DNA of 64,000 bases, from contig CP075364.1 of NCBI GenBank assembly GCA_019454105.1, positions 2,297,362-2,361,361 of the forward strand. The letters run 5' to 3'. The DNA is from Fimbriimonadaceae bacterium. Its GTDB lineage: Bacteria > Armatimonadota > Fimbriimonadia > Fimbriimonadales > Fimbriimonadaceae. The position numbers and the translations under genes are program-made. The stretch's first letter is position 1; each line of letters starts with the position of its first letter. Below the pieces are notes generated by a model that saw only the letters and a list, made by a program, of their open reading frames with translations, had not been told where the DNA came from and did not search any database. Below, in pieces: positions 1 to 64,000 of this stretch.

Positions 1-227
1 GATCGTGCGCCGCTCTCGTAGACCCGGATCAGATCACCGGTCGGCAGCTTCAGCTCGGTCCATGATTCTGGGCCATTAGAGGCCGTTGTGGATTCTGCGC
101 TCCCTTCATAGCCTTCGAAGCCAAGCTGAAAAATCTTGTTCTTCCCAACGTACGCCTCAATGCGGGTAGCGTCCGGGATTTTGACCTCGGGCACGTGTTC
201 AGTGAATAGCCCTTCTTGTCGAGACAT
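1..227 (-). CDS. Hypothetical protein, truncated at window edge
   Basis: An open frame of 75 codons starts at an ATG (225-227) and runs off the window without a stop. The product begins MSRQEGLFTEHVPEVKIPDA and has a balanced, protein-like composition with no signal peptide or membrane segment. I do not recognise the family. It lies downstream of the restriction-modification operon on the same strand, so it may be another accessory gene of the same element. Its C-terminus is not visible. Confidence 0.6.
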   Translation of the reverse strand, partial: MSRQEGLFTEHVPEVKIPDATRIEAYVGKNKIFQLGFEGYEGSAESTTASNGPESWTELKLPTGDLIRVYESGAR

Positions 228-311
228 CTCTTGGGTTACTTATAGCTGCTAATGAAGGAGCCCGCCATAGAGCTGGGGGTCTCCCCTCTATCGGAAGGGA
301 GACCGAACCCT

Positions 312-455
312 CTACTTGCCCTTTTTCGGAGCTGGCTTCGGAGCAGGCTTATTGGCCGGCTCGCTGACGGTGGTCTTCGGATGCTTGTCAGCGTATTTCT
401 CGGTGACATATTTTCCGGTTCCTGCGTCGCGGTGAACTCGCTTTTCGGCTGCCAT
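312..455 (-). CDS. Small basic protein with RDAGTGKYVT motif
   Basis: This 47-residue protein has a strong GGAGG ribosome binding site 7 bases before its ATG. The N-terminal half contains RDAGTGKYVTEKYADKHPKT, a pattern I associate with short uncharacterised proteins near mobile elements and restriction genes. The C-terminal third is a Pro/Ala/Lys-rich tail. It has no membrane segment. It sits between hsdR and the truncated gene at the window start, all on one strand. Function unknown; the clear RBS and low-complexity tail make it a likely real gene. Confidence 0.65.
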   Translation of the reverse strand: MAAEKRVHRDAGTGKYVTEKYADKHPKTTVSEPANKPAPKPAPKKGK

Positions 456-467
456 ACTTGCCTCCAT

Positions 468-683
468 CTATCGATAGTCGGCATGGCCTCTACTATTAGC
501 GCCAGACTCGCATCGCTGTGACGAGAACCTTTCTGGGTTCTGCCTACGTCCCTTCCATTGGTATGTAAACGGGGCTCGCGAAGGACGACCGGGTGCGTTT
601 CGGGCTTCGGCCAATGCCGCCATTCGTATGGACGGGCGTCCCTGTGATTTTGGAGCGGGCTCCGTCTCTTTTTTGGCACTCAC
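468..683 (-). CDS. Possible small hypothetical protein (weak)
   Basis: A GTG-initiated frame of 71 codons that ends 12 bases upstream of the next small gene. The product is rich in Arg, Ser and Pro and begins MSAKKETEPAPKS. There is no convincing ribosome binding site and no recognised domain. It is listed because it fills the gap behind hsdR with the spacing expected of an operon member. It could equally be a chance frame. Confidence 0.25.
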   Translation of the reverse strand: MSAKKETEPAPKSQGRPSIRMAALAEARNAPGRPSRAPFTYQWKGRRQNPERFSSQRCESGANSRGHADYR

Positions 684-715
684 TCACTGACTCTGCTATT
701 TGAGGCGCTGCAGAT

Positions 716-3700
716 TTATAAGTCGTCTCCCCTGCCAATTCCCGAAACCAAGCCCAAGAACCTCTCAAAGAAGGCGATCAGTTTCGTGAGTACGCGTTGC
801 TTCCTCTCCCCATGTGCGCCATCGGCGGCGAACCTCGTGGTCGGCGGCATCACCTTTGTTATCGCCGTGCCGGTCGTCCGGATTTGGCCATCACGAAACG
901 CGGCGTCAACGAAAGCGCGGGTCTCCTCCGGCTTCAAGCTTTCCTCGTTAATGATTTGATCCAGCTCCGCCTTTCGACGCGTGTCAACGAACGCCCGCCA
1001 TTCGGCGTCGATCTCTCCGCTGGCCGAAACCGAGTCCACGAAGTTCTCGATCAAATCCTTCTTGTTGCGCAATGTTGGCGATGAATCGACCGCGCGGGTG
1101 ATCTGCGCCCGGATTTCAACGTCGAGGCCGTCCCCCTTGGCTTCGCGCATCTTCGCTACGAGCATCAGGATGTAATCAACATTGATTTCGACCTGCTTGA
1201 TGAGCTCGATTTCGAATACGATGTCATCGAGAATCTGCTCCTTGTCGGATTCCTTTGTCGAGCGGAAGTCGGTATAAAAGTCTAGATAAACGCTGCGGTA
1301 ATCCTGTCCTTGACGTTGGCTCAAGATCTCATGCCCCTCGAATTCATCGAATGAGGTCAGGATGTTCTCCAAGCGCAGGATCGATCCGAATAGAGCGATG
1401 AAGTCCTTCTTGGCCTGCTCGCCGATGATCTGCTGGCCAAGAGGGAAAATTGCCAAGAGCTCCCCAACTTTCTCTTCGTAATCGGCATAGTAGTCGCCGT
1501 ATGGCTTGAGGATCGCGATGCCACGAGCCTCCTTGTTGCCAAAAAGGGCGAGAGCGTCGTTCGTCTCTTGCTCAAGGTCGCGGAAGCTCACGATGTTGCC
1601 GTAAGCCTTCACCGAATTGAGAATCCGGTTCGTTCGCGAATACGCTTGAAGCAGGCCATGGGCTCTAAGGTTCTTGTCAACAAAGAGCGTGTTCAGCGTG
1701 GTCGCGTCGAATCCGGTGAGGAACATGTTGACCACGATCACCAGATCGATCTCGCGGTTCTTCATCCGCAAGCTCAGGTCTTTATAGTAGTTCTGAAACT
1801 TGTCTGATGACGTGTCGAACGAGGTGCCGAACATCCCGTTGTAATCTTTGATTGCGGCGTCAAGGAAATCTCTGGCTGGGCCGGAAAGTTGAGCCGTTTC
1901 GAAGCCTTCTTCTTCAAGCGCTCCGTTTTCAACCTCCTCATTTGCGGCGTACGAGAAGATGATCCCTACCTTGAGCTGCTGGTCGGGAACGAGAGAACCC
2001 TGCTGTCGCTTGAACTCGGCGTAGTAGGCGCGAGCTGCATCAATCGAGGCCGTTGCGAACAGCGCATTGAAGCCTCGAACTCGCCTTTCTCCCAGTGAGT
2101 ATGAGTCGTTGCGCTTAGTCTTCTGATCGAAGTGTTCAAGGATGTAGGCGGTGACCTGACTCAAGCGTTCAGGTGCGAGGAGCGCCCTCTCGGTGTCAAT
2201 GGATGAGACCTTCTTATCGAGCACGTTCCCGACCTTGACCGTGTTCACGTAGTCGATCCGGAAGGGCAGGACGTTCTTGTCGGTGATCGCGTCCACGATC
2301 GTGTAGGTGTGAAGCTTCTCACCGAAAGCCTGCTCTGTCGTCTTGAGGTTGGGATTGCCTCCGCTCGACATGTTGGCGGTGAAGATCGGCGTACCGGTAA
2401 ATCCAAAGAGGTTGTAGCGCTTGAAGGCGCGGGTAATCGCCGTATGCATGTCCCCAAACTGGGATCGGTGGCACTCGTCGAAGATGATCACGATGTGCCC
2501 TCCAAAAACCTCGTGTCCCTTGTTGGCGGCAATGAAGTTGTCGAGCTTCTGGATCGTCGTGATGATGATCCGGGCATCCTTGCTTTCAAGCTGTCGCTTG
2601 AGGACGGCCGTCGATGTATTCGAGTTGGCCGCGCCCTTCTCGAATCGGTCGTACTCGCGCATTGTCTGGTAGTCGAGGTCTTTGCGGTCCACGACGAAGA
2701 GCACCTTGTCCACGCTTGGCATCTTGCTGGCAAGCTGGGCGGTCTTGAAACTTGTGAGGGTCTTGCCCGACCCGGTTGTGTGCCAGACATAGCCGCCTGC
2801 TTCGAGCGTGCCGAGCTTTTTGTAGTTGGTCGCAATCTCGATCCGTTGGAGAATGTGCTCGGTGGCTGCGATCTGATATGGCCGCATGACCAACAGCATC
2901 CGGTCGGCGGTAAGCACGCAATACCGAGTCAGGATGTTGAGCATCGTGTGCTTGGCAAAGAAGGTCTTGGCGAATGGGATCAGGTCTTGGATCGCTTTGT
3001 TCTGCGAGTCGGCCCACCACGACGTGAATTCAAATGAGTTCGATGTCTTCCTGACTCTCTTGGCTCCCGCTGCGTCCTGAATGTGCTGTCGGCGGGTCGT
3101 GTTGCTGTAATACTTCGTGTGCGTTCCGTTGCTGATGACGAAGAGCTGAACGAATTCAAACAGGCCCGAGCCAGCCCAAAAGCTGTCGCGCTGGTAGCGG
3201 TCGATTTGGTTGAAAGCTTCTCGGATCGCGACCCCTCGTCGTTTCAGTTCGATGTGAACCATCGGCAGACCGTTTACCAGCACCGTCACGTCGTAGCGGT
3301 TAGCTCGTGCGCCCGCGACCTCGTATTGATTGATGACCTGGAGCCGGTTGTTGTGGATGTTCTGGCGATCGATCAGCTTGACGTTCTTTGTGGTGCCGTC
3401 GTCCCTAGTTAGTAGCTGAACCGGGTCTTCCTGAATGCGAACCGTCTTTTCGGCGATGCCATCGTTCTGGCCCGAAATCTTGGTCTCGTAGAACTTGGTC
3501 CACTCCGCGTCCGAGAACTTGATGTCGTTGAGCGACTCGATCTGCGTCCGAAGATTTGCGATTAGCTCCTCTTCTGAACCGATCCGAAGATAGTCGTAGG
3601 CTTGCCGCTCCAGCTGCTTGATGAACTCCCTCTCAAGGGCATCTTCACTCTGGTACGTCGTCTCGCGAACCTGGCTGTCCGGAATGTACTGCGCGATCAC

Positions 3701-3760
3701 CGTGCTCTCGTTTGAGACGGCGATCGGATTGTAGTTGTACGGCTTGCGCTCTTCGCTCAT
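716..3760 (-). CDS. hsdR: Type I restriction enzyme, HsdR motor/endonuclease subunit
   Basis: The 1014-residue length is normal for HsdR. The N-terminal PD-(D/E)XK nuclease is visible as Asp157, then Glu171 and Lys173 in IELKRRG, with the same spacing as in EcoR124I. The SF2 translocase follows: Walker A TTGSGKT (about 328-334), the DECH box (428-431), FTGTP, and motif VI QAYSRTNRI. It provides ATP-driven DNA translocation and cleavage for the HsdM2S methylase complex. Its ATG overlaps the end of the upstream hsdS fragment by four bases, indicating translational coupling in the operon hsdM - nuclease-like gene - hsdS - hsdR. No disruption is seen. Confidence 0.97.
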   Translation of the reverse strand: MSEERKPYNYNPIAVSNESTVIAQYIPDSQVRETTYQSEDALEREFIKQLERQAYDYLRIGSEEELIANLRTQIESLNDIKFSDAEWTKFYETKISGQNDGIAEKTVRIQEDPVQLLTRDDGTTKNVKLIDRQNIHNNRLQVINQYEVAGARANRYDVTVLVNGLPMVHIELKRRGVAIREAFNQIDRYQRDSFWAGSGLFEFVQLFVISNGTHTKYYSNTTRRQHIQDAAGAKRVRKTSNSFEFTSWWADSQNKAIQDLIPFAKTFFAKHTMLNILTRYCVLTADRMLLVMRPYQIAATEHILQRIEIATNYKKLGTLEAGGYVWHTTGSGKTLTSFKTAQLASKMPSVDKVLFVVDRKDLDYQTMREYDRFEKGAANSNTSTAVLKRQLESKDARIIITTIQKLDNFIAANKGHEVFGGHIVIIFDECHRSQFGDMHTAITRAFKRYNLFGFTGTPIFTANMSSGGNPNLKTTEQAFGEKLHTYTIVDAITDKNVLPFRIDYVNTVKVGNVLDKKVSSIDTERALLAPERLSQVTAYILEHFDQKTKRNDSYSLGERRVRGFNALFATASIDAARAYYAEFKRQQGSLVPDQQLKVGIIFSYAANEEVENGALEEEGFETAQLSGPARDFLDAAIKDYNGMFGTSFDTSSDKFQNYYKDLSLRMKNREIDLVIVVNMFLTGFDATTLNTLFVDKNLRAHGLLQAYSRTNRILNSVKAYGNIVSFRDLEQETNDALALFGNKEARGIAILKPYGDYYADYEEKVGELLAIFPLGQQIIGEQAKKDFIALFGSILRLENILTSFDEFEGHEILSQRQGQDYRSVYLDFYTDFRSTKESDKEQILDDIVFEIELIKQVEINVDYILMLVAKMREAKGDGLDVEIRAQITRAVDSSPTLRNKKDLIENFVDSVSASGEIDAEWRAFVDTRRKAELDQIINEESLKPEETRAFVDAAFRDGQIRTTGTAITKVMPPTTRFAADGAHGERKQRVLTKLIAFFERFLGLVSGIGRGDDL

Positions 3761-4275
3761 CCAACCTCCTGGAACGTGAGCAAGCGGTCGCGGTAGTGCT
3801 TGTATTGCTGACGCCTTGCGCTTAGCTCCGCTGGTAAGCCGATGCTTAGGTCATTTAGTAGCGCTTCAAACTTATCGAGGATCGAGACAACCCTGTTTTG
3901 CTCTTCGAGCGGGGGGATTGGAATCACGTGATTCTCAACGTCCTTTACTCGAACGTGGGGGACTCCCGCGCCTTTCTTCAACCCATGCATCCGTTCCTGG
4001 CTGTTCTGAAGCAAATAATAGATGAACTTCGGTGTTAGGACAGACTCATCTGGATGAACACTGAACGCATCTGTAAGGAAAATGGGACGGTTCCAATAGC
4101 TTACGAGCCCTGCGTATGCGCCGGATCTCGCTATAACGACCGTTTCACCGTGCCGGTTGGCAACCGAGTGAGTGTAAGTTGGAACCGGTCCGTTTGCGAC
4201 AACAGGAATTTCTCCCGAAGTAGCTTGTCGCTCTGTAATTGCCGTCCCGCGAAAAAACTTGCAAACCTCAATCAT
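3757..4275 (-). CDS. hsdS: Type I specificity subunit HsdS, C-terminal half (second TRD)
   Basis: The 172 residues hold one target recognition domain (from [16 protein letters not shown] to [20 protein letters not shown]) followed by the helical conserved region ending in [17 protein letters not shown] complete HsdS has two such units, so this is half a subunit. It overlaps the end of the first half by eight bases, in a different frame. Reading upstream in its own frame, past its ATG and through the GA repeat, there is no stop, and the residues [10 protein letters not shown] align with the start of the first TRD ([10 protein letters not shown]). The halves were therefore probably one gene, or are switchable. 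It could also be made separately by coupling and act as a half-subunit. Confidence 0.9.
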
Positions 4276-4942
4276 TCTCGCCCACCTGATCCGTCTCTCT
4301 CTCTCTCTCTCTCTCGGTGAACGTCAGTAGTTGATCTCGATAAAAGGTATACTGTTTACGTCGCGCCTCCAGCTCCGCCTCCAGCTCCGCCTCCAGCTCC
4401 GCCTCCAATTTACTAAAGGCGTCTAGCATTCTAACGATCTCTTGCTGGACTTCAATTGGGGGGACGGGAATTTTGAAATCGCGAACTCGGCTATCTGGAA
4501 TTGACGGGTAGTTACCAGGAACCTGCTTCTCCTCCACAAATCTACGGAACCGATCTGCGCCTAGAAGATGCGCAAGAAAATTTGTTAGAACCTCCTTTTG
4601 GATCGGTCGCAGAACGCAATATCCAGTGCTCGCAATTTGCCCGTCGAATGCAGCTGTGATGATCGCCCAGCGCATTTGTGTAGGGCGAGTTGTCGCAAAG
4701 ATCACGTCGCCCTCGCGCACGATCTGCTGAGCACGGCTAGGCGCATTGTTCCGCGTAATCGTCGCGGTCTCGCCGATCTTCCTTGTTGTTCGGTCTACCG
4801 ACGTGAGGTCTATGTACTGGAACTCGTTATCACCGGCGTTCGACCATCTGATGTTTGAGCCGCGGACCGTCACTTCGGCCAGCGTTTTGAATTCAACTCC
4901 GCTCGGGCAAAGTCTTCGGACGAGGTCGTCGATGTGGCTCAT
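4268..4942 (-). CDS. hsdS: Type I specificity subunit HsdS, N-terminal half (first TRD)
   Basis: The 224 residues contain one target recognition domain (starting [14 protein letters not shown]) and the central conserved helix with three EAEL repeats, then [16 protein letters not shown]. The tail [16 protein letters not shown] is encoded by the GA tract and sequence beyond it and is not HsdS-like, so the frame is lost there. The start is the ATG at 4942, which overlaps the upstream stop as ATGA; an upstream frame extension to 5035 is not HsdS-like. In the present repeat state this makes a half-length subunit, which could dimerise and recognise a symmetric site, or be inactive. Confidence 0.92.
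4294..4315. repeat. (GA)11 dinucleotide tract inside hsdS (likely contingency locus)
   Basis: Eleven perfect TC units on the plus strand, read as GA in the hsdS sense. The tract begins on a codon boundary after TTC ACC. Its 22 bases leave the frame one base out, so translation ends at a TGA 19 bases past the tract. With 12 units (or 9) the frame runs into the second TRD. Short repeats of this kind change length by slipped-strand mispairing and phase-vary hsdS genes in other bacteria. Confidence 0.9.
4365..4407. repeat. 12-bp tandem repeat in hsdS encoding EAEL units
   Basis: Three full copies and one partial copy of the unit GCCTCCAGCTCC, encoding EAEL repeats in the helical spacer between the two recognition domains. 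Comparable TAEL repeats in EcoR124I and EcoDXXI set the spacing between the two halves of the DNA target, and a change in copy number changes specificity. Confidence 0.92.
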
Positions 4943-5838
4943 GACTGTCCCTCGTAGGCTCGTTGAATTAGTGGCAAAGCTTGTTCGACATCCGCCAAAG
5001 TTCGAACCTTTACTTCGAGATCGCCCGTTCCCCAATGGCCGATCGAGCGCACGTCGCGAAGGCCCTCGCGCATCTCTACGTCGTCAACTTTGATGTGTAA
5101 GTAGAGGTTGAGGTTGGTGTAACTGGCGTAAGTGATCGTCGCAAAATTTCGGGTTCGCTTGAATGCGATGTAGAGCTTGGTCGGTTTTTCGGTTACATCT
5201 TCCCCTTGACCCAAAATGGCTTGCCTTAGAGACTCATAGAGCTGCTTGATCTCAGGTGATGCTTCCTCCAACCACTGAGAGATTGGCTTGTCCGTTCCTG
5301 TTTTGGTGGCCTGTGAATTCGGAACAGGAGTGACGGTTGCATCAGATGACGTGATCCTTTCCAAAAGAAGGCGATCCTGTCCAAATCTTCGATAGCGTAC
5401 GAGGTCGATGCTGCTGGGCATGAGCTCGTAAGCCCCAAGATCGTCGCGGGTGAAGTCGGTGGCGATGCAAATCAACCTGGTTGAACTGTGATCGATCGCG
5501 TCTGCGACCTCCTTGCCAAGTTTCTCGAAAACGACCTTCCAGAACTCGGCCTTATGACTGCGAAGCCATGCCATGTAGGACATGCCCTGATTGATGACGG
5601 TCCGGTTCTTGTCGAGCTTGTATTCGATGACGACCGGAAATCCGTTCTCGTCGATACCGAGCGTATCGATCCGCCCTCCCTGGCCGGTCGAGAATTCAGA
5701 CGCGACGAATCGAACGCCAAGTAGCGTCTCCAAGTTGCTCTCAAAGAGATCTTGAACTTCGCGCTCCAACTTATAGAAACTCGGTTGATTCTCCTGCACC
5801 TTGCCATTGTCGATGGCGAAAAGACGGAGCTCGCTCAT
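4939..5838 (-). CDS. PD-(D/E)XK nuclease-like / DUF5655-type protein in RM operon
   Basis: The 299-residue protein has an N-terminal nuclease-like core with [20 protein letters not shown], matching the D...(E)xK pattern of PD-(D/E)XK folds such as NucS-like proteins. The C-terminal part (about 200-299, with [20 protein letters not shown] and [19 protein letters not shown]) resembles the DUF5655/'predicted transport protein' domain. No membrane segment is present. It is coupled by four-base overlaps to both hsdM and hsdS, so it is co-expressed with the restriction system. I infer an accessory DNA-binding or nuclease role; the exact function is unknown. Confidence 0.75.
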
Positions 5839-7406
5839 ACCGCGCTCCCCTCCAAGTCGGCAACAATTGCGTCGATCTGTGTTCGAAGATCCGATTGCCG
5901 AGCAACGATCTCTGCGATCCTGGCGTTCAGCGCAGTGATGTCAATGGCCTCAGAAGTGTCTTCTTTCTCAACATAGGATGAAACGGAGATGTTGTAGTTG
6001 TTCTCCTCGATGGCCGCAGCCGAAACTAGTTTAGTGAAGTGGGCTTCATCTTTTCGAGAAGCGAAAGCTTCGAGAATCTTCTGTTGATGTGCGGGCATCA
6101 ATTTGTTCTTGTTGCCCACGCGCGTGAACAGAGTAGATGCGTCGATAAAGAGAACCGAATTGTCCTTTTTTGACTTCTTCAGAACGATAACGCAGGTTGC
6201 GATCGTCGTGCCGAAGAAGAGGTCAGGTGGAAGCTGGATGACGGTGTCGATGTAGTTATTGTCGATCAAGTATTTCCGAATCTTCTGTTCGGCTCCGCCA
6301 CGATAAAGGACGCCGGGGAACTCGACAATTGCCGCTGTGCCGTTCACCGCAAGCCAACTGAGCATGTGCATCGTGAACGCAAGGTCGGCAGCCGACTTCG
6401 GTGCGAGAACTCCTGCTGGAGCGAATCGTGGATCGTTGATGAGAAGCGGGTTCGCGTCGCCGTCCCACTTGATCGAGTATGGCGGATTTGAAACGATCGC
6501 CTCGAAGGGTTCATCATCCCAGTGAAGTGGATCGGTTAGTGTGTCGCCGTGCGCGATGTTGAACTTCTCGTAGTTCACGTCGTGCAAGAACATATTGATC
6601 CTAGCCAGGTTGTACGTAGTGAGGTTGACTTCTTGGCCAAAGAAACCTTGGCGAACATTCTCCTTCCCGAGCACCTTCGCGAACTGGAGCAACAACGAGC
6701 CCGATCCGCAAGCGGGGTCATAGACCTTGTTTACTTGTGTCTTGCCGGCGACGGCGATACGAGCGAGAACTTCAGAAACCTCTTGGGGCGTGAAGAACTC
6801 GCCTCCCGATTTGCCCGCCTGGGAAGCGTACATGGTCATCAGGAACTCGTAGGCGTCACCGAAGAGGTCGATTGAGTTGTCTTCGTAGTTGCCGAGTGGC
6901 AGGTCACCGATTGCTTCCAACAGCTTCACGAGCTTCTCGTTTCTTTTCGCGACGGTCGGACCGAGCTTCTGAGAGTTAACGTCAAGGTCGTCGAAGAGGC
7001 CCTTGAGGTCGTCTTCGCTGTCCGAACCGACGGCCGATCCCTCAATGTTGTTGAAGACACGCTCAAGCGTCTCATTTAGGTTCTCGTCGTTCTTCGCCTT
7101 CTTCCTGACATTCGCGAAGAGTTCAGATGGCAGGATGTAGAACCCTTTTTCGTCAACTGTGACCTTTCGACCGAACTCCGCATCTTTGTCACTGATCTTG
7201 GAGTAGTCGAAGTCCTTCTCTCCGGCTTCTTGCTCAAGCTTGTTGATGTAAGACGTGAGGTTCTCGGAGATGAACCTGTAGAAGAGCATGCCGAGCACGT
7301 AGGATTTGAAATCCCAACCATCGACCGATCCGCGCAGGTCGTTGGCGATCCGCCAAATGGTCTTGTGAACCTCGGCGCGCTGGGCCTCGCTTGTGCTCGG
7401 AGGCAT
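5835..7406 (-). CDS. hsdM: Type I restriction-modification methyltransferase HsdM
   Basis: The 523 residues begin with the helical HsdM N-terminal domain (TIWRIANDLRGSVDGWDFK). The N6-adenine methyltransferase domain follows, with SAM motif DPACGSG (230-236), catalytic motif NPPY (307-310), and GGEFFTPQEV between them, a family hallmark. The C-terminus ends in a coiled-coil-like segment that contacts HsdS. It methylates adenine in the sequence set by HsdS to protect host DNA. It is the first gene of the minus-strand RM operon; the next ATG overlaps its stop. Confidence 0.97.
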   Translation of the reverse strand: MPPSTSEAQRAEVHKTIWRIANDLRGSVDGWDFKSYVLGMLFYRFISENLTSYINKLEQEAGEKDFDYSKISDKDAEFGRKVTVDEKGFYILPSELFANVRKKAKNDENLNETLERVFNNIEGSAVGSDSEDDLKGLFDDLDVNSQKLGPTVAKRNEKLVKLLEAIGDLPLGNYEDNSIDLFGDAYEFLMTMYASQAGKSGGEFFTPQEVSEVLARIAVAGKTQVNKVYDPACGSGSLLLQFAKVLGKENVRQGFFGQEVNLTTYNLARINMFLHDVNYEKFNIAHGDTLTDPLHWDDEPFEAIVSNPPYSIKWDGDANPLLINDPRFAPAGVLAPKSAADLAFTMHMLSWLAVNGTAAIVEFPGVLYRGGAEQKIRKYLIDNNYIDTVIQLPPDLFFGTTIATCVIVLKKSKKDNSVLFIDASTLFTRVGNKNKLMPAHQQKILEAFASRKDEAHFTKLVSAAAIEENNYNISVSSYVEKEDTSEAIDITALNARIAEIVARQSDLRTQIDAIVADLEGSAV

Positions 7407-7685
7407 CAGGCGCGGCCTCCGCCTAAGGCTAGTTCAGAAATCTTGATCCCCATGGGTGCGTACTCCGGCCCTCTGCACCCTACCGGGTGGCGCAACTCGG
7501 CCACTGAGACTGATTTTGGCAGACATTGCCCGCATCGTATCAATCTGGTTCGGACTTGTGAACAGATGAGTTCCTTTTGGAGGCGAGTTCGTTCGCCGAA
7601 GGCAGTCGTTTTTGGCCTCCCAAGAGCAGCTTGATACGCCTGAATTGCGACCGCCAAGGCTGGTCGCACCTAGGAGGTATCAGAC
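7407..7685. other. Intergenic region between divergent hsdM and DprA-like genes
   Basis: This 279-base stretch must hold the promoters of the leftward RM operon and the rightward gene. I see no consensus promoter that I can assign. A minus-strand frame of 87 codons crosses it but has no RBS or protein-like composition. An AGGAGG ribosome binding site for the rightward gene lies at its right end. Confidence 0.5.
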
Positions 7686-8273
7686 ATGTCTCGAACCGCC
7701 GTCGGAGCGGGAGCTTCGACGCTTCCAGGCCGATCGGCCACGAAATCGTCCCTTTCGATTGAGGTCCCATCTCGATCAACACCCTTTGATCAGGAACCCG
7801 GATTCTATGAGCCTGCCGGTCTGTGGCTCTACGGCAACGTCCGGTTGCTGAGTGTCAACCTGGCCATGATCTCGCAGGCCTGTGGTCCTCCGGATCACGC
7901 TCCCGACGAACTCGATGAGATCGAGCGGATGGCAGAGCAATCCATTCTTGAGGGCAAGGTCCTTGTCACGGGAATTCACAGCCCGGCTCACATGCGGGCA
8001 GCGATTGTTCCGTTAAGATGGGGCGCTCCCCGGATATTGGTGGTTGCCGGGGGCTTCAAGTATCACCTTGGAGCCGACCTGAAACAGGAACCATTCCGCG
8101 CTGCCAGGCTCTGGCGGTACCAGTGGGATGAGCGAACGGACCTGGTGGTTTCACGTCGGGCCCCAGAGAAGCTGCCCACGTTCGCTCGGCACAACCCAAC
8201 TGTGGATCGCCTCGTGAGCAAGATCGTCAATCAAGAACTTGGGGGCTGCCTGTTCGGCAATCCCGAGTTCTGA
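7686..8273 (+). CDS. DprA/Smf-like Rossmann-fold protein (putative)
   Basis: 195 residues, with a strong AGGAGG RBS before the ATG. The middle part reads WLYGNVRLLSVNLAMISQA, then VLVTGIHSPAHMRAAIVPL and APRILVVAGGFKYHL, and the end has TFARHNPTVDRLVSKIV. The HSP..R...L..GAPRI.V.G pattern resembles the small DprA/Smf (SLOG-type) Rossmann proteins that bind DNA or nucleotides. The first 35 residues are Ser/Thr-rich and not conserved-looking. It stands alone, diverging from hsdM, with a hairpin terminator right after its stop. Family assignment rests on pattern memory only. Confidence 0.55.
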   Translation: MSRTAVGAGASTLPGRSATKSSLSIEVPSRSTPFDQEPGFYEPAGLWLYGNVRLLSVNLAMISQACGPPDHAPDELDEIERMAEQSILEGKVLVTGIHSPAHMRAAIVPLRWGAPRILVVAGGFKYHLGADLKQEPFRAARLWRYQWDERTDLVVSRRAPEKLPTFARHNPTVDRLVSKIVNQELGGCLFGNPEF

Positions 8274-8276
8274 GCC

Positions 8277-8301
8277 AACAGCCCCTCCTTGAGGGGCTGT
8301 T
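8277..8301 (+). terminator. Hairpin terminator after the DprA-like gene
   Basis: A perfect 10-bp stem, AACAGCCCCT paired with AGGGGCTGTT, with a 5-base loop. It starts four bases after the stop codon at 8273. There is no long T-run, so it may act as a weak or Rho-assisted terminator. Confidence 0.7.
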
Positions 8302-8368
8302 CGATGAGTGAGCTCCTTCAGATCGAATGATTGAAAATCGACAGAATAAGAGTAGACTCAGGGCACAA

Positions 8369-9139
8369 ATGGTCCGCAAAGTATTCTTCGTTACTGGAGC
8401 TGCCAAGCCTGGCATCGGTGTTGCCGTGACCGCTCGCCTGCTTCGGGAGGGCCATCGAGTCATCGGAACCTATGAATCTGAGGATGCGGACTCAGCCAAA
8501 GCGCTGATTGCTCAACATGAGGGAGGTCAACTCAGTCTGCATACAGTCGATCATTCTAGTCGCTCACAGCTTGAAAACTTGGTCAAAAGCTTGGACACAC
8601 AGCTGAACGGCGTGGTTCACGCCCAGTTTCTTTTCGAGATGGAAGACCCGAATCACTTCGATCATGAGGTTTGGGATAAGAGCGTAGCGGTAAATCTCTC
8701 TGCACCGAATTACTTAACGCACGAAATGAGCAGTTTGCTTTTAGACGGATGCTCCATTGTTGTCATCACGAGCACTGAAGGCTTCATTGGTTCATTTGGA
8801 GCATCTTCGTACGCTGCGACCAAGGCGGCAATACATAACCTTGTTAAGTCACTTGCTAATAATCTCGGTAGCAGGATGATCCGCGTGAATGCGCTAGCGG
8901 CAGGATGGATCGGAGGTGTAATGGACACAGACGAAATATTTAACATGTCTCGGCGCATTACACCATTGGGTCGCTTAGGCTTGCCTGAGGAGGTCGCGGC
9001 TGTTGTATGGTTTTTGCTATCAGATGATTCGTCATTCGTTAATGCCACTACCATTACGGTAGATGGAGGCTACACGGCGGTCGATACGATCGCTAAGTAT
9101 GAGTTCGAACAATCCAAACGTGGTGGTGAGACGAGTTGA
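8369..9139 (+). CDS. Short-chain dehydrogenase/reductase (SDR)
   Basis: 256 residues with the NAD(P)-binding motif TGAAKPGIG (9-17), a catalytic Ser near 135 (ITSTEG), YAATK (148-152), and the usual C-terminal VDGGY. It is FabG-like in length and layout. I chose the ATG at 8369 because an AGGG motif precedes it and the product then starts directly at the first beta strand; an ATG 42 bases upstream has no RBS. Its stop overlaps the TTG start of the following oxygenase gene, so the two are coupled. The substrate is unknown; the linked Fe(II) oxygenase suggests a small biosynthetic or modification pathway. Codon use is AT-richer than in the backbone. Confidence 0.88.
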   Translation: MVRKVFFVTGAAKPGIGVAVTARLLREGHRVIGTYESEDADSAKALIAQHEGGQLSLHTVDHSSRSQLENLVKSLDTQLNGVVHAQFLFEMEDPNHFDHEVWDKSVAVNLSAPNYLTHEMSSLLLDGCSIVVITSTEGFIGSFGASSYAATKAAIHNLVKSLANNLGSRMIRVNALAAGWIGGVMDTDEIFNMSRRITPLGRLGLPEEVAAVVWFLLSDDSSFVNATTITVDGGYTAVDTIAKYEFEQSKRGGETS

Positions 9140-9789
9140 TCGACCGCTTTTCATGGCGCTCCTATGATTTGAACACTCTTTTGCCGGCCGATTGGCAACA
9201 GGCTATATTGAATGTATCTGAGGACGCCATTGCTAAGACATTGAAGCCGAGATCTGTAACTTCTCGAGAAGGCGACCCTGACCTCAGTATTCCAGTATTG
9301 ACCGTAGATGGGACTACTGTGAGACATCGATTGCCGTGGCTGTATTCGCTGTACGAGGGCCTTTTTCGGGACCTGGCGCAACTTGGGACTCATGAACCTG
9401 TTTCAGTCGCTGCCAATGCAGTCTATGGGGCAACGCTCAACGTCCAGCGCGGGGTGAAGATGCGTTACGAATGCCACGTCGACTCCAATCCGATTGAAGG
9501 GCTCCTCTACGTGACAGATCACCCCAAGGGATCAGGTGGGGAACTAGTTGTAGCAAACTCGACAATGGCTAACAGCGTTTCAGAAGTTGATGCGGATTGT
9601 AGCGTGGTGTACCCGGCGTCGGGGAATCTTATCTTCTTTGATGCAAGGCGTTTTGCTCACTATGTGCGGCCGCTCACTTCGGATTCGGCAGTGCGCGTGG
9701 TAGTGGCCATGAACTTCTATACACCTAGCAGCTCGGAGGCGGATCGTCCCAAAGACCTCAGCGGCCACTTATTCGGCTACCAGGAGTAG
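9136..9789 (+). CDS. 2-oxoglutarate/Fe(II)-dependent oxygenase
   Basis: 217 residues. The jelly-roll facial triad is visible as His114-x-Asp116 (YECHVDSNP) and His175 (RRFAHYVRPL), with Arg187 downstream as the likely 2-oxoglutarate ligand. GGELVV and SGNLIFFDARRF are typical core strands of prolyl-hydroxylase-like enzymes. The TTG start overlaps the stop of the SDR gene (TTGA) and a GGTGGTGAG stretch supplies the RBS. It probably hydroxylates a small molecule or peptide made by this operon. No signal peptide, so cytoplasmic. Confidence 0.82.
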   Translation: MIDRFSWRSYDLNTLLPADWQQAILNVSEDAIAKTLKPRSVTSREGDPDLSIPVLTVDGTTVRHRLPWLYSLYEGLFRDLAQLGTHEPVSVAANAVYGATLNVQRGVKMRYECHVDSNPIEGLLYVTDHPKGSGGELVVANSTMANSVSEVDADCSVVYPASGNLIFFDARRFAHYVRPLTSDSAVRVVVAMNFYTPSSSEADRPKDLSGHLFGYQE

Positions 9790-9792
9790 AGT

Positions 9793-10773
9793 GTGCGCGC
9801 CAACAAACAGCTAAAGAAGACTGAAAGAATCAAGAAGGCGTATGACTTCTGGCCGTACACTGAGTTGTTCCTTGGCTTGGTGCTCGGGCTCATTCTCTAT
9901 CTCATCAAGCAACCTGTTCTAGCGAACATTACTCTTATCCTTGGGCCAGCATTGTCTGGCAGTAGAATGCTGCTCACTAAGAAAATTGAAGAAGAGTTAG
10001 CTCCTGTCAAAAGCCTAGCCTTAGTAGTTGATCTTGAGAGGCAGATCGACGACCCGGAGCTTCTTGACTTCGTGCGATCCTACAATGAAGTTGTAACCGA
10101 AGATTTTCACCCGCTAAGAACACACCTTGTCCACAAGTCCACAAAACTGTTGAAGCAGTATGCGCGTGAGGAAAGGTCCGAGGAGTTAGCTACGGGAGCG
10201 TATTACCAATGGCTCTTACCGAAGCTTGAGAAGACTCAGCGTGGTGATCGCGTGTGGGCCGTTTCGATGATGATGGACTGCGAGTGGGATAGTTCACCAA
10301 GCGAGGAACGGTTTCTTGAAGAGAATATGTCAGCAGTTGAGAGAGGTGTGATTCTTGAAAGGGTCTTCGTGACTAAGTATAGTCAGCTTGCCGAAATGCT
10401 TGCGAATAAGGGAGTGCAAGCACATTCGTATAAAAGTGATTCAAATTTGAGGTCGTTTGTTGTGTTTGAGGAAGACCTACACAAGAAGGACCCAGAATTG
10501 CTACGGGAGATCAAAGATGGGTTCATTGCTTTCAACGACAAAGTTGTACTCATAGACGTGAGTTCTGAGGAGGGTATGCGAGGATTTTTCGTTCAGAAGA
10601 CGGCAGAAATCAGGTCTTATGCCCGAATGTTCGACCGCCTGAAAAATCTTGCTCGACCTCTGAACCATCCCTCTATATGCGCTAGAGACCAAGGGTCTTT
10701 GAATCAACGGCTTGCCGATTCCGCGGCGCCTCCCGAGGTTCCTCAACTTGAACAGGTAGATCAGCAGCCATAA
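9793..10773 (+). CDS. Two-helix membrane protein with unknown cytosolic domain
   Basis: 326 residues, GTG start with GGAG seven bases upstream. Two membrane helices lie at about 21-41 and 45-62. The rest is soluble and contains WAVSMMMDCEWDSSPSEERF and VERGVILERVFVTKYSQLAE, a pattern seen in effector-like or PLD-like sensor domains, but no HKD motif is present. It follows the oxygenase by three bases and is the third gene of the operon. No confident family. It could be the membrane effector or transporter partner of the two enzymes. Confidence 0.72.
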   Translation: MRANKQLKKTERIKKAYDFWPYTELFLGLVLGLILYLIKQPVLANITLILGPALSGSRMLLTKKIEEELAPVKSLALVVDLERQIDDPELLDFVRSYNEVVTEDFHPLRTHLVHKSTKLLKQYAREERSEELATGAYYQWLLPKLEKTQRGDRVWAVSMMMDCEWDSSPSEERFLEENMSAVERGVILERVFVTKYSQLAEMLANKGVQAHSYKSDSNLRSFVVFEEDLHKKDPELLREIKDGFIAFNDKVVLIDVSSEEGMRGFFVQKTAEIRSYARMFDRLKNLARPLNHPSICARDQGSLNQRLADSAAPPEVPQLEQVDQQP

Positions 10774-10810
10774 ACTAGCTTGATCGTTCAGCAAACGAGA
10801 CAAGGCTTGA

Positions 10811-11401
10811 GTGCGCGGCGTGACTTGGCAATGTCGAGCGATGAAGATAGAAGTGGCTGGCAAACAGTTCGTTTTCCCTCGGGAGTGCGCTTGCTGTGGC
10901 GGCTTTCCTGAAACGACGATCACGCTCAGTGGCACTGAACGGAATCGGAAGTCTCGCACTCGTGGTTGGGCTTGGGATGTGCCGTATTGCCAAGAGTGTC
11001 GTCGTCACGTCGCTCGTACTGACCGGGCTTTTATCGTAGGAATGTCCATTGCCGCTCTGTTCGGTTTTTGTTCGCTCCTGTACGCGCTTCTCGTCGAAAT
11101 GCGACTAGGCTTTGTCCTTTTCGCAGCATCTGTCCTGCTGACAATGCTGGTAACTGCTGTATTGATCCCTAGGATACGACCTGGAGCGGCATGTTGCACG
11201 GTCTCTCGCGCTCTTATCTACCTTGGGTCTGCTGGCAACATTCACTCTTTCGACTTCAAGTCCCGGCACTATGCGCGTGCTTTTGTTCGCGCGAACCGAC
11301 TAAAACTTGTCAACGCCTCAACGGTAGTGTCCCAGATGGTGAGGGATCTTCCCGTTAGCGAAAACCAGGTTGCGCGTCGGCTGGCGAAGCGTTTACGATA
11401 G
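10811..11401 (+). CDS. Zinc-ribbon-like membrane protein, hypothetical
   Basis: 196 residues. The N-terminal part has two Cys pairs (ECACCGG and YCQECRRH) spaced like a zinc ribbon, followed by two adjacent membrane helices (about 72-92 and 95-118). A GTG with AAGG upstream gives this start; an ATG 30 bases in is an alternative. The C-terminal third is basic and soluble. It lies 37 bases after the preceding membrane-protein gene and may belong to the same transcript. Family not recognised. Confidence 0.6.
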   Translation: MRGVTWQCRAMKIEVAGKQFVFPRECACCGGFPETTITLSGTERNRKSRTRGWAWDVPYCQECRRHVARTDRAFIVGMSIAALFGFCSLLYALLVEMRLGFVLFAASVLLTMLVTAVLIPRIRPGAACCTVSRALIYLGSAGNIHSFDFKSRHYARAFVRANRLKLVNASTVVSQMVRDLPVSENQVARRLAKRLR

Positions 11402-11468
11402 TTCGGTGAATGTTCGGTCTAATGTTCATTAAATGCGGCCACCTTGCCTGCCTTGGCACGCTCTGAGC

Positions 11469-11882
11469 ATGAAGAACAAATCAAGCACGTCCGGTCCGGT
11501 CCGTTGTCACAATCGCATCGCGGCGATCATGGCTCATACGAGTCGATACAGTTTTCGGGGAACGTCGAGGTTGGCTAAAGATGCAGGGGTCGCGAAGTCG
11601 ACAATTTGCCATTTGGCGCATGGCCAATCGAGCCCCATGTACGTCACGCTCAAGCGGATCGTCTCTCAACTGGAATTTCAAATCGCACGTCGACTGGGAA
11701 CTCGGGAGATTGTTTCGGAGGACGGAACTTACAAGACTCCGTTCGTTTGCCAGCTGGTCGGCTGCGCTGGCTGTTTGCCCGAGGGAGCGTTCCACCCCGA
11801 TGGCACGTTGAAGGACGAATGGTCGCATGTCCAACCGGGCAAGTGGACCGGTGACGTCGCTGAATTCGAGGGCTTGAACTGA
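11469..11882 (+). CDS. XRE-type helix-turn-helix protein
   Basis: 137 residues. An HTH fold is visible in TSRLAKDAGVAKSTICHLAH followed by SPMYVTLKRIVSQLE, the usual XRE recognition pattern. The C-terminal half contains CQLVGCAGCLPEGAFHPDGT, which has three Cys and may bind metal. I prefer the ATG at 11469; a frame extension to 11433 adds residues without an RBS. It overlaps the start of the nuclease-like gene downstream by one base. It probably regulates the element's replication or transfer module. Confidence 0.72.
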   Translation: MKNKSSTSGPVRCHNRIAAIMAHTSRYSFRGTSRLAKDAGVAKSTICHLAHGQSSPMYVTLKRIVSQLEFQIARRLGTREIVSEDGTYKTPFVCQLVGCAGCLPEGAFHPDGTLKDEWSHVQPGKWTGDVAEFEGLN

Positions 11883-12520
11883 TGGTGGGCGCACTAGATC
11901 GCTGCATCAGCGGCGGCAACAGCAGCAGCGGATTCTATGACACCCCTCGCATTGCGGCGCTCGACTTCAAGAGATTTCAGAGGTGTGTGTGGTTGTGGCT
12001 CGGGGCGTCCGGCTATAAGCATATGCGATCGGGCGGTCGTCGGTCTGAGCGTGGTCGCGGTGCTTCCGGTCCGGATTTCATTGTTCGAGTGGGTGAAGAT
12101 GGAATGGATGTGGCGGTGCAAGTGCGGCATTGGAACTCACCTGTTTCGAAGCGGGCGGTCGATGAGTTTCGAGGGTTGCTCCTCCGCGAGAACATTCCGG
12201 CCGGCATGATCGTGGCGAAGTCGCGCTGCTCTCGGGCCGCTCGTCTCGCCGCCGCCGAATATCCTGGGCGACCGATTCGCATCATTGGAATTGACCGGTT
12301 TGTCGAGTCGATGATGCAGCTCGAATTCGATCTCAGTGCCCGTTTCCTGAAGATGCTCGGAAAGGTGCGGCTAGGCTATGAAGCTGACCCGTCCATACCC
12401 CAAAGTCGCCGCACGGCGCGGACGTTGACTGACGTTGAATTCGGTAATCAGCGCCCCAACTGGTGGCTCCTCGTCCTCGCGCTCGTGCTACTCGGATTCG
12501 TTATTGCCGGAGCCGTGTGA
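11882..12520 (+). CDS. Mrr/restriction-endonuclease-like protein with C-terminal membrane anchor
   Basis: 212 residues. The core SGPDFIVRVGEDGMDVAVQV, then VRHWNSPVSKRAVDEFRGLL and PAGMIVAKSRCSRAARLAA, follows the Mrr-type PD-(D/E)XK layout with Asp and QxK in place. Here the usual Lys of QCK is Arg (QVR), so catalysis may be altered. A single helix at about 192-211 ends the protein, anchoring it in the membrane with the nuclease domain inside. It is coupled by single-base overlaps to genes on both sides in the replication/transfer operon. Confidence 0.72.
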   Translation: MVGALDRCISGGNSSSGFYDTPRIAALDFKRFQRCVWLWLGASGYKHMRSGGRRSERGRGASGPDFIVRVGEDGMDVAVQVRHWNSPVSKRAVDEFRGLLLRENIPAGMIVAKSRCSRAARLAAAEYPGRPIRIIGIDRFVESMMQLEFDLSARFLKMLGKVRLGYEADPSIPQSRRTARTLTDVEFGNQRPNWWLLVLALVLLGFVIAGAV

Positions 12521-12804
12521 TGAGCCGTCTTGAACCCATCGGTGAGTTGATCCCAAAGCAACCGAGTCATAAGCGGCGATTGAGTCCTGATGAAGCCATT
12601 CTCACGGACGCCGAAGAACTGACACTTGACCTCGTTCGAGTCGGAATTGGACTTCGTAAGGCTCAAAACCTCGTGGAGCGATATCCGCATGATCGGATCG
12701 CTCAGCAGTTAGAATGGCTGCCGCTTCGAGCCGCTCGTCGGCCCGCATCACTGCTCATTGCGGCGATTGAGAACAACTATGATCCTCCCGTCTATGCGAA
12801 GTAG
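12520..12804 (+). CDS. Small replication-associated protein
   Basis: 94 residues. The ATG overlaps the preceding stop as TGATG. The C-terminal part, RIAQQLEWLPLRAARRPASL followed by LIAAIENNYDPP, is the conserved tail that I associate with HTH proteins and replication initiators of plasmids and integrative elements, here standing alone. It overlaps the next, replication-protein-like, gene by 11 bases. Function inferred from context only. Confidence 0.65.
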   Translation: MSRLEPIGELIPKQPSHKRRLSPDEAILTDAEELTLDLVRVGIGLRKAQNLVERYPHDRIAQQLEWLPLRAARRPASLLIAAIENNYDPPVYAK

Positions 12805-13267
12805 ATTCACCCCCTTTCCAAACGTGATCTTGGATCGAGTCATGCCTCATTTGACCGACACTGAGTTCCGAGTCCTCGCCCTAATCGTGAGGCAAACACT
12901 CGGCTGGCAACAGGATCGAAAGTGGTTGAGCCACGGATGGATCAAGGAATGCACGGGGCGTGAGAGCGCCGCGGTCAGTCGTGCGGTGGATGGCCTTGTC
13001 AAGCGCGGTCTGGTGATTGTTCATGACCGCGCGGGCAGGAGGATCAACAAGGCTGCAGAACGCCGAAGGTCGCGTTCAAAGCTTTCCTATTCGGTTCATC
13101 ACCTATTTCTCGAATCTGAGCGGTATCGCTTGAGGATCGGGTTCGGCGCTCGCCAAAGGCGAACTTCGCAAAGCGAAAACAACAAAGGAAAGAAGAAGAA
13201 AGAAGAACACAGTTGGCTAACCTCACTCGACCTCAGTCGGAAATCTCAACGGTCTTGCCATGACTGA
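12794..13267 (+). CDS. Phage O-like replication protein (winged helix)
   Basis: 157 residues. RFTPFPNVILDRVMPHLTDT followed by EFRVLALIVRQTLGWQQDRK is the signature start of the replication protein O N-terminal winged helix, which binds origin iterons. The C-terminal half is basic, with KGKKKKEEHSWLT, and has no ATPase motif. I chose the ATG at 12794 because the product then starts right at the domain; an ATG at 12779 is possible. The stop lies inside the next gene. It probably starts replication of the excised element. Confidence 0.72.
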   Translation: MRSRFTPFPNVILDRVMPHLTDTEFRVLALIVRQTLGWQQDRKWLSHGWIKECTGRESAAVSRAVDGLVKRGLVIVHDRAGRRINKAAERRRSRSKLSYSVHHLFLESERYRLRIGFGARQRRTSQSENNKGKKKKEEHSWLTSLDLSRKSQRSCHD

Positions 13268-13571
13268 GCGCATACCAAACGCAGAGGTAGAACATTATCG
13301 GGTCGTCAACATCACTGAGCGCCAAAGCGACCTTAGTGGCAGAGGTCGTACGAAGTCGCCTCGTAATCTCCGGGAGGCTGATCTCAAGCGAGCGGGCCGC
13401 CGCTTTCGGGATCTCTTCCATGAAGCCAATCTAGCAGCGGTCAATGACCCAAACAAGTCTGAATACGAGGCCATTGACAACGAGCCCCCGGTCAGTCAGG
13501 AATTGGATCGAGACATCGCCGAGTTAGCGACGATCATCTTTGAGTTTTTTGACCAATGGAAACAGCAATAG
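13260..13571 (+). CDS. Hypothetical protein upstream of the serine recombinase
   Basis: 103 residues, charged, without membrane segments or recognised motifs; its C-terminus is an acidic helix (LDRDIAELATIIFEFFDQWK). It overlaps the preceding gene by eight bases and the recombinase by 16, so it is almost certainly co-translated. It could be a directionality or accessory factor for the recombinase, but nothing in the sequence proves this. Confidence 0.6.
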   Translation: MTERIPNAEVEHYRVVNITERQSDLSGRGRTKSPRNLREADLKRAGRRFRDLFHEANLAAVNDPNKSEYEAIDNEPPVSQELDRDIAELATIIFEFFDQWKQQ

Positions 13572-15124
13572 CCTACATTCGCGTTTCAGATCCAAAGCAA
13601 GTCGTTGACGGCAACTCGCTTGTAACTCAAGAAATCCAGGTCAGGCACCTTGCAGAGAGTCGTGGGTATTACTTCGACCGGCTCTTTGCTGAGCCTGGCG
13701 AGAGCGCCAAGACTGATCATCGCCCCGTCCTCCAGGAGATGCTCCGCTATTGTGTCCAGAACCGGGCACGGATCAACGTTTTGATCGTGCCACGCATTGA
13801 CCGACTGGCACGGAATACGTTCGACTACGCCTCTCTCAAAGTGAAGTTAAACCGAATTGGCATCAGGTTAGAGTCTGTCGGCGAGCGCATTGAGGACTCG
13901 CCAGTTGGTAGATTCACCGAAACTATCCTTGCATCGGTTGCTCAGTTCGACAATGAAGTCCGCGCCGAACGGTCTCGCAACGGCATGGTTCAGGCGGTTC
14001 GCGAGGGCCGTTGGGTGTTTGAAGCACCGTACGGCTACCGAAACATCCGCTTCAATGGCAAGGCGACCATCGAGCCCGAGCCTGATGAGGCTGCGACTGT
14101 TCGCCGCATATTCTTGGAATTGGCAGCTGGTGCTCACCCTAACGAGCTTCACCAGCGGCTAACCCGCCAAGGCATCCGGTTCACCCGCTCGCATTTCTTC
14201 AAGATCATCAGAAGCGAGAAGTATCTCGGAGTCATTAGAGCGTTTGGAGAAACGATCCAGGCGGCTCCGCCGTTCTTGCCGCTGGTTAGTCAAACCGAGT
14301 TCAGCGCGGCCCAGGCAGCAATTTCGAGGAAGACCTGGCCCCGAACGTACGATCGGGACAATCCCGACTTCCCTTTACGCGGCACGCTGAAATGCGCCTG
14401 TGGCCAGTTTATGACCGCCAGTTGGTCATCCGGTCGATCCAAACGATACTCACACTACCGCTGTTTGCATTGTCCACGGATCAATATTGCCACTAGCCTC
14501 GCTCACAAGCGGTTCGTGATGACGCTCAACTCCCTCAGCCTCAAACCGAGCGTTGCAGAACGTCTTGGACGATGCCTTGCTGCGAAAATGGTGGATTGGA
14601 ACGCGGATGTTGAGATAGAGCGCGAAACGGCGCGAAAAGAAATCGTACGAATCGAAGAACTTCGGGCGGCCATCGCGAGGAAGAACGCACTTGAAGTGAT
14701 TCCCGATGATCTGGCGAAGCAGCAACTGGGCGAGCTCGAAGCTGAATTGCGGCTCCTTCGCGAGCGAATGGCCCGCCAGATTCCAACAACCGAACAACTT
14801 GATTCGGCCATTCGGTTCGCCGTTGCCTTTGTGTCAAACCTCGGCAGCTTCTGGATCAAAGGGGATACCAAGCTCCAGAAGCACCTTCAGCGTTACCTCT
14901 TTGCCGATGGCATCGACTTTGCCGCACTTGGGCAGATTCGAACCGCCAAAAACGACCGATTAGCAGGTACGACCTCAACAAGAGGACCCGAGATGTCCTC
15001 GGTGGTGCCCCACCGTTTTGAAATTCCGAGCTTGTTTCGACTTACGAACGTTCGGAAAATGTCAGCTATTGAGCTGTGGGAGTCAGTCGTGGACCTTCAT
15101 CAGAGATTTGAAGTGTTTAAGTAG
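13556..15124 (+). CDS. Large serine recombinase
   Basis: 522 residues. The resolvase/invertase catalytic domain starts IAYIRVSDPKQ with nucleophile Ser11 and includes VPRIDRLAR. It is followed by the 'Recombinase' domain (APYGYRNIRFNGKATIEPEP) and a Cys4 zinc-ribbon region around 280-310 (LKCACGQ and YRCLHC), then a coiled coil at about 350-425. This matches the phiC31/Bxb1-like group, slightly short at the C-terminus. It carries out att-site integration or excision without a tRNA target. The same element also carries a tyrosine integrase, so this gene may mark a second nested element. Confidence 0.92.
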   Translation: METAIAYIRVSDPKQVVDGNSLVTQEIQVRHLAESRGYYFDRLFAEPGESAKTDHRPVLQEMLRYCVQNRARINVLIVPRIDRLARNTFDYASLKVKLNRIGIRLESVGERIEDSPVGRFTETILASVAQFDNEVRAERSRNGMVQAVREGRWVFEAPYGYRNIRFNGKATIEPEPDEAATVRRIFLELAAGAHPNELHQRLTRQGIRFTRSHFFKIIRSEKYLGVIRAFGETIQAAPPFLPLVSQTEFSAAQAAISRKTWPRTYDRDNPDFPLRGTLKCACGQFMTASWSSGRSKRYSHYRCLHCPRINIATSLAHKRFVMTLNSLSLKPSVAERLGRCLAAKMVDWNADVEIERETARKEIVRIEELRAAIARKNALEVIPDDLAKQQLGELEAELRLLRERMARQIPTTEQLDSAIRFAVAFVSNLGSFWIKGDTKLQKHLQRYLFADGIDFAALGQIRTAKNDRLAGTTSTRGPEMSSVVPHRFEIPSLFRLTNVRKMSAIELWESVVDLHQRFEVFK

Positions 15125-15204
15125 ATGGATGCCGCTTTGGAGATATCGTTGCTTCTTGTCGCGGACTAGATAAAAAACTAAACATGGGTTCCAAAGAGAG
15201 TCGC

Positions 15205-15474
15205 TCATCTCACGGTAGGCTCGTCTGTCACGCGCGCAACGGTAACTCCCCGCTCCTCAAGCACACGAAAAAGCTCGCTCAACTCAATTTCGAAACCGCG
15301 AGCGATCCGTGCCACGACATGAATGGACGGCATCTTGGACCCAAGCTCGATGTGGGTCATGTAGGTTCGGTGAATACCGCAACGATAGGCGAATCCTTCT
15401 TGGCTGTAGCCGCGCTGCGTACGCCATTCACGAACGAGCCGCCCAAATTCCTCGGATAAAGACAGCTCAGGCAT
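15205..15474 (-). CDS. XRE-family transcriptional regulator
   Basis: 89 residues. A complete HTH_3 domain: FGRLVREWRTQRGYSQEGFA, then YRCGIHRTYMTHIELGSK and PSIHVVARIARGFEIELSEL. ATG at 15474; a TTG one codon upstream is possible. It is convergent with the serine recombinase and divergent from the small membrane gene, which suggests a local repressor of element genes. No effector domain. Confidence 0.85.
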   Translation of the reverse strand: MPELSLSEEFGRLVREWRTQRGYSQEGFAYRCGIHRTYMTHIELGSKMPSIHVVARIARGFEIELSELFRVLEERGVTVARVTDEPTVR

Positions 15475-15575
15475 CAAATCACGATGAAGAGCGTTGCATT
15501 CGATTGTCTACATGCGATAAGCTGGTGACCTTCAGTCACCCTCGGTTGAAGTACCAGGGTGGCGAGGTGAGCGGT

Positions 15576-15845
15576 ATGCAAGGGTCTCAAAAATCGGGTT
15601 CATCGGTCGCCCGTGATCTGGTCGGAGGCATTGTGGGGGCCATGATTGGCTTCGGCCTGATGCGCCTCGGCCAATCCCGGATCGCTGATTTTGCGGTGGA
15701 GCAAGCACCTGGCTTCGGTTCCACCAGACGTGTTGACGAAACACCGATGATGCAGATTCTGATCTGGCTTGGTATTGCGCTAATGGTGATAGGTATCGCC
15801 TACGTTCTAGAGGGGCTTATTCGCGCTTCAAAGAGGACTGACTGA
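15576..15845 (+). CDS. Small two-helix membrane protein
   Basis: 89 residues with hydrophobic helices at about 14-32 (LVGGIVGAMIGFGLMRLG) and 62-82 (MQILIWLGIALMVIGIAYVL). The ATG has GAGGTG six bases upstream; longer upstream frames have no RBS and overlap the regulator. It ends two bases before the lipoprotein gene. No family recognised. Confidence 0.65.
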   Translation: MQGSQKSGSSVARDLVGGIVGAMIGFGLMRLGQSRIADFAVEQAPGFGSTRRVDETPMMQILIWLGIALMVIGIAYVLEGLIRASKRTD

Positions 15846-15847
15846 CG

Positions 15848-16849
15848 ATGAGAACGGTTGTCCTCTTGTTAGCTCTTACCGTCGCCAGCGGATGCGGTAG
15901 GAACGGGGATGATCTTGCGGAAGGGGTGCCTCCCGGAGAGCGGCCCTTGGATGTGCGTGGCGTCGTTCCACCTCCTCGGCCTAGTGACAACCTACCAGAT
16001 ACTAGTTCGAGTGTCGCAGAGACCGAATCCGAACCAGCAATAGGCTCAACCGAGCTCCAATTGCTTAAAACGCTCTCTGAGAATCTTGGCAAGGGGTTTG
16101 GTGAGGTAAACGCTGCGCTTGGCCCCCCGGACAAAACAGAGGGCGGCAGCAAATTGCATGCATACCGAACCTACTGGATGTGGTTGCCATCGTCGTCGCT
16201 TACGGTTAAACAGGGCATAAAGCAGGGAGGCCAACATAAAAGGGATGGCTCCATCTTTGTTGTTGCGGAGTTCACGCAGAAAATGGAGCTCTGCGCGTTA
16301 GGAGCGACGTGGCCACTCTTTGACGCCGAGAATCTTGTCAAAAGAAATGGCTTAATGGTTCCCGCCGTTAGACAGTCATTTCCTTCTCTACAACAGACCC
16401 TGGATCACCTTGGCATTGGAGAAGTGCGAGAGCCAGTGATTCTGGAAGGCGATGTTCAACAGAGTGCCGTTGAGGGGCAGAAGCCCACGGAACTCTGGAT
16501 ATCGAGGAACGGCCTTCGATTTGCTCCGCTGCGCGCTCTCTTTGTAGTCCACAAAGGAGACACCGAGTTTCACGTTCGGTGCTATGTGAACGAAGGGGCC
16601 GTCATCTCGCGAGTCGAGAGACTGAATGAATCAAGTGGTCAGCTTGAAACGGTAGAAACGGCCTCGATGAGCCGCTCTGCACTTCTTGCCTCCCCGATTT
16701 GCTCCGTCATGATTGCGAAGAAGGGCCATCGGATCGAGTATCCGCTATTGCCACCGGGAATTAGGCTTGCGCCAGCGCCACTTGATCAAATCCCACCCAC
16801 AAGAGCTGGAAACCTCCGGTCGGTTCGGGTGAAGCTGTCTCAGGATTAG
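15848..16849 (+). CDS. Predicted lipoprotein, hypothetical
   Basis: 333 residues. The start MRTVVLLLALTVASGCGRNG has a lipobox ending at Cys16, so it is predicted to be lipid-anchored. A Pro/Ser-rich linker (about 20-65) leads to a soluble domain without motifs I recognise. It is paired with the small membrane protein upstream. A GC-rich hairpin follows its stop. The function is unknown; a surface role for the mobile element is possible. Confidence 0.7.
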   Translation: MRTVVLLLALTVASGCGRNGDDLAEGVPPGERPLDVRGVVPPPRPSDNLPDTSSSVAETESEPAIGSTELQLLKTLSENLGKGFGEVNAALGPPDKTEGGSKLHAYRTYWMWLPSSSLTVKQGIKQGGQHKRDGSIFVVAEFTQKMELCALGATWPLFDAENLVKRNGLMVPAVRQSFPSLQQTLDHLGIGEVREPVILEGDVQQSAVEGQKPTELWISRNGLRFAPLRALFVVHKGDTEFHVRCYVNEGAVISRVERLNESSGQLETVETASMSRSALLASPICSVMIAKKGHRIEYPLLPPGIRLAPAPLDQIPPTRAGNLRSVRVKLSQD

Positions 16850-16860
16850 ACCAACAAGTT

Positions 16861-16884
16861 TGCCCCGCCGATTAAGGCGGGGCA
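16861..16884. terminator. Bidirectional hairpin between convergent genes
   Basis: A perfect 9-bp stem, TGCCCCGCC paired with GGCGGGGCA, with a 6-base loop. It lies between the convergent lipoprotein and ArdC genes, and the ArdC stop codon is within it. Confidence 0.7.
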
Positions 16885-17786
16885 GAGGGTTCGGGCGTGG
16901 CATGACGAGCAAGGATGTAGTCCGCTGCCCTTCTTGCCTGAGTGGCTGCTAACACGATCGCTTTCGGATCGCGCTTCAGGGCAACGAGCCATCCGGAGAT
17001 GTAGCTTGCAGAGTCCGCTATCAGGCTGTTATCCAGCCCGATCTCGGCACAAACGAAGGCTGAGGCAAGCTCTGCAACGAGTTCTTCGCGACTGTAATCC
17101 TCAGAGCCGAAATGAGTCGTCTGAGCTACTCCCGGCCGATTAAGTCGGCTTGGATGCCCCGTTGCGTGGCTAAGTTCATGAAAGAGCGTCGCGTAGTAGC
17201 TGTCCGCCGACTGGAAGCTCTCGATCCGGGGCATTGCCACAAGATCGTCAGATGGTCGGTAGAAGGCGCTCGTTGCATGAACTGCCAATCGCGGCGGCGA
17301 GGGCATGGATTCCACCACCGCATCTGCTGTCTCGATTCTAGCGACTGGCTGAGATTGAGCCAGCGGTTCGATTGATACCCCTTCGATCTGCTCAACGTTG
17401 AACACGATGAAGTGGCGGAGCAAGGGGATGGTTCTCTTAGAATCCTTATCTTCGGCTGACGGGCCGAGGATTTTCCAGAAGACAACCAACGAGCCCCGCT
17501 CCCCTTTGCGGACGTGCCCTCCGAGTTCGTTCGCTTGACGGACCGTCAGCCAACGGTGATCGGAAAACGGCGCGAGCCCAAGCGTGAAGAGATTCACCCC
17601 AGCGTAGATGCGCTTAGAAGCAGCGTTGCACGGAAGGAACTCTCTCCCCTTCCACGGTTTTCGCCACGGGACGACGCCGCGTGAGAGCGCTGAGAGGATT
17701 TGGTCGGTCACCCGCTCGTAAATCGATGACGATTTGTTCGCGGTTGAAGGGCCGCGAGACGATGATTTATTAAAGGTCTTTGACAC
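16872..17786 (-). CDS. ardC: ArdC-like antirestriction protein
   Basis: 304 residues. The N-terminal ssDNA-binding domain (YERVTDQILSALSRGVVPWR, then NLFTLGLAP and WLTVRQANELGGHVRKGERG) is followed by a zinc-metallopeptidase-like domain with HELSH and downstream SREELVAELASAFVCAEIGL. This matches ArdC of conjugative plasmids, which protects incoming DNA from restriction. I prefer the GTG at 17786 (GGGA upstream, product starting MSKTFNKSS); an ATG frame to 17846 adds 20 residues not typical of the family. Its presence supports conjugative spread of the element. Confidence 0.88.
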   Translation of the reverse strand: MSKTFNKSSSRGPSTANKSSSIYERVTDQILSALSRGVVPWRKPWKGREFLPCNAASKRIYAGVNLFTLGLAPFSDHRWLTVRQANELGGHVRKGERGSLVVFWKILGPSAEDKDSKRTIPLLRHFIVFNVEQIEGVSIEPLAQSQPVARIETADAVVESMPSPPRLAVHATSAFYRPSDDLVAMPRIESFQSADSYYATLFHELSHATGHPSRLNRPGVAQTTHFGSEDYSREELVAELASAFVCAEIGLDNSLIADSASYISGWLVALKRDPKAIVLAATQARRAADYILARHATPEPSAPP

Positions 17787-18080
17787 TGCTGTATTCCCGG
17801 AGAAAATCTCCAAAAACAGGGTCTCGCCAACTAATGAGTGAAGCAAACTACGTTCCTGCGACAGAACGAAGAGTGAGATAATGGACCGCGGCCCGTGCGC
17901 GGGACCGCGCCGAGCGACTTCGATGGGAGCGATTGACGAAAGACGAGCGGGCCGTCAGCGAGGAAGGAGGAAGAGCGAGCCTCGAAGAGCGAGGATTGAA
18001 AATCGAGTTGGGATCAAATCAGTTCGCCAAACCCGACTAAGCTTGACCGTATAACTGGCCGGGTTTTGCGGAAGCCTTGC
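17787..18080. other. Intergenic region with inverted repeats upstream of ardC
   Basis: No gene is seen here. Hairpins are GCGGCCCG (17888-17895) with CGGGACCGC (17900-17908), CCTCG/CGAGG near 17980, and CAAACCCG (18028-18035) with CGGGTTTTG (18060-18068). The last is close to the end of the neighbouring gene and may be its terminator. GC-rich dyads next to ardC are compatible with an origin of transfer, but no relaxase or nic motif is identified. Confidence 0.35.
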
Positions 18081-19637
18081 TCATCCGCCTGGTTCAACGA
18101 GAGTTCGCACTTGCGAGAATGCGCCCTTCAAGAGCGCAATGTTCCCATCTAAGAATGGAGCTCCATCCCATTCCTGTGCCGCCTGACTCACAGAACTCTG
18201 AAACTTCTCGTCGGAACTCAGGTCAATTCTCGATGAAGTCGGTCGATGTCCATATACGGGCTCAAAGCGGTCAACAAACTCCTCGTAGTCAATATCGACA
18301 ATGGACAAGCCGAACACATCCGGCTTCAACCCGTATTTGAGATCAAGCGTTAGACCTAAAACGAGATATGTCTGTTCACTCGGTCTGATCTGGCACTGCT
18401 CCCAAACCTTCTGCATCGCGGACCGCTTGAGTAGCTCGAACAAAGTATCGGGGTGAGTGTGATCCATAAGTGCAAAGTCAACGATGCCGCCGAATGGCAC
18501 CCAAGCCTCACTAAGAAAACGATGCCTCCTAGACTTGTAGCGAACAATCAAGTGTCGGTCTCGAGTAATGACCAAGAAACTGTTTCCAAGCTCGCTGGAT
18601 AGATTGTCAGACGCCCCTGGAGATGGATTCAAACTGACAACTCGACCGGTTGCGTTGCATTGAAATTTGAAAGGCAGGCTTTGGGTCGTGACTACATCCC
18701 GAAGGTAAGTGGTTCTCTGAATCTTGCATTGTCCCCTGACTAAGCCTGGCAAATGAACGTGAGAAAATCGAACCTTGGACGATTCAAAAAGGTCACTGGC
18801 TCCCTGAAACGCCTTGCCTAGAGCCAGCCATGCGAACTCATTCCATTCGGGCAATAGCTCATAGTCAGTGTGATCCAAGTGAAGACGAATTTGCTCACCT
18901 TCCTCAGATTGGAACAACGAATCAAGAAGCGGACAATGCGCGAACCGCGATCGATTCCCACGTACTGACATCAGGTACTGCCATTTCTCGCCCATATAGG
19001 TTGGGATATCAAGAGGCGTTAGGTGAGGTTGCCCCCCAAGCGGTGAGAAGCCGTCAATGCTGATTGGCGGGCCGCTAAGTTTTAGCTGCTCCTTGCCGGT
19101 CAACTCGACGATTCTTTGTCGAGTGGTGCTGCTAAGATGCTCCTTAGCTTCTGACATAACCGTGCGGAGCCGGTAATTGATCGCAGAGCTCCTCTGGGCA
19201 GTCGGTTGCCACTCGTTCCATCCAAGAAAGAATGCCTCGTCATATTGCTTCGCGCTAACAAGTAAGCGTAGGACGATGAGAAGTCGAAGCCAAGCTTGGT
19301 CGGAGTTTCGCTCTGACGTTCGTAGAAACTCGAAATGTGAAGCTATCCTGACGATAAAAGGCGCGCCTGTAACCCACGAGCAGTACGACTCAATCAGCCG
19401 GTCGACTGACCTAATGGATTCGCCGATGCTTAAAAGCTCACTCGCCAATCTCGCTACAAGTAGCGGCCCCCTATCTGTACCGAATGCTTGAAGGTCATTT
19501 GACTTCCACCTAGTGATCACGGCCCGATGGACTTCTAGTCGCCGCGCAAGATCTGCTTGCGTGAGATGTTGTGGACAGAGCCGCTCGATCGCGTACAAGA
19601 GGAAATCGGGGAATGTGCTCATAGCTCGATCGGTCAT
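18081..19637 (-). CDS. HTH protein with Nudix-like C-terminal region
   Basis: 518 residues. An N-terminal HTH is clear (LTQADLARRLEVHRAVITRW). The long middle part has no recognised motif. The C-terminal region contains FLVITRDRHLIVRYKSRRHR, then AWVPFGGIVDF and LLKRSAMQKVWEQCQI, which recalls a degenerate Nudix box (G...AxxxELxEExG) lacking the catalytic Glu residues. It stands alone, on the strand opposite to the transfer operon. It may sense a nucleotide metabolite and regulate or defend the element. The family is uncertain. Confidence 0.6.
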   Translation of the reverse strand: MTDRAMSTFPDFLLYAIERLCPQHLTQADLARRLEVHRAVITRWKSNDLQAFGTDRGPLLVARLASELLSIGESIRSVDRLIESYCSWVTGAPFIVRIASHFEFLRTSERNSDQAWLRLLIVLRLLVSAKQYDEAFFLGWNEWQPTAQRSSAINYRLRTVMSEAKEHLSSTTRQRIVELTGKEQLKLSGPPISIDGFSPLGGQPHLTPLDIPTYMGEKWQYLMSVRGNRSRFAHCPLLDSLFQSEEGEQIRLHLDHTDYELLPEWNEFAWLALGKAFQGASDLFESSKVRFSHVHLPGLVRGQCKIQRTTYLRDVVTTQSLPFKFQCNATGRVVSLNPSPGASDNLSSELGNSFLVITRDRHLIVRYKSRRHRFLSEAWVPFGGIVDFALMDHTHPDTLFELLKRSAMQKVWEQCQIRPSEQTYLVLGLTLDLKYGLKPDVFGLSIVDIDYEEFVDRFEPVYGHRPTSSRIDLSSDEKFQSSVSQAAQEWDGAPFLDGNIALLKGAFSQVRTLVEPGG

Positions 19638-19766
19638 TGGCGTCCTCTGCTAGTTGCAGGTTTTCTCCACGTTCGCAACGGTCGATGCCTCAGGATGGCA
19701 GTGTCGGGGCTCGGTATGAAAAATGCCGGGCGCTGTTAGAAGCAGCAACCCGGCTGAGCGATAGAG

Positions 19767-20021
19767 ATGAAACACCCATCCCACCGCCGGGGCATCATCG
19801 CCCAGGTACTCAGATTTGTCAAGAGGTGGAGCACCCACGCTCCATTATTTACCCGCCGCAACTATCGGCCTCTAACCTGGCCTGAAATTGCTGTGTTGCG
19901 AGAACGCCTGCTCGCAATGCCAGAGAGCAACGCGGACGAGGCCCTCCGAGTTCTTCTTCGGAGTCTAAACGCAAAGAGAAGGCTTTCCGCGAAAGAAAGT
20001 AGGGCCACGGAGGTCAAATGA
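19767..20021 (+). CDS. Small basic protein coupled to the VirD4-like ATPase gene
   Basis: 84 residues, basic, no membrane helix; the C-terminal half (ALRVLLRSLNAKRRLSAKES) is helical. Its stop overlaps the ATG of the ATPase gene (ATGA), so the pair is co-translated. The start codon is uncertain because no clear RBS precedes the ATG. Function unknown; an accessory DNA-processing role in transfer is possible. Confidence 0.5.
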   Translation: MKHPSHRRGIIAQVLRFVKRWSTHAPLFTRRNYRPLTWPEIAVLRERLLAMPESNADEALRVLLRSLNAKRRLSAKESRATEVK

Positions 20022-21373
20022 GCCTCCATCCCGTTGTGATCTCCGATCCGACGGTGCCTCAGCACTGGATCGGAATTGGCCGTCGATGGTTTAGGCGACC
20101 TGACTCGTTCGTGAGCGAGCTCATTGAACTCACTCCCGATGAACTCCGCAAACATTGTTACGTGCTGGGCGCCACAGGGAGCGGCAAATCGAATCTGATT
20201 CACCACATGATCGCCGGAGACATCGTTCGGGGGCACTCGATCATCGTGCTGGACGCCAGAGGTGACTTGGCTCTCGCGACGGCAGATATAGCTGCTCGTT
20301 CGGGAGTGAATCCTGAACTCGTCCGGTTTTTCGATCTGGGCGACAACGAGAGTCCCCTCGGCTTCAATCCATTGAGCGGAAGCGGCGAACCGTTTGCCAA
20401 GGCGCTCGGTTTAATCGATGCGACGGCCTCCGAGTCTGCGTCATGGGGAGTCCAGCTCGAAGAAACGTTTCGCAACGCTGCTTTACTGCTCGCGGAAACA
20501 GGCTCTCCGATAACACAGCTCTACGCGCTCTTCCACGACAGACCGGTGCGCTTGGAAATCCTCTCAAGAGCGGTTTCCGCAAACCTATTCGAGTACTGGT
20601 CGAAGTACGACGCCATGACGAGCGACAAGCAAGCGTCCATCGCTGCGGCTGTCATGAACAAGCTCTCCATCCTCACATCGACCAGTGGACTCCGAACAAT
20701 GTTCGGGCACCCCAATCCGGTCGATCTCGGAGCCCATCTTCGGACACCTGGCAGCATTACGATCATTAGCTTGGCGGTGCACCACCTCCATCAAGCTGGT
20801 TGGCGGGCAGGCGGTCTTTTCTTAAACGCGATCTGCCGAGAAGTCTTTTCTCAAGTTCACGTTGCCGAACGACTGAGAAACCCAGTCAGGCTCTACGTTG
20901 ACGAGTTCGAGAACTTTGACTCCAAGTACTTTGAATCCATCCTTGCCGAGGGCCGTCGATTTCGTCTCTCACTTGTTCTCGCCCACCAGACACTCGCTCA
21001 ACTTAAGAACCACTTCCGATCCATCGTCTTAGGCAACGTCGGCGCGAAGATCATCTTTCGATGTTCTCACGCCGATGCCGACACCCTAAACCGCGATATC
21101 AGTGGCGCCCGTGGAACATTTGATCTCCCGTCCCTCGGAATTGGACAGGCACTGCTCTGGCGACTTGGCCAGACACCTCGCTTCATTGAAGTAAATGAAC
21201 CCATAGTCTTTGGCTCGGATGCGGTCAGCGACCGCACTCGGGCGTTCCTCGCCGCCTCAAAGGTGGGCTTAGATGCACCCAAACGAGCCGAGAGCTTTAC
21301 GGTTGGTCAGCCCCTCGTTGACACCAAACCTAGAAGGCAATCGAAGCCCTCGATGGAGGATTGGCTCGAATGA
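20018..21373 (+). CDS. VirD4/TraG-like type IV coupling ATPase
   Basis: 451 residues. Walker A is GATGSGKS near residue 52, and Walker B is VRLYVDEFENF near residue 300. The sensor region AHQTLAQLKNHF and the sequence GHSIIVLDARGDLALATADI are typical of HerA/TraD-type ATPases. No N-terminal membrane helices are visible, unlike classical VirD4, so it resembles soluble TraD-like or AICE pumps. It would move DNA of the excised element between cells. It lies in an operon with the replication-relaxation protein. Confidence 0.85.
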   Translation: MSLHPVVISDPTVPQHWIGIGRRWFRRPDSFVSELIELTPDELRKHCYVLGATGSGKSNLIHHMIAGDIVRGHSIIVLDARGDLALATADIAARSGVNPELVRFFDLGDNESPLGFNPLSGSGEPFAKALGLIDATASESASWGVQLEETFRNAALLLAETGSPITQLYALFHDRPVRLEILSRAVSANLFEYWSKYDAMTSDKQASIAAAVMNKLSILTSTSGLRTMFGHPNPVDLGAHLRTPGSITIISLAVHHLHQAGWRAGGLFLNAICREVFSQVHVAERLRNPVRLYVDEFENFDSKYFESILAEGRRFRLSLVLAHQTLAQLKNHFRSIVLGNVGAKIIFRCSHADADTLNRDISGARGTFDLPSLGIGQALLWRLGQTPRFIEVNEPIVFGSDAVSDRTRAFLAASKVGLDAPKRAESFTVGQPLVDTKPRRQSKPSMEDWLE

Positions 21374-21429
21374 GACTGACTCTTCTCAGCGAAGCTTCTG
21401 AACACGAATCCCCGGCGGTGAACCCATGA
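21370..21429 (+). CDS. 19-residue micro-ORF coupling two transfer genes
   Basis: An ATG overlapping the ATPase stop (ATGA) opens a 19-codon frame. Its TGA overlaps the ATG of the next gene in the same way. The peptide MRLTLLSEASEHESPAVNP is unremarkable. It probably acts, if at all, by carrying ribosomes across the 52-base gap. Confidence 0.3.
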   Translation: MRLTLLSEASEHESPAVNP

Positions 21430-22100
21430 GGATAACGAAGCGGGACGTGACGGTCCTCAAAGACTTGGCCCTCAGCCACGCACTGACCCGGGATCAGTTC
21501 ATGAAGCTTGGGCACTTCTCGTCGATTACGCGAACAAACACGTGCCTGCGCCGACTCGTTTCAGCGAAGCTCGTTGCTCGCCTTCAAACGCCTTTTTGGG
21601 GTCAGTCGATCTATACGGTCACTAAGTGTGCAACTGATCTTGTCGGTCCCAGAATAGCTTCCCTCATTAAGGGTCGCTCGGTCTCGCCTCGGTTCCTGCA
21701 GCACGCTCTGACCGTGACCGAAGCTCGGATTGTTTTGTGCGAACAGCTTGGCGGCCCGTGGCGTTTCGAACCCCAATTGTGGCGGAAGCTAGATCGCCTC
21801 CAACACGAGATCCGACCTGACGGGTTAGTGCTCTCCACGGTGCCAGTCTTCGTCGAGATCGACCTCGGTCACGTTGCGCCAACTAAGTTCCGGGAGAAGC
21901 TTTTGGGCTATCAGGCTCTGGCGACTTCAGGCGATTGTGAGGCTCTTTACGGATTCCCAACTTTTCGACTTCTGACCTTGACCACGGGCACTCTCCGTGC
22001 CCACCGACTATCTCGTCTCACTCCGCTCGATGCGGGCTATGAGCACTGCGTTCAAACGCTTGCGAGTCTGGGTGTGACATTGACGAACGACTGGAGCTAA
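21426..22100 (+). CDS. Replication-relaxation family protein
   Basis: 224 residues. The N-terminal winged helix (DVTVLKDLALSHALTRDQFM) is followed by LRRLVSAKLVARLQTP and a central domain with RPDGLVLSTVPVFVEIDLGH. This is the layout of the replication-relaxation family found in integrative and conjugative elements, possibly relaxase-like. It follows the coupling ATPase gene, as in such elements. No catalytic Tyr motif can be assigned. Confidence 0.78.
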   Translation: MRITKRDVTVLKDLALSHALTRDQFMKLGHFSSITRTNTCLRRLVSAKLVARLQTPFWGQSIYTVTKCATDLVGPRIASLIKGRSVSPRFLQHALTVTEARIVLCEQLGGPWRFEPQLWRKLDRLQHEIRPDGLVLSTVPVFVEIDLGHVAPTKFREKLLGYQALATSGDCEALYGFPTFRLLTLTTGTLRAHRLSRLTPLDAGYEHCVQTLASLGVTLTNDWS

Positions 22101-22104
22101 CCCC

Positions 22105-22617
22105 ATGAATCAACACCCCCTACAATCCCCAGAATCAACCATTGACGTTCCTGCTATTGACCAAATCGGCAACATTGGTCCGTCCTACGCAGCGGTGCAG
22201 CCGAGCACCGTCCTCGCGAATCCTGCTGAGAACGAGGCGTTCGGTGCCCAGCCTTTCGGGCCAGCACCCGATCCGTCGATCGTCTCGCTCCCCCAATCGC
22301 TACGGGAACAACTGCAGCGGGTTCAGCTCTTGCTCAACCAGAGCGAGTACGCCAAGACTCATGGCCGCGATGATCTTGCCCGTGCTAAGGCTGAGCAAGC
22401 AGTCAGCGTCATGAACAACCTCATCTGCCATTCGGCTGAGAGCGCGACGCTGACGATGCTGGCTGATATGGGATGCCAAGGCTTCCAGTCCGCCATCGTC
22501 GAGCAGACGGACGGCTTCGTCATTGTTGAGAAGCGCTTCCTCGGCATATCGTTTGGCGAGAAGGTCGTGCCGACTCGAAAGGTCGTGCGCCGCAACTCAC
22601 AAGGACGCGTGTTCTAG
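22105..22617 (+). CDS. Hypothetical protein of the transfer operon
   Basis: 170 residues. A Pro/Ala-rich N-terminal half leads to a helix (LREQLQRVQLLLNQSEYAKT) and a short beta-rich end (GFVIVEKRFLGISFGEKVV). It follows the relaxation protein by four bases. No signal peptide or known domain. Probably an element-specific accessory protein. Confidence 0.6.
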   Translation: MNQHPLQSPESTIDVPAIDQIGNIGPSYAAVQPSTVLANPAENEAFGAQPFGPAPDPSIVSLPQSLREQLQRVQLLLNQSEYAKTHGRDDLARAKAEQAVSVMNNLICHSAESATLTMLADMGCQGFQSAIVEQTDGFVIVEKRFLGISFGEKVVPTRKVVRRNSQGRVF

Positions 22618-22649
22618 CCAGGCCCCGCTTGTCATCAAGGACCGACTCC

Positions 22650-22841
22650 ATGGAGAAACTCGCTTACCGAATTCCCGATGTCGCTGCTGCGCTGAGCATC
22701 AGTGAATCGAAGGTTAAGCGATTGATCCGTTCGAAGCGACTCGGTCACATCAAAGATGACGGCACGACGATGATTACCCGTCGTCAAGTGGAGGCTTATC
22801 TCCGCGAAAAGGAACTGGAGCAAGGGTGGAAAGAAAGCTAA
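22650..22841 (+). CDS. xis: Excisionase-like HTH_17 protein
   Basis: 63 residues forming one MerR-like winged HTH: YRIPDVAAALSISESKVKRL, then IRSKRLGHIKDDGTTMITRR and QVEAYLREKE. AAGGA lies nine bases upstream of the ATG. It is convergent with the integrase and their stops overlap by four bases, the usual position of a recombination directionality factor. It probably bends att DNA and favours excision. Confidence 0.8.
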   Translation: MEKLAYRIPDVAAALSISESKVKRLIRSKRLGHIKDDGTTMITRRQVEAYLREKELEQGWKES

Positions 22842-24049
22842 CGCCCTTTCGGCGACGCCGCCTTGACCACTCGCTCCAGTTCTTTCCTCAGAATCCCCTG
22901 CGCATCGCTCAAGAACCTCGTGTAGTTCCGCAGGTTGACGGTCAAGCCCCTGTGCTCAGAGCTATTTCGATTCACGCTGTGGCCCATATGCTCAAGGCGC
23001 GTGGATAAGCTCACCTTCGGGCAGAACTTTTCAAGCCACGTATTGTGGCTGAGCCGACAGTCTCTCGGTTCCAAGTCCTCCGGTAAGCCCGTTTCCTTGA
23101 GAATGCGGTGCCAGTTTTCATAGGTTCGTTTCTTCATCCGAGGGCTGTCGACAGACTTCGCCGGGAATAGGTAGCTATCAGTCTTCTCGGCCAACGGCCG
23201 TAGCAAGTCGGCCAAGGTTGGGCACATTGTAACCAGCCTCACCTTGTCGCCCTTTGGCAATCCGATGTCCTGCTTGCCAGTTGGTCCAAGCTTCACCGCC
23301 CGGTCTATGACAATCACTCCCTTATCGAAGTCGATCTGCTCTGCAGTGATCGCCATGTGCTCGCTCAATCGGAGACCGGCCAGAAAAAAGAGCCCGAGAA
23401 ACGCTCGGTCTTCGTCATTCGAGAGCTTTCGGATCGCCTGCATCGCGTCCTTTGGCGTCACGACAATCGCTTCTCGCACTTCGGGGGTTTCGAGCTTGAC
23501 CTTGGGGAACGGGTTGCGAAGATTCGGCAGCTTTTCATAGGTGTCGATGGCATCGTTCAAAACTTTCACGAGAACGCCTTGAACGTCCTTCATCGTCGCC
23601 TTGGATTTGCCTTCTTCCTTCATCGCCCGAAAGAAGGCGCGGGCGCGATCGATGTCGATGTGCTGGATGGGCAGTCTTCCAATTTCAGAGTTGCGGACGT
23701 GAGCGTTGTAGCGGCTGACTTTCGTTGAGATCGTCTTGAGCTTCATCCCGTCCTCCTGCCAGCGGCCTCCGAATCCGTTCGCCGATGTCCCGGCAAGTTC
23801 ATCGAACCAAGCATTGAGCGTCAGGGCACGCTTGGCGTTTGCTACCTCGATTTTCTGCCCCGTGTGAACCCGTGCCTTGAGTTCCTTTAGGAACCTCGCT
23901 GCTTCGGCCTGGGTCGCGAAAGTGCGGTCCACCGTCGTCAGCTCGTTGGACATCGGATCGTCGTACGACCACTGAACCCGCCACTTGCCAGCGAGCTTGC
24001 CGCTAAGCCGCTTGCGGATTGAGCCTTCGCCTGAAATAGCCTTGGCCAT
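22838..24049 (-). CDS. int: Tyrosine recombinase / tRNA-Ala integrase
   Basis: 403 residues: an N-terminal arm-binding domain (SGKLAGKWRVQWSYDD), a SAM-like core-binding domain (about 75-175) and a catalytic domain. Catalytic residues are Arg227 (AGLRLSE), Arg332 (RDCRLSHNTW), His357 (EHMGHS) and Tyr376 (NLRNYTRF). The first His of the HxxR box is replaced by Arg. It starts 24 bases from the first tRNA-derived att repeat, so this repeat is its own attachment site. It is the only tyrosine recombinase for all four repeats. Confidence 0.92.
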   Translation of the reverse strand: MAKAISGEGSIRKRLSGKLAGKWRVQWSYDDPMSNELTTVDRTFATQAEAARFLKELKARVHTGQKIEVANAKRALTLNAWFDELAGTSANGFGGRWQEDGMKLKTISTKVSRYNAHVRNSEIGRLPIQHIDIDRARAFFRAMKEEGKSKATMKDVQGVLVKVLNDAIDTYEKLPNLRNPFPKVKLETPEVREAIVVTPKDAMQAIRKLSNDEDRAFLGLFFLAGLRLSEHMAITAEQIDFDKGVIVIDRAVKLGPTGKQDIGLPKGDKVRLVTMCPTLADLLRPLAEKTDSYLFPAKSVDSPRMKKRTYENWHRILKETGLPEDLEPRDCRLSHNTWLEKFCPKVSLSTRLEHMGHSVNRNSSEHRGLTVNLRNYTRFLSDAQGILRKELERVVKAASPKGR

Positions 24050-24072
24050 GGTTCCTACAGTCTACCCTCTGG

Positions 24073-24159
24073 TTTAGGAACCAATCTTAGGAACCATTTA
24101 AGTTCATTTGAATCTGGTGGAGATGATGGGATTCGAACCCACGACCTCTGCAGTGCGAT
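24073..24159. repeat. att repeat R1 (tRNA-Ala 3' fragment plus arm sites)
   Basis: Two TTAGGAACC arm motifs (24073-24082, 24086-24095) are followed by a 45-base copy of the tRNA-Ala 3' end (24115-24159), which stops inside the anticodon loop at GTGCGAT. An inverted TTTAGGTTC lies 50 bases further on. The T-arm carries a compensated pair change relative to the intact tRNA (GGG/CCC for GAG/CTC). It marks the right end of the integrase-bearing element. Confidence 0.88.
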
Positions 24160-24255
24160 GCTCGCCAAATCCGAGAATTAACCAAAAATTGGCCTGATTT
24201 TGGGTCAATTTAGGTTCAAAAGGCGACCTCTGCAAAAGGTTAGCCCAAGCAGATG

Positions 24256-24918
24256 TCAATTCAGCGGAAAGCTGGCGGCAATCAAGGGACCGAAACGGTT
24301 CCCGCGAGCGGCGACGATGCCGACATGTAACGCGCCGTTCTTGGTCTTGATTGTCGTAGTCAATCCCGGATTTAGGAACTTGCCGTCGTACTGAAACGAG
24401 AGCTTCCAATCCTTACGCAGCGGAATGCCGACTCCGCCAATGAACCTGTTCTCTCCCGATGTCGTGACCCGCGCAAGACCTGCGTAGCCGCTTAGATGTA
24501 GTCCATTGCTCATCGGGAAAGACTTGCCCGCGCTGAGGAAAACCATTTGACGGCCTCCATCGAGCGAGTCCACCATTGCTCCCGCCGTGATCGATGGCAA
24601 GTCCGGCTTCTCCGGGGACAGCACGTAGCTGCCAAGCGGTCTAACAATGTTCTGCTTTCTCAGGTAGCCGATCCCAATCTCCAGCCGGTTAGTGATGCCA
24701 TACCGAGCAAACACCTCCGTCTCTCCGGCCAGCCCTTTGGAGTGCATGCCGGATAGGAACAGATAGCCTTTCTTCACCAATGTCCCCACCGAACCGGTAG
24801 GGTCTCCGCTTTGTGCCGCGAAGCCACTAGCGGGTCAGATGGGTCATCCGGAGGTGGTCTGCGCGTGGCTTAGCGCGGCTGAAGCGGCCATGAAGGCAAT
24901 GAAAGCAAAACGGTTCAT
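24256..24918 (-). CDS. Barrel-like exported protein with two in-frame UGA codons (candidate UxxU selenoprotein, or pseudogene)
   Basis: From the ATG at 24918 the frame encodes a clean signal peptide (MNRFAFIAFMAASAALSHA, cleavage after Ala19), then TTSG, UGA (codon 25), Pro-Ile, UGA (codon 28) and PASGFAAQSG. It continues open to 24256. The rest, about 190 residues, has alternating strands such as TEVFARYGITNRLEIGIGYL, typical of an outer-membrane barrel. The ATG overlaps the stop of the thioredoxin-like gene (ATGA), so this start is the natural one; a GTG at 24789 would lack a signal peptide. If both UGA encode selenocysteine, the mature N-terminus has a UxxUP redox or metal site. Otherwise the gene is dead or truncated. 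Confidence 0.6.
24784..24802 (-). promoter_or_regulatory. Stem-loop downstream of the UGA pair (candidate SECIS-like element)
   Basis: In the mRNA sense CCCUACC pairs with GGUGGGG (two G-U pairs) around a GGUUC loop. The loop begins 39 bases after the second UGA and 48 after the first, slightly beyond the usual bacterial SECIS distance. A second possible hairpin (GUG/CAC under CCGCU/AGCGG) starts closer to the UGA codons. Confidence 0.35.
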
Positions 24919-25181
24919 CCTTGGCCCACTCCGGCCTCAATCAGTGCCTCGCGGCTGACCGGTTCGTTTTGACAGCAGTTCGCGATCTTGCCATTGACGA
25001 CCACTGCGGGTAATCGATTGATTCCATAGGCGGCCGCTTTGTCACGGCACTCGTTCGTGGCGCATCCCTCTCGCAAATCGTAAACCTTGACCTCGCAGTT
25101 TGGGCATGCGAGCTCTTTGACCAGTTGCACTGCCGGCTCGCACACGGGGCATCCGGCGGTAAAGACTTCAATTGTGTTCAT
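24915..25181 (-). CDS. Thioredoxin/glutaredoxin-like protein
   Basis: 88 residues. It has an active-site CPVC (MNTIEVFTAGCPVCEPAVQL), a second pair (CPNC), YDLREG, and the cis-Pro loop NRLPAVVVNG followed by a CC pair. This is a short thioredoxin-fold protein of the kind found beside MerR regulators of Hg/As resistance. I chose the ATG at 25181, which overlaps the MerR stop; the longer frame to 25271 adds no fold. It could reduce or carry metal ions in the cytoplasm, or deliver electrons to the coupled barrel gene product. Confidence 0.85.
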   Translation of the reverse strand: MNTIEVFTAGCPVCEPAVQLVKELACPNCEVKVYDLREGCATNECRDKAAAYGINRLPAVVVNGKIANCCQNEPVSREALIEAGVGQG

Positions 25182-25603
25182 GGGTTGGTCTCCTGATTCT
25201 GTTTGCTGAGCGCGTCCGTTTGAAGAATCGCGCACAGGCATTCCGACTTGGGAAGCGTTCCGCGCTCCCAAGCTTCCAGTTGAGATGTCAATCGGACTCT
25301 CAGGCTCTGGAGATCGTCAATCTCTTGGCCCAAGGCCAAAATGCGGTTCCGCACTAACGCTGCGATCTCCGCACATGGCTCGGTCTCGTCCTTCAGCGCG
25401 TCGAGGGCAACCCGAATAAGCTTCAACGAGAATCTGGCGCGCTTTGCGGCAACGATTAGCCGGAGTCGCTCTAAGTCGGCAGGTTCGTACTCGCGGTAAC
25501 CGGAGTCGCGAACTGAAGGCTTGGGAAGCAGATCCTGCGCTTCGTAATAACGCACTGTGCTCACGCTTACTTCGGCCCGTTTGGCGAGTTCCCCGATCTT
25601 CAT
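25178..25603 (-). CDS. MerR-family metal-responsive regulator
   Basis: 141 residues. The winged HTH is MKIGELAKRAEVSVSTVRYY; EAQDLLP and SGYREYEPADLERLRLIV follow, then the dimerisation helix and a C-terminal Cys motif (SECLCAIL). Only Cys at the extreme end and one in the EPCAEIAAL region are present, which fits a thiol-metal sensor like MerR/ZntR types. A 19-base-spaced promoter precedes it, so the operon merR - thioredoxin-like - barrel gene is autoregulated. Confidence 0.9.
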   Translation of the reverse strand: MKIGELAKRAEVSVSTVRYYEAQDLLPKPSVRDSGYREYEPADLERLRLIVAAKRARFSLKLIRVALDALKDETEPCAEIAALVRNRILALGQEIDDLQSLRVRLTSQLEAWERGTLPKSECLCAILQTDALSKQNQETNP

Positions 25604-25611
25604 CTCACTCA

Positions 25612-25642
25612 CTATGAAGTGTGAACCACGGTTGAGAGTCAA
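25612..25642 (-). promoter_or_regulatory. MerR-type promoter with 19-bp spacer
   Basis: On the minus strand TTGACT (-35, 25637-25642) and TCATAG (-10, 25612-25617) are 19 bases apart, the over-long spacing that MerR proteins untwist on activation. The spacer contains the dyad AACCGTGGTT. Confidence 0.7.
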
Positions 25643-25700
25643 GGGCCACCGGCAGAATCTTCGGCGCGAAGCCAGATTAGCCTCCTCGAACCGCTTCTAG

Positions 25701-25788
25701 TTTAGGAACCAATATTAGGAACCAACTCAGGTTCGATTGAACTTGGTGGAGATGATGGGATTCGAACCCACGACCTCTGCAGTGCGAT
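25701..25788. repeat. att repeat R2 (tRNA-Ala 3' fragment plus arm sites)
   Basis: The arrangement matches R1: TTTAGGAACC and ATTAGGAACC arm motifs, an inverted arm, and a 45-base tRNA 3' fragment (25744-25788) ending at GTGCGAT. It shares with R1 the GGG/CCC T-arm variant and the junction GCTCGC. It separates cassettes A and B. The right-hand arm GAACCTAAA lies at about 25830. Confidence 0.88.
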
Positions 25789-25839
25789 GCTCGCAAATAG
25801 CGCAAGTTTGGACAAAACACGCCATTTTTGAACCTAAAT

Positions 25840-25868
25840 GACCTCTGCAGTTGCGGTTTGCAGAGGTC
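25840..25868. repeat. Inverted repeat / second core-like site near R2
   Basis: GACCTCTGCA (25840-25849) and TGCAGAGGTC (25859-25868) form a perfect 10-bp dyad with a 9-base centre. The outer arms match the tRNA anticodon-stem sequence in the att core, so it looks like an additional integrase core-binding site. A CCTCAG/CTGAGG hairpin follows at 25874-25888. Confidence 0.6.
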
Positions 25869-25899
25869 GCGTTCCTCAGCCGCTGAGGGCTCCGTTAGA

Positions 25900-25933
25900 G
25901 GGACTCAATGTCCCACCGCAATTTCGCTATAAT
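25900..25933 (+). promoter_or_regulatory. Promoter of cassette B (-10 TATAAT, operator-like dyad)
   Basis: A consensus TATAAT (25928-25933) lies five bases before the GTG start, so the transcript is probably leaderless. The dyad GGGAC/GTCCC (25900-25914) covers the expected -35 region and may be an operator. No good -35 hexamer is seen. Confidence 0.55.
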
Positions 25934-25938
25934 ATGTT

Positions 25939-26349
25939 GTGCCTTTGGGCCGCTCTTTAATCCTCATATGGTTGCTCCTGCTTGGACAAGCTCATGCTTG
26001 CTCGGGCGCTTGGGTGCTGCCCGACGGTAGGGAGTGCCCCACGTGTCCGCGCGGACCATGCTTAGACGGCAAATCGGAGAATCAGTCAGAGCGAACGATC
26101 TCGGTCAGTGGATCACTAGATTGCCATGAATGTTGCACTCTGACTTCTTGCACGGATTCGAAAGAGAAACAAGCGGCAGTCCCGTCTCAGCAGTTCCAAC
26201 TCGTTTTCGCAATCCTTCCGGAAGCGATTTGCTTGTCGGTCGTTCGGTACATCGTCTGCAAGGTCGTTTTTGCGCACATTGAGCTGGGCTTTCCCAATGC
26301 GCCGCCCTCATCCACTTCTTCACGCGCTCCGCCTTTCCAACTGAGCTAG
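25939..26349 (+). CDS. Exported Cys-rich small protein of the metal efflux operon
   Basis: 136 residues, GTG start. The signal peptide is PLGRSLILIWLLLLGQAHAC. The mature part has many Cys (ECPTCPRGPC, LDCHECCTLTSC) and ends GFPNAPPSSTSSRAPPFQLS. A protein in the same first-gene position in cassette C (44465-44932) has the same plan and a similar APPxxL end, so they look like distant paralogues. It probably binds metal in the periplasm for the pump encoded downstream. No named family. Confidence 0.7.
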   Translation: MPLGRSLILIWLLLLGQAHACSGAWVLPDGRECPTCPRGPCLDGKSENQSERTISVSGSLDCHECCTLTSCTDSKEKQAAVPSQQFQLVFAILPEAICLSVVRYIVCKVVFAHIELGFPNAPPSSTSSRAPPFQLS

Positions 26350-26355
26350 TTGTTC

Positions 26356-26374
26356 GCTCCGCGTTGCGCGGAGC
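26356..26374 (+). promoter_or_regulatory. Hairpin covering the ribosome binding site of the TolC-like gene
   Basis: GCTCCGCG and CGCGGAGC pair perfectly around a TTG loop. The right arm contains the GGAG that would serve the ATG at 26376. Folding would hide this RBS, so translation may depend on ribosomes arriving from the upstream gene. Confidence 0.45.
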
Positions 26375-26375
26375 C

Positions 26376-27605
26376 ATGACCGTAACCTCAGTTGGAGATT
26401 TCTTGAGAACCCTACCCATATTCTGTCTCGCTGGCCTCGCCATTTCAGCGCATGCCCAGCAGATCGGGCTTGACGACGTTCTTCGTTCAGCCCGAGCTAA
26501 TCGTCCCGTGCTTCAAGCGGCCAGTCTGCGACTGAGTCAAGCCAAGTTGACCAGCCGCGCCCTAGGAGCCTTTCCTGTCACGCGTCTCCTCGTCGGATAC
26601 ACGACTGATCCCGAAACAGGGGGGTCTGATGATGACCTCGTCTTGTCTCAACCGATCGATTTGTTTGGCCGAACAAACGCCTACCGTCGATCGGGCCGCG
26701 CTCTAGTCGCGGAAGCTGAAGCCAGCTTTCGTCAAGTGTCGCTCGACGTTCAGACGGAGGTGCTAGAGGCGTATCTGTCCGCCGTCGCCGCTGCAGAGTT
26801 GGCAAAGAGCGCAAAGGCCGTTCAGGCCGTTTACGAGCAGCTATACGAAGCGACGCGGCTTCGAGTCGAAGGTGGAATTGCGCCTGGATTCCACCTCACG
26901 CAAGTCGGCCTCGACCTTGAGCAAGCAAAGCTTCGCGCCGAGCAGCGTCAGTCCGAACAGAATGCAGCGCTTCGCAAGCTTGAGTCTGTTACCGGACTGT
27001 CTGAATTGCGCGAGTTTCAAGGTGCCTTTCCAGAGCTAGTGCCCGTTGCAACCGACGCAGAAGCCCTGAAGCGGCAGCGCCCTGAATTGTTGCTACTTGA
27101 GGCCCAAACCCAGTTAGCTGAGGCCGAAATTGCCATCTCACGAGCGAGCGGCAGGCCCGAACTGGAGCTTCAAGGCAGGAGAACGCCCTGGCAAGAGCGA
27201 GACGATCGGTATGGACTCCGACTTCAGCTGTCAATCCCGCTCTTCGATCACGGCCGAGTCGCTGCTGAAACGAGAGCTGCTGGAATCAAGGCCGAAGCCG
27301 CCCGCAAGGCGTTTACTGACGCATCCAAGTTGGCCGAGGGCGAAGTAAAGGCGGCGCAGATTGAAGTTGCGTCCGCGAGAGACCAAGTAGGCAAATACGA
27401 GGCACTAGTGGCACGCGCCAAGGAACTGGTGAATCGCCTTCGCCCCGGTCTCACGGAACAAGCGACAACCCTGATCGAAGTCCTGGACGCGACCCGAGTG
27501 CTCCGAGATCTTGAGCAAGCCTACGTCGAAGCACGAACTCGCCTTGCCGAAGCACAGGCAAGACTTGTCCGAGCTTCCGGCCAAATTCTGGAGGTGAACC
27601 CATGA
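26376..27605 (+). CDS. czcC: TolC/CzcC-type outer-membrane efflux protein
   Basis: 409 residues. A signal peptide (FCLAGLAISAHAQ) is followed by two long alpha-helical coiled-coil repeats: EVLEAYLSAVAAAELAKSAK in the first, then a second starting QRPELLLLEAQTQLAEAEIA. Short beta segments such as YGLRLQLSIPLFDHG complete the TolC plan. It forms the outer-membrane channel of the RND pump. Its stop overlaps the ATG of the membrane fusion gene. The start used has GGAG two to three bases upstream, in a hairpin; an in-frame TTG at 26364 is also possible. Confidence 0.9.
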   Translation: MTVTSVGDFLRTLPIFCLAGLAISAHAQQIGLDDVLRSARANRPVLQAASLRLSQAKLTSRALGAFPVTRLLVGYTTDPETGGSDDDLVLSQPIDLFGRTNAYRRSGRALVAEAEASFRQVSLDVQTEVLEAYLSAVAAAELAKSAKAVQAVYEQLYEATRLRVEGGIAPGFHLTQVGLDLEQAKLRAEQRQSEQNAALRKLESVTGLSELREFQGAFPELVPVATDAEALKRQRPELLLLEAQTQLAEAEIAISRASGRPELELQGRRTPWQERDDRYGLRLQLSIPLFDHGRVAAETRAAGIKAEAARKAFTDASKLAEGEVKAAQIEVASARDQVGKYEALVARAKELVNRLRPGLTEQATTLIEVLDATRVLRDLEQAYVEARTRLAEAQARLVRASGQILEVNP

Positions 27606-29194
27606 AACGAATCCACTTGATTTGGATACTTGCCGGTCTCGCTGTTGCATTGGGCGGGTGTGCGAAGGACGGAGGAGCGACGGCTGCGAAGGATGAGCAT
27701 GGCCACGAAGAAACTGGACACATCGAGGGCGAATCAGGGGCAACGAAGGAGGAAGCAGGTCACTCCGAAGACATCCAGTTAACTGCTGAGGCTATCAAGA
27801 TCGCGGGAATTGAGACCCAGCCGGTCGAACAGAGGCTGCTTCAGCAAGAACTCAAGGTTCCGGGAACGGTGACCACTTCCTCACAGGGACGTGCGATCGT
27901 TACTCCGCCTGTTGGCGGGCAAGTTGTTCGACTCCATGTCAAAGCGGGTGACCGAGTTCGAGCTGGGCAACCCATCGCGACATTGCGATCAGGAGAACTG
28001 GCGCAAGCTTCAGCGCTGATCATCGAAGCCCAGCGAGGAGTCGTTACTGCCCAGGCCGCGGTAAAGGAAGCAGCCGCCGAGATCAATTTGGCAAACGCAA
28101 AACTGCGCACTGCCAAGCAGCAATTGGCTCGGCAACAAGCCTTCGCCAAAACCGGTGCATTTAGCCAGCCCGCTCTCCAGGCCGCCCAAAAGGACCTGGC
28201 CGACGCGGAAGCGGAGTTGGAGCGAGGTAAGCAGGACCAGACCGTCCACGAAGCGCAGTTGGAACGTGCGGAGCGGCTTTATAAGCAAGAGCTCATCTCC
28301 CGTACCGAGCTGGAGCAAGCAAGGCTGGAGGTAGCCACAGACAAGATACGGCAGCGAAACGCGGAGAGACGGACCGAACTCGCTAAAGCGACGTATGAGC
28401 GAGAGCGAAAGATCGCCGAGCAAGGTCTATCGAATTCGCGGGAAATCCAAGCCGCAGAAGCAGAGGTGCGTTCCGCAAACCTCGAAGTCCAGCAAGCGCA
28501 CATTCGCTTGGTGTCCGCCAACTCGGCCGTTGTCGCGGCCATGAAAGGCGTTGAAGCAGCCCGCGCCGGGTACTCAGCCCTCGCGGGATCGGGGAGCGCA
28601 TCGGGCGGTTCCGTGGTCGTTAAGGCTCCCATAAGTGGCGTAGTCGTCGACCTTGAAGCCACGATGGGGCAAGCCGTTGAAAGGTCGACAGAGCTAGGAG
28701 AGATTGAGAACCTGGCAACTGTTTGGGTGGTGGCGCAAGTCTCCGACAAGCAGATCGGAGCGGCCAGAGCCGGCACAGTCGCCCAAGTCAGCGTCAGCGC
28801 TTATCCTGGCAGGATCTTCAGTGGGGTTGTCCAGTCGGTAGGCAGCCGCCTCGACCCGAAGACGAGATCCATGCCCGTCCAGATACTCGTTGACAACTCC
28901 GGCTCGCAGTTACGCAGCGGAATGTCTGCAACGGTCCGGTTGGGAGTCGGCGCAAGCACACAGGCCGTCGTCGTTCCACGCTCCGCGATCATCGAAGATG
29001 GCGACAAGCGAAAGCTGTACATCGCCGAAGATGGTGGGAAGTTCGAGGAGCGGACTGTCACGCTGGGGCGTGTTCAAGGAGAGTTTGTGGAAGTTCTGGA
29101 AGGCGTCGCCATCGGCGATCGAGTAGTCAGCAAGGGCGCCTTCGTGCTCAAAAGCGAGAAGGTGAAGGGTGAACTCAAGGGGCATGAAGACTAA
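27602..29194 (+). CDS. czcB: RND efflux membrane fusion protein, CzcB type
   Basis: 530 residues. It has a lipoprotein signal peptide (LAVALGGC, Cys20) and then a His/Glu-rich, probably metal-binding stretch (DEHGHEETGHIEGE). The lipoyl-like half is GTVTTSSQGRAIVTPPVGGQ, followed by a very long hairpin coiled coil (about 140-320), the second lipoyl half (VVKAPISGVVVDLEATMGQA) and the beta-barrel domain. It is longer than most CzcB because of the extended coil. It links the inner-membrane pump to the TolC-like channel. Confidence 0.93.
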   Translation: MKRIHLIWILAGLAVALGGCAKDGGATAAKDEHGHEETGHIEGESGATKEEAGHSEDIQLTAEAIKIAGIETQPVEQRLLQQELKVPGTVTTSSQGRAIVTPPVGGQVVRLHVKAGDRVRAGQPIATLRSGELAQASALIIEAQRGVVTAQAAVKEAAAEINLANAKLRTAKQQLARQQAFAKTGAFSQPALQAAQKDLADAEAELERGKQDQTVHEAQLERAERLYKQELISRTELEQARLEVATDKIRQRNAERRTELAKATYERERKIAEQGLSNSREIQAAEAEVRSANLEVQQAHIRLVSANSAVVAAMKGVEAARAGYSALAGSGSASGGSVVVKAPISGVVVDLEATMGQAVERSTELGEIENLATVWVVAQVSDKQIGAARAGTVAQVSVSAYPGRIFSGVVQSVGSRLDPKTRSMPVQILVDNSGSQLRSGMSATVRLGVGASTQAVVVPRSAIIEDGDKRKLYIAEDGGKFEERTVTLGRVQGEFVEVLEGVAIGDRVVSKGAFVLKSEKVKGELKGHED

Positions 29195-29568
29195 TGGATC
29201 ACAAAGCAAAAACTCAATGTGGCTGCGCGTCCCCGTGCGGCCCCGCACAATTCGTGGCCATCAACTACATTAGTGTTCGGAACGACTACGCACTTCGATT
29301 TGAAGAGCTTTTCGCGACGCGCGCCCATGCGATCGACCGAGTTCCAGGGTTTGTGGAGATGTTTGTTCTCCGCCCGGATCGAGAGGGCGAAGCCTATCTT
29401 ATCATCAGCCAATGGGAGGACGAGAGTGGCTTCCGAGCGTGGGTCGGTTCTTCTGAGTTTGCGGAAGGCCATCAGCGAGGTTTCGACGATATAAAGGCGG
29501 CTAAAGCTGCCGGGCAAGAACCGCCCATGACGTCCAGCTTCCAGACATACAGGATTGTGGCAAGATGA
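29194..29568 (+). CDS. Antibiotic-biosynthesis-monooxygenase (IsdG/HmoB-like) domain protein
   Basis: 124 residues. A Cys-rich N-terminus (TQCGCASPCGP) precedes an ABM ferredoxin-like fold: FVAINYISVRNDYALRFEEL, then VPGFVEMFVLRP, ISQWEDESGFRAW and FAEGHQRG. Asn, Trp and His occupy the IsdG-type heme-degrading positions. Its ATG overlaps the czcB stop, so it is in the pump operon. The role beside a metal pump is unclear: heme or metalloporphyrin degradation, or metal binding by the extra Cys. Confidence 0.8.
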   Translation: MDHKAKTQCGCASPCGPAQFVAINYISVRNDYALRFEELFATRAHAIDRVPGFVEMFVLRPDREGEAYLIISQWEDESGFRAWVGSSEFAEGHQRGFDDIKAAKAAGQEPPMTSSFQTYRIVAR

Positions 29569-29699
29569 GACGAGTCATACGTGTACTTCGCTGGCTCATG
29601 CTGGCTCCTCTATTGAGCGCTGAGTGCGGATGCAAACCGACCTCGCCCGAAGGGGAAGCGACTCGTGACTTGCCGGAGGTTTCAAGCCATGTTGGATAG
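29565..29699 (+). CDS. 44-residue membrane-leader peptide between ABM and czcA
   Basis: The ATG overlaps the ABM stop (ATGA). The peptide has a basic, hydrophobic N-terminus (MRRVIRVLRWLMLAPLLSAE) then CGCKPTSPEGEA, so it is exported or membrane-bound with two Cys. Its end overlaps the start of czcA by 11 bases. It may be a small metal-binding peptide or only a translational coupler. Confidence 0.5.
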   Translation: MRRVIRVLRWLMLAPLLSAECGCKPTSPEGEATRDLPEVSSHVG

Positions 29700-32600
29700 A
29701 CTCCTCCATTTCAGCCTGACTCAGCGACTCCTGGTTTTTGCCGGAACCATCGGACTTGTCCTTTGGGGAATTCTCTCATGGACCAAGCTCAATCTCGACG
29801 CGGTCCCTGACATCACCACGAATCAGGTGCAGATCAACACGCAAACCGGGGGCATGGGACCCGAGGAAGTGGAGCGGCTGGTGACGTTTCCCATCGAAAC
29901 GGCGATGGCCGGCCTTCCCGGCGTGATGAACACCAGGTCGCTCAGCCAATACGGTCTGTCCCAAGTCACGGTGACATTCCACGACAACGTGGACATCTTC
30001 TTCGCGCGTCAGCTTGTGAACGAACGGTTGAGCAGAGTTGGCGCTGAGTTACCGGCGAATATTGATGCGCCACAAATGGGGCCGGTTTCCACCGGGCTCG
30101 GCGACATCTACATGTTCTCGGTCGAAAGCGACAAGCGCTCGATCACCGACCTGAGGACGATCATGGATTGGCAGATCGCGCCCCAGCTTCGCTCGGTCGC
30201 CGGAGTCGCCGAAGTCAATGTTGCTGACGGTAACGTTAAGCAATATCAAGTGGTCGCCGACATGGCTCGGCTGCAAGCGCGCGGACTCGGCATCCACGAC
30301 CTGATCGAAGCCCTGCAGAACAATAACCAGAACGCGGGAGGAGGAGTTCTCGACTCTGGAGGGGAGAGAACGCTCATCCGATCGGTGGGCATGGCTTCCA
30401 CACCAGAGGAAATCGAAACCATTCCCGTCTCAAGCGAAGACGGCACGCCTGTGCTCGTGCGCGACGTGGCCGAAGTCACGACAGGGACACCGGTCGTGAC
30501 CGGACTGAGCACGAAGGATGGCCACGAAGCCCTTCTCGCCATCGCGATGATGCTCAAGGGGGCCAACGGACGAACGGTCGCCCAGGCAGTGGACGCCAAA
30601 ATCGAGGAGATCAAGGCGCAGCTTCCCGAGGATGTCAAGCTGACGACGGTCTACAACCGCGCCAACTTGGTCAACAAGACGGTAGGCACGGTTGAGAAGA
30701 GCCTGCTGGAAGGCGGCATCCTCGTCATCGTCGTCCTTCTTCTGTTGCTTGGAAACTGGCGCGGCGCAGTAATCGTCGCTTTGGCAATCCCATTGTCGAT
30801 GCTCTTTGCCATCGGCATGATGAACCAGTGGGGCATCTCTGGGAACCTCATGAGCCTCGGTGCGATCGACTTTGGTTTGATCGTCGACGGCGCGGTCGTC
30901 ATGATCGAGAATGCCGTCCGCAGGGTTGCGGAAGCCCGCGAGCATGCCGGTAAGACGCTAAACCGTCATGATGTGCGGCACGTGGTCTGGGAGTCCTCGA
31001 AGGAAGTGGCCAAGCCAACGGCCTTCGCGGTTTCCATTATCACGGTCGTTTATTTGCCGATCTTGGCGCTGGAAGGAACCGAAGGCAAGATGTTCAAGCC
31101 GATGGCCTTTACGGTCGTGTTCGCGCTACTTGGCGCGTTGATCTTAACCCTTACATTGGTTCCGGCTTTGGCCAGCCTGTTCTTGTCAGGCGACACGCGC
31201 GAGGGCAAGAACCCGATCATGGGATTCTTCAGCCGTATGTACAAACCCGCATTGACCTTCGCGCTGCGCGCAAAGGCAATCGTTGTCGCGGGGGCTCTCG
31301 TTCTGCTGGGGCTAGCGGGCTGGGTCTTCACTACGCTGGGCGCTGAGTTCATTCCAACCTTGGATGAAGGCGACCTCGTTGTGCAGCCGATTCGTATCCG
31401 GACCGTCAACGCAGAGGAAACCATCCGGCTGGTAACCGCAGCCGAGAAGAAGGTGCTGGAAGTTCCGGAGGTGATCACGATGTTCTCCCGGAGCGGCACG
31501 CCTGAAGTCGCTACCGATCCAATGCCGCTTAGCCTTACCGACAGCTTCATCATGCTCAAAGAGAGGGATCAGTGGCGTGCGGGAATGACTAAGGAAAAGA
31601 TCCGCGAGGAGATCGAAGAAAAGCTCAACGAAGTCCCAGGCCAAGGCTACAACTTCTCGCAGCCCATCGAAATGCGCTTCTCCGAATTGGTTTCCGGGGT
31701 CAAGGCCGACATCGGAATCAAGGTGTTTGGAGAAGACTTGGAGGTGCTCCGTCAGAAGGCTGAGGAGATTCGGGCGGTTGTTGCAGAAATCCCGGGCGCA
31801 GCGGACGTCGAAGTCGAGCAGGTTGAGCCCATCCCCGTTCTCCAAATCGACATCGACCGCGAAGCCATAGGGCGGTTCGGAGTTTCGATTAGCGAAGTCC
31901 AAGAGTTAATCAGCTCAGCCTTAGGAGGCGAAGAGATTGGGCAGATTCGTGAAGGGGACAAGCGGTATGAGCTGATCGTTCGTTTGCCTGCCGAAGTACG
32001 AAACGACGCTGATGCCATCGCGAGTTTGCCCGTGAAGCTAGCCAACGGCGAATCGGTCCCTCTATCGAGTCTGGCGCATATCGACAATCAACCTGCACCC
32101 GCCCAAATCAGCCGGGAATCGGGCAAGCGGCGCGTCGTCGTTCAGCTCAACGTCCGTGGAACCGACCTTGCTGGCTTCGTCGCGAATGCCCAGAAGGCCA
32201 TTGACGAGAAGGTAAAGCTCGACGAAGGCTATTACATTACGTGGGGCGGTCAGTTCGAGAACCTGCAGCAAGCAAGCGCACGATTGATGATTGTGGTGCC
32301 TCTGGCGCTTGCCTTGATCTTCACCCTACTCTTCATGACTTTCGGCTCGATCAAGCAGGCGTTGCTGATCTTCACCGGCGTTCCACTGGCGGTGACGGGC
32401 GGTGTTCTTGCCCTATGGATCAGAGGGTTGCCCTTCAGCATCTCGGCCGGCGTAGGCTTCATAGCCTTGTCCGGAGTTGCGGTCCTGAATGGTGTTGTGA
32501 TGGTCTCTGCGATCAACCGATTGCGACAAGAAGGCAAGCTCTTGGTTAAGGACGCCGTTAGCGAAGGTGCCCAGCAGCGTCTTCGTCCGGTGCTGATGAC

Positions 32601-32787
32601 CGCTCTCGTTGCCGCCCTGGGGTTCATTCCCATGGCACTGAACACAGGCATAGGAGCAGAAGTCCAAAGGCCCTTGGCAACGGTAGTCATTGGCGGAATC
32701 GCTTCTGCCACGTTGCTAACCCTTCTCGTCCTTCCGGTTCTTTACACATGGTTCGAGCGTGACAACGAGCTTCCGGAGGAGCTATGA
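29689..32787 (+). CDS. czcA: RND heavy-metal efflux pump, CzcA/HME type
   Basis: 1032 residues with the 12-helix RND layout. The HME signature IDFGLIVDGAVVMIENAVRR in helix 4 holds the proton-relay Asp pair. EFIPTLDEGDLVVQP and the C-terminal LSGVAVLNGVVMVSAINRLR are typical of CzcA/CusA relatives. I chose the ATG at 29689, which has GGAGG nine bases upstream; the longer TTG frame adds eight residues. It exports divalent metals (Co/Zn/Cd-like by signature) across both membranes with czcB and the TolC-like protein. Confidence 0.95.
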   Translation: MLDRLLHFSLTQRLLVFAGTIGLVLWGILSWTKLNLDAVPDITTNQVQINTQTGGMGPEEVERLVTFPIETAMAGLPGVMNTRSLSQYGLSQVTVTFHDNVDIFFARQLVNERLSRVGAELPANIDAPQMGPVSTGLGDIYMFSVESDKRSITDLRTIMDWQIAPQLRSVAGVAEVNVADGNVKQYQVVADMARLQARGLGIHDLIEALQNNNQNAGGGVLDSGGERTLIRSVGMASTPEEIETIPVSSEDGTPVLVRDVAEVTTGTPVVTGLSTKDGHEALLAIAMMLKGANGRTVAQAVDAKIEEIKAQLPEDVKLTTVYNRANLVNKTVGTVEKSLLEGGILVIVVLLLLLGNWRGAVIVALAIPLSMLFAIGMMNQWGISGNLMSLGAIDFGLIVDGAVVMIENAVRRVAEAREHAGKTLNRHDVRHVVWESSKEVAKPTAFAVSIITVVYLPILALEGTEGKMFKPMAFTVVFALLGALILTLTLVPALASLFLSGDTREGKNPIMGFFSRMYKPALTFALRAKAIVVAGALVLLGLAGWVFTTLGAEFIPTLDEGDLVVQPIRIRTVNAEETIRLVTAAEKKVLEVPEVITMFSRSGTPEVATDPMPLSLTDSFIMLKERDQWRAGMTKEKIREEIEEKLNEVPGQGYNFSQPIEMRFSELVSGVKADIGIKVFGEDLEVLRQKAEEIRAVVAEIPGAADVEVEQVEPIPVLQIDIDREAIGRFGVSISEVQELISSALGGEEIGQIREGDKRYELIVRLPAEVRNDADAIASLPVKLANGESVPLSSLAHIDNQPAPAQISRESGKRRVVVQLNVRGTDLAGFVANAQKAIDEKVKLDEGYYITWGGQFENLQQASARLMIVVPLALALIFTLLFMTFGSIKQALLIFTGVPLAVTGGVLALWIRGLPFSISAGVGFIALSGVAVLNGVVMVSAINRLRQEGKLLVKDAVSEGAQQRLRPVLMTALVAALGFIPMALNTGIGAEVQRPLATVVIGGIASATLLTLLVLPVLYTWFERDNELPEEL

Positions 32788-34907
32788 AGACGGTCTTCCG
32801 GATCGGAAAGATGGATTGCCCTACGGAGGAAGGCATCATTCGGAACCGTTTGAAAGGGATGAACGGGATCGAGCGGCTGGAATTCGACTTGATGAGCCGC
32901 AAGCTGACGGTGATCCACGGACATCCCGACGAAAGCACCATCCAGCAAGCCCTTGAATCGGTAGGAATGGATCCAAAGCTCGTAAGTGAAGACGAGCCCG
33001 AATCGGCGGGGCACGGACCGGCTGTTCCGATTCTCGATCGATGGCTCATGGGAGCTTCTGGAGTCCTCGCGGTGGCCGCCGAAGTCATCGCGTGGACTAT
33101 GGGCACAGAACGGTCATGGCCGGTGATTGCTCTAGCACTTGGTTCGATTGCGCTGGGCGGCAAGGAGACGATTCGAAAGGGGATCGTCTCCCTGCGGACC
33201 CTCACGCTCAACATAAATTTCTTGATGACGATTGCGATCATCGGGGCGGCCTTCATCGGGCAGTGGCCCGAAGCCGCTATGGTCACCTTCCTCTTTGGGG
33301 TCGCTGAAATGATTGAAGCATTCTCGCTCGATCGAGCGCGTCACGCGATTCGCTCACTCATGGAATTATCCCCCGAGCGTGCACTTGCATTGGTCGGAAA
33401 CGAATGGGTCGAAATCGAAGCTTCCAGCGTCGCTCTCGGGCAACTCGTGAGAGTTCGGCCAGGAGAACGCATCGCGCTAGATGGCCTCGTAAAGAAAGGT
33501 TCCTCCAGTGTAAACCAGGCCCCTATTACCGGAGAAAGCATCCCGGTTGCTAAAGCGGCTGGAGATCAGGTCTTCGCCGGGACGATCAACGAGAAAGGCA
33601 GCTTCGATTTTGAAGTTACGGCTAACACGGGGCAAACGACATTGGCACGGATCATTCGAGCCGTGCAGCAAGCGCAGAGTCAGAAGGCGCCCACGCAGCG
33701 TTTCGTCGACCAGTTCGCTCGGTACTACACGCCGCTCGTCGTCGTATTGGCAATCCTCATTACGGTCGTGCCACCCTTGCTTTTGGCCCAACCTTACTCG
33801 GATTGGCTCTACAAAGCATTGGTGCTCTTGGTGATCGCGTGCCCATGTGCGCTGGTCATCTCGACTCCGGTCACTGTCGTCAGCGCTTTGGCCTCAGCAG
33901 CAAGACGAGGAATTTTGATTAAGGGGGGCGTTTACATCGAAGAGGGTCGGAGGCTCTCGCGAATTGCTCTTGACAAAACCGGCACCTTGACCCATGGCTT
34001 GCCAAAGGTGACCGATGTTATACCGTTCGATTCCATTGAAGAAGTGGAACTGCTTCGATTGGCGGCTAGCCTCGACGCCCCGTCGGAGCATCCCGTAGCT
34101 ACCGCCATTGTCGATGCCTACAAAGGCGAAAGAGCTTCTGTCCAAGAGTTCGAGTCCATTACGGGGCGCGGGGTGAGCGGAGTCGTTGATGGGCAGCAAT
34201 ACTTCCTTGGAAACCATCGGCTTGCTCACGAGGAGGACTACTGCCGCGCCGAGGTCGAGGCAGTTCTCGAAGACCTCGAAGAGCAGGGGAAGACCGTCGT
34301 CATTCTCGGCAACGCTGATCGGGCGCTCGGGGTCATCGCGGTTGCCGATACCGTCCGCGAAACGAGCATTCAGGCAGTTAAGGAGCTGCACGACCTTGGA
34401 GTGAGAACTCTCATGCTCACTGGTGACAATGCTCGAACCGCAAATGCCATTGCTGCCCAAGTAGGCATTGACGACGCTCGCGGAGACCTACTTCCTGAAG
34501 ACAAGCGAAAGATCATCACCGAGCTAACCGCTGACGAAGAACACGTGGGCATGGTGGGTGACGGCATCAACGACGCCCCCGCATTAGCTCAGGCAGACGT
34601 CGGCTTCGCGATGGGCGCAGCCGGAACGGACACGGCGATAGAGACTGCCGACGTCGCGCTGATGCAAGATGACCTGCGCAAAATCCCCGAGTTCATCCGA
34701 CTGAGCCGCCGAGCTTCCACCGTATTGAAGCAAAACATCGCATTCGCGATTGGTGTAAAGGTGCTTTTCTTCGTGCTCGCCTTCTTGGGGATCGCGACCC
34801 TCTGGATGGCGGTCTTTGCCGACATGGGGGCGAGTTTGCTTGTGGTTGTAAATGGCCTGCGGCTCCTACAGTCTCCCATCGGCTCCTCGTTTAGGAACCG
34901 ATCTTAG
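32784..34907 (+). CDS. Zn/Cd/Pb-type P1B ATPase (ZntA/CadA-like)
   Basis: 707 residues. The N-terminal HMA-like domain has a single Cys in KMDCPTEEG. Helix 6 has the CPC motif (IACPCALVISTP), the phosphorylation site is DKTGTLT, the hinge is [10 protein letters not shown], and the C-terminal helix pair ends LVVVNGLRLL as in ZntA. It removes Zn/Cd/Pb from the cytoplasm and is coupled to czcA (ATGA). Its last codons (SSFRNRS and the TAG stop) lie inside att repeat R3, so the gene end was supplied by recombination. Confidence 0.93.
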   Translation: MKTVFRIGKMDCPTEEGIIRNRLKGMNGIERLEFDLMSRKLTVIHGHPDESTIQQALESVGMDPKLVSEDEPESAGHGPAVPILDRWLMGASGVLAVAAEVIAWTMGTERSWPVIALALGSIALGGKETIRKGIVSLRTLTLNINFLMTIAIIGAAFIGQWPEAAMVTFLFGVAEMIEAFSLDRARHAIRSLMELSPERALALVGNEWVEIEASSVALGQLVRVRPGERIALDGLVKKGSSSVNQAPITGESIPVAKAAGDQVFAGTINEKGSFDFEVTANTGQTTLARIIRAVQQAQSQKAPTQRFVDQFARYYTPLVVVLAILITVVPPLLLAQPYSDWLYKALVLLVIACPCALVISTPVTVVSALASAARRGILIKGGVYIEEGRRLSRIALDKTGTLTHGLPKVTDVIPFDSIEEVELLRLAASLDAPSEHPVATAIVDAYKGERASVQEFESITGRGVSGVVDGQQYFLGNHRLAHEEDYCRAEVEAVLEDLEEQGKTVVILGNADRALGVIAVADTVRETSIQAVKELHDLGVRTLMLTGDNARTANAIAAQVGIDDARGDLLPEDKRKIITELTADEEHVGMVGDGINDAPALAQADVGFAMGAAGTDTAIETADVALMQDDLRKIPEFIRLSRRASTVLKQNIAFAIGVKVLFFVLAFLGIATLWMAVFADMGASLLVVVNGLRLLQSPIGSSFRNRS

Positions 34908-34977
34908 GAACCACTTTAGGTTCATTTGAATCTGGTGGAGATGATGAGATTCGAACTCACGACCTCTGCAGTGCGAT
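34890..34977. repeat. att repeat R3 (tRNA-Ala 3' fragment plus arm sites)
   Basis: TTTAGGAACC (34890-34899) and CTTAGGAACC (34903-34912) arms, then the 45-base tRNA 3' fragment (34933-34977) ending at GTGCGAT. Its T-arm matches the intact tRNA (GAG/CTC), unlike R1 and R2. It separates cassettes B and C. The inverted arm GAACCTAA lies at 35019-35026. Confidence 0.88.
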
Positions 34978-35028
34978 GTCTCTATCAACACACAAATTCG
35001 CCAAAAGCGGTCGTTTTTGAACCTAATC

Positions 35029-35057
35029 GACCTCTGCAGTTGTACGTTGCAGTGGTC
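35029..35057. repeat. Inverted repeat / second core-like site near R3
   Basis: GACCTCTGCA and TGCAGTGGTC form a 10-bp dyad with one mismatch and a 9-base centre. Position and sequence match the dyad downstream of R2, so it is a conserved part of the attachment region. Confidence 0.58.
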
Positions 35058-35095
35058 GCAGGCGTGATGCCTCGTTAAAGGGCAACGATTCGACG

Positions 35096-37492
35096 CTACA
35101 GTTTTGTGCTCCGTAGCCTCAGCGCATTGCCAATCACGGACACAGAACTTAAGCTCATTGCCAATGCCGCGATCACCGGACCCAGTAGAAGACCAGTGAA
35201 CGGATAAAGAGCGCCCGCAGCAATTGGAACTCCCGCGACGTTGTAGACGAAAGCGAAAAAGAGGTTCTGGCGGATGTTGCTCATTGTCGCACGGCTGAGT
35301 CTTCTCGCCCGAACCAGTCCCGTTAGATCGCCTTTGAGGAGGGTGATGCCAGCGCTTTCCATTGCCACGTCGGTGCCAGTTCCCATCGCGATTCCAACCT
35401 GAGCTTGAGCAAGAGCAGGGGCGTCGTTGATCCCGTCACCGGCCATCGCAACGAACCGCCCCTCCGATTGGAGTCGCTTGATGATCTCAATCTTGCCTTC
35501 GGGCAAAACGTCGGCATGGACTTCGTCAATGCCGAGTCCTGTGGCAACCGCCTGCGCCGTGGTCTTGCTGTCGCCCGTGACCATGACGACGCGAATCTTC
35601 TCTTCGTGCAAAGCGACCAATGCTTCAGATGCTGTTGTCTTGATCGGGTCCGCAACGCCGATCAGACCCACAACCTTTGTCCCCTTAGCGACGAACATGA
35701 CGGTCTGGCCTTCGGCTCGCATCGCCTCTGCTTTCGTCGCGGCGTCCCCCGGGGTCACGCCAACAGACTCCATCAAGGCGAAGTTTCCGAGCGCAACGTC
35801 GTCGTTGCCGATCTTGCCACGCACGCCTTTGCCGGTGACCGACTCAAAATCCTGCACCTTGCTCGGCTCGATGCTACGTTCCTTGAGGCCAGCGAGAATC
35901 GCCGCCGCCAGGGGATGTTCGCTGCCTTGCTCGATCCCTCCCGCCACCTCAAGAACCTCGGTATCCGAGAGTTCTGCCAGAGGAACGACGGCAACCACCC
36001 GTGGCTTGCCCTCGGTGAGCGTGCCCGTCTTGTCAACCACCAGAGTGTCAACTTTCTCGAACGCCTCCAACGCCTCCGCACTCTTGATGAGAACACCGGC
36101 CTGTGCACCGCGCCCGGTTCCGACCATGATCGACATCGGAGTCGCTAAACCCAGTGCGCAAGGGCAGGCGATGATCAACACCGCGACCGCATTGATGACC
36201 GCATACGCCATTGCAGGCGCTGGCCCGAACATGGCCCAAACGACAAAGGAAATGATCGCGACCAACACCACAATCGGCACGAATATGCCAGAAACCGTGT
36301 CGGCCAACTTTTGAATGGGAGCCCGCGAGCGCTGTGCCTCGCTCACCATTTTCACGATCTGGGCAAGCAGGGTTTCACTTCCCACGCGCTCAGCCCGCAT
36401 TAGGAAGCTCCCCGTTCCGTTAACCGTCGCCCCCGTCACTCTGTCGCCTTCGGCCTTCTGAACGGGCATAGGCTCGCCGGTGATCATGGACTCATTTACC
36501 GAGCTTCGGCCGTCGATCACGATGCCATCCACAGGAATCTTCTCCCCAGGGCGCACACGTAACGAATCACCCATATGGACATGTTCCAGCGGGATGTCCT
36601 CTTCCTTTCCGTCTCGAACCAGCCGAGCCTGCTTGGGTGAAAGGTCGAGTAGAGCCCGAATGGCGCTGCTCGTCGCGCTCCGTGCTCGAAGTTCTAGGAC
36701 CTGACCCAGCAAGACGAGCGTCGTGATAACGGCTGCTGCCTCGAAATACAGGTCCACACCACCCATCTTGTTGCGGAACGAAGGCGGAAACACGTGGGGG
36801 GCGATGACGCCGACCACGCTGTACAGCCAAGCCACTCCGGTCCCCAGCGCGATCAACGTGAACATGTTGGGGCTGCGATGGACAACCGAAGCCCAACCGC
36901 GCTGGAAGAATGGCCACCCTCCCCAAAGCACCACCGGCGTAGCGAGCGCAAACTGTGCCCAGCCCAGAACTCCATGCGGTATCCAGTTCGCGATGTCGAA
37001 TCCGAACAGATGGGGCATCACTGCCAATAGAAGCGGTATCGAGAGGACGGTCGAAACCCAGAACCGGCGGGTCATGTCCACAAGCTCGGGATTCTCGTCG
37101 TCGGGGCTCACCTCCATCGGTTCAAGCGCCATCCCGCAGATGGGGCAACTGCCCGGTTTGTCCTGCACGATCTGCGGATGCATCGGACAAGTCCATTGCG
37201 TCTTCTTGACCGTCGCGGCCGGATGGAGCGGCTCCAACGCCATGCCGCACTTCGGGCAACTGCCCGGACCCTTCTGCACGATCTCGGGATGCATGGGGCA
37301 GGTGTACTCAAGCCGCACATCTTGAGGCTCTGCTGCCTCGATTGGCTCAGGGGCCAGATGTTTCTCGGGGTTCGACTTGAATCGCTCCAGACAACTCTTG
37401 CCGCAGAAATAGTAAGTTGTGCCCGCGTGTTCAAACGACCCCGCCGCATCGGCGGGGTCAACCATCATCCCGCAAACGGGGTCAAGTGCCAT
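35096..37492 (-). CDS. copA: Copper-translocating P1B ATPase with YHS and two metal-binding domains
   Basis: 798 residues. An N-terminal YHS domain (DPVCGMMVD then [12 protein letters not shown]) is followed by two heavy-metal binding repeats ([20 protein letters not shown] and [20 protein letters not shown]). The Cu(I)-ATPase core has [39 protein letters not shown] and [16 protein letters not shown]. It exports Cu(I). It diverges from the arsR gene across a 60-base promoter region and is probably controlled by that repressor. It starts cassette C after R3. Confidence 0.95.
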
Positions 37493-37552
37493 GCTCTATT
37501 CTACGCTGGCAGGAACTTGTGCTATCATATCCTCGTATCCTGGTATGAAGCC
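37493..37552. promoter_or_regulatory. Divergent copA / arsR promoter-operator
   Basis: A 60-base gap between opposite start codons. For copA, TATGAT (rc of 37524-37529) is a good -10. The 8-base-period direct repeat TATCCTCG / TATCCTGG / TAT lies next to the arsR start and is a possible ArsR binding site. Confidence 0.5.
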
Positions 37553-37942
37553 ATGAACGATGTCGTCCTGTTTGGCAAAGCTCTCGCCGATCCCACTCGT
37601 GTGCGAATCCTTGCGGCACTGCTCAAGAACGGGCTTTGCGTCTGTGAGCTTGCCGATGCCCTGGAGATGAGTCAATCAACGCTCTCCAACCATTTGCAAA
37701 CCCTCCGTCAGGCGGGAGTCCTCTCCACCACACAGAGGCACAAGTGGATCAACTACAGCATCGAGCCGAGCGCAAAGCCCGCACTTGAAGCCGTTTTGAA
37801 CCACTACGCGGCAGCGCTCAAAGCGGACCAACGCGGCCAGCGCGACGCGGAAAGGATCAGAAGGAGGCTCGCCATCAGAGTAGACGGCTATTGCGTTCTC
37901 GGCCCAAACCAACTCGATCAAGGAGAAAAACATGAACTGTAA
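37553..37942 (+). CDS. ArsR/SmtB-family metal-sensing repressor
   Basis: 129 residues. The winged helix is LADPTRVRILAALLKNGLCV, then CELADALEMSQSTLSNHLQT and LRQAGVLSTTQRHKWINYSI. CVCEL in the recognition helix is the ArsR-type thiol site (Cys-x-Cys), suggesting Cu(I), As(III) or Cd(II) sensing. The C-terminal tail (GYCVLGPNQ) has another Cys. Its stop overlaps the Cys-rich peptide gene by 11 bases, so it leads a four-gene operon. The frame upstream of 37553 belongs to the opposite-strand copA region. Confidence 0.92.
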   Translation: MNDVVLFGKALADPTRVRILAALLKNGLCVCELADALEMSQSTLSNHLQTLRQAGVLSTTQRHKWINYSIEPSAKPALEAVLNHYAAALKADQRGQRDAERIRRRLAIRVDGYCVLGPNQLDQGEKHEL

Positions 37943-38018
37943 CTGTAATTGCGACTGCTGCGCCTCTGGGCAATGCCCCGGCTCGACCTGCACCTGTGGA
38001 TGTCCATGCGGAAAATAG
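37932..38018 (+). CDS. 28-residue metallothionein-like Cys-rich peptide
   Basis: The ATG has AAGGAG six bases upstream. Of 28 residues, ten are Cys, at positions 3, 5, 7, 9, 10, 15, 20, 22, 24 and 26: a run of alternating CxC motifs, a Gly/Pro turn, then another CxCxCxC run. There is no signal peptide. The pattern is that of a metal-thiolate cluster peptide. It sits between a thiol-type ArsR and the barrel gene, which suggests cytoplasmic sequestration of the metal that the repressor senses. It does not match the bacterial SmtA-type metallothioneins that I know. Confidence 0.8.
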   Translation: MNCNCNCDCCASGQCPGSTCTCGCPCGK

Positions 38019-38620
38019 CTGTTCTGTTCGCCGCTCTGCCCGTCCTGGCATATTGTCAGACGAGCGTCCCAACGTGAACTGGGTGACCCGGCGAAGGCCA
38101 GCTTCTCGGTTCGGGAAGCCTCAACAAGAGATGGGTAATCGCCTATCGATTCGCCGACACGCCTCAACTGCGACCACGGCACCGATTGACGATCGACTAC
38201 AACGCTACGCCCAACTTCCAGATCGGAACGGAGTACAACTTCGCCGTCCAAGAACTAGGGTTGAGGGCGACGTGGGTCGTTCAGAGCGAGAACGAGAAGA
38301 GACCGATGATCTTCTTCAACACAAGTTCGGACCGCATCGGGACGCCCGAGGGCTATCAACTCGCCAGCGCCAACTTCGGCAAGACGATTCCCGGTACCCA
38401 GCTATCGCCATATCTCTCGATCACCTACTCGGGCTTCGAGAAAAAGCTCGTCTATCCGTTCGGCGCGAGTTACCGTTTCTCACCCGAGTGGACTGCCATC
38501 GCCATGAACGACGGCAGGAAATCGCACCTGCTCGTCACCTATTCGCAATCCAACTATTTCATTCAAGCCGGGTGGATCTGGTTCAAGCATCCAGCGATCA
38601 CCATCGGCTGGGGATTCTAA
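38006..38620 (+). CDS. Barrel-like exported protein with two in-frame UGA codons (candidate UxxU selenoprotein, or pseudogene)
   Basis: The ATG lies in the Cys-rich peptide gene (13-base overlap). The frame encodes a signal peptide (MRKIAVLFAALPVLAYCQ), then TSVPT, UGA (codon 24), Thr-Gly, UGA (codon 27) and PGEGQLLGSGSLNKRW. It runs open for 178 further codons with beta-strand-rich sequence (NFQIGTEYNFAVQELGLRAT, SYRFSPEWTAIAMND). A late TTG start would lose signal peptide and first strands. The UGA-x-x-UGA-Pro spacing is identical to the gene in cassette A. If read as Sec, a UxxUP motif sits at the mature N-terminus, where Cys forms would have CxxCP. A 7-bp stem with a GGUUC loop follows. 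Confidence 0.62.
38101..38119 (+). promoter_or_regulatory. Stem-loop downstream of the UGA pair (candidate SECIS-like element)
   Basis: GCUUCUC pairs with GGGAAGC (one G-U pair) around a GGUUC loop. The loop begins 22 bases after the second UGA and 31 after the first, within the range usual for bacterial SECIS elements, and starts with GG as SelB-binding loops do. The loop is identical to that in the cassette A gene. Confidence 0.45.
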
Positions 38621-38624
38621 TCAC

Positions 38625-39275
38625 GTGAAAACAATCGCTACTCTACTCCTGGCCTTTGCATCGCTTGTCTCGATGGGCCAAGACACGCCGACCGACATCG
38701 CCAAGAAAGACCTTCCCAAAGAGGCCAAGTGCCTCCTCTGCCCCAACGATGGCCCCGAAAAACCAGCCGGGGGTCTGATGTACAAAGGCAACGCGTACTA
38801 CTTCTGCAACACGAAGGAAATCGCCGCGTTCAAGAAGGACCCGGATGCATACGTACCGCCTGTATTGCCCCGGCCCGTGCCTGAATTCGCTCTAGTCGAC
38901 ACCACAGGCAAGACCTGGGATGCCGAATCGATGAAAGGCAAGCTCGTGCTCGTGGATTTCTGGGCCACCTGGTGCGCCCCCTGCAAAGCCATGATGCCCA
39001 TGCTGGACAAGCTCCACGCCCGCTACAAGGAGAAGGGTTTCGAGATTCTCAGCGTCAGCATCGACGAAAAGCAGCCCAACCTTGACAAGTTCCTCAAAGG
39101 CCACAAGTTCCCCAACCCCGTCCTCCACGACGATCAGAGAACCTGGCAGAAATGGGGCGTCAAGAACATTCCCGCCATGTTCTTAGTAAGGGACGGCCAG
39201 ATCATCGCGCAATGGACGGGAAAGCAGACTGAAAAGACCCTCGAAGCTGGCATCTCTGCCAACTTGCCCAAGTAG
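38625..39275 (+). CDS. Exported YHS-TlpA fusion (thioredoxin-like)
   Basis: 216 residues, GTG start five bases after the barrel gene stop. A signal peptide (TIATLLLAFASLVSMGQ) is followed by a YHS-like segment (CLLCPNDGPEKPAGGLMYKG then YYFCNTKEIAAFKKD) and a TlpA/redoxin domain with WCAPCKAMMPML and cis-Pro KNIPAMFLV. It is a periplasmic thiol oxidoreductase with a metal-binding head. Being next to a barrel with a possible UxxU site, it is a natural reductant for it or for copper proteins. A hairpin terminator follows. Confidence 0.9.
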   Translation: MKTIATLLLAFASLVSMGQDTPTDIAKKDLPKEAKCLLCPNDGPEKPAGGLMYKGNAYYFCNTKEIAAFKKDPDAYVPPVLPRPVPEFALVDTTGKTWDAESMKGKLVLVDFWATWCAPCKAMMPMLDKLHARYKEKGFEILSVSIDEKQPNLDKFLKGHKFPNPVLHDDQRTWQKWGVKNIPAMFLVRDGQIIAQWTGKQTEKTLEAGISANLPK

Positions 39276-39342
39276 CTTCCTAACTGCTTGGTACGAATAG
39301 CGCGGATGCGAAAGACGACTTCCCTCGAATCTAAGATGGAGA

Positions 39343-39361
39343 TGGGCACAAAAAGTGCCCA
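39343..39361. terminator. Bidirectional hairpin between convergent operons
   Basis: TGGGCAC and GTGCCCA form a perfect 7-bp stem with an AAAAA loop, centred between the convergent YHS-TlpA and barrel genes. No long T-run is seen on either side. Confidence 0.6.
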
Positions 39362-39370
39362 CCCCGTTGA

Positions 39371-40135
39371 CTAAAAACTAACCGAGTAGCCGATGGCAAA
39401 GCGGACTGGGCTTCGCTCTGCCCCCTTCGTCGAGAAGATGTCGGAGGTAATCCCGATGTCGAACACGGCTCGGGGACTAACTTGACGACGCAATCCGAGG
39501 CCGACCGACCCTACGAAGCCATCACCTTCATTCTTGCTTTGCTGGATGGCGAAATCGGCTACCAGGGTCTGATCGAAACGGCGCGGGTAGCCCAATGGCT
39601 TGGAATAGCCCAGAACTGCGCCTACGGTGTGACGACGCTCGCCCGGGCCCGGGTTGGTGTTCATGTTCAGATCGAGATTGAGGTGAACCTTGTCGTACTG
39701 ACCCAGCGCTTTCGTCGCGATTCCACGGAACCGAAGATCGAGCCCCTTCGCGCCGCGCCCGGTCGGAAGGCCGACGTCCACTCGGTAAGCAAGTGCGGGC
39801 GAGTTGTCGATCTCGCGGCGAAGTCCGTTGAAGTAGCCGATTTCGACGTTTCCGATATCGCCCCTTCGCTCAGAGCTTGAATACGTGGGCTCGAATGCGA
39901 CGGAAATGTCTTGGTTCTTGGCCAAGCCGTATTTGAACTCGGTCTTGTTTCCGTAGGTGGGTCCGCGCCGCCGAAACGTATCCAGCGACAAGCCAAACTC
40001 GAATGCGCGCTCGCGAAAGGCGATGGAGTAAGCGTCGTCGAAGCGGAGCGGGCGTCCTGCTTCAATGTTGTTGTGGTCGCTGGCGAACGCGAGCGAACTG
40101 AGAAGGAGCCCTGAGATGAGCAGAAGTCGTCTCAT
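39371..40135 (-). CDS. Outer-membrane beta-barrel-like protein of the copper operon
   Basis: 254 residues. A signal peptide (RRLLLISGLLLSSLAFA) precedes a chain of amphipathic strands (FEFGLSLDTFRR, FKYGLAKNQDISVAFEP, YRVDVGLPTGRGAKGLDLRF) ending in RFAIGYSVSF with a terminal Phe, the usual barrel end. The ATG overlaps the upstream stop (ATGA). It is the last gene of the six-gene operon, and could be a passive channel or copper-exit porin. No UGA codons in frame. Confidence 0.75.
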   Translation of the reverse strand: MRRLLLISGLLLSSLAFASDHNNIEAGRPLRFDDAYSIAFRERAFEFGLSLDTFRRRGPTYGNKTEFKYGLAKNQDISVAFEPTYSSSERRGDIGNVEIGYFNGLRREIDNSPALAYRVDVGLPTGRGAKGLDLRFRGIATKALGQYDKVHLNLDLNMNTNPGPGERRHTVGAVLGYSKPLGYPRRFDQTLVADFAIQQSKNEGDGFVGSVGLGLRRQVSPRAVFDIGITSDIFSTKGAERSPVRFAIGYSVSF

Positions 40136-41697
40136 CGACCTCCTCCTTTCGCGGGCGGAGGTCCGGGCTTGTAAGGGTTGGGCTTGTCGATCTTGCGATA
40201 TGTATCGGGGGTGCCGTGATTGAGTGCAGCCCATTCCGCGAGGTTCAGCGGTTTCGTATCCTTGTACTCCGGGTTTTCCGAAACATACTTCTCAAGCGCG
40301 GCAAGCGTAGTGAACGCGCGAGACCAGCCAGAGCATTCGGGATGCTCGCCGTACTTCTCCAAGAACACGATGCCGTCGATGTTCGAGGTCCAATTGCCCT
40401 CTTCATCGGAGATGAGCACGAGCAAACGGTTCGGGTCGTTGGTTGCGGCTCGAATGATGGCGCGGCCCGGCGTCTCCCCCGCCATGTCTCGGGCGCACAT
40501 GAGGCATCGCACCATCATCGTCCATCCTTCGGCGGAAACGGTCGCGCCCCAAGGGTTGCCTTCGGGCATCGGAATCGAGCAGTGGGAACATGCGCTCATG
40601 TCCATCCAGCCCATTCCCGACATCCACATGATGTCGTCCTCGCTGCCCTTCATCCAGCCCATTCCTGGCATGCTCGGCGGGTGGCGATGGTCGTGGAGTG
40701 AGTTCTCTTTGCCTTCGCTTTCACCCGGCGTTTCGCTGATATGAGTGGTGGCGAGGACGCGGTAGATCGCGATCTTTACCTGCTCCTGCTTCTGAGCTTC
40801 GGTGAGTTGCGGCTGGGCAAGGATATCGTTCACGTTGTCGTGAAGCATGTGGAGGTTATCGAAAGCGTTCGCGATCTGGGGAAATCGCTTTGCGAATCGA
40901 GGGCTCATTTCGGCCGTCATCGGCATGAAATCGCGGTCCGTCTTGTACAGTTCAGTCTCGTGATATCTCGCGCCAAGCACTTCGTATTGAGGAGCCTGAT
41001 CCTTGACCGGAACGCGGTAGAGCATGTCGTAGTTCACGGTCTGCAACCAGTGATAGCCCCAGAAGAGGCCGTTCACCTTTGGGTAGTCGGTGCGGAACTT
41101 CATCGAATACGAAAAGCTGTCGAGGTAATCCATGTTCATGGGCAACCCCGTGATCGCGTACGGCTGAGCTTCGTAGAACGCCCAGAGCCGCTCGATCTCC
41201 TTCTCCTTCTGCTCGTCGGTCCACCCTGGATGGGCGAAAACGTCGATCGTTTGGAAGTGGAGCGTATGCGCCCAGTCGAAAACCTTCTCCAGATAGCCGT
41301 ACTTGCGCAGGAAAGTTGGCGAGATCGCGCCTTCGTCCACCGGCATAGCTGGCTGGTTCTTCAGTACCCAGTTGATCGTGTCGAAGGTCTTCGTTTCGAG
41401 CGTAGAAGCCTCACCTCGCACGAGAGCCTCATAGGCCATGGCGTGACCAACTCCTGTTGCGTACATGTCCTTCGCGAACTTGGGAATTCGATTGATCGCC
41501 CAGTTGTAGGGCGCTGCTTTGTAGAAGAGGTGGTCTGCGCCGGGTGCAGCAAGCCATGCGGGCATGTCTCTCGGCATGGCTGGAAGCTCAGTCTGCTTTT
41601 TCATTCCGGCCATTTGATGACCGGAATGATCTTGCGCCAAGCCGAGCGAGGCTATGGCTGTGATGCCAAGTAGGGTGATGGCTTTCATAGTTTTCAC
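40132..41697 (-). CDS. Exported Met/His-rich protein with C-terminal NosL-like domain
   Basis: 521 residues. A signal peptide (LLGITAIASLGLAQ) leads to a His/Met stretch (DHSGHQMAGMKK). The large middle domain (about 50-330) is unfamiliar. A Met-rich segment (SMPGMGWMKGSEDDIMWMSG) precedes a NosL-like end with ACSHCSIPMPEG and VRCLMCARDM, then ISDEEGNWTSNIDG. The end resembles the following NosL-like gene, so the two may share ancestry. Coupled to both neighbours by ATGA overlaps. Probably a periplasmic copper-binding protein. Confidence 0.75.
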   Translation of the reverse strand: MKTMKAITLLGITAIASLGLAQDHSGHQMAGMKKQTELPAMPRDMPAWLAAPGADHLFYKAAPYNWAINRIPKFAKDMYATGVGHAMAYEALVRGEASTLETKTFDTINWVLKNQPAMPVDEGAISPTFLRKYGYLEKVFDWAHTLHFQTIDVFAHPGWTDEQKEKEIERLWAFYEAQPYAITGLPMNMDYLDSFSYSMKFRTDYPKVNGLFWGYHWLQTVNYDMLYRVPVKDQAPQYEVLGARYHETELYKTDRDFMPMTAEMSPRFAKRFPQIANAFDNLHMLHDNVNDILAQPQLTEAQKQEQVKIAIYRVLATTHISETPGESEGKENSLHDHRHPPSMPGMGWMKGSEDDIMWMSGMGWMDMSACSHCSIPMPEGNPWGATVSAEGWTMMVRCLMCARDMAGETPGRAIIRAATNDPNRLLVLISDEEGNWTSNIDGIVFLEKYGEHPECSGWSRAFTTLAALEKYVSENPEYKDTKPLNLAEWAALNHGTPDTYRKIDKPNPYKPGPPPAKGGGR

Positions 41698-42179
41698 TTG
41701 GCTGGCTTGGTTACCGCTTCTGCGAACTCGGCAAACGTAAGCGCCTTTGCGCCTTCGACTTTATGCTTCGCAACATAGGCATCAAAGGCGGCCTTGCTCG
41801 AAAACGCTCGGGACAACGCGGCGCAATCGGCGTGCTTCTTGAAGGTGTTGAGGAAGACCGCGCCTTCGGGAGCGGCCCACTTGCCGCCCGTGCGCTTGAG
41901 GACGACCGGCTCGCCTACCTTCTCGCTCGGAGCGTAAACGACGAGATCGCCCTTGTATCGGCCCTGGTCCTTGATGACGCAGTACATGCACCGATACTCG
42001 ATGCGCTTGTTGCCCGTTTTCAGAACGACTTCGTTGTCCTGTTCTTTGGTGTTTTGGACCAGCTTCATCTTGCAGTAAGGGCAGTCGCCTTCGTGCGCCG
42101 AAGCGATCGGAGCGAGGCCGAGTGTGCCGATGACGGCGAACAGGGCGAGGGACTTCGAGATTGTGTTGATGATGTTCAT
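41694..42179 (-). CDS. NosL-like copper chaperone
   Basis: 161 residues. A signal peptide (ALFAVIGTLGLAPIASA) is followed by HEGDCPYCKMKLVQ and YRCMYCVIKDQGRYKG, the CxxC and CMYC motifs of NosL-type copper chaperones, and a second half with KKHADCAALSRAFSSKAAF. The second of two ATG codons is used because AAGGAA lies eight bases upstream. It overlaps the Met/His-rich gene. It would carry Cu(I) in the periplasm; NosL normally serves nitrous oxide reductase, which is not seen here, so it acts in copper handling. Confidence 0.82.
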   Translation of the reverse strand: MNIINTISKSLALFAVIGTLGLAPIASAHEGDCPYCKMKLVQNTKEQDNEVVLKTGNKRIEYRCMYCVIKDQGRYKGDLVVYAPSEKVGEPVVLKRTGGKWAAPEGAVFLNTFKKHADCAALSRAFSSKAAFDAYVAKHKVEGAKALTFAEFAEAVTKPAK

Positions 42180-42199
42180 AGTTCTGTTTCCTTGAGGAT

Positions 42200-42559
42200 T
42201 CACTTGACGACGACCTTGCCGTCGTACATGTCCATGCCGCAGGTGAACGGGATCTCACCGGCCTTGTCGGGCGTAAAGGTGAAAGTCACGGACTTGCCGG
42301 ATTCGACCTCCTTCGATTGGTTGAGGGATTTGAAGACAACCGTGCCTCCGCAGCCAAGCTCTTGGCCGCCCTTGAATGTCAGTGCCACGGGCTTGCCACG
42401 CTGGACCGTGATGAGGTTCGGTGTGTACTTGCCTCCATCGATCGTGATGGTTGCGCGTTGGACGCCTTCGGTTGTTGATGCCGCAACTGGTTCGGACTTG
42501 CAACCGGCCGCGACAGCGGTGGCGAAGGCTGCAAGCAGAAAGGCTTGAGGGGCTCTCAT
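42200..42559 (-). CDS. Cupredoxin-like lipoprotein
   Basis: 119 residues. A lipoprotein signal peptide (AFATAVAAGC) precedes a single cupredoxin fold: RATITIDGGKYTPNLITVQR, GKPVALTFKG, LGCGGTVVF, then FTFTPDKAGEIPFTCGMDMY. The end motif C-x-M-x-M and the earlier Cys suggest a variant copper site lacking the classical His pair. The ATG overlaps the upstream stop. It would bind or pass copper at the membrane surface. Confidence 0.85.
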   Translation of the reverse strand: MRAPQAFLLAAFATAVAAGCKSEPVAASTTEGVQRATITIDGGKYTPNLITVQRGKPVALTFKGGQELGCGGTVVFKSLNQSKEVESGKSVTFTFTPDKAGEIPFTCGMDMYDGKVVVK

Positions 42560-42708
42560 GATTGCACCTTGCCTTTGCAAGCTTTCCCGGAGCCGCAACC
42601 ACAGTCTGGCTTGCTGTCCGGATGGCCTACGCCTAGGCGGCGAAGAACCAACCAGGCGTAAACGCCGACGCCGGCCGTGATGAGTGCGTTTGATCCTAGG
42701 GTCTGCAT
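42556..42708 (-). CDS. 50-residue membrane protein with Cys-rich tail
   Basis: One membrane helix (LITAGVGVYAWLVLRRLGVG) and a tail with CGCGSGKACKGK, similar in plan to the FeoB-associated Cys-rich family. The ATG overlaps the upstream stop (TGATG) and its stop overlaps the cupredoxin ATG. The tail could bind one Cu or Zn ion on the membrane face. The longer frame to 42756 lies in the upstream gene. Confidence 0.75.
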   Translation of the reverse strand: MQTLGSNALITAGVGVYAWLVLRRLGVGHPDSKPDCGCGSGKACKGKVQS

Positions 42709-44393
42709 CACTTCACCTCGATGGCGAAGCCGAGCGTCCGAACCGCGCCGCGCCAATCGAACTGGGCGTAAACTTTGTAGAGTCCAGGCTTGGGGAACCG
42801 GCCCGTGAAGTGGACCATGCCTTGCTTCACCTGAGCTTCACTCTCCTCGTCTTCGGCAGGGTGGCTGTGCACGACCGTCTGACCGTCTTGGTGGAAGATC
42901 ATCATGTGACCTGCCGCTCCGAGCCACTTGACGGTATCCCCAGCAGCCTGGCCGGTCTTCTCGTCAGTGAGCTTGACCATCAAGGTGGTCTTTCGACCGA
43001 CCTGGATGTCGCGAGTCACAAGCTCCCCCTTAAGACCGCCGTCGGCTGCAGTGGTCGTGAGATTCAACTTGGTATCCCACGTCGGCTTGTCGCCGTGGAC
43101 GCTGACCTTCGCGATGAGGACCCGTGATCCTTTGCCGCTAGGAGCAACGTCGCCGTACACCCAGTAATCCCCTCCAGCGGGAAACGTGATCGGAATTGAC
43201 CACGTGCCATCTCTTGCCATTTCGGGGTGTTCGTGAAGGAACCAGTTGAGGTCCTTGCTGGCAAGCAAGAGATGGAACTGCTTCTCATGAGCGACATCGA
43301 ATGCGCTCTGAACCTTTCCGGTCTTCGTGTCGACGACTCGCAACTTCAGGTTGCTCGGTTGGCCAGCCATTGCATGAACGGGCCAATCGACAACCTTGAG
43401 TTGAAAGGGCTGTGGCTTGGCGACGTTGGCTGGGCGCTCGTCTTTCACGTCCACTAGAAACGCGATGTCATGTTTGCCTTGGCCCGGAATGTTCAGCGTC
43501 AGGGCAATCTTGTAATCTCCGCCGTGGGGAAAGAACAGAACGACGCCGTAGTCGCCGGGTACGCCTTCACGGTGCACTTCGGGCTTGGCTTCGGGCATCC
43601 CCGCCATGCTCGGCATCGTCATGACGGCGGTCGCTTCGATTGCCCCCACCCCCTTGAAGCCGTCTTCCACCGGGTCCTTAGCCGTCGTGTCGACGACGCG
43701 GAACTCCACATCGATCTCTTCCTGAGCGTACAGACCTTCCTCTGGAACGCGAAGGACGGCTTCGTATTTGCCGAACTGCACCTTGGTGACGACCTTGACG
43801 TCAGAGGTCACAGGGTGATGCGAAGCGTCGTGCTTGATCGCTTTGGCGACTTGAATGTTCTTCTCGATTCCCGCGAAGAGATACTTCTTGGGGTCCTTCT
43901 CGAAGGGCCCGCCGCATCCGGCGCAACACATGTACCAGCGCACCCCGTCGTGGTCAACGTAGTCGCTTGCCTTGGAATAGGAAGGGACGGCCTCCTTGCC
44001 AACCGGGCAATAGAGAGCCTCCTTCGCGGGCACGGCAGCGAACTTCTTGGGGTTTGCCAAGAATGCCGCCTTGTTCTCTTCCGACTGGAAGGGATAGCGG
44101 ACCGAATCAAAGTCGGCCGTTGCCTTGGCTTTGTCCGCATCCAGCCGCAATCGGCTGACCGGATCGAACAGAAAGACTCCAACCGTGTTCTTTGCAGATC
44201 GCTGAGTCTTCAGAAACGCTTCCGGAGACTTGGCGAAGTTGGCGTCACAGCCTGCGCAGCAGAACTGAAATCGCGAGCCGTTGTATTCCACGACCGGCGA
44301 CGATGGGGCGACGGCGCTGCCCATGACCGGGCATTTGAGTGCCGGAGTTTGGCCAAGCGCCATCGCCGTGAAGACGATGAGAGTTTGAATCAT
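42708..44393 (-). CDS. Exported YHS-repeat and YtkA/FixH-like metal-binding protein
   Basis: 561 residues. A signal peptide (TLIVFTAMALGQ) precedes two clear YHS domains (LKCPVMGSAVAP then FQFCCAGCDANF; ALYCPVGKEAVP then WYMCCAGCGGPF) with a Cys-less one between them (SVRYPFQSEENKAAF). The second half has three Ig-like YtkA/FixH-type domains with His/Met motifs (MTMPSMAGMPE, FLHEHPEM, HMMIFHQDGQTVVHSHPAED). It probably binds and delivers copper in the periplasm. First gene of the six-gene operon; 71 bases separate it from the Cys-rich gene upstream. Confidence 0.85.
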   Translation of the reverse strand: MIQTLIVFTAMALGQTPALKCPVMGSAVAPSSPVVEYNGSRFQFCCAGCDANFAKSPEAFLKTQRSAKNTVGVFLFDPVSRLRLDADKAKATADFDSVRYPFQSEENKAAFLANPKKFAAVPAKEALYCPVGKEAVPSYSKASDYVDHDGVRWYMCCAGCGGPFEKDPKKYLFAGIEKNIQVAKAIKHDASHHPVTSDVKVVTKVQFGKYEAVLRVPEEGLYAQEEIDVEFRVVDTTAKDPVEDGFKGVGAIEATAVMTMPSMAGMPEAKPEVHREGVPGDYGVVLFFPHGGDYKIALTLNIPGQGKHDIAFLVDVKDERPANVAKPQPFQLKVVDWPVHAMAGQPSNLKLRVVDTKTGKVQSAFDVAHEKQFHLLLASKDLNWFLHEHPEMARDGTWSIPITFPAGGDYWVYGDVAPSGKGSRVLIAKVSVHGDKPTWDTKLNLTTTAADGGLKGELVTRDIQVGRKTTLMVKLTDEKTGQAAGDTVKWLGAAGHMMIFHQDGQTVVHSHPAEDEESEAQVKQGMVHFTGRFPKPGLYKVYAQFDWRGAVRTLGFAIEVK

Positions 44394-44464
44394 TGATTTT
44401 CCTGTGCTTTGGTAAGGGACTTGCGTCTACGACGAATCCCACGCGACGGAGTGTCGAGCGGGGG

Positions 44465-44932
44465 TTACGCAAGATGCACAGGAGGCGCGCGCCCAAGGGA
44501 GACGTAGTTGGGCCCGAAGGTCGGCGGACCGGAATCCGTTCCGAAGATTCCAGGCTCTGATTCAGGCTCTAAGAATGCGAGAATGCCCTTCCTTTCAACA
44601 GGAAGGTCGGCAACGACCTTAGAGATTTGAAAACTAGAGGCAACCGTTGCTGCGATGTCCGGCTGCGGCGTGCCCGGAACTGAACTGATGCTGCATTTGC
44701 AGTCGTCTGATTGGGACTCTTTAATCGACTGAGCTGGCTTAGACTTGTGCCCTTTCTCCGTCTCGCAACCTTTGACGCAGACCGGATCGGCCGCCTCGTG
44801 CGTCGACTTCCCGACGCAGCAATCCATTTTGCAACTGGTGTTGAACAGCGAAGCGATCACGCTCGTGGGAACGAATCCCGCCAAGAGCACGAGCATGGCG
44901 ACCATATGGATCACGCTGCGCGTTCGCCGCAT
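44465..44932 (-). CDS. Exported Cys-rich small protein, paralogue of cassette B first gene
   Basis: 155 residues from the ATG at 44932. A membrane-type leader (VIHMVAMLVLLAGFVPTSVI) is followed by Cys-rich sequence (TSCKMDCCVGKS, VCVKGCETEK, DDCKCSIS) and an end FGPNYVSLGRAPPVHLA. Plan and terminal APPxxL match the protein at 25939. TATAAT lies seven bases upstream of the ATG, so the mRNA seems leaderless; an ATG at 44965 is upstream of that promoter. Probably a periplasmic metal-binding accessory. Confidence 0.7.
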   Translation of the reverse strand: MRRTRSVIHMVAMLVLLAGFVPTSVIASLFNTSCKMDCCVGKSTHEAADPVCVKGCETEKGHKSKPAQSIKESQSDDCKCSISSVPGTPQPDIAATVASSFQISKVVADLPVERKGILAFLEPESEPGIFGTDSGPPTFGPNYVSLGRAPPVHLA

Positions 44933-44939
44933 CACGTCA

Positions 44940-44945
44940 ATTATA
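44940..44945 (-). promoter_or_regulatory. -10 TATAAT of the cassette C Cys-rich gene (leaderless)
   Basis: A perfect TATAAT on the minus strand, with seven bases between it and the ATG, puts the start site at the start codon. No -35 match is seen. The arrangement is the same as at 25928 in front of the paralogous gene. Confidence 0.55.
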
Positions 44946-45018
44946 ACGCCCCGGCGCTCGCCCATGTTCCTTTAAAGGCTGATGATGCGCTGCTCGGAGT
45001 CGCGCAGAACCCATTTTG

Positions 45019-45061
45019 TTTAGGAACCAATCTTAGGAACCAATTCAGGTTCCTTTGAGTC
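45019..45061. repeat. att repeat R4 arm region next to the intact tRNA-Ala
   Basis: TTTAGGAACC (45019-45028) and CTTAGGAACC (45032-45041) arms and an inverted CAGGTTCC precede the 3' end of the functional tRNA gene. These are the same arm sites as in R1-R3, which makes the tRNA the fourth, live attachment site. Confidence 0.85.
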
Positions 45062-45137
45062 TGGTGGAGATGATGAGATTCGAACTCACGACCTCTGCAG
45101 TGCGATTGCAGCGCTCTCCCAACTGAGCTACATCCCC
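45062..45137 (-). tRNA. tRNA-Ala (anticodon CGC)
   Basis: A 76-base cloverleaf including an encoded CCA. The acceptor GGGGATG pairs with CATCTCC (one G-U pair). The D-arm is GCTC/GAGC, the anticodon stem CTGCA/TGCAG has loop ATCGCAC (anticodon CGC), and the T-arm is GTGAG TTCGAAT CTCAC. Its 5' end overlaps the 3' end of mqnA by ten bases. The integrase crossover lies in the anticodon loop region, since the partial copies all end there. Confidence 0.95.
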
Positions 45138-46000
45138 ACGGGAACCCGGGCCGTACCGGGGTCGGGGAGTGTACCAGTTCCCCCATTTCCTGACCGCACC
45201 CAGACAGGAAGGCCCAGGTCGCTCGCGAGCCCGGACTCGCCGAGCCTCCGGGCGAACTCGGACAGCCCCTGTTTCTCTCGCTCGCCCAGACCATAAACCA
45301 TCGTCTGGCCCAAATACCGGCGGACGGCCTCGCGGCTCCAGCCGCTCCGCTCGGCCACCGTTTCAACGTAAGGTTCGGCCAAACTCGAGCCCCGTCCGGC
45401 CCCCACCCGATGCGGGCTTGCCGCCAAACTCTCGGCCAGAGCCGCGTCAAGGCCCTCAAGGCCCGTCCACAAGGCCCAAACAAAGGGGAGGCCCGTCCAG
45501 GAAGACCAAGCTTCTCCCAGGTCGAGAACGACCGCCGAACCGGCTTCGGCCGTCATGCCGGCGTCGCCGATGAGAACGGCGGCGTCGGCCCGGTCGAGCA
45601 TCGCCCCCAGTCCGCCAGGGATGGGCTCCGACTCAGGGCACGCGCCATAGACTTCTTTCAGAACGAGCTGGGCGAGGAGATTGCTGGTCATCGACGCTGG
45701 GTCGAGAGCCAACCGCCGGATCTCGCCGAGTGGTCTGCTCGAGAAAACTCTGACGCTCTCTACGGCTCTGTCGCTGACGATGCCGACCCCGTCGGCGGCC
45801 CGTGCTCCGGGTAATGACAGGGCGTACACGCTCGAAACGAGCACGGCGTCGGCCTCGCCCGACTCCAGAAGCGTTGGAAGGCGGGAGGGAAGATCGAACG
45901 TCACCTCGACGTCAACGGGCAGTCCGTCGACCAGAGGCATTGCGTTCACATAGGGGACGCTCGCCACGCGCTTCGGCACAGTGTTCTCTACGCCGCTCAT
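45128..46000 (-). CDS. mqnA: Chorismate dehydratase, futalosine menaquinone pathway
   Basis: 290 residues. The start [17 protein letters not shown] is the MqnA substrate-binding edge. [20 protein letters not shown] and the [20 protein letters not shown] motif (S-x-TS-L-x-Q) are further hallmarks. It converts chorismate to 3-enolpyruvylbenzoate, the first step of the futalosine route. The ATG at 46000 overlaps the RNase H stop. The stop lies in the 5' end of the tRNA gene, so the tRNA may be processed from the mqnA transcript. Confidence 0.9.
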
Positions 46001-46488
46001 CGGGAACCTCGCGGCGGATAGCCTGGGTCCGGGGGGAGGTCGTCGCGGTTCGACCACTCGACCGATATCCCGTCGCACCACTCGTTCTCCTCGTGCCCAT
46101 CATGACCCCGGACCCACTCGAAACGTACTTGATGAGTCTCGCACAGGGCGAGCAGGCGCTCCCAAAGATCCGGGTTCTGGGCCGGTTCGTTCGATCCACG
46201 CTTCCACCCCTTGGCCCTCCACGATTTCGCCCAGCCTTTGGTCATGGCGTCGACCACGTACCGGGAGTCCGACGTCAAAGTCACTACTGACGGGTACCGC
46301 AACTTCTCAAGAGCGGCGATGCAGGCCATGATCTCCATTCGATTGTTCGTCGTGAGGCGAAAGCCCCCGGCGACTTCCTTGCGCTTGTCCCCGCAAAGGA
46401 GGAGCGCCGCGTACCCGCCCGGGCCTGGGTTGCCCTTGCAGGCCCCGTCCGTGAAGATCTTGACTTGGGGCCGTCCATTGCCCGACAT
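45997..46488 (-). CDS. rnhA: Ribonuclease HI
   Basis: 163 residues. All four acidic sites are present: [30 protein letters not shown], and the final Asp in [33 protein letters not shown] is the basic protrusion region of the E. coli type. It removes RNA from RNA-DNA hybrids. Coupled to mqnA by a four-base overlap. Confidence 0.96.
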
Positions 46489-46513
46489 CAGCCCACACTA
46501 CCCTTTAAGCCCG

Positions 46514-47248
46514 TCACTTGTCTACCTCTTCTTGTTTTCTGGCCACCACGACGATGCTGCTGCCCCAAGGCAGCGAGATCCAGGACATCAGCTTTGACTC
46601 GAACCTTTGCAGGCCGATCAGAAACCGATTGAGCCAGGCTGGCACCTTTGGGAGCCGCACTTCGGCCTTCCCGCCGCGGGTCTTCTCGATGAGTCTGACA
46701 AACAGAACGACCGGGAAGAGTAAGAAAACCCCGTAGCTGAGCCTGACGACCCGGAGCCCGGCTCCTTCGACCAACCGCCTGACATCATGGGCGCGATATC
46801 GTCGGTGGTGGTGGAGGGCGACATCGTGGGGCCCCCACAGACTTTGAAAGGCAGGGACGTTGATCACGAGCACCCCCCCAGGACGAAGGGCACAGGCCGC
46901 CTGGCGCACAGCGGCAGCGTCGTCGGCCACGTGTTCGATCACATCGAGGGCGACGACTGCTGAGAAAGTCGAGCCCTGAAAGGGAAGGGCCTGGGCGTCG
47001 CCGGCGACCAGGTTCCGAAGTCCCCGCTCTTGGCAGAACTTCAAGGCCACCGGGCTCACGTCGAGGCCGATCGCAGGGGCCAAGGCTTGAAGCTCCGTCA
47101 AGACGGCTCCTGTGCCACAGCCCATGTCAAGGATCGGGCCAGGTCCCAATTGGCCCCTGATCAGGTCGATGGCCAGTTCTCGGCGTGCGACAAACCACCA
47201 GTAGCTGTCCTCAAGATCGCGGAGCTTTCCGTACTCTTCAACTTGCAC
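46514..47248 (-). CDS. Class I SAM-dependent methyltransferase
   Basis: 244 residues. SAM motif ILDMGCGTGAVLTEL, acidic loop IGLDVSPVALKFCQERGL, and FSAVVALDVIEHVADDAAAV (motif post-II) are clear. The C-terminal part has a hydrophobic helix (VFLLFPVVLFVRLIE), as in methyltransferases that act with lipid-linked sugars. It overlaps the glycosyltransferase gene by 11 bases, so both act together, probably on a glycolipid or polyprenyl-linked glycan. Substrate unknown. Confidence 0.88.
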   Translation of the reverse strand: MQVEEYGKLRDLEDSYWWFVARRELAIDLIRGQLGPGPILDMGCGTGAVLTELQALAPAIGLDVSPVALKFCQERGLRNLVAGDAQALPFQGSTFSAVVALDVIEHVADDAAAVRQAACALRPGGVLVINVPAFQSLWGPHDVALHHHRRYRAHDVRRLVEGAGLRVVRLSYGVFLLFPVVLFVRLIEKTRGGKAEVRLPKVPAWLNRFLIGLQRFESKLMSWISLPWGSSIVVVARKQEEVDK

Positions 47249-47975
47249 GCATCGCCAAGCGCCTTCGCTTGCCTCTCATTCGAAGCATGACCAACTCGGC
47301 GATCATGCGTGGGCCGTCCCGCATGAGGACGACCTTCGACCCTTCTTGATGGCGCCAGCGAACAGGCACCTCGGCGATCCGGTATCCGATGTCGCGGGCG
47401 ATCATCAAGGCTTCGAAGTCGAACCCGAACCCGTCGAGCGTGCACCTTGAGAAGACGTCTCGCGCCGCTTCTCGGCGGAAGAGCTTGAACCCGCACTGGG
47501 TGTCGTGGATCCCCCTCACCGCCAGGGCCTGGACGGCAAGGTTGAACAGGCGCCCCAGCATTTCCCGGTGAATTGGCTGCCGCACTTCCAAGCGGCTCTC
47601 CCTCAAAGGACGACTGCCAATGGCGATGTCGTGGCCCTCCAGCGCCGCCTCGAGCTTGTCGAGTTCCTCGACGGGCGTGGCGAGGTCGGCGTCGGAAAAG
47701 AGGATCAAATCTGTCTCGGCAGCCAAGATCCCGGTCCGCACGGCACACCCCTTCCCTCGGTTCGGCGAGTAGGCGATTAGCCGCACGGCGGGCGCCCTCT
47801 CCGCCATTTCGCTCACCAGTCGTTCGGTCGCGTCGGTGCTCCCATCGCTGACCACAGTCAAGCACCAATCCCGGTTCGATGCCGAAAGATATTCCGCCAT
47901 CCGCTCGAGCGTGGGCAAGATCCGCGCCTCCTCATTGTACGCGGGGACGATGACGGCGATAGACGGGCGCGACAG
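47238..47975 (-). CDS. Family 2 glycosyltransferase (dolichol-phosphate-mannose-synthase-like), probable CTG start
   Basis: About 245 residues. IAVIVPAYNEEARI forms the GT2 N-terminal strand, followed by LTVVSDGSTDATERL, DLILFSDADLATPVEEL and GIHDTQCGFKLFRREAA. The last motif and short length match dolichol-phosphate glucosyl/mannosyl synthases. No ATG, GTG or TTG is available before the conserved VIVPAYNEE; the frame gives LSRPSIAVIV from CTG at 47975, so a CTG start or a lost start codon is proposed. A TTG at 47918 would remove the first strand. TATATT lies seven bases before the CTG. Confidence 0.82.
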   Translation of the reverse strand: MSRPSIAVIVPAYNEEARILPTLERMAEYLSASNRDWCLTVVSDGSTDATERLVSEMAERAPAVRLIAYSPNRGKGCAVRTGILAAETDLILFSDADLATPVEELDKLEAALEGHDIAIGSRPLRESRLEVRQPIHREMLGRLFNLAVQALAVRGIHDTQCGFKLFRREAARDVFSRCTLDGFGFDFEALMIARDIGYRIAEVPVRWRHQEGSKVVLMRDGPRMIAELVMLRMRGKRRRLAMRAS

Positions 47976-48284
47976 GGTGAAAAATATACCAAATAGGCCA
48001 AGAGGCGCCTTGGGCCAGTCGAGACAGCCCCCACTTAACGCATAGCGAAGGCTTTATGGCCAATGATTCTCTCCGCGCCGAGTGCAGACCATGGTGTCAT
48101 CCCTTGCCTCGACCCCCGGCCGCGTCTTGGCTTTTATCATATCATGAACCTGTGAACCGTCAATCTGCACAAGGTTGTAAACTAACAGGTTTTGTGTACT
48201 CACTGCGATATTCGATAAGAACTAAGGATCATTCGACCCACCGGCGAGGGGGCTGGGTGTTGACAGTGCCGGTGACAATGGTGC
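47976..48284. other. Intergenic region upstream of the oxidase cluster
   Basis: No gene is seen in these 309 bases. The central part is AT-richer and holds the dyad AACCTGT/ACAGGTT (48147-48153 and 48185-48191). TTGACA occurs at 48260-48265 but a -10 at the normal distance would fall on the ATG. The promoter of the ctaA-act-cox cluster must lie here. Confidence 0.5.
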
Positions 48285-50216
48285 ATGCTGGTGTTCGATA
48301 TGGCGAGGGTGGCTGGCTCGGGCAATGCGGCATCAAGGGTCGCAGCCGGCTCCGTGCCTGCCGATCATTCGCGTCCGGTCGAGGTCTTGTTCGCCCGGTT
48401 CGCTTGGGGCGCGTTCTTCTATCTTGTCGCTGTCCTCGTCTTCGGGGCGTTCGTGCGGGCGTCTCTCTCTGGCGACGGGTGCGGGACCTCTTGGCCGCTT
48501 TGTGACGGCCAGGTCATTCCGGTCGAAGCTTCTTCTGCGCGGATCGTCGAGTTCACCCACAGGGCCAGTAGCGGGCTTTGCCTCTTGCTCATGGGGGGCC
48601 TCTATCTTTGGTCTCGGAGGATTTGGCCAAGGCGCCACTTCGTCCGAGTCGCCACAGGCGTTGCCGTGGCGTCGACCGTCGTCTCGGCACTGATCGGAGC
48701 TGCGCTCGTGGTCTTCCAGTGGGTGACTCACGACAAGTCGGCAGGCCGGGCCATCACGATGCCGCTCCACTTGATGAACAACTACCTGCTGGCTTCGGCC
48801 CTGATCGCGGCCGCCTTCGTGGCCCGCACTGGCCGAACACCGACCTTCAAAGGGCAGGGTCAAGTCGGTTCCGGGGTCAAGTGGGCTGCTGGCGGGATGT
48901 TCGTCCTCGGGGCGACCGGCGCCCTCTCGGCTCTCGGCAAGACGGCGTTCGAGCACGAGCTCTCCGGGGTGCGCGGATTCGCCGAGCGGATCACCCTCCA
49001 TGTCGCGTCCGACGCCCATCCGTTGCTCAAAGGGGGCATCGTCCACCCGCTCATCGCGACGTCGGTGGGGCTTCTCATCGTCTGGATCTGCGGCCTCCTG
49101 GCCCAGTCTCGTCCGACACCTGGGGTTCGCAAGTGGGCCCGGTGGACTGTCGGCCTGTATCTCGCCCAGATGGCTTTCGGTCTCGTGAACCTCTTGGCGA
49201 GCGCCCCGGTCGGCATGCAGCTCGGGCACTTGGCCCTCGCGGTGGCCGATTGGGCCGCTTTGACGATGCTGGCCCTTCATGCTCTGAGCGCGCCGGTCCC
49301 GGCGGTCGAAGACAAGCCCTTGGCCGACCGTGCCCGTGTCCAAGCAGCCTGGGCGGGCCGGGCCAAGGACTACATCGCCTTGACCAAGCCGCGCGTGGTG
49401 AGCCTGCTCCTCTTCACGACGGCGGCGGCCATGATCGTCGCCCAGCGCGGCATGCCCGATCCATGGCTCATGCTCCTCGTATGCTTGGGCGGCTATATGG
49501 CGGCCGGGGCGGCGAACGCCTTCAACATGGTGATCGAGAGCGACCTTGACGTCGCAATGGAGCGGACCTCTCACCGTCCGACGGTCGAGCGCCGGCTCTC
49601 GAACCGACAAGCCCTGGTCTTCGCCTGGATCCTAGCTGTCGGGTCGTTCGCGTTGCTTTGGTGGGCGGCCAACTTGCTGGCCGCGCTTCTCGCCTTGGCC
49701 GGGCTTCTGTGCTACGTTTTTGTGTACACCCTCTGGCTCAAGCGGCGCACTTGGCAAAACATCGTCATAGGCGGTGCGGCCGGCGCTTTCCCGCCGCTGG
49801 TGGGATACGCCGCCGTCTCAGGCGAGTTGTCGCCCCTCGCCTGGACTCTCTTCGCCGTGATCCTGGCCTGGACCCCAGTCCACTTCTGGGCCCTGGCCCT
49901 CCTCATCAAGGACGACTACGCCCGGGCGGGCGTGCCGATGCTCCCGGTCGTCAAAGGTGAGCGGGTGACCGTCAACCAGATCGGGATTTATGCCATTGTA
50001 ACGGCTCTCGTGTCCGTCCTTCCATTCGCCCAAGGCCAAGCCGGCGTGTTCTATCTCGTCGGATCGGTGGCCCTCAATGTCGGCCTGATGGCCCAGAGCC
50101 TCAGGCTCTGGCGGACGGCCGAGCGGCCCGAGGCACGGGCCCTCTTCAAGTTTTCGATGGCCTATCTGGCCCTTTTCTTCGTCGTGGTCGCGATCGACCA
50201 GGCAAGGTGGTTCTGA
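48285..50216 (+). CDS. ctaAB: Heme A synthase - heme O synthase fusion (CtaA-CtaB)
   Basis: 643 residues. The first half is COX15/CtaA: AFVRASLSGDGCGTSWPLCD, ARIVEFTHRASSG and further helices with paired His (TMPLHLMNNY, TLHVASDAHPLL). From about 360 it is CtaB: DYIALTKPRVVSLLLFTTAA, then the prenyl-diphosphate motif NMVIESDLDVAMERTSHRPT, YTLWLKRRTWQNIVIGG, and WTPVHFWALALLIKDDYARA. It turns heme B to heme O and then heme A for the caa3 oxidase encoded downstream. Both halves look complete, giving about 15 or more membrane helices. Confidence 0.95.
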   Translation: MLVFDMARVAGSGNAASRVAAGSVPADHSRPVEVLFARFAWGAFFYLVAVLVFGAFVRASLSGDGCGTSWPLCDGQVIPVEASSARIVEFTHRASSGLCLLLMGGLYLWSRRIWPRRHFVRVATGVAVASTVVSALIGAALVVFQWVTHDKSAGRAITMPLHLMNNYLLASALIAAAFVARTGRTPTFKGQGQVGSGVKWAAGGMFVLGATGALSALGKTAFEHELSGVRGFAERITLHVASDAHPLLKGGIVHPLIATSVGLLIVWICGLLAQSRPTPGVRKWARWTVGLYLAQMAFGLVNLLASAPVGMQLGHLALAVADWAALTMLALHALSAPVPAVEDKPLADRARVQAAWAGRAKDYIALTKPRVVSLLLFTTAAAMIVAQRGMPDPWLMLLVCLGGYMAAGAANAFNMVIESDLDVAMERTSHRPTVERRLSNRQALVFAWILAVGSFALLWWAANLLAALLALAGLLCYVFVYTLWLKRRTWQNIVIGGAAGAFPPLVGYAAVSGELSPLAWTLFAVILAWTPVHFWALALLIKDDYARAGVPMLPVVKGERVTVNQIGIYAIVTALVSVLPFAQGQAGVFYLVGSVALNVGLMAQSLRLWRTAERPEARALFKFSMAYLALFFVVVAIDQARWF

Positions 50217-50249
50217 CAAGCATGACTTTCATTCGACCGGAGGCCCAAC

Positions 50250-50996
50250 ATGGCGCAACTTTTTAGCCCTGGCTTCAACACGATCTGCACGGTGAGCCTC
50301 TTTGTCGGCGCCGTCGCCCCGTTCGCCATCCTCTACACGGGCTCCGTCATCACAAACTCGCCCGCGAACACAAAAGTGGACGTGCCGCTGGAGCAACCCA
50401 TCCCGTTCAGCCACCGGCACCACGCCAACGAGCTCGGGATCGACTGCCGGTTCTGCCACACCTCGGTCGAGGAGAGCGCGAACGCGGGAGTCCCGAGCAC
50501 CGACGTTTGTATGACGTGCCACTCGCAGATCTGGACGAACAGCCCCAACCTTGAGGCGGTGCGGCAAAGCTGGGAGAAGGGCACTCCGATCCAGTGGGCC
50601 AAGGTGAACGACGTTCCCGACTTTGTTTACTTCAACCACTCGATCCACATCGACCGCGGGGTGAGCTGCAACAACTGTCATGGGAAGGTGAACGAAATGC
50701 ACCTGACCTGGAAAGGCAACTCCTTCCGAATGGCGTGGTGCCTCGAATGCCATGAGAACCCACAGAAATTTTTGTACGCCGACACCTCGGGCAAAGGCCT
50801 GACCCCCCGGGAGCAGGTCTTCGACCTCTATCGCAAGATCGCTGCGGGCGAAAAGCTCAACGCGGTCGAGGAAAGGCTGGCCGAGGGCTTGCCCCAGTTC
50901 GCCCCAGACGACAAGGTCCACAAGGGCCTGAAAGTCATCAACGAGCGCGGCATCAATGTGAGCCAGCTCAAGGACTGCTATGTGTGCCACCACTGA
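50250..50996 (+). CDS. actA: Alternative complex III pentaheme cytochrome c, ActA
   Basis: 248 residues. An N-terminal membrane anchor (VSLFVGAVAPFAILYTG) is followed by five CxxCH sites (CRFCH, CMTCH, CNNCH, CLECH, CYVCH) and distal His pairs such as FSHRHH and HSIHIDRG. GGAGG precedes the ATG. It receives electrons from ActB and passes them to periplasmic or oxidase hemes. It starts the actABCDEF operon; its stop overlaps actB (TGATG). Confidence 0.95.
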   Translation: MAQLFSPGFNTICTVSLFVGAVAPFAILYTGSVITNSPANTKVDVPLEQPIPFSHRHHANELGIDCRFCHTSVEESANAGVPSTDVCMTCHSQIWTNSPNLEAVRQSWEKGTPIQWAKVNDVPDFVYFNHSIHIDRGVSCNNCHGKVNEMHLTWKGNSFRMAWCLECHENPQKFLYADTSGKGLTPREQVFDLYRKIAAGEKLNAVEERLAEGLPQFAPDDKVHKGLKVINERGINVSQLKDCYVCHH

Positions 50997-53900
50997 TGAG
51001 CGGACGAAACGACACTGACCAAGCCTTTCGAGGGATCGAGCACGCCGTCCATCCCGAGGCGTTCGACGCTGTCAAGGCCGACGAGTTCCCCCACCGGGAC
51101 AGCCTCAATCAGATTGACCGCCGTTCGTTGCTGAAGTTCGCCGGGGCCACCGCGGTGCTTTCTGGGGTCACGGCAGGGTGCAGGATCCAGCCACCCCTGT
51201 CCATCGTTCCTCTCGTCGACGGCCAGCCTGGCACGGTCACTGGCGTCGACAAGCACTTCGCCTCGACCGCGACGATGGGCGGGTACGGATTTGGCGTCCT
51301 TGTCCGCCAGTACGAAGGCAGGCCCGTTAAGATCGAGGGCAATCCGAAGCACCCTTCCAGCCTCGGCTCGATCGATCCCAAGACCCTTGCCGAGATCGCG
51401 GTGCTCTATGACCCGGACCGGGCACAGTTCCCGACCAAGCAGGGCGACCCAGGATCGTGGGAGGAGTTCTTCCGCAACGCTCGCGCGAGGCTGGCAGACG
51501 GCGGGGTGGCGCTGCTCACGCCGAACGTTTCGTCGCCCACGCTGGCGGCCCTGATCGAAGAGTTCCTGCAAGCCTCGCCAGGCGCCAAGTGGTATCAGTA
51601 CGAGGCCGTCAACGACGACAACGCCCTTGAAGGTGCGATCCTGGCGTTCGGCCGTGCGATTGCGGTGTCCTACGACTTTAGCAAGGCCGACGTGGTCCTT
51701 TCGCTCGACTCGGACTTTCTCGGCACCGGTCCAGGGGCCGTGCGCCACAGCCGTGATTTCGCCACCCGGCGTCAAGCCGACGCCCATGGGTCGGACATGT
51801 GCCGGCTTTACGTCGTCGAGTGCGCCCCGACTCCAACGGGCGTCGTCGCAGACCACAGGTTCCGGGCCAAGCCCAGTCAGATCATGGGGGTCGCCAAAGC
51901 TGTGGCCGCCGGGCTCGGTGTTCCTGGATCCGCCGCCTCGGCGTCGTCAGCCGTCGGAGGCTCCGCGCTTCGGGCTTTGGTCGAGGATCTCCGGGGTTCG
52001 GCAGGTCGGTCGATCGTCATCGCAGGCCAACACCAGCCGCCCGCCGTCCACGCTCTTTGCCACGCCATCAATGCCCACCTTGGCAATCTGGGGTCGGCCG
52101 TCAAGACCACAGAGCCGGTGCTGGCCAAGCCGGTCAGCAACACGGCCGACATCATGAGCCTGGCCGCCGCGATGGATCAGGGCAAGGTCAAGAGCCTCTT
52201 CATCCTCGGCGGGAACCCAGTCTATGACGCGCCAGCCGACGCCAAATTTGCCGAGAGGCTCAGCAAAGTGCCTTTCAGCGCGCACCTGTCGTTGCACCAT
52301 GACGAGACCTCTGCCGAATGCCTCTGGAGCTTGCCTGCGGCGCACTTCCTCGAGTCCTGGGGCGACGCCCGGGCCATCGACGGGACTGTCTCGCCGGTCC
52401 AGCCGCTAGTCGAGCCGCTCTACGGGGACGCGCTCTCGCCCCTCGAGCTTGTCGAAAGGCTGTTGGGGCGGGCCCGCTCTGGCCTGGAAGCGGTCAAAGA
52501 ACAATGGGCGCGGACGACAGGGGCCACGGGGTGGGCCTTCGACGACCTTTGGAAGACGGCTCTTGCCGACGGTCTTCTCAAGGGCACCGAGTCGAAGGAA
52601 GTCGACGCCCAGCCCGTTCCTGGGCTCGCAGGGGGGCTGAAGGACACCCAGGGGGGAGGCATCGAGCTTGTCGTGCTCCCAGATCCGAACATCCACGATG
52701 GCCGTTACGCCAATGTCGGATGGCTCCAGGAGCTTCCCAAACCGGTCACCAACCTGACCTGGGACAACGCCGCGCACATGAGCCCGGAGACCGCCAAGCG
52801 CCTCGGGGTGGGACAACCCCAAAAGGCCTTAGGGATCGTCCCGTTCACTGGATGGGCCGACACCGTCAAAGTCTCGGCACAAGGTTACGAAATCGAGCTA
52901 CCCGTTTACGTGCACATGGGCATGGCCGACGACACGGTCGTGGTCCATATGGGCTACGGCCGCACCCGAGCCGGCCAGATCGGCACGAAGGGTGACCCGG
53001 CGGACCACGGCGGCGGGTTCGATGTGAACCCGTTCCGAACGAGCCTGGCCCCCAGCATCATCCCCAATGCCCAGGTGGCCAAGTCGAGGCTGGGGGCCTA
53101 TCCCCTTGCCAACACTCAGTATCACAACATGCTGGACGTGACCGTCGTGGACTCCGACCGGCACCTGATCCGCGAGGCGACCGTCGCCGAGTTCGAGGAG
53201 CACCACGAGCACGCATTCGAGGGAGCCCACCACGGTGAGAAGAAGCCGGGCGAGCCCGACTATTCAGGCAGAAGCATCTACCAGCGGCCCGACAAGTTCT
53301 ACAGCAAGGACAACTATCAGTGGGCGATGACCATTGACCTTGGCTTGTGCACCGGGTGCAACGCCTGCGTGACCGCTTGCCAGGCTGAGAACAATATTCC
53401 GGTCGTCGGAAAGTTCCAGGTCATGAAGGGGCGCGAGATGCATTGGATCCGCATCGACCGCTACTACCGCCCTCGTAAAGGGCAAGCCTTCGACGAGAAG
53501 GACCCTGCGATCAGCTTCCAACCCCTCACTTGCATGCAGTGCGAGCTGGCCCCGTGCGAACCGGTCTGCCCGGTCGCGGCCACCGTGCACAGCCATGAGG
53601 GCATCAACCAGATGGTCTACAACCGGTGCGTCGGGACCCGGTACTGCAGCAACAACTGCCCGTACAAGGTCCGACGCTTCAACTTCCTGCACTTCACGCG
53701 CAAGGCGGAAGACGTCCCGGTGCTCAAACTGCTCCAAAACCCCGACGTCACCGTCCGTGGCCGGGGTGTGATGGAGAAGTGCACCTACTGCGTCCAGCGC
53801 ATTAACCATGCGAGGATCGAAGCCAAGAAGGAGAACAGGCTGATCCGGGACGGCGAGGTCGTCACCGCCTGTGAGCAGGCTTGTCCGAGCCGGGCGATCG

Positions 53901-54049
53901 TATTCGGCAGCATCAGCGACCCGGAGAGCCGAGTGAGCAAGAGCCGAGCCTCGAAACGCAACTACATTCTGCTCGAAGAGACTTTGACCCGACCGCGGAC
54001 CTCTTATCTGGGCCGCGTCTACAACCCCAACCCGGAGGCCTTGGCCTAA
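50996..54049 (+). CDS. actB: Alternative complex III molybdopterin-like/iron-sulfur subunit, ActB
   Basis: 1017 residues. A twin-arginine signal (DRRSLLKFAGATAVLSG) with lipobox-like TAGC is near residue 55. The molybdopterin-oxidoreductase-like part (about 70-700) is followed by an FeS domain with CTGCNACVTACQAE, CMQCELAPCEPVCPV, CVGTRYCSNNCPYKVR, and CTYCVQRINHAR ... CEQACP: three 4Fe-4S and one 3Fe-4S site. ACIII ActB has lost the Mo cofactor in known cases. It carries electrons from quinol at ActC/F to ActA and ActE. Confidence 0.95.
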   Translation: MSGRNDTDQAFRGIEHAVHPEAFDAVKADEFPHRDSLNQIDRRSLLKFAGATAVLSGVTAGCRIQPPLSIVPLVDGQPGTVTGVDKHFASTATMGGYGFGVLVRQYEGRPVKIEGNPKHPSSLGSIDPKTLAEIAVLYDPDRAQFPTKQGDPGSWEEFFRNARARLADGGVALLTPNVSSPTLAALIEEFLQASPGAKWYQYEAVNDDNALEGAILAFGRAIAVSYDFSKADVVLSLDSDFLGTGPGAVRHSRDFATRRQADAHGSDMCRLYVVECAPTPTGVVADHRFRAKPSQIMGVAKAVAAGLGVPGSAASASSAVGGSALRALVEDLRGSAGRSIVIAGQHQPPAVHALCHAINAHLGNLGSAVKTTEPVLAKPVSNTADIMSLAAAMDQGKVKSLFILGGNPVYDAPADAKFAERLSKVPFSAHLSLHHDETSAECLWSLPAAHFLESWGDARAIDGTVSPVQPLVEPLYGDALSPLELVERLLGRARSGLEAVKEQWARTTGATGWAFDDLWKTALADGLLKGTESKEVDAQPVPGLAGGLKDTQGGGIELVVLPDPNIHDGRYANVGWLQELPKPVTNLTWDNAAHMSPETAKRLGVGQPQKALGIVPFTGWADTVKVSAQGYEIELPVYVHMGMADDTVVVHMGYGRTRAGQIGTKGDPADHGGGFDVNPFRTSLAPSIIPNAQVAKSRLGAYPLANTQYHNMLDVTVVDSDRHLIREATVAEFEEHHEHAFEGAHHGEKKPGEPDYSGRSIYQRPDKFYSKDNYQWAMTIDLGLCTGCNACVTACQAENNIPVVGKFQVMKGREMHWIRIDRYYRPRKGQAFDEKDPAISFQPLTCMQCELAPCEPVCPVAATVHSHEGINQMVYNRCVGTRYCSNNCPYKVRRFNFLHFTRKAEDVPVLKLLQNPDVTVRGRGVMEKCTYCVQRINHARIEAKKENRLIRDGEVVTACEQACPSRAIVFGSISDPESRVSKSRASKRNYILLEETLTRPRTSYLGRVYNPNPEALA

Positions 54050-54053
54050 GACG

Positions 54054-55538
54054 ATGGCGACCACGAACGGCAAACCCCACGAGCCCCTCATCGAGGGCAA
54101 CTGGACGAACGCGACGATCGACGCTCAGATCGGCGACATCGTCCTCGATCCGAAGCGCCACACCGAGGCCCAGCTCAAGCGGATTCCGGCCTTCTTGGCC
54201 AAGTCGCTCCCGGATCAACTGAAGAGCCCCTGGTTCTTGATGTTCGGCATCGGGTTTATCGGCGTCAACATCCTCCTCGTCGCCATCACCGTTCTTGTCC
54301 TGACCGGAATCGGGGTCTGGGGGAACAACCAGCCGGTCGGCTGGGGCCTCGACATCATCAACTTTGTCTGGTGGATCGGTATCGGTCACGCAGGAACGTT
54401 GATCTCGGCGATCTTGCTCCTCCTCCGTCAGCAATGGAGGAACTCGATCAACCGGTTCGCCGAGGCGATGACGATCTTCGCCGTCATGTGCGCGGGGATG
54501 TACCCGCTCCTGCACACGGGCCGACCATGGGTCGCCTATTGGCTGTTCCCCTATCCCAACGTCCTCGCCATGTGGCCCCAGTTCCGGTCGCCGCTCGTCT
54601 GGGACGTCTTCGCGGTCAGCACGTACATGACCGTCTCCATCCTGTTCTGGTACGTGGGGTTGATCCCTGACTTCGCGACCCTGCGCGACAGGGCCCGGAG
54701 CCGCTTCGCCCAGATCGCTTTTGGGTTCTTGGCGCTCGGCTGGAACGGCAGCGCCAAGTCGTGGCACCGCTACACCCACGCTTCGATCATGCTCGCCGGG
54801 CTCTCGACGCCCCTCGTCCTTTCGGTCCACTCGATCGTGTCCTTCGACTTCGCCATGTCGATCGTGCCCGGATGGAACGTGACCATCTTCCCGCCCTATT
54901 TCGTTGCTGGGGCCGTCTTTGCCGGGTTCGCGATGGTCATCGCGCTCGCCATCCCGTTGCGTAAGTGGTACCGGCTCGACAGCTTCATCACGATGAAGCA
55001 CTTCGACTGGATGGCCAAAGTGATGCTCGCGACGGGCTTGATCGTGGCTTATGGCTACGTGATGGAGGTGTTCTACGCTTGGTATAGCGGCGTCCCCCTC
55101 GAGCAAGGGCTGTTGCACAACCGGATCAAGATCACAGAAGCGCCCTACAGCTGGTCTTTCTGGCTTTTGATCCTCTTCAACGTCGTGATCCCGGCAGCGC
55201 TCTGGTCGCCGAAGATCCGGCGGAACCTCACAGCCCTCTTCTGGATCAGCATGTCGATCAGCATCGGGATGTGGTTCGAACGCTACGTCATCATCCCGGT
55301 ATCGCTCACCCGCGATTATCTGCCTTCCAGCTTCGGCTACTACACGCCGACCATCGTCGACTACGGCATGTTCGCAGGAACGATCGGGTTCTTCCTCTTC
55401 ATGATGTTCCTCTTCATCCGGTTCCTGCCCACGATCAATATCTTCGAGATGAAGGAGCTTCTGCACCATATGCAGCACGAGAAAGACCACGGCGAGGGCC
55501 ACGGCGGAGACAAGACCGTGCCAGCGGAGGCGCACTGA
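54054..55538 (+). CDS. actC: Alternative complex III quinol-binding subunit, ActC (NrfD/PsrC-like)
   Basis: 494 residues with about ten membrane helices. The region WGLDIINFVWWIGIGHAGTL is the NrfD/PsrC quinol-site signature with its His, and TIFAVMCAGMYPLLHTGRPW follows. It takes electrons from menaquinol and may help conserve energy by proton transfer. It lies four bases after actB. Confidence 0.95.
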   Translation: MATTNGKPHEPLIEGNWTNATIDAQIGDIVLDPKRHTEAQLKRIPAFLAKSLPDQLKSPWFLMFGIGFIGVNILLVAITVLVLTGIGVWGNNQPVGWGLDIINFVWWIGIGHAGTLISAILLLLRQQWRNSINRFAEAMTIFAVMCAGMYPLLHTGRPWVAYWLFPYPNVLAMWPQFRSPLVWDVFAVSTYMTVSILFWYVGLIPDFATLRDRARSRFAQIAFGFLALGWNGSAKSWHRYTHASIMLAGLSTPLVLSVHSIVSFDFAMSIVPGWNVTIFPPYFVAGAVFAGFAMVIALAIPLRKWYRLDSFITMKHFDWMAKVMLATGLIVAYGYVMEVFYAWYSGVPLEQGLLHNRIKITEAPYSWSFWLLILFNVVIPAALWSPKIRRNLTALFWISMSISIGMWFERYVIIPVSLTRDYLPSSFGYYTPTIVDYGMFAGTIGFFLFMMFLFIRFLPTINIFEMKELLHHMQHEKDHGEGHGGDKTVPAEAH

Positions 55539-55539
55539 C

Positions 55540-56103
55540 ATGTCGCACGGAAGAGACACTGCACCCAAGAGGTACGGCGTCGTCGCCTCGTTCCGGACGC
55601 CAGAAGAGCTTCTGGCAGCCGCCAATAGGACGCGCGAGGCGGGTTACCGCAAGATCGACGGCTTCTCGCCGATTCCCGTCGAGGGCCTGACCGACGTTCT
55701 CAAGTTCGACGAAAGCATCCTCGGATGGATCACCTTTGGCCACGGCGTGCTCGGGGCCTGCATAGGGGTCGGGCTCCAATGGTGGACCTCGAACTTCGCA
55801 TACTCCCACAATGTCGGCGGGAAGCCGCTGTCGTCCTGGCCCATGTTCTTCCCCGTCACCTACGAGTGCACGATCCTTCTCGCCGCCTTTGGGGCGACCT
55901 TCGGGATGATCGCCCTCAACGGCTTGCCCAAACCTCATCAGCCGATCTTCAACGCTGAGGCGATGGTGCGGGCCTCTCAAGACCGGTTCGTGCTCCTGGT
56001 CGAAGCAAGCGACCCGAACTTCGACGAGACGAAAGTCAAGGCCTTCATGCAGACGCTGGATCCCGAGAGCGTCGAGGCGGTCTGGACCTCGGAGGGTTAC
56101 TGA
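55540..56103 (+). CDS. actD: Alternative complex III subunit ActD (DUF3341)
   Basis: 187 residues. The soluble start KRYGVVASFRTPEELLAAAN is the DUF3341 domain, followed by two membrane helices (about 63-80 and 100-125) and a C-terminal soluble tail ending PESVEAVWTSEGY. It is a structural subunit that holds the membrane part of ACIII. It overlaps actE by one base. Confidence 0.93.
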   Translation: MSHGRDTAPKRYGVVASFRTPEELLAAANRTREAGYRKIDGFSPIPVEGLTDVLKFDESILGWITFGHGVLGACIGVGLQWWTSNFAYSHNVGGKPLSSWPMFFPVTYECTILLAAFGATFGMIALNGLPKPHQPIFNAEAMVRASQDRFVLLVEASDPNFDETKVKAFMQTLDPESVEAVWTSEGY

Positions 56104-56837
56104 TGAAAAAGACCCTGATGCCCGCCACCGCGCTCTTGCTCTTCGCAGCAGGGTGCCACCAAGACATGTGGCAGCAGCCCAAGGCCCTGGCCCAAAGCCG
56201 GAGCGACTTCTTTGTCCATGACCGAAGCGCCACGCGGCCTCAAGTGGCGGGGACAGTCGCCTTCGGGGAGCCGAAGCTTGACACCGAATATGAGACCGGC
56301 TTCAGCCGGGACGGAAAGATGGTCAAGCTCTTCCCAGTCAAAGTCGATGAGCGGCTCCTCAAGCGGGGACAGGAGCGGTACAACATTTTCTGTAGCCACT
56401 GCCACGGTAAGACCGGGGACGGCCAAGGGATGATCGCGAAGCGTGGGTTCACCCTCGCCCGTCCGGTCGCGACTTACCACACCGACCGGCTCCGGACCAT
56501 GCCGGTCGGCCACTTCTTCGATGTGATCACAAACGGTTATGGGGCGATGTACCCCTTCAAGGCCCGGATCAAGACCGACGATCGGTGGGCGATCGCGGCC
56601 TACATCCGAGTGTTGCAGCGGGCCCACGATGCACCCGTGAGCTCGGTTCCAGCCGACGAGCGGCAGAAGCTCCAGGCGTTGCCGTATGACCCTGGCCAGG
56701 ACGCCCCGCCCGAGCCAGCTTTGCCCACGACCTTCGTCCCCCTCGGACGGCCCGGGGCCCCGGCGAGCGAGGCTCCTCCACCCTCCGAGCCCGTGGGAGC
56801 CGGATCCGCCGAACCCATGAACGGAGGCGCGCGATGA
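56103..56837 (+). CDS. actE: Alternative complex III monoheme cytochrome c lipoprotein, ActE
   Basis: 244 residues. Lipobox LLLFAAGC, then one CxxCH (NIFCSHCHGKTGDGQG) and a Met ligand region (YGAMYPFKARIKTDDRWAIA). A Pro/Ala-rich tail ends the protein. It is the electron exit of ACIII towards the caa3 oxidase. It overlaps actF by four bases. Confidence 0.94.
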   Translation: MKKTLMPATALLLFAAGCHQDMWQQPKALAQSRSDFFVHDRSATRPQVAGTVAFGEPKLDTEYETGFSRDGKMVKLFPVKVDERLLKRGQERYNIFCSHCHGKTGDGQGMIAKRGFTLARPVATYHTDRLRTMPVGHFFDVITNGYGAMYPFKARIKTDDRWAIAAYIRVLQRAHDAPVSSVPADERQKLQALPYDPGQDAPPEPALPTTFVPLGRPGAPASEAPPPSEPVGAGSAEPMNGGAR

Positions 56838-57994
56838 CACAGGTCGCCCGCGTCGACAGAGGGTTCATGACGGCCGGTATTGGCATGGCCGTGGTCGGTG
56901 CCGCTCTGTTCGCCATCGGGCTGGGCGGCAAAGACTGGATCCACAGCTACTTTTTCGGTTACATGTTCTGGCTCGTGCTCACCATCGGGTGCTTGGGGCT
57001 GACGTTGCTCCATCACACCGCCCGGGGGCACTGGGGCTTCCCGGTCGTCCGGATCTTCGAAGCCGGAGGAGGCCCGTTGGCCATCGCGCTTTGTGGTCTC
57101 GGCACGATCCCGATCATCATGAACCTGCCCGCCCTCTACCCATGGGCGGACGCGGCCCTGGTCGCGAAGGACCCGATCCTACAGACCAAGTCCTTCTACA
57201 ACAACGAAGGCTTCTGGATCGCGCGTGTGGCGCTGTCGTTCGTCATCCTGGCCGTCTTCGCAGCCGTCAACCAGGCCTGGCTCAAGAAGGAGGAGCAGAC
57301 CGGTGACGACAGATGGCGCCAACGGCGGGTGAACTTCAGCGCCATCGGCCTCGTGTTCTTTGTCCTCATCGTCAACTTCCTATACACCGATCTTGGAATG
57401 AGCCAAGAGAAGCACTGGTTCTCCACGATCTATGGGGTGTGGCTGCTCGTCATGGGAGCTTTGGGCGCGCTCGGCCTGGCCAGCGCCATTCTTGGCACGC
57501 AGCACAACAAGTCCCCGTACGACAAAGTCGTCGAACCCTGGCTCACAAAGGACCTCGGCAACTTGATGCTCGCCTTCACGATGCTCTGGGCCTACTTCTC
57601 GTTCAGCCAGTACCTGATCATATGGTCCGGCAACCTCCCCGAGTTCACGAAGTTCTTCCTGAAACGGAGCGACGGCATGTGGTTTTGGCTCGCCAATGGC
57701 CTGATGATCACCGGGTTCTTCATCCCGTTCCTCCTCTTGCTCGCGCCACGGACCAAGCGGGTGCCACAGATCTTCGGGTTCGTCGGAGGCTACATCCTCG
57801 TGATCCGGGCCATCGATATGTTCTTTGTCACCGTGCCGACTTACCGGTACCAGTTGAGCGTCTACCCCGCGGACATCGGGGCGCTGCTCCTCGTTGGAGG
57901 CGTGTGGTGCGCCGCCTTCGCGTTCGTGCTCCGCACCGCCCCGCTCGTCACCTACCGAACTCCAGAACTGAAGGAGGCCGCCGACCATGCATGA
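56834..57994 (+). CDS. actF: Alternative complex III second quinol-type membrane subunit, ActF
   Basis: 386 residues with about ten helices. YFFGYMFWLVLTIGCLGLTL, LHHTARGHWGF, and AFTMLWAYFSFSQYLIIWSG are ActF hallmarks, with EF and RDG residues in loops. It is a paralogue-like partner of ActC. It ends within the start of the next small gene (overlap of eight bases). Confidence 0.94.
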   Translation: MTQVARVDRGFMTAGIGMAVVGAALFAIGLGGKDWIHSYFFGYMFWLVLTIGCLGLTLLHHTARGHWGFPVVRIFEAGGGPLAIALCGLGTIPIIMNLPALYPWADAALVAKDPILQTKSFYNNEGFWIARVALSFVILAVFAAVNQAWLKKEEQTGDDRWRQRRVNFSAIGLVFFVLIVNFLYTDLGMSQEKHWFSTIYGVWLLVMGALGALGLASAILGTQHNKSPYDKVVEPWLTKDLGNLMLAFTMLWAYFSFSQYLIIWSGNLPEFTKFFLKRSDGMWFWLANGLMITGFFIPFLLLLAPRTKRVPQIFGFVGGYILVIRAIDMFFVTVPTYRYQLSVYPADIGALLLVGGVWCAAFAFVLRTAPLVTYRTPELKEAADHA

Positions 57995-58418
57995 CCACGC
58001 GAAAGAGCCGGTCGACAAGAACTTGCTCGAAGAAATGGGCTACGAGCCCACAGACATCAAGTCGAACTCCCTGCCTCGGACGACTGTCATCTTCTTCGTC
58101 TTCGTGATCGTCTCCTTTGGGCTCTCGTGGCTGTTCATGTACGTCGTGTCGCCAGACATGGCGATCGTGCCCAAAGCCAGCGAACTTGAGCGCAAACGAG
58201 TCCCGCCCCCTGAAGCTCCGTTGATCCAGAGCTCGATGACCGCGAAGAGGGACATGGTCGAACTAGCCAAGGAAGACAAGGCGAAGGCCACGACGTTTGC
58301 TTGGACAGATCGGAAGAACGGCAAGGCCCGAGTGCCGATCGACCAAGCGATGAGCGAAGTGCTAGCCGAAGGTCTTCCCGAGCGACCGGGAGCAAGGCCG
58401 ATCGGAGGTTCCAAGTGA
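57987..58418 (+). CDS. Single-helix membrane protein between actF and SCO1
   Basis: 143 residues. A cytosolic start (DNA-encoded acidic, KNLLEEMGYEPTDIKS), one membrane helix (TTVIFFVFVIVSFGLSWLFM), then a periplasmic tail with PPPEAPLIQSS and VPIDQAMSEVLAEGLPERPG. The ID-x-AM-x-x-x-L-x-x-GLP end is a pattern I recall from small proteins in ACIII-oxidase clusters. It may link ACIII to the oxidase or help assembly. No Cys or His cluster. Confidence 0.7.
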   Translation: MHDHAKEPVDKNLLEEMGYEPTDIKSNSLPRTTVIFFVFVIVSFGLSWLFMYVVSPDMAIVPKASELERKRVPPPEAPLIQSSMTAKRDMVELAKEDKAKATTFAWTDRKNGKARVPIDQAMSEVLAEGLPERPGARPIGGSK

Positions 58419-59290
58419 GATTGGCTTTTCTCGTCTTGGCCGTAGCCGCGACATGCGGGTCGATGGCCCAGTTCTATCAGTACAAGGAGATTCCGCCGCC
58501 CGGGCAAGCGAGGGTCGCCACCGACGCCGCCGGGGTCGGAGTGCGGGTCGTCCAGCGGCTGAACGAGACCATCCCTCTGGACGCCAGGTTCAAGGACGAG
58601 ACAGGTCAGGACGTGACCTTGGAGCGGTACTTTAAGAAGCGGCCCGTCATCATCCTGCCGATCTTCTACCGGTGCCCAGGTATCTGCGAGACCGAACTCG
58701 CCTCGCTCGTGAACAGCTTGAAGGGGTTCAAGAAGGCGCAAGTCGGCAAGGAGTTCGACGTAGTCGCGATCTCGATCCACCACAAAGAGAAGCCCGAACT
58801 GGCCGCGACCAAAAAGGAGAACGTGATCGCCGCCTACATGGGCTCCAACACTGACACTCAGAGGCGGGTCACGGCCGAGCGAGGCTGGGCGTTCCTGACT
58901 GGGGACGAGAAGCAGATCAGAAAGCTCACCGACGCGCTCGGCTTCGAGTTCAAGTACGACCCTGCCAACGACACGATCGTCCATCCAGCCGGGATCATGG
59001 TGATGACGCCGGCAGGCAAGATCAGCCGCTACTTCGTCACGACCGAGTACCCGCAACAGGTCTTGTTGAGCGCCATTGAGGAAGCAGGGCAGGGTCAGAT
59101 CGGCGTCCGCGACGACCGCCCGTTCTTCATGGCCTGCATCCAAGTCGACCCAATGACCGGCCAGCGCTCGCTCAACGTCCTTAATGCCCTGAAGACGCTG
59201 ACCGTCGTCACCCTGATCGGGTTCCTCGTCGCCGTATTTGTCTGGAACCGAAAGGCCAAGTCTATGAATCAGAGAGAGTCCCGACCATGA
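58415..59290 (+). CDS. sco1: SCO1/SenC copper-insertion protein
   Basis: 291 residues. GTG start overlapping the upstream stop (GTGA), then a leader (LAFLVLAVAATCGSMAQ). The redoxin fold has the Cu-binding CxxxC in FYRCPGICETELASL, and the His ligand in ANDTIVHPAGIMVM. A C-terminal membrane helix (TLTVVTLIGFLVAVFVW) anchors it, which is an addition to the usual Sco layout. It builds the CuA centre of CoxB, encoded next. Confidence 0.93.
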   Translation: MRLAFLVLAVAATCGSMAQFYQYKEIPPPGQARVATDAAGVGVRVVQRLNETIPLDARFKDETGQDVTLERYFKKRPVIILPIFYRCPGICETELASLVNSLKGFKKAQVGKEFDVVAISIHHKEKPELAATKKENVIAAYMGSNTDTQRRVTAERGWAFLTGDEKQIRKLTDALGFEFKYDPANDTIVHPAGIMVMTPAGKISRYFVTTEYPQQVLLSAIEEAGQGQIGVRDDRPFFMACIQVDPMTGQRSLNVLNALKTLTVVTLIGFLVAVFVWNRKAKSMNQRESRP

Positions 59291-60387
59291 ACCCGTTCAA
59301 GAAGTGGCCCATTTCTCCGGAACAAGCCTCCGAGTGGTCGATCAGGCACGACGCCTTGTTCTGGACGATCTCCGCTCTGACCGTCGTCTTCACGATCTTG
59401 GTCGGGGTGCTCATCCTTGGCTTCGCCATCAGGTACCGGCGCGGGTCGACCGCCGACCGGAGAGGGGCTTTCGACCATCATAACGGGCTTGAGGCTCTCT
59501 GGTCGATCATCCCGCTGATTCTGGCAATCGGGATCTTTGTCTGGAGCACGCTGCTCTTCATCGAAGCTAGGAAGATGCCGAAGGACGCCATGGAGGTCTT
59601 CGTCGTCGGCAAGCAATGGATGTGGCACCTGCAGCACATGAACGGGATCCGAGAGAACAATGAGCTCCATGTGCCGGTCAACACACCGATCAAGCTGACG
59701 ATGATCAGCCAGGACGTCATCCATGCGATGTACCTGCCGGACTTCCGGGCCCAGTTCCATGTGGTGCCAGGCCGCTATACCGAGCTTCACTTCACGCCGA
59801 TCAAGACTGGCCGGTTCAAGATGCTCTGCGCGATGCACTGCGGCACGTCGCACTCAGAAATGGTCGGTTTCGTCTACGTCCTGAGCAAGCGCGACTTCGC
59901 GTCTTGGCTCGACAACGGCGGGAACCGGTACAAGCCCAAGCCGATCACCCTCGCCGAACGCGGCAAACAAGTTTGGGAGAGCAAGGGTTGCGGAGGATGC
60001 CATGGGGCCAAGGACACCGTGAGGGGACCGTCCTTGGTCGGGATCTACAATTCGCAACGAGCCATGGCCGACGGAACGACCGTCAAGGCCGACGCCGATT
60101 ACCTACGCTGGAGCATCGTCCAGCCCTACAGGCTCATCACCAAGGGCTATGAGCCGACCATGCCCGTCTACCAAGGCCAAATGTCTGAGGAAGACGTGCT
60201 GGGCCTGATCGAATATATCAAGGGCTCCTCCAACCAGTCGACGCCGGGCGTCAAGGCCCCCGTGGCCCCGACCGTCCGAGTTCCCGCCGATTGGCCGCCG
60301 AGTGCCCCGCGAAACGCCACCCAAACCGCCAACGAAGAACTCTCTTCGGGCGCGACACAGGCTCAACAGGTGCCGACAAAAGAATGA
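59287..60387 (+). CDS. coxB: Cytochrome c oxidase subunit II with fused cytochrome c (caa3)
   Basis: 366 residues. Two membrane helices at the start are followed by a cupredoxin domain with the CuA site [20 protein letters not shown]. After it comes a cytochrome c domain ([11 protein letters not shown], then [10 protein letters not shown] with the Met ligand). The fusion defines a caa3-type oxidase that takes electrons directly from ACIII. A Pro/Ala-rich C-terminal tail of about 45 residues is unusual. It overlaps both neighbours by four bases. Confidence 0.95.
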
Positions 60388-62081
60388 GCGCAACGACCGT
60401 CATCGAACAATCTCCTCCGACTGAACGGCCGGAAAAGAACTATCTGAACGCCGACCATACGTTGCGGTCGTGGATCTGGACTGTCGACCACAAGAGGATC
60501 GCGGTGCTATACCTGATCTCGGTCACGTTCATGTTCTTCCTCGGCAGCATCGCCGCCGCCGTCGTGCGCTTCGAACTGACCTCGCCTTGGGGCCAGATGT
60601 TGACCTCGGAGACCTACAACAAGATGTTCACTGCCCACGGTGTCATCATGGTCTTCTTCTTCATCATCCCAGCAATCCCGGCGGTCTTGGGCAATTTCCT
60701 GCTCCCCATCATGCTCGGGGCGAGAGACCTTGCGTTTCCCCGTATCAACCTGCTGAGTTGGTACCTGTACGTAGCTGGGGCCGCGCTCGTGCTGGCGTCG
60801 CTCGCCTTGGGCGGCATCGACGCCGGTTGGACGTTCTATACACCGCTCTCAAGCCTCTATTCGAACACGCAGATCACCCTCGCCTTGGTAGGAATCTTCC
60901 TCGCAGGCTTCTCGTCGATCCTCACGGGCGTCAACTTTATCGCGACGACGCACAAAATGCGGGCGCCGGGCCTGACTTGGTTCAAAATGCCGCTCTTCGT
61001 TTGGGCCCATTACGCGACCGCGATCATCATGATCCTCGGGACGCCGGTCGTGGCCATGACGCTCGTCTTGGTCATCTTCGAGCGAGCGTTCAAGTTCGGC
61101 ATCTTCAGCCCCGAACTGGGTGGCGACCCGGTGCTGTTCCAGCACCTTTTCTGGTTCTACTCTCACCCGGCCGTCTACATCATGATCCTGCCCGGCATGG
61201 GCGTGATCAGCGAACTGATCTCATGCTTCTCGCGGCGACGCGTGTTTGGCTATGAGTTCGTCGCGTTCTCATCGATCGCGATCGCCGTCATCGGATTCGT
61301 CGTGTGGGGCCACCACATGTTCCTCTCGAGCCAGTCAGTGCTCCAAGGCATTCTGTTCAGCCTCCTGACTTTCTTGGTCGCCATCCCGTCCGCCATCAAG
61401 ATCTTCAACTGGACGATGACCATGTACAAGGGGTCTGTCTGGTTCTCGACACCGATGATCTATGCCCTAGGATTCATGGGGCTCTTCGTGATCGGTGGCC
61501 TGACCGGGCTGCACCTGGGAAGCCTGGCCACAGACGTTCACCTCACCGGCACCTACTTCATTGTCGCCCACTTCCACTTCGTCATGGTCGGCGGGGCGAT
61601 CATGGCTTTTCTTGGAGGGCTCCACTTCTGGTGGCCGAAGATGTTCGGCAAGATGTACTCTGAGTTCTGGGGCCGTCTGAGCGCCATGGTCATCTTCCTC
61701 GGGTTTAACTTCACGTTCTTCCCGCAGTTCATGGTCGGTTACCTCGGCATGCCGCGCCGGTACCACTTTTACTATTTCGCCCCGGAGTGGCAGATCTACC
61801 ACATCCTTTCTTCCGCCGGAGCCACGATCCTAGGAATCGGCTTCCTGATGCCCGCCTTCTACTTGACAGCCTCGCTCATCAAAGGCCCAAAGGCCTCGAG
61901 CAACCCTTGGGGCGCCAAAGGGCTTGAATGGGAGCAGACCACGTCGCCGCCGCCGACTGAGAACTTCCACCATAAGCCGATCGTGATGGACGACCCTTAC
62001 GACTACGACGCCATCGCAGACAATGACGATTTCAGGGCCCATTGGGGCAAGGAACCAGTCAAGTACGGAGGTGACAACTAA
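60384..62081 (+). CDS. coxA: Cytochrome c oxidase subunit I (heme-copper, A2-type)
   Basis: 565 residues with 12 helices. [31 protein letters not shown], the Cu-B His-Tyr region [26 protein letters not shown], and [20 protein letters not shown] are present. The YSHPxV motif lacks the Glu of A1 oxidases, which marks the A2 subtype. The canonical DVHLHDTY is DVHLTGTY here. The ATG at 60384 overlaps coxB (ATGA). It reduces oxygen to water and pumps protons. Confidence 0.96.
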
Positions 62082-62770
62082 TGGCCGCTCACGCGACGAC
62101 GCATCCCACAAATCCTGACGAGTCTGAAGTTTACTTCCAATACGAAGACATCGACCAGCAGCAAGAGACGTATATCGTCGGGATGTGGACGTTCATCGTG
62201 CAGGAGATCATGTTCTTCGGCCCGTTGTTCCTCATCTACACTCTGTTCAGGTGGAAGTTCCAAGGCGGATTCTACACCTACAGCCAGAAACTCGACTATG
62301 TGCTAGGCGGAGTCAACACCATGGTGTTGCTCTTTTCGTCCTTCACCATGGCGCTGGCCGTGCACTATGCACAAAAGAAGCAGACTAAAGAACAGCTTCG
62401 CTGCCTGGGGATCACCCTCGCTTGCGGGTTTGGCTTCTTGATCATCAAAGCTTTCGAGTATGCCGACAAGTTTACTCATAGCCTGTTCCCGAACAACTCG
62501 TTCATTTGGCCGCCCCATGGGTACGAATACCTCGGAGGAAATCCCGAGCATGCTCGGCTCTTCTTCTCGCTTTACTTCGCCACGACCGGGTTGCACGGTC
62601 TCCACGTCGTTGTCGGGATGATTTGTATCGCGAGCCTGATGATCCTCACTGTCCGGAAGGCGCCAACAATCACCGACTATGTCCCGACTGAGATCGTCGG
62701 CCTCTACTGGCACTTCGTCGATCTCGTCTGGATCTTCCTCTATCCGCTTTACTACTTGATTCCGAAGTAA
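62081..62770 (+). CDS. coxC: Cytochrome c oxidase subunit III
   Basis: 229 residues. Five or more helices, with [20 protein letters not shown] at the start and [20 protein letters not shown] and [20 protein letters not shown] at the end, which are subunit III signatures. It overlaps coxA by one base (TAATG). It supports proton uptake and stability of subunit I. Confidence 0.95.
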
Positions 62771-62775
62771 GAACC

Positions 62776-63231
62776 ATGGCTCACGTCGAACATCACCACC
62801 ACGGCCACCACATCACGCCGATCTCTGTCCTCATAAGAACGTTCATCATTCTTGTAGGCCTGATGGTTCTGACGATCGTTGCGGCCAAGGCGCCATATTG
62901 GTTTGCTTCCTTAGAGCCATATAGAGGCCTGTGGGTCGTGACGAACGCGATTGCTTTGGGCATCGCCACAATCAAGGCTGTGTTCGTGGTCAGTGAGTTC
63001 ATGGGCGTCAAGTACGCTACGAACCTCATCAAGGTCTACGCGATCGGAGGGTTTGTCTGGTTCTTCTTGCTGTTCATCATGTTCGTCGACTATGCGAGCC
63101 GGCCATGGGAGCCGGTCAAAGGCTGGGAGAACGTCCCCTCCAGCGCATTTCCAAGGAACAAGGACAACGATGCCGGAACACCTTTTCCGCAGTATCCGGG
63201 CGAGGCCAAGCACGGGAAGGACGGCCACTAG
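62776..63231 (+). CDS. coxD: Cytochrome c oxidase subunit IV (COX4_pro type)
   Basis: 151 residues. A His-rich start (HVEHHHHGHHITP), then three helices (SVLIRTFIILVGLMVLTIVA, VTNAIALGIATIKAVFVVSE, AIGGFVWFFLLFIMFVDYAS) as in prokaryotic subunit IV. ATIKAVFVVSEFMGVKY is the family motif. The His-rich leader may bind metal. It ends in a four-base overlap with the convergent regulator gene. Confidence 0.92.
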   Translation: MAHVEHHHHGHHITPISVLIRTFIILVGLMVLTIVAAKAPYWFASLEPYRGLWVVTNAIALGIATIKAVFVVSEFMGVKYATNLIKVYAIGGFVWFFLLFIMFVDYASRPWEPVKGWENVPSSAFPRNKDNDAGTPFPQYPGEAKHGKDGH

Positions 63232-63950
63232 GCTCGCTCTTCAGTCTCGGCGATTTGCCTGAGCCTGCGGACGCTCTTGACCAGATACCTTCCCCCTTTC
63301 ACGGTGACAAGACCCTCGTCGCGGAACTGCTTCATGGCCCGGTTCACGTGCTCGCGAGTGCAGTTGATCCGGACGGCCAGTTCGTCCTGTGTGAGCTTTT
63401 CAAGCAACAGGACGCCTTGCCCCTCGACCCTCTCGTGACCATGGCGCGCTGAGTCCAGAAGCGCCGAAGCCAGTCTGCGCGGAACCTTCCATTGAAGCAT
63501 GATCTTGTGGGAGATCGACTCCCGCAGCTTTCGAGAAAGCAGAGAAATGAGACCGCGTGCAAGCCCATGGTCTGCTTCGATCGCATCGAGGATCGCTCGG
63601 GCCGGGACTTCAAGAAGAACAGTCGGTTCGGTGGCCCGGGCGTCAGCTGTTCTGGGCATTCCTTCCAAGACAGAGAGCTCCCCAACGACGTCAGGAGGGT
63701 GGCGCAATGTGATGGACACAGCCCGATCAAGCTCGTTGATCCTCTCAATGCTGAGCTGCCCCGTGACGAGGATGTGCATTGGCCCTGGGTCGTCTCCTTC
63801 CCAATACAGCATCTGGCCTGCGGGAAGCTCCAAGAAGCCGGAGGCATTCGCCAGCCGCAAGAGAGTCTCGTCGCCCGCCAAATGAAACATTTCGCAAGCT
63901 TTCAGAGCGAGGACGGCCTTCTCAGTGTCCTTCTTGAGTCTCGCTGCCAT
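63228..63950 (-). CDS. Crp/Fnr-family transcriptional regulator
   Basis: 240 residues. A cyclic-nucleotide-binding-type beta barrel (AGQMLYWEGDDPGPMHILVT, then PDVVGELSVLEGMPRTADA) is followed by the dimer helix and an HTH_Crp domain (LTQDELAVRINCTREHVNRA with MKQFRDEGLVTVKGGRYLV). There are no FNR-type Cys ligands. The ATG at 63950 is preceded by an in-frame TTG two codons earlier. It is convergent with coxD and may control the oxidase cluster, though no operator was found. Confidence 0.93.
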   Translation of the reverse strand: MAARLKKDTEKAVLALKACEMFHLAGDETLLRLANASGFLELPAGQMLYWEGDDPGPMHILVTGQLSIERINELDRAVSITLRHPPDVVGELSVLEGMPRTADARATEPTVLLEVPARAILDAIEADHGLARGLISLLSRKLRESISHKIMLQWKVPRRLASALLDSARHGHERVEGQGVLLLEKLTQDELAVRINCTREHVNRAMKQFRDEGLVTVKGGRYLVKSVRRLRQIAETEERA

Positions 63951-64000
63951 GGTCAATCGCCCGTTGACTGATTTTGGCCGGGCTCCGGGCGTAAGAACCA

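Follow-up and report, generated by a model that had tools for sequence, protein, structure and literature searches.

Does a gene that opens with a signal peptide and then meets two in-frame UGA codons three codons apart encode a selenoprotein, or has it decayed? This question is raised by gene A, which lies on the minus strand at positions 24256-24918 of the stretch that we analysed (the window: 64,000 nucleotides of contig CP075364.1 from the Fimbriimonadaceae bacterium assembly GCA_019454105.1). Gene A resides on a mobile cassette beside a thioredoxin-like gene and resembles a second gene of the window, gene C (38006-38620, plus strand), in a neighbouring cassette.

Two in-frame UGA codons and their conservation

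Translation of 24918 to 24256 (minus strand) yields MNRFAFIAFMAASAALSHA followed by QTTSG-UGA-PI-UGA-PASG, 220 codons in total, with in-frame UGAs at codon 25 (24846-24844) and codon 28 (24837-24835) and a final TGA at 24258-24256. The signal peptide MNRFAFIAFMAASAALSHA (24862-24918) is cleaved after Ala19 as judged by inspection, and the homologues also have hydrophobic N-termini. The ATG (24918-24916) overlaps the stop codon of the thioredoxin-like gene as ATGA. Gene C reads QTSVPT-UGA-TG-UGA-PGEG, with its UGAs at codons 24 and 27 when counted from the ATG at 38006, indicating that the UGA-x-x-UGA-Pro spacing is identical, but that the codon numbers differ by one from those of gene A, whereas the preliminary description had them coincide. 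Two further points needed correction. First, that description noted that the barrels look different in sequence and took the two genes as independent cases, but a profile-profile comparison shows that they are homologous and belong to one superfamily (hhalign probability 99.6%, E 2.6e-24). Second, the GTG at 24789, named there only as a start that would speak against its reading and used by a mechanical ORF list, is not the start, because the homologues inspected carry the signal peptide and the [UC]xx[UC] motif upstream of it. Its main interpretation, that both UGAs are read through as selenocysteine (Sec), is supported by the analyses below.

To determine if the UGAs are conserved, we conducted read-through searches of 291 genomes of the phylum and found A-type matches in 61 genomes and C-type matches in 63. 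Twenty-seven distinct A-type and 61 distinct C-type genes keep UGA at one or both positions, and homologues keep UGA across 40 or so genera. The nearest relative of gene A (62-64% identity, another genus) has the same GUPIUPASG motif, others read PPUPLUPASG, SGCPLUPASG or GGCPLUPSSG, and a wider set reads [RHLGK]CPLU[AVITM]xGG. Codon 25 is Cys in many relatives, while codon 28 is UGA in the Sec-containing A-type members found and Cys in genomes without detected selA. The C-type motif PTUTGUPGEG is nearly invariant. Moreover, the window's own genome harbours two more paralogues (at 1678093-1678653 and 495492-496079), with VPTCAGUPGEG (CxxU) and APTUAGCAAEA (UxxC), so that every Sec/Cys combination except CxxC occurs in one genome. 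A relative has two YHS domains fused to APTCAGCAGEA (CxxC), suggesting that YHS proteins deliver something to the barrel.

If the UGAs are decoded as Sec, the UGA forms should track the Sec machinery. Indeed, the genome (2.74 Mb, one contig) has a tRNA-Sec with anticodon UCA about 3 kb beyond the right end of the window (74.6 bits, also found by ARAGORN), SelB (323 bits), SelA (440 bits) and SelD (341 bits), the last with an in-frame UGA of its own in a UxxK context (CAGUASK). A different signal-peptide barrel-like gene without CxxC lies beside the tRNA-Sec gene (789-1424 of locus L001). Among the 291 genomes, those with a Sec-type barrel have selA in 59 of 62 cases versus 83 of 229 for the others (Fisher 1.7e-18), and within the window's family the numbers are 38 of 38 versus 12 of 47. 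Conversely, the four genomes with CPLC or CPIC at the gene A positions are genomes in which no selA was found. On the other hand, three of the 62 Sec-barrel genomes lack a detected selA, C-type barrels with two UGAs occur in two MAGs where no selA was found (probably assembly gaps), and close relatives of gene A in two genomes that have selA replaced both positions (GPLS, GPLT), a loss of both chalcogen residues that is unexplained.

To gauge the distribution beyond the phylum, we searched a GTDB-wide collection with a stringent DNA pattern for the C-type UGA-xx-UGA motif and recovered 70 loci, of which 57 have a confirmed barrel. The remaining 13 (contig ends or chance) were not counted. The confirmed loci are in at least nine phyla, the records naming Armatimonadota, Acidobacteriota, Gemmatimonadota, Planctomycetota, Latescibacterota, Poribacteria, Eisenbacteria, Krumholzibacteriia, KSB1 and a 'Deltaproteobacteria' MAG. 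In 29 genomes behind pattern loci mostly outside Armatimonadota, including a few doubtful loci, selA is present in 25. By contrast, the plasmid collection contained no match for gene A or C and viral contigs contained no C-type motif.

A candidate bSECIS hairpin downstream of the UGAs

We then asked if an element that could direct Sec insertion follows the UGAs. In 57 of 61 C-type genes and in most A-type genes a hairpin loop, often GUU, AGUUC or GUG, starts 21-22 nt after the second UGA. On 58 aligned C-type genes the stem is 93.4% paired with changes on both sides in 6 of 8 pairs, and covariation is 0.607 compared to 0.284 in shuffles and at most 0.222 in slid registers. Similarly, 20 A-type genes show 90% pairing, changes on both sides in 6 of 7 pairs and covariation of 0.424 compared to 0.127 and at most 0.147. 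Windows starting at the UGAs also fold better than synonymous-codon controls (mean z about -1.0 to -1.1, elsewhere mostly between +0.1 and -0.7). In gene A itself, the candidate bSECIS hairpin (24781-24846, minus strand; stem 24823-24818 / 24809-24804) folds to -31.2 kcal/mol (z -3.21 against dinucleotide shuffles, 0 of 200 shuffles). Its 8-nt apical loop GGCACAAA (24817-24810) starts with GG, 17 nt after the second UGA and 26 nt after the first, within the published bSECIS limits (loop of 3-9 nt, G in the first two loop positions, loop 16-37 nt after the UGA, MFE <= -7.5; PMC13188914), so one hairpin could serve both UGAs. However, this loop lacks the common GU and gene A alone is only moderately unusual against synonymous-codon shuffles (p 0.05-0.26), and the case for the element rests on the family.

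Predicted barrel, gene neighbourhood and cassette mobility

AlphaFold2 models gene A as a 12-stranded barrel (pLDDT 79, pTM 0.75), with the KdgM porin as the nearest structure (Z 16.5, rmsd 2.2 over 155 residues), along with FapF, COG4313 and NanC. Gene C is also predicted to be a barrel (pLDDT 87; Z 18.1 to FapF, 16.4 to KdgM). The Sec motif lies in the low-confidence tail between signal peptide and barrel, and its location on the periplasmic side or in the barrel mouth is inferred, as is placement of the protein in the outer membrane.

Gene A is preceded by a gene for a small thioredoxin-fold protein (24915-25181, minus strand; Thioredoxin_3, CPVC) and one for a MerR-family regulator (25178-25603, minus strand; ZntR/CadR/MerR-like, with a C-terminal CLC), and MerR and/or the small Trx lie directly upstream of A-type barrels in several genera. 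C-type barrels are followed at a median of 5 nt by a YHS-TlpA protein in 46 of 91 loci (some loci being duplicates from two searches) and are often preceded by an ArsR-type regulator. In the window, the YHS-TlpA thiol-disulfide protein is encoded at 38625-39275 (plus strand), and a 28-aa Cys-rich metallothionein-like ORF (37932-38018, plus strand) overlaps the start of gene C. Similar ORFs precede A-type barrels: several CPLU barrels follow metallothionein-like Cys-rich ORFs, one a double-YHS protein. CopA is likewise found among the neighbours, and cassettes B and C of the window encode RND-type efflux genes and metal P-type ATPases (the names in cassette B being assigned by inspection), with a short ORF resembling a lipoprotein (29575-29700) before the RND pump gene in cassette B. 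Unsupervised clustering of neighbours also gave some clusters that are reverse-strand shadows of other genes, which we ignored.

The three cassettes (22838-45137) are units stacked in tandem behind one tRNA-Ala gene, each bounded by the same attachment-like repeat (tRNA-Ala 3' end plus flank). Plus-strand copies form the left edge of cassette A (24064-24160) and lie between cassettes A and B (25693-25789) and between cassettes B and C (34882-34978), with the tRNA-Ala 3'-end repeat at 24116, 25745 and 34934. The fourth copy, at 45063, is in the 3' end of the tRNA-Ala(CGC) gene itself (45062-45137, minus strand), the integration target. A tyrosine recombinase of the phage integrase family is encoded beside cassette A (22838-24049, minus strand). 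Importantly, a genome from another genus of the same family (G135) has cassettes B and C at 99.7-99.9% identity and the same left flank at 91.5%, yet cassette A is cleanly absent, revealing an empty site. Another genome (G103) has a gene A homologue followed by the repeat and the start of cassette C. This nearest gene A homologue has a frame change near residue 165 in the MAG (assembly error or decay). Cassettes are gained, lost and shared between genera (95-99.9% identity).

Possible functions and comparison with known systems

On the basis of these results, we conclude that gene A is almost certainly a selenoprotein gene, with actual Sec insertion inferred from sequence rather than from protein-level evidence. 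In the model that we favour with moderate confidence, SelB, directed by the bSECIS hairpin just after the second UGA, inserts Sec at codons 25 and 28, the product is exported and its signal peptide removed, and it very likely folds as a 12-stranded outer-membrane barrel whose mature N-terminus (QTTSGUPIUP) carries the closely spaced Sec pair. We propose that this pair switches between diselenolate and diselenide, or binds soft metal ions, and serves envelope metal defence together with the co-encoded thioredoxin-fold proteins, which might keep it reduced, and YHS proteins under a metal-sensing regulator. The metal-handling role is about as likely as not; there is no direct evidence that the motif binds metal, or which metal. 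More tentatively, the genes could represent an uncatalogued superfamily of outer-membrane selenoproteins in which the Sec pair forms a selenium-based capture or relay site for soft metals (copper, mercury, silver or cadmium class), spread on modular tRNA-targeted cassettes: a selenium counterpart of PcoB-type metal defence, with one bSECIS serving two UGAs nine bases apart.

Alternatively, the pair might be a redox catalyst (a reductase, peroxidase or disulfide exchanger in the envelope), with the metal genes present because metals cause thiol stress. Interchange between UxxU, CxxU, UxxC and CxxC is typical of redox selenoproteins and the partners are thioredoxin-fold proteins (TlpA-like 5 nt downstream in C-type, Trx_3 upstream in A-type). 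However, the motif is on a barrel tail and not in a redox fold, and metallothionein-like ORFs, YHS proteins, MerR/ArsR regulators and metal pumps as neighbours point to metals, so that we consider this possibility less likely, though it remains the main competitor. It is improbable that the barrel is a channel or receptor for a selenium compound or supports Se metabolism: although its distribution follows selA and the porin-like ExtI of Geobacter is implicated in selenite and tellurite reduction (PMC5877670), Cys forms live in genomes without detected selA and the neighbours are metal-resistance genes. A pseudogene or sequencing error, with two real stop codons ahead of a functional form starting at GTG 24789, is excluded in practice, even without read data, by UGA or Cys at the same codons in tens of independent genomes, the motif conserved at the protein level, the covarying hairpin and the Sec machinery. 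Finally, reading of UGA as Trp or Gly, under which the frame would also be open, is very unlikely since UGA ends most long ORFs of the window (25 of 42), the aligned residue is Cys in genomes without detected selA and tRNA-Sec(UCA) is present.

Most known selenoproteins are redox enzymes, many of them thioredoxin-like, with one Sec. The family described here is instead one of small predicted outer-membrane barrels, many with two, that is widespread in poorly studied phyla and probably hidden in databases as truncated barrels, as a mechanical ORF call starts such genes after the UGAs. It links selenium to a proposed envelope metal defence, provides a natural case of one hairpin next to two UGAs and offers Sec, mixed and Cys versions of one protein, some in one genome, for asking why selenium is used. 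Neither type matches an NCBIfam 2026 family, no Pfam family scores above threshold, and the family was not found among the entries inspected in the family table of a 2026 review that covers 119 families (PMC13188914). Literature searches on selenocysteine in Armatimonadetes and on porin selenoproteins found no report of it.

Compared to known systems, the only weak Pfam hit of gene A is DUF2490 (PF10677; residues 151-181, E 0.005), below the curated cut-off and matched by 1 of 35 members of the family set examined. Thioredoxin-fold selenoproteins carry UxxC or CxxU in a Trx fold, whereas the motif of gene A is on the tail before an all-beta barrel. The UxxU selenoproteins, i.e. the metal-binding protein/putative mercuric reductase (NF041115), Prx-like UxxU and FmdB-like UxxU, also have two Sec, and the first is metal related, but they are different protein families without sequence match. 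The known outer-membrane selenoproteins listed in PMC13188914, the FCYXU-type TonB-dependent receptor (NF049945) and the MtrB/PioB-family protein GSU2204 (NF041027), are barrels with Sec, but are listed with one Sec and not a UxxU tail. KdgM/NanC porins, FapF and the COG4313 channel share the small barrel fold (best structural matches Z 14-18), yet identity in structural alignment is only 6-16%, neither Pfam porin profiles nor PDB sequence searches gave a relevant match, and they are sugar or polypeptide channels without Sec. The PcoB/CopB copper-resistance outer-membrane proteins differ in that no Pfam CopB hit was obtained for genes A and C up to E 1 or for the 35 members up to E 0.1, the tail of about 30 residues carries a Sec/Cys pair instead of a long His/Met-rich region, and the partners are Trx/TlpA/YHS instead of PcoA. 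Nonetheless, PcoB, a 12-stranded barrel with a metal-binding N-terminal region encoded in metal-resistance operons (PMC9210255, PMC12509749), is the closest working analogue of gene A, as an analogue and not as a family assignment.
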